From Roseomonas sp. (GTDB lineage Bacteria > Pseudomonadota > Alphaproteobacteria > Acetobacterales > Acetobacteraceae), in the NCBI GenBank assembly GCA_020250005.1, contig JADCES010000083.1, forward strand, positions 1-32,859: a stretch of 32,859 nt of DNA, given 5' to 3'. The position numbers and the translations under genes were made by a program. Position 1 is the stretch's first letter, and every line of letters begins with the position of its first letter. The notes below the pieces were generated by a model. It was not told where the DNA came from. It was given only the letters and a program-made list of their open reading frames with translations, and ran no database searches. This document shows, piece after piece, positions 1 to 32,859 of the stretch.

Positions 1-2061
1 ATAGATTTCCGGGAAGGAAATCCCCAAACGGCAGCCGCGATGCCCGAGCATTGGGTTCGCTTCCGACAATTCCTGCATGCGCCTTTGCATCGCCTCAACC
101 TCAGTGCCGAGGGATGCCGCCACTTCTGCGATTTCATAGTCGCTATGCGGCAGGAATTCATGCAAGGGCGGATCGAGCAGGCGGATCGTTACCGGTAGCC
201 CGGCCATGATCTCAAACAGGTCAAGGAAATCCTTGCGCTGGAAGGGCAATAGCCGCGCAAGTGCAGCGCGCCGGCCCTGTTCGGTTTCCGCCATGATCAT
301 CTGGCGCACGGCGCCAATCCGCTCAGGGTCGAAGAACATATGTTCGGTGCGGCAAAGCCCGATGCCTTCCGCGCCAAAGCGCCTAGCGGTTTCCGCATCC
401 AAAGGCGTTTCCGCATTCGCGCGCACACGCAAGCGGCGCACCTTATCCGCCCAACCCATCAGCGTGGCGAAATCGCCGGAAAGCTGCGGTTCCACCATGG
501 CGACGGTGCCGATGAACACCTCACCGGTTGCGCCATCCAACGTAATGGTCTGGCCGGCTTCAATGCGCACGCCGCCGGCGCTCAAATATTGGTTGTTGTA
601 ATCAACGGTGATGCCGCCGCAGCCCGCCACACAGGGCCGACCCATACCGCGCGCCACCACTGCCGCATGGCTGGTCATGCCACCGCGCGTGGTCAGCACG
701 CCGCGCGCCGCATGCATGCCGTGAATATCCTCGGGCGAGGTTTCGATGCGCACTAGAATGACACTTTCGCCCTTTTGTGCGCGCGCTTCGGCTTCATCCG
801 CACTAAACACCACAATGCCGCAGGCCGCGCCGGGTGAAGCGGGCAGGCCCTTCGCCAGCAGCTTGCGTGGCGCCTTGGGGTCAAGCGTTGGGTGCAGCAA
901 TTGATCAAGCGCTGCCGGGTTCACGCGCCGCACGGCTTCCGTGTGATCAATCAAACCCTCACGCGCCATATCCACGGCGATTTTCAGCGATGCGGCGGCA
1001 GTGCGCTTACCATTGCGCGTTTGCAACATATAGAGCTTGTTGCTCTGCACCGTGAATTCGATGTCCTGCATGTCACGGTAATGGCGTTCCAGCGTGGCGC
1101 GCACCTGCACCAATTCGGCATAGGCCGCCGGCATGGCATCTTCCATACTGCGTTCGGTCGGTTTGGAGCGTTCCTTCGCCATGGGTTGCGGTGTGCGAAT
1201 GCCCGCCACCACATCCTCACCCTGCGCATTGATCAGATATTCGCCGTAGAAGACGTTTTCACCGGTTGAAGGATCACGCGTGAAGCACACGCCCGTCGCG
1301 CAATCCTCACCCATATTGCCGAAGACCATGGCTTGCACATTGACCGCTGTGCCCCATTCGGCCGGGATGTCATGCAGGCGCCGATAGGTCACCGCGCGCT
1401 GGTTCATCCAACTGCCAAACACCGCGCCAATCGCGCCCCAAAGCTGCGTTTCAGGATCCTGCGGGAAGGGCTTGCCGGTCACTTCCGCGACCATTTCCTT
1501 GTAGCCATCCACCACGCGATGCCATTCCGCGGCGGTGAGTTCCGTATCCTCATTCTTCCCGGTGTCGAGCTTCACATGCTCGATAATTTCCTCAAAGCGA
1601 TGATGATCAACGTCGAGCACGACGGACCCATACATCTGGATGAAGCGGCGATAGGAATCCCAGGCAAAACGCGCATCGCCGGAAGCTGTTACCAAGCCTT
1701 CAACGGTTTGGTCATTCAGCCCAAGGTTCAGCACCGTATCCATCATACCCGGCATGGAAACCCGCGCGCCGGAGCGCACGGATACCAGCAAGGGCCGGTG
1801 ATGATCACCGAAGCGATTGCCTACCGCTTCTTCCACGCGCGCCAGCGCCGCGCGCACCTGCGCCGCCAGATCATGCGGGTATTTCTGCCCATTATCGTAA
1901 TAGGCGGTGCAGACTTCGGTGGTGATCGTGAAGCCGGGCGGTACAGGCAAACCAATCGAGGCCATTTCGGCCAGGTTGGCGCCCTTGCCACCCAGAAGAT
2001 TCCGCATATCGGCTCGGCCCTCATTATGGCCGGCACCGAAGCTATAGACCCATTGTGTCAT
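1..2061 (-). CDS. ppdK: Pyruvate, phosphate dikinase (C-terminal part outside window)
   Basis: This enzyme interconverts pyruvate + ATP + Pi and PEP + AMP + PPi in the cytosol. The protein opens with MTQWVYSFGAGHNEG and the family stretch GGKGANLAEMASIGLPVPPG (ATP-grasp nucleotide-binding domain). The swivelling phosphohistidine domain carries RGGMTSHAAVVARGMG, with the catalytic His at about residue 465 (codon 667-669). The Thr two residues before it (463) is the residue family regulators phosphorylate. The last visible residues, NPMLGHRGCRLGIS, belong to the PEP/pyruvate-binding barrel. About 687 of the usual roughly 880-890 residues are present; the frame is open to base 1, so the truncation is only the window edge. 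The gene starts 11 bp after glyS, with a GAGG Shine-Dalgarno overlapping the glyS stop and a C7 run before the ATG. Its regulator PpsR is encoded at 9734. Identity is very secure. Confidence 0.97.
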   Translation of the reverse strand, partial: MTQWVYSFGAGHNEGRADMRNLLGGKGANLAEMASIGLPVPPGFTITTEVCTAYYDNGQKYPHDLAAQVRAALARVEEAVGNRFGDHHRPLLVSVRSGARVSMPGMMDTVLNLGLNDQTVEGLVTASGDARFAWDSYRRFIQMYGSVVLDVDHHRFEEIIEHVKLDTGKNEDTELTAAEWHRVVDGYKEMVAEVTGKPFPQDPETQLWGAIGAVFGSWMNQRAVTYRRLHDIPAEWGTAVNVQAMVFGNMGEDCATGVCFTRDPSTGENVFYGEYLINAQGEDVVAGIRTPQPMAKERSKPTERSMEDAMPAAYAELVQVRATLERHYRDMQDIEFTVQSNKLYMLQTRNGKRTAAASLKIAVDMAREGLIDHTEAVRRVNPAALDQLLHPTLDPKAPRKLLAKGLPASPGAACGIVVFSADEAEARAQKGESVILVRIETSPEDIHGMHAARGVLTTRGGMTSHAAVVARGMGRPCVAGCGGITVDYNNQYLSAGGVRIEAGQTITLDGATGEVFIGTVAMVEPQLSGDFATLMGWADKVRRLRVRANAETPLDAETARRFGAEGIGLCRTEHMFFDPERIGAVRQMIMAETEQGRRAALARLLPFQRKDFLDLFEIMAGLPVTIRLLDPPLHEFLPHSDYEIAEVAASLGTEVEAMQRRMQELSEANPMLGHRGCRLGISFPEIY

Positions 2062-2072
2062 GGGGGGGTTCC

Positions 2073-4151
2073 TCAGGCTTCAATCTTGGAGAAATCCGCC
2101 ACGGCATCCATGGCGGCACGAAGTCGAGCGAGCAGTCGCAGACGATTGCGGCGAAGTTCCGGCGCGGGATCGTTCACGATCACTTTTTCGAAAAAAGCAT
2201 CCACCGGGGCGCGGAGCCCGGCCATGGCTTCCATGGCACGTTCAAAATCCTCGGCCTCAATATCGAGGCGGATGCGGGTGCCGGCTTCTTCAAGCGCGGC
2301 GGCAAGGGCGGCTTCTTCCGGCAATTTCAGCAGATGGGCTTCATAGCCGGTATCGAAGGCATGGCCATCGCGCTTTTCCTCGATGCGGAGGATATTGATC
2401 GCGCGGCGATGCGCGGCGAGAAGATTCGCGCCGGCGTCTGATTCGACAAAGCCGCGCACGGCATCGGCGCGGGCGAGCAAGCGGTTGAGGTCATCATCCG
2501 GTGTCGCGCCAAAGACCGCGGCGACCACATCATGGCGCGCGCCTTCGCCACGGAGTTGCACGCGAAGGCGTTCGGCGAGGAAGGCAACGACTTCCTCTCT
2601 AGCCGCCTTGATCTCGTCCAACCCGATGCGCAGGATGTCCGCCCACTGCCAAAGCGCTTCGGCTATCAAGTCACGAAGCGGTAGGCGCAACTCGGCTTCG
2701 CGAATGATACGGATGATACCAAGCGCCGCGCGGCGGAGCGCGAAGGGATCACCGCTCCCGGTGGGTTTCTCCCCAATTGCGAAGAACCCTGTGATCGTTT
2801 GAAGCTTATCAGCCAGCGCCACTGCTATAGCCACGCCCTCCGTCGGCACCGCATCCCCCGCGCCAGCCGGGCGGTAATGCGCGGCGATGGCTTCCGCCAC
2901 GCGCGCATCTTCACCCTGACCTAGCGCGTAATAGCGCCCCATCACGCCTTGTAATTCCGGAAACTCACCCACCATACCGGAGGCAAGATCAGCCTTGGCC
3001 AAGCGCGCTGCGCGCCGCGCGAGCGTTGCATCAGCGCCAAGTTTTTCCGCAATCAGCCCAGCCAGGTTTTCCAAACGCTGCACACGCTGGCCTTGTGTGC
3101 CAAGTTTCGCATGAAACACCACGCTATCCAGCTTGTGCAGGAAGCTTTCCAGCTTTTGCTTCCGGTCCAAATCCCAGAAGAAGCGCGCATCCGCCAAACG
3201 CGCACGCAGCACGCGTTCATTGCCGGCGGTGATTGCGGCACCGCCATCAGGCGCGGCGATATTCGCCACCAGCGCAAAGCGCGGCGCCGCTGAGCCATCC
3301 TTCTTACGCAGGGCGAAATAGCGTTGATTGACGCGCATGGTGGTGCGCATCACCTCGGGCGGCAGATCCATGAAGGCGTCATCAATCCGCCCGAGCAACG
3401 TCACTGGCCATTCGACCAGCCCCGCCACTTCGGCAATCAATGCCTCATCCGGCACTACGTCCAGCCCTTCCGCGGCGGCGAGTGCGGTGATGCCATCACG
3501 GATCATGCGCGCGCGATCTTCCGCTTCCAGCACAACCTGGCGGTCGGCAAGTTCGGCCTTATACTCGGCAAAGTCCTGCACGCTGAAAGCGCCGGGCGAC
3601 ATGATGCGGTGGCCTTCGGTCAAATCGCCACTCGCCAAGCCATGCCCATCATCAGCACCTTGCGCCAGGGTGAAGGGAACCACCGCACCATCCAACACGC
3701 AGAGAATGCGCTTCAAGGGCCGCACCCAAACCATGGAAGATGTCCCGCCCCAGCGCATGGATTTCGGCCAAGGGAAGGCGCGGATCAGCGCGGGCATGGC
3801 TTCCGCCACCAGTGCGTGCGCTTCCAGCGTGCGGCCGGGTTTGGACAGCACCCAGAATTGGCCTTCTTCCGTCAGCGCATCACGCGTCGCGCCGTGTTTT
3901 TTGAGGAAGCCTTCAATCGCCTGATCCGGCGCACCAATGCGCGGCCCACGTTCTTCCTTGCCTTCCGTGGTCACACTTGGCTTTAACCGCGCGGTCAGGC
4001 CGATGCGACGCGCGCCATAAAAGCCACGCGGCGGCGCTTCCAAAAGGGCGGCACAAGCATCGGCAAATAGGCGCGTGAGATCGTCCGCCGCGCGCGCCTG
4101 CATCCGCGCCGGGATTTCTTCGCAAAATAATTCAAGCAGCAGTTCAGCCAT
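2073..4151 (-). CDS. glyS: Glycine--tRNA ligase beta subunit
   Basis: Large subunit of the bacterial alpha2beta2 glycyl-tRNA synthetase, which charges tRNA-Gly in the cytosol. The 692-residue product has the expected length. It begins MAELLLELFCEEIPARMQ, the signature beta-subunit N-terminus, and continues through typical blocks such as PWPKSMRWG and VNQRYFALR. By family knowledge the C-terminal part contains the HD-like and anticodon-binding regions. The ATG at 4151 overlaps the end of the upstream vapC gene by 8 bases, so translation of glyS is probably coupled to the toxin gene. ppdK follows after 11 bp. The partner glyQ lies upstream, but separated from glyS by the vapBC pair rather than adjacent as is usual. 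Confidence 0.97.
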   Translation of the reverse strand: MAELLLELFCEEIPARMQARAADDLTRLFADACAALLEAPPRGFYGARRIGLTARLKPSVTTEGKEERGPRIGAPDQAIEGFLKKHGATRDALTEEGQFWVLSKPGRTLEAHALVAEAMPALIRAFPWPKSMRWGGTSSMVWVRPLKRILCVLDGAVVPFTLAQGADDGHGLASGDLTEGHRIMSPGAFSVQDFAEYKAELADRQVVLEAEDRARMIRDGITALAAAEGLDVVPDEALIAEVAGLVEWPVTLLGRIDDAFMDLPPEVMRTTMRVNQRYFALRKKDGSAAPRFALVANIAAPDGGAAITAGNERVLRARLADARFFWDLDRKQKLESFLHKLDSVVFHAKLGTQGQRVQRLENLAGLIAEKLGADATLARRAARLAKADLASGMVGEFPELQGVMGRYYALGQGEDARVAEAIAAHYRPAGAGDAVPTEGVAIAVALADKLQTITGFFAIGEKPTGSGDPFALRRAALGIIRIIREAELRLPLRDLIAEALWQWADILRIGLDEIKAAREEVVAFLAERLRVQLRGEGARHDVVAAVFGATPDDDLNRLLARADAVRGFVESDAGANLLAAHRRAINILRIEEKRDGHAFDTGYEAHLLKLPEEAALAAALEEAGTRIRLDIEAEDFERAMEAMAGLRAPVDAFFEKVIVNDPAPELRRNRLRLLARLRAAMDAVADFSKIEA

Positions 4152-4542
4152 GGGGTTTGATCGCCGGCTCTATATCGGTTGCGGCGAAATCATCGCCCTT
4201 GAACAGCAAAGCCTGGCCACGTTCCTTGGCCAGCGCATAAGCAAAACAATCGCCCAGATTAAGCCCCGCCTTATGGCGGCCCTTGCCGTAGTGGCGATGC
4301 GCTTCCCGGGCACGCATTGCCTGGCTTGCGGTGAAGGGGACGATTTCTAGATCAAGCCGCGCCATCAGCCCCGCGAATTCCGCGGAGGCAACGGCGCTGC
4401 GGTTATCAGCCACCATCGCTGCCTCCAACCATGAGGCCGCGGAGATGGCCCGCTCAGTCGCTTCTTCAGCGGCTTCGGCAAACGCCGCCGCTTCCGGTTC
4501 ACCGAACAACATGGCGAGTACTGCGGAGGAATCGAGGATCAT
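4144..4542 (-). CDS. vapC: PIN-domain ribonuclease toxin, VapC family
   Basis: A 132-residue protein starting MILDSSAVLAMLFGE, the classic VapC N-terminus. The acidic residues expected for the Mg-dependent PIN nuclease site are visible: Asp4, Glu40, Asp98 (in LNLGDCFAYALAK) and Asp117/118 (in FKGDDFAATDI). Family members cut specific RNAs, often tRNAs or rRNA, when not bound by antitoxin; the target here cannot be read from sequence. The ATG overlaps the vapB stop in a 4-base ATGA, and the 3' end overlaps glyS by 8 bases. The catalytic residues are intact, so there is no sign of decay. Its position inside the glycyl-tRNA synthetase operon is unusual. Confidence 0.92.
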   Translation of the reverse strand: MILDSSAVLAMLFGEPEAAAFAEAAEEATERAISAASWLEAAMVADNRSAVASAEFAGLMARLDLEIVPFTASQAMRAREAHRHYGKGRHKAGLNLGDCFAYALAKERGQALLFKGDDFAATDIEPAIKPHG

Positions 4543-4787
4543 CGCGGCAGACCATGTTCATCATAAAGATCGCTGTGATCGGAACTGGCCCCCGGCAATA
4601 GTGTCGGGCGCACCCGCTCTCCAATAGCGAGGATTTCCGCCACCTTCCGTGACCTCGCTTCCTTAATGGTGGCGAGCTTTTCCTGCACCGCCACCCGCAC
4701 CGCCCCCGTGGCTGTGGTGCCGAGCATCGCCGCAAGCTCCTTCGCTTCGGCAATCAGGGCGGCATCCTTAATGTTCAACTGGCCCAT
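4539..4787 (-). CDS. vapB: VapB antitoxin (Rv0623-like / PSK transcription-factor type)
   Basis: An 82-residue protein, MGQLNIKDAALIAEAKELA onwards. The N-terminal half has the short beta-strand plus helices of ribbon-helix-helix-like VapB proteins (DNA binding). The C-terminus SDLYDEHGLPR is the tail that in this family inserts into the VapC active site. The start at 4787 was preferred over an upstream in-frame start because an AAGG Shine-Dalgarno lies about 6 bases before it and the family N-terminus begins there. It overlaps vapC by 4 bases (ATGA) and lies 58 bp after glyQ. Two TGGTAGAAA direct repeats just upstream are a candidate autoregulatory operator. Confidence 0.88.
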   Translation of the reverse strand: MGQLNIKDAALIAEAKELAAMLGTTATGAVRVAVQEKLATIKEARSRKVAEILAIGERVRPTLLPGASSDHSDLYDEHGLPR

Positions 4788-4797
4788 GGCGCACCTT

Positions 4798-4827
4798 TGG
4801 TAGAAACCATGCCGGATATGGTAGAAA
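4798..4827 (-). promoter_or_regulatory. Candidate VapBC operator: two direct repeats 21 bp apart
   Basis: The 9-mer TGGTAGAAA (top strand) occurs at 4798-4806 and again at 4819-4827. The 21-bp period equals two helical turns and would put both copies on the same DNA face. The downstream copy ends 11 bp before the vapB start codon. VapB-type antitoxins commonly repress their own promoters by binding repeats here, so an operator role is a reasonable inference. No convincing -35/-10 pair was identified; the sites could also tune read-through from glyQ. Confidence 0.5.
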
Positions 4828-4845
4828 ACCCCCGAAAGCGCAAGG

Positions 4846-5709
4846 TCACGCCCCTTCGCCGGCCAGCCAGGCCTCACAACATCCCTTCGCCAGCGTCCGC
4901 ACGCGGCCAATATAGGCCGCGCGTTCCGTCACGCTGATCGCACCCCGCGCATCCAGCAGGTTGAAGCGATGCGATGCCTTGATACATTGGTCATAGGCCG
5001 GCAAAGCGAGCCTCCGTTCCAAAAGCGCGGCGCATTCGGCCTCCGCATCCTCAAAATGGCGGAACAGCATCTTTGTGTCGGCGGCTTCGAAATTATGCGC
5101 GCTATATTCGCGCTCGGCCCGCAGGAACACCTCACCGTATTTCACGCCGTCATTGTTGAAGTCCAGGTCATAAACATTCTCGACCCCCTGGATGTACATC
5201 GCGAGGCGCTCCAGGCCATAGGTTAATTCAGCGCTTGGCTTGTCGCAGGCAATGCCGCCGACCTGTTGGAAATAGGTGAATTGCGTCACCTCCATCCCAT
5301 CGCACCATACCTCCCACCCCAGGCCCCAGGCGCCAAGGGTGGGGCTTTCCCAATCATCCTCAACAAAGCGGATGTCATGCAAAGCGGGGTCAATGCCAAG
5401 CGCGCGGTAGCTTTCAATCAGCAGCGCCTGCGGGTCCGCGGGCGATGGCTTCAGGATCACCTGATATTGGTAATAATGCTGTAGCCGATTGGGGTTTTCG
5501 CCATAGCGGCCATCGGCCGGGCGGCGTGATGGCTGCACATAGGCGGCCTTCCAGGGCTTGGGGCCAAGGGCGCGCAAGGTAGTGGCTGGGTGAAACGTGC
5601 CCGCGCCCACTTCCATGTCATAGGGCTGGAGGATGACGCAGCCCTGATCCGCCCAAAAGCGATGCAGGCGCAGGATGATGTCCTGAAAACTGGGGGGCTT
5701 GGCGGTCAT
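4846..5709 (-). CDS. glyQ: Glycine--tRNA ligase alpha subunit
   Basis: Catalytic class II subunit of glycyl-tRNA synthetase. The 287-residue product contains the family hallmarks [31 protein letters not shown] and [20 protein letters not shown], plus [20 protein letters not shown], covering the class II motifs. The ATG at 5709 ([13 protein letters not shown]) matches the family start; an in-frame extension to 5811 would run through the promoter and is rejected. It is first in a leftward operon with vapB, vapC, glyS and ppdK. A good sigma-70-like promoter lies at 5749-5777. Confidence 0.97.
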
Positions 5710-5748
5710 GGCGGTTCTGTGCTCTGGCGTAAGGCTCGTGCGGGATGC

Positions 5749-5777
5749 TCTATAGGCAGGGGACCGAGACCGGGCAA
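5749..5777 (-). promoter_or_regulatory. Predicted sigma-70-type promoter of the glyQ operon
   Basis: Reading leftward, TTGCCC (5777-5772) and TATAGA (5754-5749) are separated by exactly 17 bases. Transcription would begin near 5742, giving a leader of about 33 bases before the glyQ ATG. The -35 box overlaps the Shine-Dalgarno region of the divergent gene at 5789. Predicted from sequence only. Confidence 0.6.
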
Positions 5778-5788
5778 GGAAAGCCAGC

Positions 5789-6193
5789 ATGAACACCACG
5801 CAAGATATCATCAGCGCCTATCTGGCAGCCTTCAATCGCGGGGATTGGCCGGGCATGCTGGCCTTGCTGGCCGATGATGTGGTGCATGATATCAACCAAG
5901 GCGGTGCCGAGCATGGCAAGCCAGCCTTCGCGGCCTTTCTGGACCGCATGGCGCGCTGCTACCGGGAAGAATTGCGCGACATCGTGATCATGGTCGGCGC
6001 GGATGGCGCCCGCGCCGCGGCGGAATTCCAGGTGCATGGCGAATATTTGGCGCAGGATGCCGGGCTGCCGCCGGCGCGTGGCCAGCGCTATGCCCTGCCG
6101 GCCGGGGCGTTTTTTTGCCTGAAGGATGGGCGGATCAGCCGGGTCACGATGTACTACAATTTACAGGAATGGCTGCGGCAGGTTGGTAGTTAA
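5789..6193 (+). CDS. NTF2-fold / ketosteroid isomerase-related protein
   Basis: A 134-residue protein beginning [20 protein letters not shown] and containing [13 protein letters not shown] and [15 protein letters not shown]. This is the layout of small SnoaL/NTF2-like proteins annotated as ketosteroid isomerase-related. The fold usually forms a cone-shaped pocket; substrate and reaction are unknown, so no function is assigned. An AAGGAAAG Shine-Dalgarno precedes the ATG. It is divergent from glyQ and 39 bp upstream of aroE, with which it may be co-transcribed. Full length and apparently intact. Confidence 0.8.
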
Positions 6194-6232
6194 AGCCTTG
6201 CGTTGCGGGGGCCGGCAGTGCTTTCTGGCGTG

Positions 6233-7081
6233 ATGAAACTGCTTTCCGGTCATGCCCGGCTCGCCGGGGTTTTCGGCCATCCGGTCACCCATTCCCGCTC
6301 GCCACGCCTGCACGGGTTCTGGCTGCAACGCTATGGCATTGATGGGGCCTATATTCCGCTTGGGGTGGCGCCGGAGCGCTTTGGTGCAGCGGTGCGGTCG
6401 TTGGTGGATCTCGGCTTTCGCGGCGCCAATGTCACCATTCCGCATAAGCTTCCGGCCTTTGAGATTTGCGATGAGGTCGCGCCCTTCGCGCGCCGCGCCG
6501 GGGCGGTGAATACGCTGATTTTCCGCGATGGCCGGATTGAGGGCTCCAATACCGATGGCTTCGGCTTTCTGGAAAGCATTCGCGAAGCAGCGCCCGGGTG
6601 GCGCGCTGATGCTGGCCCTGCGATGCTTTTGGGGGCAGGTGGTGCAGCGCGGGCCATTGCAGCCGCTTTGCTCGATGCCGGTGCGCCGCGCGTGACGCTG
6701 GTGAACCGTACTGCTGCCAAGGCCGAGGCTTTGGCACGGGATCTGGGCGGACCAATCCAAGTGGCGGATCGGGCGCCCTTGGAAGACGCGGCTTTGGTCG
6801 TGAACACAACCTCGCTCGGCATGCAGGGTCAGCCGGGGTTGGAATTGGATTTGGCGCCTTTGCCGGCCAGCGCGGTGGTGGCAGATATTGTCTATGTGCC
6901 GCTCGAAACCCGGCTTTTGGCGGCGGCGCGGGCGCGCGGCCTAGTTGCGGTAGATGGGCTTGGCATGTTGCTGCATCAGGCGCGGCCGGGTTTTGAGGCT
7001 TGGTTTGGCGTCGCGCCACAAGTCGACCAGGCGCTGCGTGATGTGGTGGCGGCCGATATCCCGAAACGGGATGGCGCATGA
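6233..7081 (+). CDS. aroE: Shikimate dehydrogenase (NADP+)
   Basis: Reduces 3-dehydroshikimate to shikimate in aromatic amino acid synthesis. The 282-residue protein has the N-terminal substrate motif HPVTHSRSPRLH, catalytic Lys72 in GANVTIPHK and Asp108 in SNTDGFGF. The NADP-binding loop GAGGAARA is followed by the VNRT dinucleotide-binding segment. ATG 6233 gives the canonical N-terminus just before the AGVFGHPV block; in-frame TTG (6203) and GTG (6230) codons are alternatives, and no strong Shine-Dalgarno decides. The stop overlaps the coaE start in ATGA, so translation is coupled. The aroE-coaE-dnaQ order is conserved near alphaproteobacterial origins. Confidence 0.95.
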   Translation: MKLLSGHARLAGVFGHPVTHSRSPRLHGFWLQRYGIDGAYIPLGVAPERFGAAVRSLVDLGFRGANVTIPHKLPAFEICDEVAPFARRAGAVNTLIFRDGRIEGSNTDGFGFLESIREAAPGWRADAGPAMLLGAGGAARAIAAALLDAGAPRVTLVNRTAAKAEALARDLGGPIQVADRAPLEDAALVVNTTSLGMQGQPGLELDLAPLPASAVVADIVYVPLETRLLAAARARGLVAVDGLGMLLHQARPGFEAWFGVAPQVDQALRDVVAADIPKRDGA

Positions 7082-7671
7082 AGATCATCGGCCTGACGGG
7101 CGGGATCGGCATGGGGAAATCCACCGCCTCGGCCATTTTTCGCCGGCATGGCGTGCCGATTTTCGATGCTGATCAGGCGGTGCACGCATTGCAGGCGGTG
7201 GGCGGGCGCGCAGTGCGGCCGATTGAAGCGGCTTTCCCAGGCACGACGCGCGGTGGTGCGGTAGATCGGGAAGCCTTGCGCCGCGCCGTATTGGCGAATC
7301 CTGCGGCCTTGAAGCAGTTGGAGCGTATTGTGCACCCGCTGGTGCGTGATGCCGAAAAGCGTTTTCTGGCAGCGGCGCGGCGGGCGGGGAAGTCCATCGT
7401 GGTGCTGGATATCCCTTTGTTGTTGGAAACCGGTGGCGAAAAGCGGGTTGATGAGGTTGTTGTAGTCTCCGCGCCCGCGGCGGTGCAGGCGGCGCGCGTC
7501 ATGCGTCGGCCAGGTATGACGCGCGAAAGGCTTGCCGCTATTCGCGCGCGGCAAATGCCGGATGCGGAAAAGCGCAGGCGGGCTGATGTGGTAATCCATA
7601 GCGGGCTGTCGCGGCATTTCGCCGTGGCTGCCATCAGGCGCCTGATGCACCGGCTAAGGGGGGCGGGCTGA
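7078..7671 (+). CDS. coaE: Dephospho-CoA kinase
   Basis: Last enzyme of coenzyme A synthesis, phosphorylating the 3'-hydroxyl of the ribose of dephospho-CoA. The 197-residue protein has a P-loop at residues 8-15 (GGIGMGKS; Met where Ser is more usual), the FDADQAVHAL substrate segment, HPLVRDAEKRF, and DIPLLLETGGE. Length is normal. It overlaps aroE by 4 bases and shares 1 base with the dnaQ start (TGATG), indicating a tightly packed operon. Confidence 0.95.
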   Translation: MKIIGLTGGIGMGKSTASAIFRRHGVPIFDADQAVHALQAVGGRAVRPIEAAFPGTTRGGAVDREALRRAVLANPAALKQLERIVHPLVRDAEKRFLAAARRAGKSIVVLDIPLLLETGGEKRVDEVVVVSAPAAVQAARVMRRPGMTRERLAAIRARQMPDAEKRRRADVVIHSGLSRHFAVAAIRRLMHRLRGAG

Positions 7672-8372
7672 TGCGCCAGATTGTGCTGGACACCGAAACC
7701 ACAGGACTTGATCCCCTGACCGGTGATCGCGTGATTGAAGTGGCAGCAGTGGAATTATTGAACCTGCTGCCAACGGGCGAGGTGTTTCACAGCCTGATTG
7801 ATCCGGAACGCGATATCCCGGCCGAGGCGTCACGCATTCATGGCTTCACCAATGGCGATGTCGCCGGCAAGCCGAAATTTGCTGACATCGCCGATGCGCT
7901 TTTGGCCTTTTTGGGCGATTCGGAGATCATTGCCCATAATGCGCCGTTCGATTTTGGTTTCCTCGATGCGGAGTTGTTTCGCTGCAATCGGCCCATCCTC
8001 GACCGCAGCCGCATGATTGACAGCCTGGCGATGGCGAAAACGCGCTATCCGGGCATGCCGAATAATCTTGATGCGCTTTGCCGCAGGCTTGGCGTGGATA
8101 ATTCGCTGCGCGGCAACCACAATGCCATTCTGGACTGCCAGCTTTTGGCGCAGGTCTATCTGGAAATGATGGGCGGCAAGCAGCCGGGGCTAGAATTGGC
8201 AGCGAAGGCGGCGCCGCGCCTTGTGACGCTGGAAGTGGAGAGGGTGGAGCGGGCCACATTGCTGATAACGCCACCAGCTGAGGCGCTGGCAGCCCATGAG
8301 GCCTTCGTCAAAGCCAAGATCAAGGACGCAATCTGGCTGAAGCCACCCTTCACGGCAGAGGAAGCTAACTGA
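7671..8372 (+). CDS. dnaQ: DNA polymerase III epsilon subunit (3'-5' proofreading exonuclease)
   Basis: A 233-residue DEDDh exonuclease. Exo I is LDTETTGLDP (Asp7, Glu9), Exo II is HNAPFDFGFLDAEL, and Exo III is the HNAILDCQLLAQ segment with its His and Asp. These bind the two metal ions used to remove misincorporated bases. The C-terminal part is the region that tethers epsilon to the alpha polymerase subunit by family knowledge. The start overlaps the coaE stop by one base. It ends facing hemE with only six bases between the stops. Confidence 0.94.
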   Translation: MRQIVLDTETTGLDPLTGDRVIEVAAVELLNLLPTGEVFHSLIDPERDIPAEASRIHGFTNGDVAGKPKFADIADALLAFLGDSEIIAHNAPFDFGFLDAELFRCNRPILDRSRMIDSLAMAKTRYPGMPNNLDALCRRLGVDNSLRGNHNAILDCQLLAQVYLEMMGGKQPGLELAAKAAPRLVTLEVERVERATLLITPPAEALAAHEAFVKAKIKDAIWLKPPFTAEEAN

Positions 8373-8381
8373 GGCGCCTCA
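8370..8381. repeat. 12-bp palindrome containing both convergent stop codons
   Basis: TGAGGCGCCTCA is a perfect palindrome. Its first three bases are the dnaQ stop and its last three are, on the other strand, the hemE stop. It could form a short hairpin at both mRNA ends, but there is no U-tract and no loop space, so it is not a typical intrinsic terminator. Confidence 0.7.
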
Positions 8382-9431
8382 ACTGCTCCGGATTATACGC
8401 ATCAATTGCGCGACATGCTCGGGCGGCGTTGGCGGAATGATGCCGTGACCCAGATTGAAGATGAAAGGCCGACCGCGCATGGCAGCCAGTATGCTGCGTG
8501 CCTCGGCTTCCAAGGCGGCGCCGCCCGCGACCAGAGCCAGCGGATCGAGATTCCCTTGGAGCGGCATGGTGGCCGGCACTGCCTGGGCGGCCCAGCGCGG
8601 ATCCATGCTGGTATCCATGGCCACCGCATCCACTGCCGCGCGGCTAGCGTAATCGGGCAGCATTGGCCCAGCCAGGCGCGGGAAACCAATGATGGGGGTG
8701 GTGGGGCAGCGCTTGCGGACGGCACGCGCAATAGCGGCTGACGGTTCGATCACCCAACGGCGGAATTGGCTCGGCGGCAGCAGCCCCGCCCAAGTGTCGA
8801 ACAGCATCAGCGCTTCGGCGCCGGCTTCCACCTGGGCCACAAGATATTCGGTGGTAGCATCCTGCAGAATGCGGATCAGGCGGCCGAAGCTGGCAGGGTC
8901 GCTAAACGCCATGCCGCGCGTGGCAGCAAAATCCTTGCTGCCGCGGCCTTCCACCATGTAGCAAGCAACGGTGAAGGGTGAGCCAGCAAAGCCGATGAGG
9001 GCCGTTTTGGGGTGATCCTGATTGAGGCCCGCACGGGTCAGTCGCACGGTCTCAAAAATCGGTGCAGCTTTCGCGAGCAAGCCATCCAGATTGAGCCCGC
9101 TAATGCCCTCGGCGGAGCGGATGGGGTCGAGCAAAGGCCCCTCGCCCTCGGCAAAGCGTAACCCCTGCCCCAAGGCCCAGGGCACCATCAGGATATCGGA
9201 AAACAGGATGGCGGCATCCATGCCATAGCGCCGGATGGGTTGCAGCGTGACCTCAGCCGCCAGATCGGGCGTGGTGCAAAGCGAGATGAAATCGCCTGCC
9301 TTGGCGCGTGTCGCGCGGTATTCGGGCAAATACCGGCCGGCCTGACGCATCAGCCATACGGGGGGGGGCCAGACGGCCTCTCCGGTCAAGACGCGCAAAA
9401 AGGGTTTGGCCCGGCTGGGCTCGTTTTCCAT
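8379..9431 (-). CDS. hemE: Uroporphyrinogen decarboxylase
   Basis: Converts uroporphyrinogen III to coproporphyrinogen III in heme synthesis. The roughly 350-residue protein carries the signature PPPVWLMRQAGRYLPEY, DAAILFSDIL for the substrate pocket, GFAGSPFTVACYM, and a C-terminal NLGHGI segment. The start at 9431 was preferred over ATG 9437 because an AGGAT Shine-Dalgarno lies 7 bases from 9431 but abuts 9437. A run of nine C's encodes the three prolines. hemE flanks the replication origin in Caulobacter and Rickettsia, which agrees with the adjacent noncoding gap. Confidence 0.96.
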   Translation of the reverse strand: MENEPSRAKPFLRVLTGEAVWPPPVWLMRQAGRYLPEYRATRAKAGDFISLCTTPDLAAEVTLQPIRRYGMDAAILFSDILMVPWALGQGLRFAEGEGPLLDPIRSAEGISGLNLDGLLAKAAPIFETVRLTRAGLNQDHPKTALIGFAGSPFTVACYMVEGRGSKDFAATRGMAFSDPASFGRLIRILQDATTEYLVAQVEAGAEALMLFDTWAGLLPPSQFRRWVIEPSAAIARAVRKRCPTTPIIGFPRLAGPMLPDYASRAAVDAVAMDTSMDPRWAAQAVPATMPLQGNLDPLALVAGGAALEAEARSILAAMRGRPFIFNLGHGIIPPTPPEHVAQLMRIIRSS

Positions 9432-9455
9432 TTCCATATCCTGAACCTAAGCATT

Positions 9456-9468
9456 GAATCTAAGATTC
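9456..9468. repeat. 13-bp palindrome with two GANTC sites
   Basis: GAATCT-A-AGATTC is a perfect inverted repeat 25 bp upstream of the hemE start. Each arm contains a GANTC motif, the target of the CcrM methylase common in alphaproteobacteria. It may be a methylation-sensitive control element for hemE or the origin; the role is inferred. Confidence 0.6.
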
Positions 9469-9494
9469 TGAAAGATGAGGGTGATTGTAGTGCC

Positions 9495-9503
9495 TGTGGA
9501 TCA
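9495..9503 (-). promoter_or_regulatory. DnaA box, G-box type
   Basis: The minus strand reads TGATCCACA, one base from the consensus TTATCCACA and the same as the moderate-affinity G-boxes described in the Caulobacter origin. It lies in the hemE-ppsR gap. Confidence 0.65.
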
Positions 9504-9701
9504 TGGGGAGGCAAGCGCCGCCAATTCCATCCACAGATTTTTCCCCGGGTGGCTTTTGCCCTGATGGCTGCTGTGGTCGTGGAAGTTTGCGCTTTTGCCG
9601 GTTGTGGGGGAGGGGCCGGAAAAAGCATTCAGGCTTGCGTGATGGGGGTGTTTCATCCTCATTATGCGCCAGGGCGGGCTCAGTGGCGAAAACCACCCCC
9701 G

Positions 9702-9710
9702 TTATCCACA
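9702..9710 (+). promoter_or_regulatory. Perfect DnaA box
   Basis: TTATCCACA matches the DnaA consensus exactly, 23 bp before the ppsR start codon. It is followed by a GACTC (GANTC) motif at 9713-9717. Confidence 0.75.
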
Positions 9711-9733
9711 TCGACTCACGGAATTCTCCCGCC

Positions 9734-10624
9734 ATGGTTCACAGGCAAATCAATCTGCACCTGGTGTCGGATTCCACCGGGGAAACGCTGCAATCCATCG
9801 CCCGGGCCACGCTGGCGCGGTTTGATGATCATCATGTGGTGGATCACCGCTGGAGCCTGATCCGATCCCGCCTGCAATTGGACCGGGTGCTAGAGGGGAT
9901 CCAGCACGAACCAGGGCCAGTGCTCTATACGCTTGTGGATTCGAGCCTGCGGCATGTGCTGGAAGAAGCTTGCCAGCGCATGGGCGTAACCTGCCTATCG
10001 CCACTCGATCCGGTGATGGCGCTATTGCAGGAAGCGACAGGCGTGCGCGCCCGCGAAAAGCGCGCGGCACAGCATGTGATGGATGCGGATTACTTCCGCC
10101 GCATTGACGCGATGCATTACGTGCTGTCGCATGATGACGGCCAGGGGACGGTCGGCATCCGCAATGCCGATGTCGTGTTGGTCGGGGTTTCGCGTAGCAG
10201 CAAGACGCCAACCTGCTTTTATCTGGCCAATCGCGGCATCAAGGCAGCCAATGTGCCAATTGTGCCAGGGGCGACACTGCCTGAGATTCTGAATGATCCG
10301 CCCTGTCCGGTGGTGGGGCTTTATATCGAGGCCAATGCCCTGATTGATATCCGGCGCCACCGCCTGAAGATTATTGGCGGCCAGGGCGTTCGGCATGACA
10401 CGACAGAATACATTGACCCTGAGGCGGTGAAGGCGGAAATCATCGCGGCGCGCCGGCTTTGCACCGCTCAGGGCTGGCCCGTGATTGATGTGACCCGCCG
10501 CAGCATTGAAGAAACTGCTGCGACAGTGTTGCAATTGATGGAAGCCTGGCACGCCAGGCGGCGTGAGACCAAGCCGGCCCCGGCGCCTGAGGATCCCGCC
10601 GCAGGCGTGATCGGCAAGGTCTGA
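9734..10624 (+). CDS. ppsR: Pyruvate, phosphate dikinase regulatory protein (DUF299 kinase/phosphorylase)
   Basis: Bifunctional enzyme that inactivates PpdK by ADP-dependent phosphorylation of a Thr beside the catalytic His, and reactivates it by Pi-dependent dephosphorylation. The 296-residue protein begins [19 protein letters not shown], the family opening. It has the DUF299 P-loop [10 protein letters not shown] at residues 151-160, followed by [20 protein letters not shown] 9734 was chosen because homology begins there; the in-frame extension runs through the origin region. DUF299 proteins act on either PEP synthase or PPDK. Because ppdK lies in this window, PpdK is the likely target. This is the RP001 gene beside the Rickettsia/Caulobacter origin. 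Confidence 0.95.
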
Positions 10625-10626
10625 GC

Positions 10627-11409
10627 GTGACTTTTCAAAATGCCCCGGATGTCACTGTCCTGGAACGCGCCTGTCTGACTGCAGTACCGGCGCAGCGCGT
10701 AGCCTATGATGGGGGTTTCGTGGTGCGGAGTTTCCTGGGTGGCACCGGGCGCGCCAATGCCGCGAGCTCACTTCTTGCCAGTGTTGATCCTGACCTTGAG
10801 GCGCGCATTGACCGCATAGAGGCACGCTACGCTGCGCAAGGGCTTCCGGTGCGCTTCCGCTCAACACCACTCGATCCACCAGGGCTTGCGGCTTCGCTTA
10901 CTGGCCGGGGTTACGTGAGCAAGGACGAGACCGTCATTTTCCTGGCGCCGATTGCCGGTATTGCACGTGCTGATACGGCAGCACGCCTTTTATCAGAACC
11001 TGATGCCGATTGGATGGCGGTGACGGCGACGGCCGAGCATCAAGTGCCGGCCCGGCGTACGGAGAAGGTGCGCGCCGTTGAGATGATGCTGGTCCCGGCA
11101 GCTTGGGTCCTCCTTTATGAGGCTGCGACGCCAGTGGCGTGCATTTCTGTTGTCAGCGATGGAAAGCTTGCTGGGTTTTTCGATCTGGCGGTGGTGCCGG
11201 AGAGGCGTCGTCTAGGCTTGGGGTCGCGCATCACGCGTGCCGCGGCGCATTGGGCCATTGCCCAAGGGGCGGAATGGTTATGGGCGCAGGTCGCTTCCAA
11301 TAATGGGGCATCCTGCGCCGCGCAGCGAAGCCTCGGCATGCGGGAGGCTTATCGCTATGTCTATTATGTCCGTCCGCAGGATAAACTGGCGGCGTTACAT
11401 GTCGGGTAG
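10627..11409 (+). CDS. GNAT-family N-acetyltransferase
   Basis: A 260-residue protein with a recognisable C-terminal GNAT domain. The acetyl-CoA pyrophosphate loop is VVPERRRLGLGSRITRAA (R/Q-x-x-G-x-G), preceded by a GFFDLAV strand and followed by QVASNNGASCAAQRSLGM and YRYVYYVRP. The N-terminal about 130 residues are less typical and may be a second degenerate GNAT domain. The acetyl acceptor is unknown. GTG start 10627 is supported by an AAGGT Shine-Dalgarno 6-7 bases upstream, inside the end of ppsR; the gap to ppsR is 2 bp, suggesting one transcript. It occupies the place where maf commonly follows ppsR. Confidence 0.82.
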   Translation: MTFQNAPDVTVLERACLTAVPAQRVAYDGGFVVRSFLGGTGRANAASSLLASVDPDLEARIDRIEARYAAQGLPVRFRSTPLDPPGLAASLTGRGYVSKDETVIFLAPIAGIARADTAARLLSEPDADWMAVTATAEHQVPARRTEKVRAVEMMLVPAAWVLLYEAATPVACISVVSDGKLAGFFDLAVVPERRRLGLGSRITRAAAHWAIAQGAEWLWAQVASNNGASCAAQRSLGMREAYRYVYYVRPQDKLAALHVG

Positions 11410-11412
11410 AGA

Positions 11413-11440
11413 TGGGCTTCAGCTGCGGGTCTGAAGCCTA
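11413..11440. terminator. Hairpin between convergent genes
   Basis: GGCTTCAG (11415-11422) pairs with CTGAAGCC (11431-11438) around an 8-base loop, extended by a G-T and a T-A pair to 11413-11440. It lies in the 40-bp gap between the convergent GNAT and quinone oxidoreductase genes, so a bidirectional terminator role is likely. There is no strong U-tract. Confidence 0.6.
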
Positions 11441-11449
11441 GGATAAACA

Positions 11450-12436
11450 TTACGGAATAAGAACGGTGCTGCCCGTGGTCTTGCGTGCTTCCAGCGCGAT
11501 ATGGGCAGAGGCAGCGTCTTTCAGGGCGTAGCTTTGGTTGACGCGAATCTTGACAGCGCCTGAGGCCACAACCTCAAACAAATCATTGGCGCGCGCCACA
11601 AGATCCTCGCGCTGCGCCGTATAGGTCGCGAGCGTGGGCCGTGTGACATAGAGCGACCCCTTGGCCGCCAGAATGCCCAAATCCGGAATGGCAACGGGGC
11701 CGGACGCATTGCCGTAGGAAATCATCAGCCCGTAGGGTGCCAGGCAATCGAGCGAGGTAAGGAAGCTGTCCTTGCCGACACTGTCATAAACAACCGGCAG
11801 CATCGCGCCCTTGGTGATGTCTTTCACGCGGGCGGGAATGTCATCGCTGGTGAGCAATGCATGGTCCACGCCATGCTGTCTCACGAGGGCGGCTTTCTCC
11901 GGCGTGCTGACCACACCAATAACCGTGCAACCAAGATGCTTTGCCCATTGGCTGAGGATAAGGCCGACACCGCCGGCCGCCGCATGGATCAGAACAGTCT
12001 GGCCCGCCTTGGCAGGGTAGCATTTTTTGATGAGGAAGGCTGCGGTCATGCCTTGCAGCATCATCGCCGCCCCTTGTTCGAAGCTGATCGCATCCGGCAT
12101 TTTCACCAGACGATCGGCCTTGATGGTGCGCGCTTGGGTATAGGCGCCAATCGGGCCAGTGGCGTAAGCGACTCGGTCGCCCACCTTCACTTCCGTCACA
12201 CCTTCACCAATGGCTTCCACAATGCCTGATGCTTCCATGCCGATAATGGCCGGCATGCTGGGCGCCTTATAGAGGCCAGTGCGGAAATAGACATCGATGT
12301 AATTCAGGCCGACCGCCTTGTGCCGCACCAAGGCTTCGCCCGGCTTGGGGGAGGGAAGCGGCACTTCTTCCCAAACCATTTTCTCCGGACCGCCGGTTTC
12401 GTGGATGCGGATAGCGTGATTCATGGGGGTATCCAT
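11450..12436 (-). CDS. qor: Quinone oxidoreductase (NADPH), zeta-crystallin-like MDR family
   Basis: NADPH-dependent oxidoreductase of the medium-chain dehydrogenase superfamily without zinc. It has the opening NHAIRIHETGGPEKM, a GroES-like N-terminal domain (NYIDVYFRTGLY; GMEASGIVEAIGEGV), and the nucleotide loop HAAAGGVGLILSQWAK of the Rossmann fold. The zinc-binding cysteines of alcohol dehydrogenases are absent, as in QOR. Length is about 325. Starts at 12436 (overlapping the ogt stop in TGATG) or 12424 (MNHAIRI, closer to family N-termini) are both possible. It follows ogt in one leftward unit. The physiological substrate is not determinable. Confidence 0.9.
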   Translation of the reverse strand: MDTPMNHAIRIHETGGPEKMVWEEVPLPSPKPGEALVRHKAVGLNYIDVYFRTGLYKAPSMPAIIGMEASGIVEAIGEGVTEVKVGDRVAYATGPIGAYTQARTIKADRLVKMPDAISFEQGAAMMLQGMTAAFLIKKCYPAKAGQTVLIHAAAGGVGLILSQWAKHLGCTVIGVVSTPEKAALVRQHGVDHALLTSDDIPARVKDITKGAMLPVVYDSVGKDSFLTSLDCLAPYGLMISYGNASGPVAIPDLGILAAKGSLYVTRPTLATYTAQREDLVARANDLFEVVASGAVKIRVNQSYALKDAASAHIALEARKTTGSTVLIP

Positions 12437-12924
12437 CAAGGGCGCTTTCGGGGCGCCGGAAGGTTGAGGGGGAGTTGAAGGGCTCGGCTTTCAAGGTTCA
12501 AAAGGTGCTGCTTTGTAGCCGGTCCATCGCCACCGGAATAGCCGCCAAGCGACCCATCTGCTGCGACAACGCGATGGCAGGGAATAATGATGGGGATGGG
12601 GTTGGCGCCATTGGCCTGACCGACAGCGCGGGGGGCTGAGCCAATGGTGCGGGCGATATCGGCATAGCTTCGGGTTTCGCCTGGCGGTATGGCACAAAGC
12701 GCAGCCCAGACGCGTTTCTGAAAATCGGAGCCATGCGGTGCCAAGGGCAAATCGAAGGTCAGGCGCGTGCCATCAAAATACGACTGCAATTGATCCCTGG
12801 CGCGGCGAAGCAGGGGGGTTTCTTGCTGATCCCGCCCGCGACCCCAATCAAGCGCGACAATAGCGCCATCCTCTTCCGAGATGGTGAGGTCGCCAAAATT
12901 CGTCAGGAGAGAAAGTTGCGGCAT
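12436..12924 (-). CDS. ogt: Methylated-DNA--protein-cysteine methyltransferase
   Basis: Suicide DNA-repair protein that transfers an alkyl group from O6-alkylguanine to its own cysteine. The active-site motif IPCHRVV is present with Cys at about residue 116. It is preceded by SDFQKRVWAALCAIPPGETRSYADIA and the RAVGQANGANP helix-turn-helix DNA-binding segment. Start 12924 (MPQLSLLTNFGDLTIS) matches the family N-terminus, giving 162 residues; an in-frame ATG at 12945 would add seven. The stop overlaps the downstream qor start. It is divergent from the ferredoxin gene at 13004. Confidence 0.93.
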   Translation of the reverse strand: MPQLSLLTNFGDLTISEEDGAIVALDWGRGRDQQETPLLRRARDQLQSYFDGTRLTFDLPLAPHGSDFQKRVWAALCAIPPGETRSYADIARTIGSAPRAVGQANGANPIPIIIPCHRVVAADGSLGGYSGGDGPATKQHLLNLESRALQLPLNLPAPRKRP

Positions 12925-13003
12925 GACGCGGGGGCGAAGTGGCATTATGGCTGGGCAGCGTCAAGCGGTGGCGTCTTGGACGAAGCAGGAGAGGGGAAAG
13001 CCA

Positions 13004-13381
13004 GTGGGTGAATCGAAAACCGAGGCGCAAGGGGTAGTGGACCCACCGCTCTATTTCCAGGCGCATGTGTTTGTGTGCTGCAATCGGCGTCCTTATGGCC
13101 ATAAGCGGGGTTCCTGTGCGGCGCGCGGCAGCGAAAGCTTGCGGGACTACATGAAGGCGCGCGCGAAGGAGCTTGGGCTGGCCGGGGTGCGGGTGAATAT
13201 GGCCGGCTGTCTGGACCGCTGCGAATTCGGGCCAACTATAGTGATATACCCCGAGGGCATTTGGTACAAAATAGAAACGAAATCTGATATTGATGAGGTT
13301 TTGGAAACACATCTGCGACAAAAGGGTCGTGTCGCACGCCTGATGCTGACAGAGCGCGATGTGCCGCCAGGGAAGGGTTGA
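13004..13381 (+). CDS. Thioredoxin-like [2Fe-2S] ferredoxin family protein
   Basis: A 125-residue protein with the cysteine layout of the Shethna-type thioredoxin-fold ferredoxins: FVCCNRRPYGHKRGSCAARG followed by GCLDRCEFGPTIVIYPEG. These cysteines would bind a [2Fe-2S] cluster for electron transfer; the redox partner is unknown. GTG 13004 was chosen because GGAGAGGGG lies 7-15 bases upstream and homology begins soon after; the frame is open to 12881, but that stretch overlaps the divergent ogt start. It ends 12 bp before parS site 1 and 36 bp before mnmE. Confidence 0.85.
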   Translation: MGESKTEAQGVVDPPLYFQAHVFVCCNRRPYGHKRGSCAARGSESLRDYMKARAKELGLAGVRVNMAGCLDRCEFGPTIVIYPEGIWYKIETKSDIDEVLETHLRQKGRVARLMLTERDVPPGKG

Positions 13382-13392
13382 GGGCGAGCGAG

Positions 13393-13408
13393 TGTTTCAC
13401 GTGAAACG
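13393..13408. promoter_or_regulatory. parS: parS centromere site 1
   Basis: TGTTTCACGTGAAACG matches the universal parS palindrome TGTTTCACGTGAAACA in 15 of 16 bases. It sits between the ferredoxin gene and mnmE, about 3.7 kb from the predicted oriC. ParB, encoded at 18010, would load here. The next bases (GAGG) form the mnmE Shine-Dalgarno. Confidence 0.93.
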
Positions 13409-13417
13409 AGGCAGCAG

Positions 13418-14734
13418 GTGAGCGCAGCCAACACGATTTACGCATTGGCAAGTGGTGCGGCCGCCGGTGCGGTTGCCGTGCTCCGGCTATCGGGACCGGG
13501 TTCTGCTGAAGCCCTGCGGCGTTTGGCTGGAGGTCTGCCACAGCCGCGCCATGCCAGCCTGCGACGATTGCGTGCGGCTGACGGCGAAACCTTGGATCAT
13601 GCTTTGGTGTTGTGGTTTCCGGGTCCGGCTTCCTACACCGGCGAGGATGCGGCGGAGCTCCATTTGCATGGGGGACGCAGCGTTATCGCCGGGGTGATGG
13701 AAGCGCTGGCTGCGGCGGGGTTGCGTCTGGCAGAGCCAGGCGAATTCACCCGGCGTGCGTTTCTGCACGGCAAATTGGACCTGACCGCCGCCGAGGGCAT
13801 TGCCGACCTGATTGCCGCCGAGACTGCGGCGCAGCGGCGCCAGGCGCTGCATCAGGCCGGCGGGGGCTTGGCCGAGCTTTACGGCGGCTGGGCCGAGAAT
13901 TTGGCACGGCTATTGGCGCATCAGGAGGCCGCAATTGAATTCGCCGAGGATGGCTTGCCGACAGATCTAGACGCCAAGGCCCACGCCGGGGCGGGCGAGT
14001 TGCGTGCGGAAATCGAGGCGCATTTGGCAGATGCGCGGCGCGGTGAATTGCTGCGTGAGGGTTTGGTCTTCGCCATCATCGGCGCGCCAAATGCAGGAAA
14101 ATCATCGCTTCTCAACGCCTTGATCGGCAGGGAGGCAGCCATCGTCTCTGCCAGGGCGGGGACGACGCGGGATATTGTGGAAGCGCGACTTGATTTGGCC
14201 GGCGTACCGGTGACCCTTTCCGATACGGCGGGGCTGAGAGAGGCGGGCGATGAGATTGAGGCCGAGGGGATCAAGCGCGCCGAGCGCCGCGCGCAGGAGG
14301 CGCAGCTTGTAATCACGGTATTCGCTGCCGATCAGCCACCTGATGCCGAAACGCTGCGCTGGGTAGGCCCGGGTAGTTTGGTACTGGTCAATAAATGCGA
14401 CCTTGGGTCTGGGCCAGCTGCGATCGGCGGGCTTCCAGCCATGGCCGTCTCGGCCCGCGAAGGTACAGGGCTCGATGCCCTACGCGACCACCTGGCCAAG
14501 GAGGCACTCCGCCTGACTGGCGCCGGACAAGGTAATCAGCTGACCCGTCCGCGACATCGTGCGGCCCTCATGGAGGCTGCGGCTCTCTTGAGAGATGCGG
14601 AGAGCGCTGCTCTTGCTGAACTGACGGCGGAGGCGCTGCGCGCCGCGTTATTCGCGCTTGGCCGCCTCACGGGGCGGGTCGGTGTCGAGGAAATTCTCGA
14701 TATCGTGTTCCGGGACTTCTGCATCGGGAAGTAA
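13418..14734 (+). CDS. mnmE: tRNA uridine-5-carboxymethylaminomethyl modification GTPase
   Basis: With MnmG, installs the (carboxymethyl)aminomethyl group on wobble U34 of several tRNAs. The 438-residue protein has the N-terminal tetrahydrofolate-binding domain opening DTIYA-like NTIYALASG, then a GTPase domain inserted in the helical domain. G1 is GAPNAGKS (222-229), G2 GTTRDI (248-253), G3 DTAGL (269-273) and G4 NKCD. The C-terminal FCIGK supplies the conserved Cys (435). GTG 13418 is preceded by GAGG just after parS site 1. It is first in the mnmE-mnmG-rsmG-parA-parB series. Confidence 0.97.
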   Translation: MSAANTIYALASGAAAGAVAVLRLSGPGSAEALRRLAGGLPQPRHASLRRLRAADGETLDHALVLWFPGPASYTGEDAAELHLHGGRSVIAGVMEALAAAGLRLAEPGEFTRRAFLHGKLDLTAAEGIADLIAAETAAQRRQALHQAGGGLAELYGGWAENLARLLAHQEAAIEFAEDGLPTDLDAKAHAGAGELRAEIEAHLADARRGELLREGLVFAIIGAPNAGKSSLLNALIGREAAIVSARAGTTRDIVEARLDLAGVPVTLSDTAGLREAGDEIEAEGIKRAERRAQEAQLVITVFAADQPPDAETLRWVGPGSLVLVNKCDLGSGPAAIGGLPAMAVSAREGTGLDALRDHLAKEALRLTGAGQGNQLTRPRHRAALMEAAALLRDAESAALAELTAEALRAALFALGRLTGRVGVEEILDIVFRDFCIGK

Positions 14735-14752
14735 TGCTGATATAGGCGGCGC

Positions 14753-16630
14753 ATGACGAGCGCGGATTTGACCTTTGATGTGGTGGTAGTGGGTGGCGGC
14801 CATGCCGGCTGCGAGGCCGCGGCGGCCGCGGCGCGCTTTGGCGCGCGCACCCTGCTTCTTACCCATAAGATTGAAACCATTGGCGAAATGTCCTGTAACC
14901 CGGCCATTGGCGGGGTCGGGAAGGGGCATCTGGTTCGCGAAATTGACGCCCTGGATGGGATTATGGCGCGCGCGGCGGATGCGGCAGCCATTCACGTCAA
15001 GATGCTCAATCTGTCGAAGGGGCCAGCGGTGCGCGGGCCGCGCGCCCAGGCGGACCGCCGGCTTTATCGCGAAGCTGTGCAGGCGCTGCTCCGCGCCCAG
15101 CCAAATCTCACCATCATGGCCGGCGGTGCGGAGGGGCTGGAGCTTGACCAGGCAGGTGCGCTTGCCGCGATCATCACCGCTGATGGCCAGCGTATACGGT
15201 GCGGGGCGGCGATCATCACCACCGGCACATTCCTGCGCGGCGAAATCCATATCGGCGAAAAGCGCTTTCCAGCCGGCCGAGTGGGAGACGCACCGGCGCT
15301 TGGCTTGGCGCTCGCTTTTGAGCGCTTGGGATTGCCGCTCGCCCGCCTCAAAACCGGCACGCCGCCTAGGCTGGATGGTCGCACCATTGACTGGGCAGAT
15401 TTGGAAGCCCAGCCGGGGGATGATCCGCCCGAGCCACTTTCCTGGATGACCGAGCGCATCACCAACCGCCAGGTGACCTGCGGCATTACGGCGACGACGG
15501 CTGAGACTCACGCCATCATTCGCGAAAATCTCCAATCAAGTGCCGTCTATGGTGGCCGTATTCAGGGTGTTGGGCCGCGCTATTGCCCTTCCATAGAAGA
15601 CAAGGTGGTGCGGTTTGCCGAACGCGACAGGCACCAGATTTTCCTGGAACCTGAAGGGCTTGATGACCCGACAGTCTATCCAAACGGGATTTCCACCAGC
15701 TTGTCAGAAACGGTACAGGAACAGGTGGTGGCCTCCATCCCTGGGCTCGCCAGAGCCCGAATCCTACGCCCGGGCTATGCCATTGAGTATGATCATATCG
15801 ACCCACGCGCCCTCACTCCGATGCTGGAATTGCGCCAGGTACCGCGCCTATTCCTGGCCGGGCAGATCAATGGCACGACGGGGTATGAGGAAGCGGGTGC
15901 CCAAGGGCTGATAGCCGGGATCAATGCTGCCCGCCGCGCTTCAGGCGGCATTCCCGATGCAAGCTTCACGCGGAGTGAAGCCTATATCGGGGTTCTGGTG
16001 GATGATTTGACGCTGCAAGGCGTTTCCGAACCCTATCGTATGCTGACCGCGCGCGCGGAGCATCGCCTTTCGCTTCGGGCCGATAATGCGGGGCTCAGGC
16101 TTACGGAGCGCGGCATAGCATGGGGCTGCGTGGGTGCAGAACGTGCTGCGCGGCATCGCGCCTTTGCCGCGACAGTTCACGATGCCCTGGCGCGCGCCAT
16201 TGCCGATGGCGCGACGCCTGCCGCCCTTTCCCTTCTGGGTATCGCCGTGAACCAGGATGGCCGACGGCGCTCAGTGCTTGAGGTACTCGCCTTACCAGGG
16301 GTGGCGATAGGGAAGGTGGAAGCAGCCTTCCCTTGGTTGCGCGAAGTTGCCCCTGCCATCCGCATACAATTGGAGGCGGAAGCGCTCTACGCCCCTTATC
16401 TGCGCCGCCAGGAGGCCGAGCGGCGCCTTCTGGAGCGCGAAGAAAAGGCGGCAATCGCCGCGTCGCTTGATTTTGACGCTGTTGATGGCCTTTCGGCCGA
16501 AATGCGCCAACGCTTGAAGGCGGCGCGCCCCGCCACCCTTGGCGCTGCCGGCCGCGTTCAGGGCGTCACCCCCGCTGCCCTTGCGGCGCTTGCGGTGCAT
16601 CTGCGGCGCGACGCTCAACGTTTCACGTGA
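14753..16630 (+). CDS. mnmG: tRNA uridine-5-carboxymethylaminomethyl modification enzyme, FAD subunit
   Basis: FAD- and NADH-dependent partner of MnmE (formerly GidA). The 625-residue protein has the FAD Rossmann motif [12 protein letters not shown] near the N-terminus. It also has the family signature blocks [50 protein letters not shown] and [17 protein letters not shown]. Length fits. It starts 18 bp after mnmE. Its last codons and stop (16628-16630) lie inside parS site 2, and GTGA overlaps the rsmG start. Confidence 0.97.
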
Positions 16631-16634
16631 AACA
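16619..16634. promoter_or_regulatory. parS: parS centromere site 2, across the mnmG/rsmG junction
   Basis: CGTTTCACGTGAAACA matches the parS consensus in 15 of 16 bases, with the mismatch at the opposite end from site 1. The palindrome encodes the last mnmG codons (R-F-T-stop) and the rsmG start (GTG AAA CA-), so it is under coding as well as ParB-binding constraint. It is about 7 kb from the predicted oriC and 0.6 kb from parA. Confidence 0.93.
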
Positions 16635-17214
16635 TCGCCCGGAAACCACTGAACGGCTTGCAGCCTTTCGTGGCCTGCTGCTGCGCTGGAATGCCCGGAT
16701 CAATCTGATTTCGGGGGAAACCGCAGCTGAAATCGATCAGCGCCACATCGCTGATTGCGCGCAATTGCAGCCACTTTTGCCGGAGCATGGACCTATCGCT
16801 GACCTTGGCTCTGGCGCTGGCTTGCCAGGCTTGGTCTTGGCAATTTTGCAGCCCGAGCGCGAAATCCATTTGGTTGAGTCCGACAAGCGCAAGGCTGCGT
16901 TTCTGGTCGAAGCGAGTGCTCAGCTGAAGCTACCCATGGTCAGCGTGCATGCCTGCCGCGCGGAAAACGCCAAGCTCCCACCTTTATCAGCCATTACCGC
17001 ACGCGCCCTTGCCCCGCTGGCATCCCTATTGCCCTATGCCGCCAGGTTTCTGGCCCTAGGCGGCGTCGCATTGTTCCCCAAAGGCAGGACCGCCGAGAAA
17101 GAGTTGACGGAAGCCGCCCAGGACTGGCACTTCACCCTTGAGCGCTTTCCAAGTGCCACCAGCCCCGAAGCAACCATCCTGCGCCTGAGCAACATCCAAC
17201 GTGTCCAGCCCTAG
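16627..17214 (+). CDS. rsmG: 16S rRNA (guanine-527-N7)-methyltransferase
   Basis: Methylates G527 of 16S rRNA (formerly GidB). The 195-residue protein has [10 protein letters not shown] before the SAM-binding motif [15 protein letters not shown], then [15 protein letters not shown] and [19 protein letters not shown]. It starts at GTG 16627 within parS site 2, overlapping the mnmG stop by four bases; no other start fits the family N-terminus. Its 3' end overlaps parA by 14 bases. Confidence 0.95.
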
Positions 17215-18013
17215 CCCCGCCAGGCCGAAAATCATTGCCATCGCCAACCAAAAAGGTGGGGTCGGTAAGACCACGACAGCGATCAACCTTGCCACGGCGC
17301 TTGCCACCACACGGAAGGTTCTGCTGATAGACCTTGATCCGCAGGGCAATGCCTCCACCGGCCTTGGCCTGCCACGCCAGGAAAGGGGCCAGGGCAGCTA
17401 TGCTTTGCTGGTGGGTGCTGCGCCCCTGGCCGAACTTGTGAAGCCATCGCGCATCCCGCAGCTGGACCTGCTCCCGGCCGATGCCGATTTGGCCGGCGCT
17501 GAAATTGAATTGATAGATGTCGAAGCGCGCGAAAGGCGCCTGCTGAACGCCCTGGAAGTTGCCCAAGATACGCTGGCCGGTACGGACCTGATCATCATTG
17601 ATTGCCCGCCATCGCTCGGCCTGATCACGCTGAATGCCCTGGTCGCGGCGGATGAGGTTCTGGTCCCGCTGCAATGCGAATTCTTCGCGCTTGAAGGCGT
17701 ATCCCAAATCGCGCGCACCATTGAACGCGTCAGCAAAACCTTGAACCCGAACCTCAAACTCGGCGGCATTATCCTGACAATGTTCGATAAGCGCAACAAT
17801 TTGTCTGAACTTGTTGCGGCTGATGTCCGTGCCTTTTTTGGCGAAAAGGTCTATGAAACAATGATACCGCGCAACATTCGCATCACTGAAGCGCCATCGC
17901 ACGGCCTGCCTGTCCTGGTCTATGATCATCGCTCGGCGGGTGCCGAGGCTTATGTCGCGCTTGCACAGGAATGGATCCGCCGCCAAAAGCATCCGAAGGA
18001 AACGGCTCAATGA
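17201..18013 (+). CDS. parA: Chromosome partitioning ATPase ParA
   Basis: Deviant Walker ATPase that binds the nucleoid nonspecifically and moves ParB-parS complexes after replication. The 270-residue protein has the deviant Walker A motif KGGVGKTT (18-25), LLIDLDPQGNAS, and IIIDCPPSLGLIT for Walker B. It lacks an N-terminal helix-turn-helix, as in chromosomal (type Ib) ParA. GTG 17201 overlaps the rsmG end by 14 bases. The stop overlaps the parB start in ATGA. Confidence 0.97.
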   Translation: MSSPSPARPKIIAIANQKGGVGKTTTAINLATALATTRKVLLIDLDPQGNASTGLGLPRQERGQGSYALLVGAAPLAELVKPSRIPQLDLLPADADLAGAEIELIDVEARERRLLNALEVAQDTLAGTDLIIIDCPPSLGLITLNALVAADEVLVPLQCEFFALEGVSQIARTIERVSKTLNPNLKLGGIILTMFDKRNNLSELVAADVRAFFGEKVYETMIPRNIRITEAPSHGLPVLVYDHRSAGAEAYVALAQEWIRRQKHPKETAQ

Positions 18014-18867
18014 AAAAGCCCGCAAGGCTCGGCATGGGTCTCTCGGCCCTTATGGGCGATGCGCCGCCGGCGGCAAGCGCACCGCAGGCCGGCCCGCCGC
18101 GTAGCCTGCCGATCGCCTCAATCGAACCCGGCCCGTTCCAGCCACGTATGGAACCTGACCGGCAGGCGCTGCAGGAACTTGCGGCTTCCATCACTGAACA
18201 CGGCATTTTGCAGCCGCTGCTGGTGCGACCGAAGCCGGGTGCTGCGGGGCGCTACCAGATCATTGGTGGCGAACGCCGCTGGCGCGCGGCGCAGATCGCC
18301 AAACTCCATGATGTACCCGTTGTCATTCGCGATTTTGATGACCGGATGGCCATGGCGGCGGGCTTGGTCGAAAACCTGCAACGCGAAGACTTGAACGCGA
18401 TCGAGGAAGCGGAAGGCTTTGCGCGGCTGATCGATCAATTTGGCCTCAATCAGGAAAGCCTTGCGCGTGCGGTCGGCAAATCGCGCAGCCACATCGCCAA
18501 TACGCTCCGCCTGCTCAACCTGCCGCCTGCCATTCGCGAGCATCTGCGCGCCGGGCGCCTGAGTGCCGGGCATGCCCGCGCCCTGCTGGGGGCGGAGGAG
18601 CCGGAAAAGCTCGCGACACAAATCCTCACGCGTGGCCTTTCTGTGCGTCAGGCTGAAGCCATGGCCGCGGCGCAGCCGAAAAACCCTGAAGCACGGCGCA
18701 CCAATGCCAAGGATTCCGATACGCTGGCGCTGGAGCGCCAATTGCTTGAACGTCTTGGCTTGCAAGTCGCCATCAAGCATTTCGGCAAGGGCGGGCAGGT
18801 CACAATCAGCTATAACGACCTTGATCAGCTTGATGGCCTGATCCGGCTATTGATGCCTGACGCGTGA
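18010..18867 (+). CDS. parB: Chromosome partitioning protein ParB (CTP-dependent clamp)
   Basis: Loads on parS, spreads along flanking DNA as a CTP-gated clamp and stimulates ParA ATPase. The 285-residue protein starts KKPARLGMGLSALMG, a short ParA-contacting segment. It has the CTP-binding motif GERRWRA (87-93) and ENLQRE (121-126), then the parS-recognising helix-turn-helix at about 147-170 (NQESLARAVGKSRSHIANTL). The C-terminal about 45 residues form the dimerisation domain. ATG 18010 overlaps the parA stop. Two parS sites occur nearby (13393, 16619). Confidence 0.97.
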   Translation: MKKPARLGMGLSALMGDAPPAASAPQAGPPRSLPIASIEPGPFQPRMEPDRQALQELAASITEHGILQPLLVRPKPGAAGRYQIIGGERRWRAAQIAKLHDVPVVIRDFDDRMAMAAGLVENLQREDLNAIEEAEGFARLIDQFGLNQESLARAVGKSRSHIANTLRLLNLPPAIREHLRAGRLSAGHARALLGAEEPEKLATQILTRGLSVRQAEAMAAAQPKNPEARRTNAKDSDTLALERQLLERLGLQVAIKHFGKGGQVTISYNDLDQLDGLIRLLMPDA

Positions 18868-18894
18868 TGCAGTTTTTTCGAGCGGGAGCCCCAA

Positions 18895-19365
18895 TTGTCC
18901 AAGCCCAATGATCTGGATGCCACTGATCTTGCCATCCTCCGCCTGATCCAGGCCGATGCCTCGCTCTCGCTCGGTGATATCGCGAAGGAGGTCGGGCTGA
19001 CGCAAACCCCGTGCTGGAAACGCATCCGCCGCATGGAGGAAACCGGCATCATCACCGGGCGCGTCACCTTGGTGAATGCGGAAAAGCTCGGTCTTGGTAT
19101 TTCGGTTTTTGTCGCCATCGAAACTGGCGATCATTCCGCCACCTGGATCGAAAGCTTTGCCAAGTCGGTGGCTGAGATGCCAGAGATTGTCGAATGCTGG
19201 CGCCTTGGCGGCGATGTGGATTATCTGCTGCGCGTCGTTGTCTCCGACATGCCAGCCTATGATGTGTTCTACCGCAAGCTCACGGCGCGGGTTTCCAGCC
19301 TGCGCAAGGTGACATCGCGCTTCGCCATGGAATGCGTGAAATCAACCACGGCGCTACCCATCTGA
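18895..19365 (+). CDS. Lrp/AsnC-family transcriptional regulator
   Basis: A 156-residue DNA-binding regulator. It has an N-terminal winged helix-turn-helix (DATDLAILRLIQADASLSLG through TPCWKRIRRMEETGIITG) and a C-terminal RAM/AsnC ligand-binding domain containing EIVECWRLGGDVDYLLRVVV. The TTG start at 18895 has a GGGAG Shine-Dalgarno 7-8 bases upstream, and homology begins within ten residues. Family members sense amino acids or related small molecules as oligomers. The target and effector are unknown; the downstream two-gene UxaA-family enzyme is a candidate target by position. It lies 27 bp after parB. Confidence 0.9.
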   Translation: MSKPNDLDATDLAILRLIQADASLSLGDIAKEVGLTQTPCWKRIRRMEETGIITGRVTLVNAEKLGLGISVFVAIETGDHSATWIESFAKSVAEMPEIVECWRLGGDVDYLLRVVVSDMPAYDVFYRKLTARVSSLRKVTSRFAMECVKSTTALPI

Positions 19366-19372
19366 CCCGTTA

Positions 19373-19537
19373 TTTGGTCGCATTTTCCGAGGCGCCAACG
19401 GACCCCACTTGGCTTGTGAATGCGTTGGGTTTGGTCGTATTTTCCGAGGCGCCAAGTGATTCCACTTGGCTTGAAAATGCGTTGAGTTTGGTCGTATTTT
19501 CCGAGGCGCCAAGTGATTCCACTTGGCTTGAAAATGC
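19373..19537. repeat. Three tandem 57-bp repeats, each with a hairpin-forming dyad
   Basis: Units begin at 19373, 19430 and 19487. Units 2 and 3 are identical over the 51 bases that unit 3 retains; unit 1 differs from unit 2 at about 8 of 57 positions. In units 2 and 3, GCCAAGTG pairs with CACTTGGC around a 4-base loop (19451-19470; 19508-19527), flanked by matching ATTTTC and GAAAAT arms. In unit 1 the inner stem is degraded to 5 bp. The period is a multiple of three, so reading frames stay open on both strands, but no gene is supported. There are no unique spacers, so it is not CRISPR. Function unknown. Confidence 0.85.
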
Positions 19538-19615
19538 TCCAGCCACCTGATTGACCCGGAAGGGGCCGCGCCCTAGCTTTCACCAGCATCATCAAGAGAG
19601 GGAGGATATGCCGGC

Positions 19616-19900
19616 ATGACCGTGCATTTCTGTGTGCATGACGAAGGCGATTCCGTCGGCGTCGTGGTTGTCGAAGGGATCAAATCCGGCCAGGCGCTGA
19701 ATGGCTGGATCATGGATCAGGATAAGATGATCACCTTCAACGCCAAGTCGGATATCCCGATCGGCCATAAGCTTGCCATTCGCGCCATTGCTGTCGGTGA
19801 CACCATCATCAAATACGGCATTGATATCGGCAAGGCGGTGAAGGACATCTCCGCTGGCGAGCATCTTCATGTCCACAACGTCAAGACGAAGCGGTGGTAG
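19616..19900 (+). CDS. UxaA-family small subunit with SAF domain (SuyA-like)
   Basis: A 94-residue single-domain protein ([20 protein letters not shown] to [14 protein letters not shown]) corresponding to the SAF domain at the N-terminus of altronate dehydratase UxaA. In (2R)-sulfolactate sulfo-lyase the same domain is a separate small subunit, SuyA, of this size; resemblance and gene split favour that type, but other UxaA-family lyases and dehydratases are split too. ATG 19616 has GGAGG 10 bases upstream. The large subunit starts 5 bp after its stop, so they form one unit. It follows the 57-bp repeat array. Confidence 0.82.
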
Positions 19901-19905
19901 GCGCC

Positions 19906-21081
19906 ATGGGCATCAATCTGAAAAACGCTGCCTTCGAAGGCTGGCGCCGCGAAAATGGCCGCATGGGTGTGCGCAACCATGTGATAATCCTACCGGTTGA
20001 CGATCTTTCCAATGCTGCCTGCGAAGCGGTGGCGAACAATATCAAGGGCGCGCTGGCCATTCCGCACGCCTATGGCCGCCTGCAATTCGGCGCCGATCTT
20101 GATTTGCATTTCCGCACGCTGATCGGCACGGGCACCAACCCGAATGTTGCTGGCGTCATCGTGATTGGCATTGAACCAGGCTGGACCGGGCGCATTGTTG
20201 AAGGCATCGCCAAATCCGGCAAGCCGGTGGAAGGCTTCGCCATTGAACAGAATGGCGATATCAACACCATCGCCAATGCCTCCCGCGCGGCCTATCGCAT
20301 GGTCAAGCACGCGTCACGCTTGAAGAAGACCCGCGCTTCGATGCAGGAGCTTTGGGTTTCCACCAAATGCGGTGAAAGCGATACCACATCGGGCCTCGCT
20401 TCCTGCCCCACGGTTGGCAATTCCTTCGACAAGCTTTGGGAAAACGGCAATACGCTGGTTTTCGGTGAAACCACGGAACTCACGGGTGGTGAGCATCTGG
20501 TCGCGGCGCGTTGCCGCACGCCGGAAATCCGCGCCCAATTCCAGGCGATGTTTGACCGCTACCAGCGCGTGGTGGAAGCGAACAAGACCAACGATCTTTC
20601 CGAAAGCCAGCCCACCAAGGGCAATATCGAAGGCGGTCTCACCACCATCGAGGAAAAGGCACTCGGCAATATCCAGAAGATCGGCAAGAAGTGCTTGGTC
20701 GATGGCGTGCTGGACAAGGCGGAAGAACCCACCCATTCGGGGCTTTGGTTCATGGATTCAAGCTCCGCCGCGGCGGAGATGGTGACCCTTTGCGCCGCAT
20801 CAGGTTTTGCCGTGCATACCTTCCCGACCGGGCAGGGCAATGTCATCGGCAACCCGATCCTGCCGGTGATCAAACTCACCGCCAATCCACGCACGCAACG
20901 CACCATGTCCGAACATATTGACGTGGATGTGACCGGGCTCTTGCAGCGGCAGATGAATATGGATGATGCCGGAGAGGCTTTGCTTGATTGCATCATCCGC
21001 ACCGCTGATGGCGAATTGACCGCGGCCGAATTGCTTGGCCACCGCGAATTCAGCCTGACGCGGCTTTACGAAAGCGCCTGA
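19906..21081 (+). CDS. UxaA-family lyase/dehydratase large subunit (SuyB-like)
   Basis: A 391-residue protein with the catalytic UxaA/GarD domain: [19 protein letters not shown] at the N-terminus, [18 protein letters not shown], and [20 protein letters not shown] with the conserved Cys. [17 protein letters not shown] and [18 protein letters not shown] follow. The family uses a metal to eliminate water or sulfite from hydroxy-acids. With the small subunit just upstream it matches the SuyAB layout (sulfolactate to pyruvate + sulfite), but no other sulfonate genes are visible, so the substrate remains open. ATG 19906 was chosen over an overlapping GTG at 19894. Confidence 0.85.
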
Positions 21082-21088
21082 GTATATT

Positions 21089-21118
21089 GGGTGGCGCGCC
21101 CGGTAACGCGCGCCGCCC
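21089..21118. terminator. Strong hairpin between convergent genes
   Basis: GGGTGGCGCGC and GCGCGCCGCCC form an 11-bp stem (one G-U) around an 8-base loop. It lies in the 84-bp gap between the UxaA-like large subunit gene and hpf, so it may stop transcription from both sides. No U-run follows, so it may act with Rho or simply protect 3' ends. Confidence 0.6.
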
Positions 21119-21165
21119 AGACCTCGCTTCAAGTCACGATATAGCGGACACCAAGGGCCAAGCGC

Positions 21166-21750
21166 CTACCCCTCCCCCGGATCAATCCAGCCGATATTCC
21201 CATCGGCCCGGCGATAGACAACATTCAGCCCGCCGCCCTTCTTGTTGCGGAACATCACCACCTGCGCCTGCGCCAGATCAAGCCGCATTACGGCCTCACC
21301 CACGCTTAGCTTTTCGATATGCGCGGGATGTTCGGCAATGATGGCGCCGTGGTCGCCATGTTCGGGCGCTTCCTCATCCGCTGGTGCTTCGATCACATAG
21401 CGCCGGCCGCGCGGCGCCGCCTCCGCTGCCGCTTCGCGTTCACCGGCGAAGGATCGCGCATGTTCATTCACGCGCCGGCGATAGCGGCGCAGGCGCTTCG
21501 CCAGATGTTCGGCGGCAACCTCAAACGCGCGATGCGCGTCCGCCCCCTCACCTTCGGCGCGCATCATCAAGCCGCGCCCGGCTTTCAGGTTGATGTCACA
21601 ACTGAATTGGCTTCGATGCTTGTGGAAGGTCACATTGGCTTCAAGCGCATGATCAAAATACTTGGCGGTAATTGCCGCGAGCCCGTCGCTCACATGGGTC
21701 TTCAGCGCTTCACCGGTTTCAACCTGTTTGCCGGCAACTGTAATATGCAT
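21166..21750 (-). CDS. hpf: Ribosome hibernation promoting factor, long form
   Basis: Binds the 30S subunit and pairs 70S ribosomes into inactive 100S dimers in slow growth. The 194-residue protein has the N-terminal S30AE/YfiA domain (MHITVAGKQVETGEALKTHV to AFEVAAEHLAKRLRRYRRR). An acidic linker follows, then the C-terminal dimerisation domain (KLSVGEAVMRLDLAQAQVVM; GNIGWIDP) that marks long HPF. ATG 21750 is the family start; the in-frame extension to 21798 is rejected. It lies 96 bp after rpoN, the conserved order. ptsN, often the next gene, is absent. Confidence 0.94.
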   Translation of the reverse strand: MHITVAGKQVETGEALKTHVSDGLAAITAKYFDHALEANVTFHKHRSQFSCDINLKAGRGLMMRAEGEGADAHRAFEVAAEHLAKRLRRYRRRVNEHARSFAGEREAAAEAAPRGRRYVIEAPADEEAPEHGDHGAIIAEHPAHIEKLSVGEAVMRLDLAQAQVVMFRNKKGGGLNVVYRRADGNIGWIDPGEG

Positions 21751-21806
21751 GGGCCTATGCCCTCCCTTTTGCAAAGCGGAGGGGCCGCCCCTTGGCAACC
21801 GGGCGC

Positions 21807-21833
21807 GCGACCCTTCCCTTCCTCCTGGGTCGC
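21807..21833 (-). other. Stem-loop in the rpoN-hpf spacer
   Basis: GCGACCC (21807-21813) and GGGTCGC (21827-21833) form a 7-bp stem. On the transcribed (minus) strand the 13-base loop is purine-rich (AGGAGGAAGGGAA). It could attenuate or process the rpoN-hpf transcript, allowing separate hpf expression. Inference from sequence only. Confidence 0.4.
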
Positions 21834-21846
21834 CCTTGTGTCCGGA

Positions 21847-23322
21847 TCAGGCCGAGGCGGCCTTCTCCCGTTTGCGCTGCACGGATGATGGAATGCGCAG
21901 CGCGTCCCGGTATTTGGCCACAGTTCGCCGGGCAATGTCCACGCCTTCTTCGCGCAACCGGGCCACAATCGTATCATCCGACAGGATGTCATCCGGGCTT
22001 TCGGTATCCACCATGGCCTTGATGCGGTAGCGCACGGCCTCCGCGCTATGCGCTTCCCCGCCGCGGGTGCCGGAAATGGCGGTGGTGAAGAAATATTTAA
22101 GCTCAAAAGTGCCGCGCGGAGTCGCAATCGCCTTGTTCGATGTCACGCGGGAGACGGTGCTTTCATGCAGCGAAACCTCATCCGCCACATCGCGCAGGAT
22201 CAGCGGGCGCAAATGCCCAACCCCATGGCGGAAAAAACCATCCTGCCGACGCACAATCTCCGCCGCCACTTTCAGAATGGTATTGGCGCGCTGTTCCAGT
22301 GATTTCACCAACCATGATGCGGTCTGGAAGCGCTCTGCGATCCAATTCTTGTCGTCCTTGCCGCGTGCGCTGACATTGGCCGAGGCGAAGAACCCCCGAT
22401 TGACCAGCACGCGCGGCAGGGTTTCCAGATTGAGCTCCACAATCCAATCATCATTCGGCCCGCGCCGCATCAGCACATCCGGCACCAAGGTCGGCGCGGG
22501 CGGTGCATCAAAGGAAGCGCCTGGTTTGGGGTCCAGCCGCCGCAACTCCGCGACCATTTCCGCCATGTCTTCCGCATCAACGCCGCAAATTTGCTGCAAG
22601 CCCTTCAGATCACGCTTCGCAAGCAATTCCAGATTGGCGAGCAGCGCCGCCATAGCCGGATCATAGCGGTTGCGATCCTGCAATTGCACCGCGAGGCATT
22701 CCGCCAGATCATGGCAAAACATGCCGACGGGATCGAAGCGCGCCATGGCCAGGCGCACACGTTCCACCAGCGCTTCCTCACAGCCCAGCGCATCGGCAAT
22801 CACCTGCGCGCGCACATGCAACCGCCCCGCCTGATCCACCAGCGCCAGCAGATTGCCGGCAATTAGCCGCTCCTGCGGCTCTGTGAAATTCAGCCTGATC
22901 TGTTCCGCCAAATGATCGCGCAAGGAACGTTCCGGCGCTTCCATGGCGTCTATGCCGGAAAGATCATCCTCAAAATCACTGCGCCCGCCGCGGCCGATCG
23001 GCGGCAGGCCATTATCGTAGACATTATCCCATTCAGCATCGAGCGGCGCTGCGTTCTCCGACGGCAGCGCATCTGAAGCAGCCGCGCTGGCGGCATCGGC
23101 AGGTTCAGGCGCCGCCGGCAAGGGATCAGTACTGCGCCCGGCATCCGGCCCGGCGATGGGGCGTTCATCGCGTTCCAGTAGCGGGTTGCGTTCCAGCTCC
23201 TCCTCGACAAAGGCGGAGACTTCCAGATTGGAAGATTGCAGCAGCTTGATCGCCTGGCGCAGCTGCGGCGTCATCACCAGCTGCTGCGACTGCCTCAGAT
23301 CAAGACGCGGGCCAATCGCCAT
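21847..23322 (-). CDS. rpoN: RNA polymerase sigma-54 factor
   Basis: Alternative sigma factor recognising -24/-12 promoters and requiring AAA+ activators. The 491-residue protein has the Gln/Leu-rich region I (LDLRQSQQLVMTPQLRQAIK), an acidic variable region II (about 50-110), the core-binding domain, and a helix-turn-helix region (LRDVADEVSLHESTVSRVTS). The C-terminal RpoN box ARRTVAKYR is at about 464-472. It follows lptB by 60 bp in the conserved lptCAB-rpoN-hpf order. Which promoters it serves here is not visible. Confidence 0.97.
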   Translation of the reverse strand: MAIGPRLDLRQSQQLVMTPQLRQAIKLLQSSNLEVSAFVEEELERNPLLERDERPIAGPDAGRSTDPLPAAPEPADAASAAASDALPSENAAPLDAEWDNVYDNGLPPIGRGGRSDFEDDLSGIDAMEAPERSLRDHLAEQIRLNFTEPQERLIAGNLLALVDQAGRLHVRAQVIADALGCEEALVERVRLAMARFDPVGMFCHDLAECLAVQLQDRNRYDPAMAALLANLELLAKRDLKGLQQICGVDAEDMAEMVAELRRLDPKPGASFDAPPAPTLVPDVLMRRGPNDDWIVELNLETLPRVLVNRGFFASANVSARGKDDKNWIAERFQTASWLVKSLEQRANTILKVAAEIVRRQDGFFRHGVGHLRPLILRDVADEVSLHESTVSRVTSNKAIATPRGTFELKYFFTTAISGTRGGEAHSAEAVRYRIKAMVDTESPDDILSDDTIVARLREEGVDIARRTVAKYRDALRIPSSVQRKREKAASA

Positions 23323-23382
23323 CAGCGCTGCTCACAAGGCCGGGCGGAAAGGAAGGCGGTGACCATGCGTATGAATTTCAGG

Positions 23383-24141
23383 CTATAGGCTGAATTTTTC
23401 GCCAAGATAGACGCGGCGCACATCCTCATTCGCCACGATTTCCTGCGGGCTGCCTTCCATCAATACCTTGCCATCATGCAGGATATAGGCGCGGTCAATG
23501 ATCTCCAGCGTTTCGCGCACATTATGGTCGGTGATCAGCACGCCAATGCCGCGATCCTTCAAATGCTTGACCAGATCGCGGATTTCACCGACCGCGATGG
23601 GGTCAATGCCGGCTAGCGGTTCGTCCAACAGGATATAGGAAGGATGCGTGGCGAGCGCACGGGCGATTTCGCAGCGCCGCCGTTCACCACCAGAAAGCGC
23701 CAGTGCGGGGGCGCGGCGCAAATGCGCAATGCCGAATTCCGCGAGCAATTCATCCAGCATGGCGGCGCGCCGATCAGCTTCCGGTTCCACCACTTCCAAA
23801 GCGGCGCGGATATTCTGTTCCACCGTCAGGCCGCGAAAGATGCTGGCTTCCTGGGGCAAATAGCCAAGCCCAAGGCGCGCGCGACGATACATGGGCTGCA
23901 TGGTGACATCATGCCCATCCATCATCACGCGCCCTTCATCGGGCTGCACCAGGCCGGTGATCATATAAAACGTTGTTGTCTTGCCGGCGCCATTCGGGCC
24001 GAGCAGCCCAACCGCTTCGCCACGCTGCAATGACAGCGATACATTGCGCACCACAGGCCGCTTCTTGTAGCGCTTGCCAAGCCCGGAAGCGTAAAGCCCG
24101 CCAGAGCCCGGCACCACTCTTATCTGCGGTGCATCATTCAT
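23383..24141 (-). CDS. lptB: LPS export ABC transporter ATP-binding protein
   Basis: Cytoplasmic ATPase that powers LptFG extraction of lipopolysaccharide from the inner membrane. The 252-residue protein has Walker [10 protein letters not shown] (48-56), Q-loop LPQEASIF, signature LSGGE (149-153), Walker B ILLDEP (170-175) and the H-loop in [11 protein letters not shown]. The extended YLGEKF C-terminus is typical of LptB. The start overlaps the lptA stop in ATGA. Confidence 0.97.
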
Positions 24142-25043
24142 CGTGCAGGAGCCCCTGGCGCGGGAAGGTTCTGGCCCTCACCGGGCACGATCAAGCCGCG
24201 CACCCTTTCATTCGGGCAGGCGATAAGCCGCGAAATGCCCGTATCCATGTTCACAATCGCCTCACACCCCGTCAGCGTATTGTCACCGCGCACGATCCGC
24301 ACATTGCCAAGCAGGCGCGCAATACTACTGGGCGGCGTATAGATGCCGGTATCCCCGCGCACGACTTCGGTTGGGGTGCGGATTTCAATGCGCCCAAAGG
24401 CTTCCACCCGATCAAGATTGCTGCCCGAACCAGGCGATGCCTCGGGCGCTGGGCGGGTTGGCTGCGGGCGTGTTGCGGCGGCTTCTGTCGGTGCCTCACG
24501 AAAATAGGCCACCAGCACATCGGCACGCACGCGCCGATCATCCTTTGTCACCACCACCGCATCGCCGCGCGCCACCGCCATGCGCCGCTGCGGCCAATAT
24601 TCCACACTGTCGCGCGCCGTCAGCACATTATCCGGCGAGGTGAGGCGCAGATTATTGCCCGTAAGGACCATGACCGCCTGATCGAGATCATAGATCGCGC
24701 GATCACCCTCTGCACGGTCTGTTGCCGTGGTGATCACGACAGAACCTTCAGCTTCCAGACGCCAAATTTCGCTCGCGCCGCCGGGGCCTTCGCTGGGTGG
24801 GCGCGCCTCAACCGGGGCGCCGCCACGTGGGCGATAGCGCGCCAGCAGCAGATCAGCATCAATGGTGACACCCCCGCGCACGGCCTGCGCCGCACCGCGC
24901 GCGATCACCACCTGATCATTCTGGCGCCATTCAATCCCGTCGCGCGCCGTGACTTCGATCGGCCCGCCCTGATTGAGATCAGCCACCTGCGCCGAGGCAA
25001 GGCCCGCGCACAGAAAAAATGCCAAGGCGAAGCGGCGCATCAT
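24138..25043 (-). CDS. lptA: Periplasmic LPS-transport bridge protein LptA
   Basis: Forms the beta-jellyroll filament carrying LPS across the periplasm between LptC and LptD. The 301-residue product has a signal peptide ([19 protein letters not shown], probable cleavage after ASA). An OstA-type domain follows, with segments such as [20 protein letters not shown] and [20 protein letters not shown]. It is longer than the E. coli protein (185), with a Pro/Ala-rich insert ([14 protein letters not shown]), as is common in alphaproteobacteria. It overlaps lptC and lptB by 4 bases on each side. Confidence 0.88.
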
Positions 25044-25723
25044 TGGCGGCCTTCCAGCAGGGCGCGCGCGCGCCCGGTGAAGACCACTACCGCGCCCTTG
25101 TCATAAAGGCGGAAACCTTCACTCACCAAGGTACCGAAGGGCCCCTGCGCGGCCACGGGCTTGTTGCCGGAAGCCGCACCTTCCTTCAATTCAATCGCAG
25201 CTTCTTCGGTCACCAGCAGATTGCCGCCATCATGCCACAGAGTGACCTCGCCGCGCAGGTCAAGGTGATTGCGCGCCTTGTCCAGCCGGCCTTCGCGCGA
25301 TTCCAAAAGCACCCAACCATCGGTCATGAGCAAATCAGCGCGCGGCGCGGACAGGTCCACCAGATCCTGGTCCTGCCCCTGAATCGCAACCGCCGCAGTG
25401 ACGGTATAGGGCCGGTTCTGCTCATCCACGCCCTGATAACGTGGTGCCACAATGCGCACCGCCTCGGGCGCGGTTTCGGCAACGCGGCGGAAGGAAACCC
25501 GCGCGCGTTCTTCTGCGCCTTCCAATTCCGGCCAGATGGCAATGATCAGCAGCAGCGCGACCCCCGCGCCTGGCACCAGCCATTTCAGCAGCGTCAAAAG
25601 CGCCCGCCGGCGCGCCATTTGCGCCGCCGAAGGTGACCAGCGTTCGCGTGAAGGCGGTGTTATGCGCCGCGGCGCGCGCGGCACGGCGGAAATCATCGGG
25701 GCATCAGGCGCGCGGTTCTTCAC
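25040..25723 (-). CDS. lptC: LPS-transport inner-membrane protein LptC
   Basis: Bitopic protein joining the LptBFG pump to the LptA bridge. The 227-residue product has a basic N-terminal tail, one membrane segment at about 43-64 (LLKWLVPGAGVALLLIIAIW), then a periplasmic LptC/OstA-like domain (APRYQGVDEQNRPYTVTAAV; NHLDLRGEVTLWHDGG). GTG 25723 overlaps the kdsD stop (GTGA); an in-frame ATG lies nine codons in. The stop overlaps the lptA start. Assignment rests on topology and context as much as sequence. Confidence 0.88.
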   Translation of the reverse strand: MKNRAPDAPMISAVPRAPRRITPPSRERWSPSAAQMARRRALLTLLKWLVPGAGVALLLIIAIWPELEGAEERARVSFRRVAETAPEAVRIVAPRYQGVDEQNRPYTVTAAVAIQGQDQDLVDLSAPRADLLMTDGWVLLESREGRLDKARNHLDLRGEVTLWHDGGNLLVTEEAAIELKEGAASGNKPVAAQGPFGTLVSEGFRLYDKGAVVVFTGRARALLEGRQ

Positions 25724-26703
25724 GCCACACCCGCGCGCAGCAGATCATGGATATGCAAAATGCCGATCGGCCGGCGCGCCTCATCCACCACGAAAAGCGC
25801 GGTGATGGCGTGCTTATTCATCAGCCCGAGCGCTTCCGCTGCCAGCGCATCGCCGGTGATGGCCCTTGGATTGCGCGTCATCACCTCACCAGCTGGGCGC
25901 GCAAGCAAGCCAGCCCCGCCGGAGGCTTCCAGCGCGCGGCGCAAATCACCATCCGTGATCACGCCGGCCAGTGCGCCATCTGCGCCCACCACGCCAAGGC
26001 AGCCAAAGCGCCGCGCGGTCATCGCCAAAATCGCGGCTTCCATGGGCATATCGGGCGGCGCCAGTGGTAATTCCGCCGCGCCATGCATCAGATCCCGCAC
26101 GCGCGACAGCCGCGCCCCCAGCTTGCCGCCGGGATGGAACACCCGAAAATCTGAAGCCGTAAAACCCCGCCGCGTGAGCAAGGCCACCGCCAAGGCATCG
26201 CCCAACGCCATTTGCATGGTGGTGGAGGTTGTGGGCGCCAGGCCCATCGGGCAGGCCTCAGGCGCTGCGGGCAAGACCAGCGCGACATCCGCAGCGCGTG
26301 CGAGCGTGCTTTCCGCGCGGCCGATAATGCCAATCAGCGGCAGGCTGAAGCGCCGGGAATGCGCGATCAAATCCGCCAATTCCGGTGTCTCCCCGGAGTT
26401 GGAAAGCGCCAGCACCGCATCCCCGGCTACGATCATCCCCAAATCGCCATGGGATGCTTCGGCCGGGTGCACAAACAAGGCGGGCGTGCCGGTGGAAGCC
26501 ATGGTCGCGGCAATCTTGCGCGCCACATGGCCCGATTTCCCCATGCCGGAGACCACAACGCGCCCCGTAACCCCCGCCAGCAATTCCACCGCCCGGACAA
26601 AGCGCGCATCGAGACTATCGGACAGCGCGCGCAAGGCATCCGCTTCAAGCGCCAATACGCGGCGGCCTTCAGCAAGGTCTGGGTGGTGGGCAAGGTCATT
26701 CAC
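25720..26703 (-). CDS. kdsD: Arabinose-5-phosphate isomerase
   Basis: Converts ribulose-5-phosphate to arabinose-5-phosphate, the first step to Kdo for LPS. The protein has an N-terminal SIS sugar-isomerase domain (VVVSGMGKSGHVARKIAATM; HPAEASHGDLGMI; LSNSGETPEL; GLAPTTSTTMQMALGDALAV) and two CBS domains in the C-terminal 130 residues. GTG 26703 gives 327 residues, the usual length, and has GAAGG 5-6 bases upstream; a TTG at 26763 would add 20 unsupported residues. It heads the kdsD-lptC-lptA-lptB-rpoN-hpf run, linking Kdo synthesis and LPS export. Confidence 0.94.
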   Translation of the reverse strand: MNDLAHHPDLAEGRRVLALEADALRALSDSLDARFVRAVELLAGVTGRVVVSGMGKSGHVARKIAATMASTGTPALFVHPAEASHGDLGMIVAGDAVLALSNSGETPELADLIAHSRRFSLPLIGIIGRAESTLARAADVALVLPAAPEACPMGLAPTTSTTMQMALGDALAVALLTRRGFTASDFRVFHPGGKLGARLSRVRDLMHGAAELPLAPPDMPMEAAILAMTARRFGCLGVVGADGALAGVITDGDLRRALEASGGAGLLARPAGEVMTRNPRAITGDALAAEALGLMNKHAITALFVVDEARRPIGILHIHDLLRAGVA

Positions 26704-26781
26704 GCCACCTTCTATGCGGCGCGGAACCGGATGGGTCAATAAATTCCGGGCCTCGCCCTGCAAAAAAAATGCCAGAGGCGT

Positions 26782-27438
26782 TTAGTGATGAAAGATATCC
26801 GGGTCCTCATAACCCAGCAGATCAAGCCGCCCGCGCGCCGGGAGGAAACGGAAGCAGGCTTCCGCCAAATCCAACCGGCCTTCGCGCTTCAACAAGCCTT
26901 CAAGCTTGGCCCAAAGCGCATGGAGATGCAGCACATCCGAAGCGGCATAAGCCAATTGTTCGGGGCTGAGTTCCGCCGCCCCCCAATCTGAGGTTTGCTG
27001 CTGCTTGGAAATCTCCACCCCCAGCAATTCCCGGCACAAATCCTTGAGCCCATGCCTATCGGTAAAAGTCCGCACCAGCTTGGCGGCGATTTTGGTGCAA
27101 ACCACCGGCGCGGTGATGACCCCCAGCGCATGATACAGCACCGCAACATCAAACCGCGCGAAGTGAAACAGCTTGGTGATGGCAGGGTCAGCCAAAAGCT
27201 TCTTGAGATTGGGCGCATCCGCACCCCGCCCGCCGAGCGAGGTTGGGCTGATTTGCACCAGATGCGCGGACCCATCGCCCGAAGATAGCTGCACCAAGCA
27301 AAGCCTATCCCGATGCGGGTTCAGCCCCATGGTTTCCGTATCAATCGCGACCACACGGCCCAAATCCAGGCCATCCGGCAGGTCGTTCCGATGAAGCCGG
27401 ATGGTCACGCCGGCATGGGAGAATAAGGTGGAACCCAT
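26782..27438 (-). CDS. rnd: Ribonuclease D-type 3'-5' exonuclease
   Basis: A 218-residue DEDDy exonuclease that would trim RNA 3' ends, such as tRNA precursors. Exo I is VAIDTETMGLNP, Exo II is FHFARFDVAVLYHAL, and Exo III is YAASDVLHLHAL with the catalytic Tyr and Asp. It lacks the HRDC domains of E. coli RNase D, as in the short form common in alphaproteobacteria. It lies 78 bp upstream of kdsD and 29 bp downstream of the tRNA-Leu 3' end on the same strand. Confidence 0.92.
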   Translation of the reverse strand: MGSTLFSHAGVTIRLHRNDLPDGLDLGRVVAIDTETMGLNPHRDRLCLVQLSSGDGSAHLVQISPTSLGGRGADAPNLKKLLADPAITKLFHFARFDVAVLYHALGVITAPVVCTKIAAKLVRTFTDRHGLKDLCRELLGVEISKQQQTSDWGAAELSPEQLAYAASDVLHLHALWAKLEGLLKREGRLDLAEACFRFLPARGRLDLLGYEDPDIFHH

Positions 27439-27467
27439 TGGTCGCGCCGCCTTAGAAAGAGAAAAAC

Positions 27468-27554
27468 TGGTGCCCAGGAAAGGACTCGAACCTTCACAGC
27501 CTTGCGGCCACAGGTACCTGAAACCTGCGCGTCTACCAATTCCGCCACCTGGGC
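27468..27554 (-). tRNA. tRNA-Leu (anticodon CAG)
   Basis: The minus strand folds into a class II tRNA. The acceptor stem is GCCCAGG/CCTGGGC with discriminator A and encoded CCA (27470-27468). The D-arm is GCG-GAATTGGTAGA-CGC. The anticodon stem CAGGT/ACCTG encloses loop TTCAGGT (anticodon CAG, reading CUG). A long variable arm and T-arm GAAGG-TTCGAGT-CCTTT follow. The long variable arm confirms Leu. Its own promoter lies 34 bp upstream. Confidence 0.97.
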
Positions 27555-27587
27555 AAAGGGGGCCGGCGCCTTGCGGCGAGACGCGCG

Positions 27588-27616
27588 CATTTACGCGCTG
27601 GGGGGTGGGGCGTCAA
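27588..27616 (-). promoter_or_regulatory. Predicted promoter of tRNA-Leu
   Basis: Reading leftward, TTGACG (27616-27611) and TAAATG (27593-27588) are 17 bases apart. Initiation near 27581 would give a leader of about 27 bases before the tRNA. Prediction from sequence alone. Confidence 0.55.
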
Positions 27617-27816
27617 GGAGGAGTGCTTCGGGCGGGAGGTTGTGGGCGCTAGCGCGGACAACCGGCGCCCTGAGTTGTAAGGATAGCCGCGCGCCTGCTG
27701 CCCAAGAAGGGCCGCCGAGCCTATTTGAACGCAAAATTCCCAATATCATCAATTATCTAGAAGAATTGTTGAAATAGGATTAGACAAATGATACTACTTA
27801 AACGCAAGCGAGCGAC
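27617..27816. other. Spacer upstream of the ATPase gene, A+T-rich in its second half
   Basis: No gene is seen. From about 27720 the composition becomes markedly A+T-rich against the G+C-rich surroundings, as expected of a promoter region or acquired DNA. A possible TTGAAA (near 27768) with GATACT 15 bases later could be the ATPase promoter, but the spacing is poor. Confidence 0.4.
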
Positions 27817-29250
27817 ATGCTGGAAATAGCCGAAAAAGACATTTTGCAAAGCCTGGAGCGTGACAACCCGTGGTGGGCTGATCAGGCCGGCGCTACCGGC
27901 GCGCTCTTCACCCATACGCGCGCCTATTTCGCGACCTTCAAGGACCTTGCCCTGAACTGGCAGGTGCGCCGCGCGCTTATTCTCATGGGGCCAAGGCGCG
28001 TCGGCAAGACAGTTATGCTTGAACAATTGCTACGACACGCCCTCAAGGACGGCTTCCCGCCCAAGCATATCCTCTTTGCGTCAATTGACACCCCGCTTTA
28101 CAGCGCCATGCCGCTTGAGCGCCTGATTTCCCTGTTCGAGAAACGAACCGGCCACGCCCCATCAGATCGCCGGATCATAATCTTCGATGAAATTCAGTAC
28201 CTGAAAAACTGGGAAATTCACCTGAAGGTTCTGACCGACAGGTTCCCGAATACGCGCTTCATCGCCTCAGGCTCCGCAGCGGCTGCGCTGCGTCTGAAAA
28301 GCCAGGAATCTGGGGCAGGGCGCTTTACCGATTTTTTCCTGCCGCCGCTGACATTCGCAGAATTCCTTGATTTCCAGGGCCTGGAGACGGAACTGATCCG
28401 CCCCAACCATCAGGGACCGAACCGTCGCTTCACCACAACGGATATCGGCGCGCTCAACCGCGTTTTCATTGATTACCTGAATTTCGGCGGCTATCCGGAA
28501 GCTGTCTTCAACTCGCAAATCCGCCAGAACCCCCAGCGCTATCTTGGCCGGGATATTGTGGACAAGGTCCTGCTGCGCGACCTGCCAAGCCTTTACGGCA
28601 TCCAGGATATTCAGGAGCTCAATCGGCTTTTCACCACCATAGCCTATCATTCCGGCCAAGAGATCAGCCTTGAAGGCCTCGCCAAAAGCTCAGGCGTCGC
28701 GAAGAACACCATTTCTCGCTATCTTGAATATCTTGAAGCGGCCTTCCTGATTGTTCGCGTGCGCCGCGTTGATGATGTTGGCCGCAGATTCCAAAGGATG
28801 CGCCAGTTCAAGGCGTATTTGACGAACCCTTCCATGCGGGCTGCCCTATTCGCGCCGCTCACCGAAGATGATGAGGCGATGGGCAACATGGCGGAGACCG
28901 CCATCTTCAGCCAATGGTTTCATTCGAAGGAACTTGGCAATATCCATTACGCACGCTGGAAATCAGGCCGACAGGATAGGGAAGTTGATTTAGTACGCGT
29001 GGACCCGGCCAGCTTACGGCCAGCCTGGGCCTATGAAATCAAATGGTCGGACCGTTTTGCCGAAAGCCCCGCCGAATTGAAGGGACTGATTGAATTTGCC
29101 AAGAAAAACCCGGGTCACCCAGTACCTGTGGGCGCATCAACCCGCAGTGTAACCGCCGAAACGATTGTGGATGGCGTCGTGATACGCCATTTTCCCTGCG
29201 CCCTGCATTGTTATCAGATTGGTCGGAATGTCATCGAAGAACCAGCCTAA
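27817..29250 (+). CDS. AAA_14/DUF4143-family ATPase with PD-(D/E)xK-like C-terminus
   Basis: A 477-residue protein. Walker A is GPRRVGKT (58-65), Walker B IIFDE (121-125), and a sensor-like RFIASGSAAAAL follows. A winged-helix segment (LEGLAKSSGVAKNTISRYLE) precedes the DUF4143 domain, whose EVDLV (Asp391) and EIK (Glu407, Lys409) residues match a PD-(D/E)xK nuclease core. The family (COG1373) is widespread, patchily distributed and often accessory; its function is poorly known, so none is assigned. It stands alone next to tRNA-Leu after an A+T-rich upstream stretch, consistent with horizontal gain. No integrase or attachment repeats were seen. The gene appears intact and ends at a shared hairpin with the convergent lipoprotein gene. 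Confidence 0.88.
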   Translation: MLEIAEKDILQSLERDNPWWADQAGATGALFTHTRAYFATFKDLALNWQVRRALILMGPRRVGKTVMLEQLLRHALKDGFPPKHILFASIDTPLYSAMPLERLISLFEKRTGHAPSDRRIIIFDEIQYLKNWEIHLKVLTDRFPNTRFIASGSAAAALRLKSQESGAGRFTDFFLPPLTFAEFLDFQGLETELIRPNHQGPNRRFTTTDIGALNRVFIDYLNFGGYPEAVFNSQIRQNPQRYLGRDIVDKVLLRDLPSLYGIQDIQELNRLFTTIAYHSGQEISLEGLAKSSGVAKNTISRYLEYLEAAFLIVRVRRVDDVGRRFQRMRQFKAYLTNPSMRAALFAPLTEDDEAMGNMAETAIFSQWFHSKELGNIHYARWKSGRQDREVDLVRVDPASLRPAWAYEIKWSDRFAESPAELKGLIEFAKKNPGHPVPVGASTRSVTAETIVDGVVIRHFPCALHCYQIGRNVIEEPA

Positions 29251-29284
29251 CGTTGGGGATGCTGTGGTCAAATAGGGGCTTAAA

Positions 29285-29306
29285 ATCGGGGTGCAGCGCC
29301 CCCGAT
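29285..29306. terminator. Intrinsic terminator between convergent genes
   Basis: ATCGGGG (29285-29291) pairs with CCCCGAT (29300-29306) around an 8-base loop. On the minus strand the stem is followed by TTTTAAG, a short U-tract suited to ending the lipoprotein transcript. On the plus strand the tail is weaker, so termination of the ATPase transcript is less sure. Confidence 0.65.
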
Positions 29307-29309
29307 CGA

Positions 29310-29954
29310 TTAAAACAATACCCGCTGCATGCGCTGATTCAGCGAAGTAGCGGTGCCACCCACTGTGCAGAAGCGGATTTGCAGCGTGGATTTGAATTCT
29401 TCTATGCGGAAAATGTCGGTTGAGGTGGCGGAAAGCTTCGGGCCACCATAGCCGGCATGCGCCAGAGCACAGCGAAATTTCCGGTCCTGTTGATTGGTCA
29501 CCATCACCGTGCCAGCGAAGCCGCGGGTGGCAAGGGTGGGATGCGTAACCGGAATGACATCAACAAACTCAATGTCCTTTGCTTGGGGGAAGCGGCCCCG
29601 CACCCAGGCCTCAAATGCCTCACGCGACCGCAATTGGCTAAAAGTATGTTCGCCAAAATGGCCATATGGCGCGATCGACCGCTGAGCATTGGCCCAACCG
29701 CGGTCCGTGATGGTCACCACATTATGTTCGACCGCACTGTCGCGCAGCGCTCGCTTGGCATCTGTGAGCGGTAGGCCGGAAAACACCGCTGCAAGATTGC
29801 CGGCGAGTTGCGAAGTTTCGATGGGCGTCCAATCGTCAAGCCGTATCGAACCGCCCGCACTATCCTTTTGCCAATTCGGCCCTTCGCAGGCGGTTATCAG
29901 AAAGGCGCCTAGGGCCAGCGCCGTGCAACGGGCCATCAAGGACCAAGACCGCAT
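29310..29954 (-). CDS. Predicted lipoprotein of unknown function
   Basis: A 214-residue protein with a charged start, a hydrophobic stretch and lipobox LITAC with Cys23, so signal peptidase II processing and lipid anchoring are likely. The mature part begins EGPNWQKDSAGGS and contains IRLDDWTPIETSQLAGNLAA, AFEAWVRGRFPQAKDIEFVD and a C-terminal FCTVGGTATSLNQRM. No family is recognised. Start 29954 is preferred because GGGGGA lies upstream, whereas the second ATG (29936) lacks a Shine-Dalgarno. It stands alone, converging on the ATPase gene and divergent from the ABC-F gene. Confidence 0.75.
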   Translation of the reverse strand: MRSWSLMARCTALALGAFLITACEGPNWQKDSAGGSIRLDDWTPIETSQLAGNLAAVFSGLPLTDAKRALRDSAVEHNVVTITDRGWANAQRSIAPYGHFGEHTFSQLRSREAFEAWVRGRFPQAKDIEFVDVIPVTHPTLATRGFAGTVMVTNQQDRKFRCALAHAGYGGPKLSATSTDIFRIEEFKSTLQIRFCTVGGTATSLNQRMQRVLF

Positions 29955-30021
29955 TGGACATTCCCCCAGTGATTTTGCTGCGGAAAGGTTAAGCGACGCT
30001 CATTTTCTACCGCAAGACGAA

Positions 30022-30040
30022 TTGCATTAAATTTATGCAA
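30022..30040. promoter_or_regulatory. 19-bp palindrome in a divergent intergenic region
   Basis: TTGCATTAAATTTATGCAA is a dyad with 8 of 9 base pairs matching (one T-T mismatch near the centre). It lies 68 bp upstream of the lipoprotein start in an A+T-rich pocket of the 272-bp gap shared with the ABC-F gene. The shape fits an operator for a dimeric regulator; the binding protein is unknown. Confidence 0.45.
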
Positions 30041-30126
30041 CCATTCTGGATCAGCCAAATCTCGGTGGGGTCCGGGGCAACGGGCCTTGGTTTGGCGCGC
30101 AGCCGCCACACCAACCCTGCGCGCGC

Positions 30127-30178
30127 CGCTGGCTGACGCCAGCGACTACTGCGGCGGGGCCTCCAGGGGCGGCGCCCC
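30127..30178. other. G+C-rich structured stretch with two hairpins
   Basis: CGCTGGC-TGAC-GCCAGCG (30127-30144) is a perfect 7-bp stem with a 4-base loop. GGGGC-GGC-GCCCC (30166-30178) follows. They lie 50-100 bp before the ABC-F start, so they could be part of its 5' leader or a leftover intergenic repeat; no further copy was seen in this window. Confidence 0.4.
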
Positions 30179-30226
30179 CGCTCACCCCTTTGACGCATCG
30201 CACCCTGTAAGCCACAACCCGCGCTT

Positions 30227-32095
30227 ATGACCGTTCTGGCCATCCGAGACCTCACCATTCGCCTTGGCGGGCGCGCCTTATTGGAAAGTGCTGCCCTGCA
30301 GGTGGATGATGGGCGCAAGATTGGCCTGATTGGCCGCAATGGTGCCGGCAAATCCACCTTACTCCGTGCCATTGTGGGTGAATTGCAGCCGGATGGGGGT
30401 GAGATCAGACTCTCGGCCCGGGCGCGCATGGGCCATGTGGCGCAGGAAGCGCCTGCGGGGGCGGCGAGCCTATTGGAAGCGGTTTTGGCTGCGGATACCG
30501 AACGCGCAGCATTGCTCATGGAAGCGGATGGCGCCGCTGATCCTGGGCGGGTTGCTGAGATCCATGAAAGGCTGATTGCGATCCGTGCCGATAGTGCGCC
30601 GGCGCGTGCGGCTGCGGTGCTTTCCGGGCTTGGTTTTGATGCTGCGGCGCAGGCGCGGCCTTTGGCGGAATTTTCGGGTGGGTGGCGCATGCGTGTGGCG
30701 CTCGCGCGCGCCCTGTTTCTGGAACCGGATTTGTTGTTGTTGGACGAACCAACCAACCATCTGGATTTGGAGGCGACGCTCTGGCTCGAAGGTTGGCTCG
30801 CGCGGTTTCCGGGGGCGGCGATTGTGGTCAGCCATGACCGTGGTTTGTTGGAACGCTGCGTTGATGCAATCGCGCATCTCGATCGCGGGGGCATCACGCT
30901 CTATTCGGGGAATTTCGCGGATTTCTTGCGCATCCGGGCGGAACGCCAGGCGCAGCAGCAGGCGCAGAATGCAAAGCTGATATCCGAACGCGCGCGCATT
31001 CAGTCTTTTGTGGATCGCTTTCGCGCCAAGGCGACCAAGGCGCGCCAGGCGCAATCTCGGCTCAAAGCTCTGGAACGTATGCCGGCGGTGGAAGCGCTGG
31101 TGGAAGACACGCCGGTGCGTTTTGCCTTTCCGGCGCCGGAGGCTTTGGCGCCGCCGATATTGTCGCTGAACCGCGCGTCGGTTGGCTATGGCGGGCCGCC
31201 GGTGTTGCGGAATTTGTCGCTTCGGCTGGATCAGGAAGATCGCGTGGCGTTGCTGGGCGCCAATGGCAATGGCAAATCCACGTTGGCGAAGCTGTTGGCC
31301 GGGCGGCTTGATGTTTCGGGCGGGGAGATGTTTCGCAATAACCGGCTGCGTGTTGGTTATTTCGCGCAGCACCAGGCGGAGGAGTTGAACCTGGCCGGCA
31401 CGCCGCTTTCCCATATGCAGGCGGCGCTACCGAAGGCGACTGAAACCGCGTGCCGTGCGCAATTGGCGCGTTTCGGGCTGGATGCGGATAGGGCGGATAC
31501 TCGGGTGGCGCAGCTTTCGGGTGGGGAAAAGGCGCGGCTGTTATTGTCGCTCACCACGCGCGATGCGCCGCAAATGCTGATCCTGGATGAACCGACGAAC
31601 CATCTGGATATTGATGCGCGCGATGCGCTGGTGAAGGCGCTGGCGGATTTTGAAGGCGCGGTGGTGCTGATCACGCATGATCCGCATTTGGTGGAGTTGG
31701 TGGCGGATCGGCTATGGCTCGTGGCCGATGGCACGGTGAGCAGTTTCGATGGCGATTTGGATGAATATCGGGCGCTGTTGGCCGAACGCGCGCGCGGTGC
31801 TGCGCCGCGGGGTGAGCCCGGCGGGGTGCGGGCCGAAGCGCGGCGCGAAAGGGCAGAAAACCGCGCGGCCCTGCAACCCCTGCGTGCGCGCTTGAAGGCG
31901 GTGGAAGCCGCTTTGGAAAAACTGGGGAAGGAGGGTGCCTTGATCGAAAAGCGCCTCGCCGACCCAAATACCTATGCCCGCTTCAAGGCCGAGGATATCG
32001 CCTGGGCGAATACCCGTCGCGCCGCCATTGCCAGGGAAGTGGCGGGGTTGGAGGAGGAATGGCTGGAGCTTTCGGCAAAGCTGGAGGATGCGTAA
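30227..32095 (+). CDS. ABC-F family ATPase (ribosome-associated, duplicated ATPase)
   Basis: A 622-residue soluble protein with two ABC domains and no membrane segments. The first has GRNGAGKST, FSGGWRMR and LLLLDEPTNHLD; the second has GANGNGKST, LSGGEKARL and MLILDEPTNHLD. A charged linker (about 240-290, AERQAQQQAQ; FRAKATKARQAQSRLKALER) joins them, and a C-terminal coiled coil (about 545-620) is present. ABC-F proteins bind the ribosomal E site and modulate stalled or early elongation. Length and C-terminal coiled coil suggest the YheS or Uup branch; which one is not settled. The start is ATG 30227, with a weak Shine-Dalgarno. prs follows after 99 bp. Confidence 0.92.
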   Translation: MTVLAIRDLTIRLGGRALLESAALQVDDGRKIGLIGRNGAGKSTLLRAIVGELQPDGGEIRLSARARMGHVAQEAPAGAASLLEAVLAADTERAALLMEADGAADPGRVAEIHERLIAIRADSAPARAAAVLSGLGFDAAAQARPLAEFSGGWRMRVALARALFLEPDLLLLDEPTNHLDLEATLWLEGWLARFPGAAIVVSHDRGLLERCVDAIAHLDRGGITLYSGNFADFLRIRAERQAQQQAQNAKLISERARIQSFVDRFRAKATKARQAQSRLKALERMPAVEALVEDTPVRFAFPAPEALAPPILSLNRASVGYGGPPVLRNLSLRLDQEDRVALLGANGNGKSTLAKLLAGRLDVSGGEMFRNNRLRVGYFAQHQAEELNLAGTPLSHMQAALPKATETACRAQLARFGLDADRADTRVAQLSGGEKARLLLSLTTRDAPQMLILDEPTNHLDIDARDALVKALADFEGAVVLITHDPHLVELVADRLWLVADGTVSSFDGDLDEYRALLAERARGAAPRGEPGGVRAEARRERAENRAALQPLRARLKAVEAALEKLGKEGALIEKRLADPNTYARFKAEDIAWANTRRAAIAREVAGLEEEWLELSAKLEDA

Positions 32096-32119
32096 TCCGG
32101 CGCGATCTGGTGCGTGCGA

Positions 32120-32148
32120 TTTACACAAAAGCATCACGTTGCTAGTTA
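32120..32148 (+). promoter_or_regulatory. Possible promoter of prs
   Basis: TTTACA (32120-32125) and TAGTTA (32143-32148) are 17 bases apart in the ABC-F/prs gap. The -35 matches 5 of 6 consensus bases, but the -10 is poor. It would give a leader of about 40 bases. Confidence 0.4.
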
Positions 32149-32194
32149 GGCACCCCTCACAAGTCATTGCCCCTGCGTGCGGAGTCCCCCCGGC

Positions 32195-32859
32195 ATGAAG
32201 ATTGTTGCCTGCAACAGCAACCGCCCCCTGGCCGAAGCTGTAGCCGCCGCTTGCGGTATCGCGCTCACCAATGCCTCCGTCCGGCGCTTTGCGGATTTGG
32301 AAGTTTTTGTCGAAATTCATGAAAATGTGCGTGGTGAGGATGTTTTCGTCATCCAATCCACTTCCTACCCCGCCAATGACAATCTGATGGAATTGCTGAT
32401 CACGCTGGATGCGCTGAAGCGCGGCAGTGCGCGGCGCATCACCGCCGTGATCCCGTATTTCGGCTATGCCAGGCAGGATCGGAAATCAGGCCCCCGTACG
32501 CCGATCAGCGCGAAGCTGGTCGCGAACCTGATCACGGCGGCGGGTGCCAACCGGGTGCTGACCATGGATTTGCATGCGGCGCAGATTCAGGGGTTTTTCG
32601 ATATCCCGGTGGATAATCTTTTCGTGGCACCGCTTTATTCGCGCGACATCCAGGAACGCTATGCGGGGCGGGAATTGATGATCGTCTCCCCCGATGTCGG
32701 CGGTGTGGTGCGTGCGCGCGCCATTGCGGCGCGCTTGGGTGTAGATCTGGCCATTATTGACAAGCGCCGCCCGCGTGCCGGCGTTTCCGAAGTGATGAAT
32801 GTGATCGGTGAAGTTGAAGGCCGCGATTGCCTGCTGGTGGATGATATTGTCGATTCCGG
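32195..32859 (+). CDS. prs: Ribose-phosphate pyrophosphokinase (C-terminus outside window)
   Basis: Makes PRPP from ribose-5-phosphate and ATP for nucleotide, histidine and tryptophan synthesis. The visible 221 residues start [20 protein letters not shown]. They include [20 protein letters not shown] and [20 protein letters not shown] (ATP-binding loop), [20 protein letters not shown], and finally [11 protein letters not shown], the PRPP/ribose-5-phosphate loop, where the window stops. About 90-100 residues are missing. The ATG at 32195 is preceded by GGAG and matches the family start. Confidence 0.96.

Follow-up and report, generated by a model that had tools for sequence, protein, structure and literature searches.

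A putative chromosome replication origin in the hemE-ppsR gap of a Roseomonas-type member of the Acetobacteraceae

Sites within and around the hemE-ppsR gap

The window, by which we mean the whole stretch of 32,859 nucleotides that was analyzed, derives from a 4.03 Mb draft genome in 325 contigs. At 9438-9733 it holds a 296 bp gap between two divergent genes, hemE on the minus strand (8379-9437; uroporphyrinogen decarboxylase, PF01208, 381 bits) and ppsR on the plus strand (9734-10624; COG1806/DUF299, Kinase-PPPase, PF03618, 281 bits). The initial annotation had predicted a chromosome replication origin here and had drawn the gap as 9432-9733; the gap is real, but that start falls 6 bases inside hemE. 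Rfam, searched at the gathering threshold, gave no known structured RNA in the gap and a sole match in the window, a tRNA at 27471-27554. Among the ppsR loci that we kept (80 of 204), the nearest genes belonged to MAGs that carry the labels Roseomonas sp., Rhodospirillales, Alphaproteobacteria or Asaia, with several apparently from lakes, and the next-nearest to Neoroseomonas species. The gap measured 296 bp in all 17 close relatives whose locus includes hemE. We rejected this constancy as special evidence, since the glyQ-aroE gap is equally constant (424 bp in 11 of 11). At 6203-9437, an aroE-coaE-dnaQ run leads toward hemE, unlike the order ppsR-maf-aroE-coaE-dnaQ beside the Caulobacter origin; the flanking genes therefore seem shuffled while the hemE|ppsR core is kept.

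The gap holds several DnaA boxes (one perfect, one G-box, and one weak), each at the position that the initial annotation had given. Box 1, on the minus strand at 9495-9503, is an exact TGATCCACA, identical to the Caulobacter G-box; the available text of PMC4285127 gives TGATCCACA as the Caulobacter high-affinity box and TCCCCA as the W-box. Directly adjoining box 1 on the minus strand is a W-box-like hexamer, TCCCCA (9504-9509). Box 2 (9527-9535, plus strand) reads CCATCCACA, with two mismatches to TTATCCACA and a core-to-core distance of 35 from box 1, while box 3 (9702-9710, plus strand) is a perfect TTATCCACA. Conservation was assessed by column comparison of 19 gaps (17 non-redundant) that are similar to that of the window and share its exact length, 296 bp. 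Seven of nine columns were invariant in box 1, 13 of 15 in box 1 together with the hexamer (9495-9509), and eight of nine in box 3; the core TCCACA of box 2 was invariant in the 17 close-clade gaps. When equally long gap windows were scored, 33% were as conserved as box 1, 36% as box 2, and 9% as box 3, that is, boxes 1 and 2 are individually no better conserved than about one-third of such stretches.

The perfect box had been called notable on the ground that a given 9-mer is expected about 0.25 times in 33 kb. That figure assumed equal base frequencies. By measurement, the genome contains 20 perfect boxes in 4.03 Mb (eight in the reversed control), which predicts about 0.0015 for a stretch of 296 bp. 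Across the window, seven sites within one mismatch of TTATCCACA were found versus 2.7 expected, and none of 100 shuffles reached seven. There was no window-wide excess of sites within one mismatch of TGATCCACA (10 versus 6.4 expected, with 16 shuffles reaching 10). The inverted pair TGTGGA...TCCACA with 15 to 45 bases between occurs at three places in the genome, one of which is this gap, and its reversed control at two. Elsewhere in the same genome, a second, weaker match to the DnaA C-terminal domain (70 bits) lies at G000:C181:2763-2963, besides the one on contig C152.

Toward hemE, the A+T-richer stretch that had been placed at 9440-9480 proved real: stability within the gap is lowest for the 30-mer 9447-9477, and 54 of the 32,829 positions in the window have lower values. 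The gap as a whole has an A+T fraction of 0.45, compared with about 0.39 in the window. The least stable block coincides with the most conserved one, 9447-9478, in which 28 of 32 columns are invariant among the 17 relatives; 1.1% of equally long gap windows are as conserved, for a block that was picked after the alignment had been viewed. Judged from these sequence properties, we propose 9447-9478 as a putative DNA unwinding element. Within it lies GAATC-TAA-GATTC, a palindrome of two CcrM-type GANTC sites (9456-9460 and 9464-9468). The third GANTC site of the gap, GACTC at 9713-9717, adjoins ppsR and is poorly conserved (one of five columns invariant), and conservation over the 23 bases that precede ppsR is fairly high (mean 0.946). 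Across the entire window, stability is lowest near 27.77 kb, just upstream of an AAA_14/DUF4143 ATPase gene (27742-29250), which sits in a G+C-poorer stretch and was possibly acquired.

To the right of ppsR are the elements of a parABS system. One parS site, with one mismatch, lies just upstream of mnmE (13393-13408; 3.7 kb from the gap), and another, also with one mismatch, lies across the mnmG stop and the rsmG start (16619-16634; 6.9 kb from the gap). These are followed on the plus strand by parA (17201-18013) and parB (17971-18867). All of these parts had been reported within 9 kb; they are present, but the real span reaches 9.2 kb from the gap, marginally more. Both parS sites occur at nearly equal distances from ppsR in five close relatives. 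Among the 70 dereplicated family loci described below, 14 had parS within two mismatches, many of the loci being too short to reach the parS position. In the available text of PMC8116508, parAB is close to the computed ori in almost all genomes, with exceptions that include Rhodospirillales among others.

hemE-ppsR gaps across the family and the class

We surveyed 99 Acetobacteraceae loci, made up of the window, 80 loci of the ppsR search (80 of 204 kept), and 18 further stretches. The divergent arrangement hemE|gap|ppsR was found in 97; the exceptions were L007, which a contig end truncates, and L200, which has no hemE in its 11.9-kb stretch. Dereplication left 70 gaps (22.8 kb), which were set against flanks of up to 8 kb on each side (939 kb, mostly coding). 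Comparing hemE-ppsR gaps among relatives had been suggested as a check on the prediction, and the enrichment of boxes in these 70 gaps agrees with an origin. Sites within one mismatch of TTATCCACA numbered 123 in the gaps (5.39/kb, present in 65 of 70) and 45 in the flanks (0.048/kb). Perfect TTATCCACA boxes numbered 35 in the gaps (29 of 70) versus two in the flanks, and dinucleotide-preserving shuffles of the same gaps gave a mean of 0.04. No site within one mismatch of TTATCCACA was found in 35 control intergenic stretches (11.6 kb), nor in five of the 70 gaps (L034, L035, L059, L060, and L069).

The arrangement of the boxes is also shared. The core TGTGRA occurs in 64 of 70 gaps, the first one lying 56 to 59 bases from the hemE start in 35 of them; from this first core, the distance to the next TCCACA core is 35 bases in 29 gaps and 47 bases in 14. 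The two modes, 35 and 47 bases, differ by approximately one helical turn. Minus-strand boxes peak in decile 3 of the family gaps and plus-strand boxes in deciles 4 and 10. As for the landmark itself, a ppsR match was obtained in 205 of 249 sampled family genomes and was absent in 44, some of them single-contig, and therefore it does not cover the whole family. Four single-contig genomes without a ppsR match are G013, G025, G029, and G046; there, the origin must have another right-hand neighbor, or ppsR must be very diverged. Class-wide, 99 of 144 sampled alphaproteobacterial genomes gave a ppsR match. Of those 99 loci we fetched 40, all from other families, and 39 had the divergent hemE|ppsR gap; in the sole exception, G387, there was no hemE in the fetched stretch.

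GANTC sites are dense in the same gaps. The 70 family gaps contain 270 (11.8/kb, present in 65 of 70), whereas dinucleotide shuffles gave 102 with a maximum of 127. The density is about 11 times that of control intergenic DNA (1.04/kb over 35 stretches, with two kinds of short stretch higher); the window has 1.13/kb. As to placement, 212 of the 270 sites fall in deciles 2-9, where decile 5 (45 sites) and decile 6 (40 sites) stand out as peaks, and a further 40 fall in decile 1. Seven other palindromic pentamers were at or below expectation in the family gaps (ratios 0.29-0.98), and GATC was not enriched (90 versus 129 in shuffles). The 39 gaps from other families have 6.5 GANTC/kb, 1.8 times mononucleotide shuffles compared with 3.5 times in Acetobacteraceae, so the enrichment is class-wide but stronger in this family. 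The available text of PMC3973325 describes GANTC as over-represented in alphaproteobacterial intergenic regions, on average more than 1.5-fold. The top count among the 70 gaps belongs to L167, from genome G236, with twelve GANTC, mostly GAGTC/GACTC, in 315 bp.

Motifs of other origin regulators gave a different picture. Strict CtrA sites, TTAA-N7-TTAA, were absent from the window and from all 70 family gaps. As they were present in only 5 of 39 other-family gaps, we did not treat CtrA sites as a class-defining feature. With up to one mismatch allowed, the CtrA scan gave two sites, as in shuffles, and family and other-family gaps both stood at shuffle level. The generic IHF pattern WATCAANNNNTTR, which a divergent site could escape, occurred nowhere in the window and in one of 70 family gaps. 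CtrA or IHF control through canonical motifs is thus not supported, the scans being near-empty in the window and the 70 gaps. Upon searching for the regulators themselves, we found that the genome of the window encodes CtrA (375.5 bits), which was over the cut-off in five of eight genomes searched; in G100, the best CtrA match, at 168 bits, stayed below it. GcrA and a RAMA-domain protein, as in CcrM, were each present in six of six genomes searched, the window's own included. According to the portion of PMC2877005 at hand, CcrM and GcrA were retained in Rhodospirillales cluster D, where the CtrA relay is incomplete, and Granulibacter has no ctrA.

GC skew and the position of dnaA in relatives

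A whole-genome GC-skew analysis had been proposed as a further check. With stretches sampled from relatives, it gave the expected polarity in all five chromosomes and in one of them a local minimum about 2.5 kb off the gap; in the window's own clade it gave no usable signal. We sampled 20 stretches, each 20 kb long, per chromosome for the family members G088, G216, G100, G045, and G236 (G216, G100, and G045 are single-contig; G088 and G236 are represented by their main contig), with denser sampling near the gap for all except G100. Raw GC skew was higher to the right of the gap than to the left in all five, which is the polarity expected of an origin, with one-sided P values of 0.028 (G088), 0.066 (G216), 0.00014 (G100), 0.008 (G045), and 0.047 (G236). 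The Fisher combined value was 1e-6, or 4e-4 without G100, for stretches that are not fully independent. At fourfold sites, the sign of the skew agreed in all five as well. The share of alternative positions scoring better than the gap was, in the same order, 0.16, 0.00, 0.00, 0.01, and 0.05 for raw skew and 0.28, 0.08, 0.00, 0.00, and 0.00 for fourfold skew. The best scan positions were off the gap by 0.08 Mb (raw) and 0.54 Mb (fourfold) in G088, 0.89 Mb (fourfold) in G216, 0.44 Mb (raw) in G045, and 0.33 Mb (raw) in G236. Since the best position is on or adjacent to the gap in some scans and up to 0.9 Mb off in others, in most genomes these data show polarity only and not place. G100 is by far the clearest, with a clear switch (raw skew +0.056 versus -0.054); across 160 kb of contiguous sequence spanning its contig ends, cumulative GC skew reaches its minimum at about base 301 of the contig, and the gap is approximately 2.3 to 2.7 kb further on.

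Other strand signals were less uniform. TA skew agreed in three of five relatives, and gene orientation was opposite to the usual leading-strand bias in four of five, as judged by an ORF caller that was right for 12 of 15 window gene strands; a second caller, right for 6 of 15 window genes, gave 44 to 55% of coding bases as co-oriented. Because the callers are this unreliable (12/15 and 6/15), we place little weight on gene orientation and on the fourfold values, and gene-orientation bias was rejected as an origin test, the callers being unreliable and the result giving no support. The apparent lack of a leading-strand gene bias in the five sampled chromosomes, as seen with two crude ORF callers, would be unusual if it proved real with proper annotation.

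Closer to the window, the close relative G249, examined over a 357-kb contig, had no skew switch at the gap (leading versus lagging P = 0.44); its best scan position was at +20 kb and its best raw upward change point at +126 kb from the gap. In the window itself, the skew is negative once more beyond about 16 kb. Skew within the clade is thus uninformative, and the origin call for this species therefore rests on homology and sites. The distance from dnaA to the gap along the shorter arc was 0.19 Mb in G100 (about 186 kb), 0.62 Mb in G045, 0.91 Mb in G216, 1.33 Mb in G236, and 1.72 Mb in G088; dnaA being far from the gap in all five, an origin at dnaA was rejected.

Origin reading, alternatives, and methylation

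Because the gene neighbors, the DnaA boxes, the AT-rich stretch, the nearby parABS, the box enrichment, and the skew of five relatives all point to this gap, we consider it highly probable that the main chromosome has its DnaA-dependent oriC here, located as in Caulobacter. The original prediction is thereby supported by the neighbors, boxes, low-stability stretch, parABS, family enrichment, and relatives' skew polarity. From the sites, the family enrichment, and the agreement with the relatives' skew, we infer DnaA binding, melting, and initiation. In such a scheme, DnaA would bind box 1 on the minus strand, boxes 2 and 3 on the plus strand, and weaker sites, and a DnaA oligomer would form adjoining the hemE-side low-stability stretch at 9447-9478. 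The oligomer would then melt this stretch and load helicase so that replication proceeds both ways, and ParB, bound to the parS sites at 3.7 and 6.9 kb from the gap, would help to move the new origins apart.

An alternative that we regard as improbable places the true origin elsewhere and makes the gap no more than a bidirectional promoter region of hemE and ppsR, its boxes serving DnaA-controlled transcription. Both genes do start from the gap, and DnaA also regulates genes in Caulobacter. The conserved last 23 bases before ppsR fit a promoter too, and skew in the window's own clade lends the origin no independent support. Against this stand the raw skew polarity of the five relatives, which favors the gap region most strongly in G100, the remoteness of dnaA, a box density far above that of other intergenic DNA, and the spread of GANTC across the gap (deciles 2-9). 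Moreover, in Caulobacter the origin has been mapped to the corresponding locus (PMC1914354, in the text available). Even less probable, in our estimation, is an origin close to the gap yet outside it, with dnaA or the vicinity of the parS/parAB cluster as examples. Many bacteria initiate at dnaA, the parS sites are only 3.7 and 6.9 kb away, and sampled skew cannot resolve a few kilobases. Yet dnaA lies 0.19 to 1.7 Mb from the gap in the five relatives, the seven orf12436-mnmE gaps that we examined hold no DnaA site within one mismatch, and the box cluster sits in the hemE-ppsR gap.

Taking the gap as oriC, it is very probably an origin of a known kind, the Caulobacter/Rickettsia type, and otherwise ordinary, GANTC-rich, and without recognizable CtrA sites. 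Escherichia coli oriC likewise has DnaA boxes beside a low-stability element and dense adenine-methylation sites, with GATC (Dam) there instead of GANTC (CcrM) here and with other gene neighbors. The Rickettsia prowazekii origin was reportedly described by Brassinga in 2002 with CtrA and IHF sites, whereas the gap here has no recognizable ones. It has the same boundary genes, hemE and COG1806, and differs in A+T content, 82.55% there (PMC1914354, available text) and 45% here. In the same source, Caulobacter Cori, too, is located between hemE and COG1806, and the Cori locus is the mapped origin, in agreement with the initial annotation, which had called the hemE-DUF299 gap the known Caulobacter position. 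Further likenesses to Caulobacter crescentus Cori, as far as the available parts of the sources go, are the G-box TGATCCACA and W-box TCCCCA, one of each here (PMC4285127), a nearby parS, within 8 kb of Cori (PMC4468827), and GANTC sites within the origin (PMC3973325). Unlike Cori, for which five CtrA sites and one IHF site are described, the gap has no TTAA-N7-TTAA or generic IHF pattern; it is also shorter (296 versus 404 bp) and has a perfect TTATCCACA box.

If correct, this reading locates the origin of replication in a Roseomonas-type lineage that has received little study and makes the hemE-ppsR gap a useful origin landmark in family members that keep ppsR. Computed origins of Rhodospirillales genomes are already in print (PMC8116508, available text); what is added here is the conserved architecture and the GANTC-rich layout without recognizable CtrA sites. 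A limited literature search (Acetobacteraceae, Granulibacter, Gluconobacter, and Roseomonas) returned no title or abstract on an experimentally mapped origin in the family.

With this layout, the idea that methylation controls origins in alphaproteobacteria can be put to the test. It is conceivable, though we think it rather unlikely, that the Acetobacteraceae origin swapped its main timing input, with dense CcrM (GANTC) sites replacing CtrA sites and the methylation state left by the fork gating re-initiation. In the clade of the window, these sites would include the conserved GANTC pair inside the putative unwinding element, and such a gate would be the alphaproteobacterial counterpart to Dam/SeqA at E. 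coli oriC. A methylation-gated origin in Acetobacteraceae is a possibility only, and the GANTC sites might just as well act in the control of hemE or ppsR by GcrA/CcrM. In the accessible text of PMC3973325, Caulobacter origins have several GANTC motifs, and loss of CcrM gave no initiation defect.
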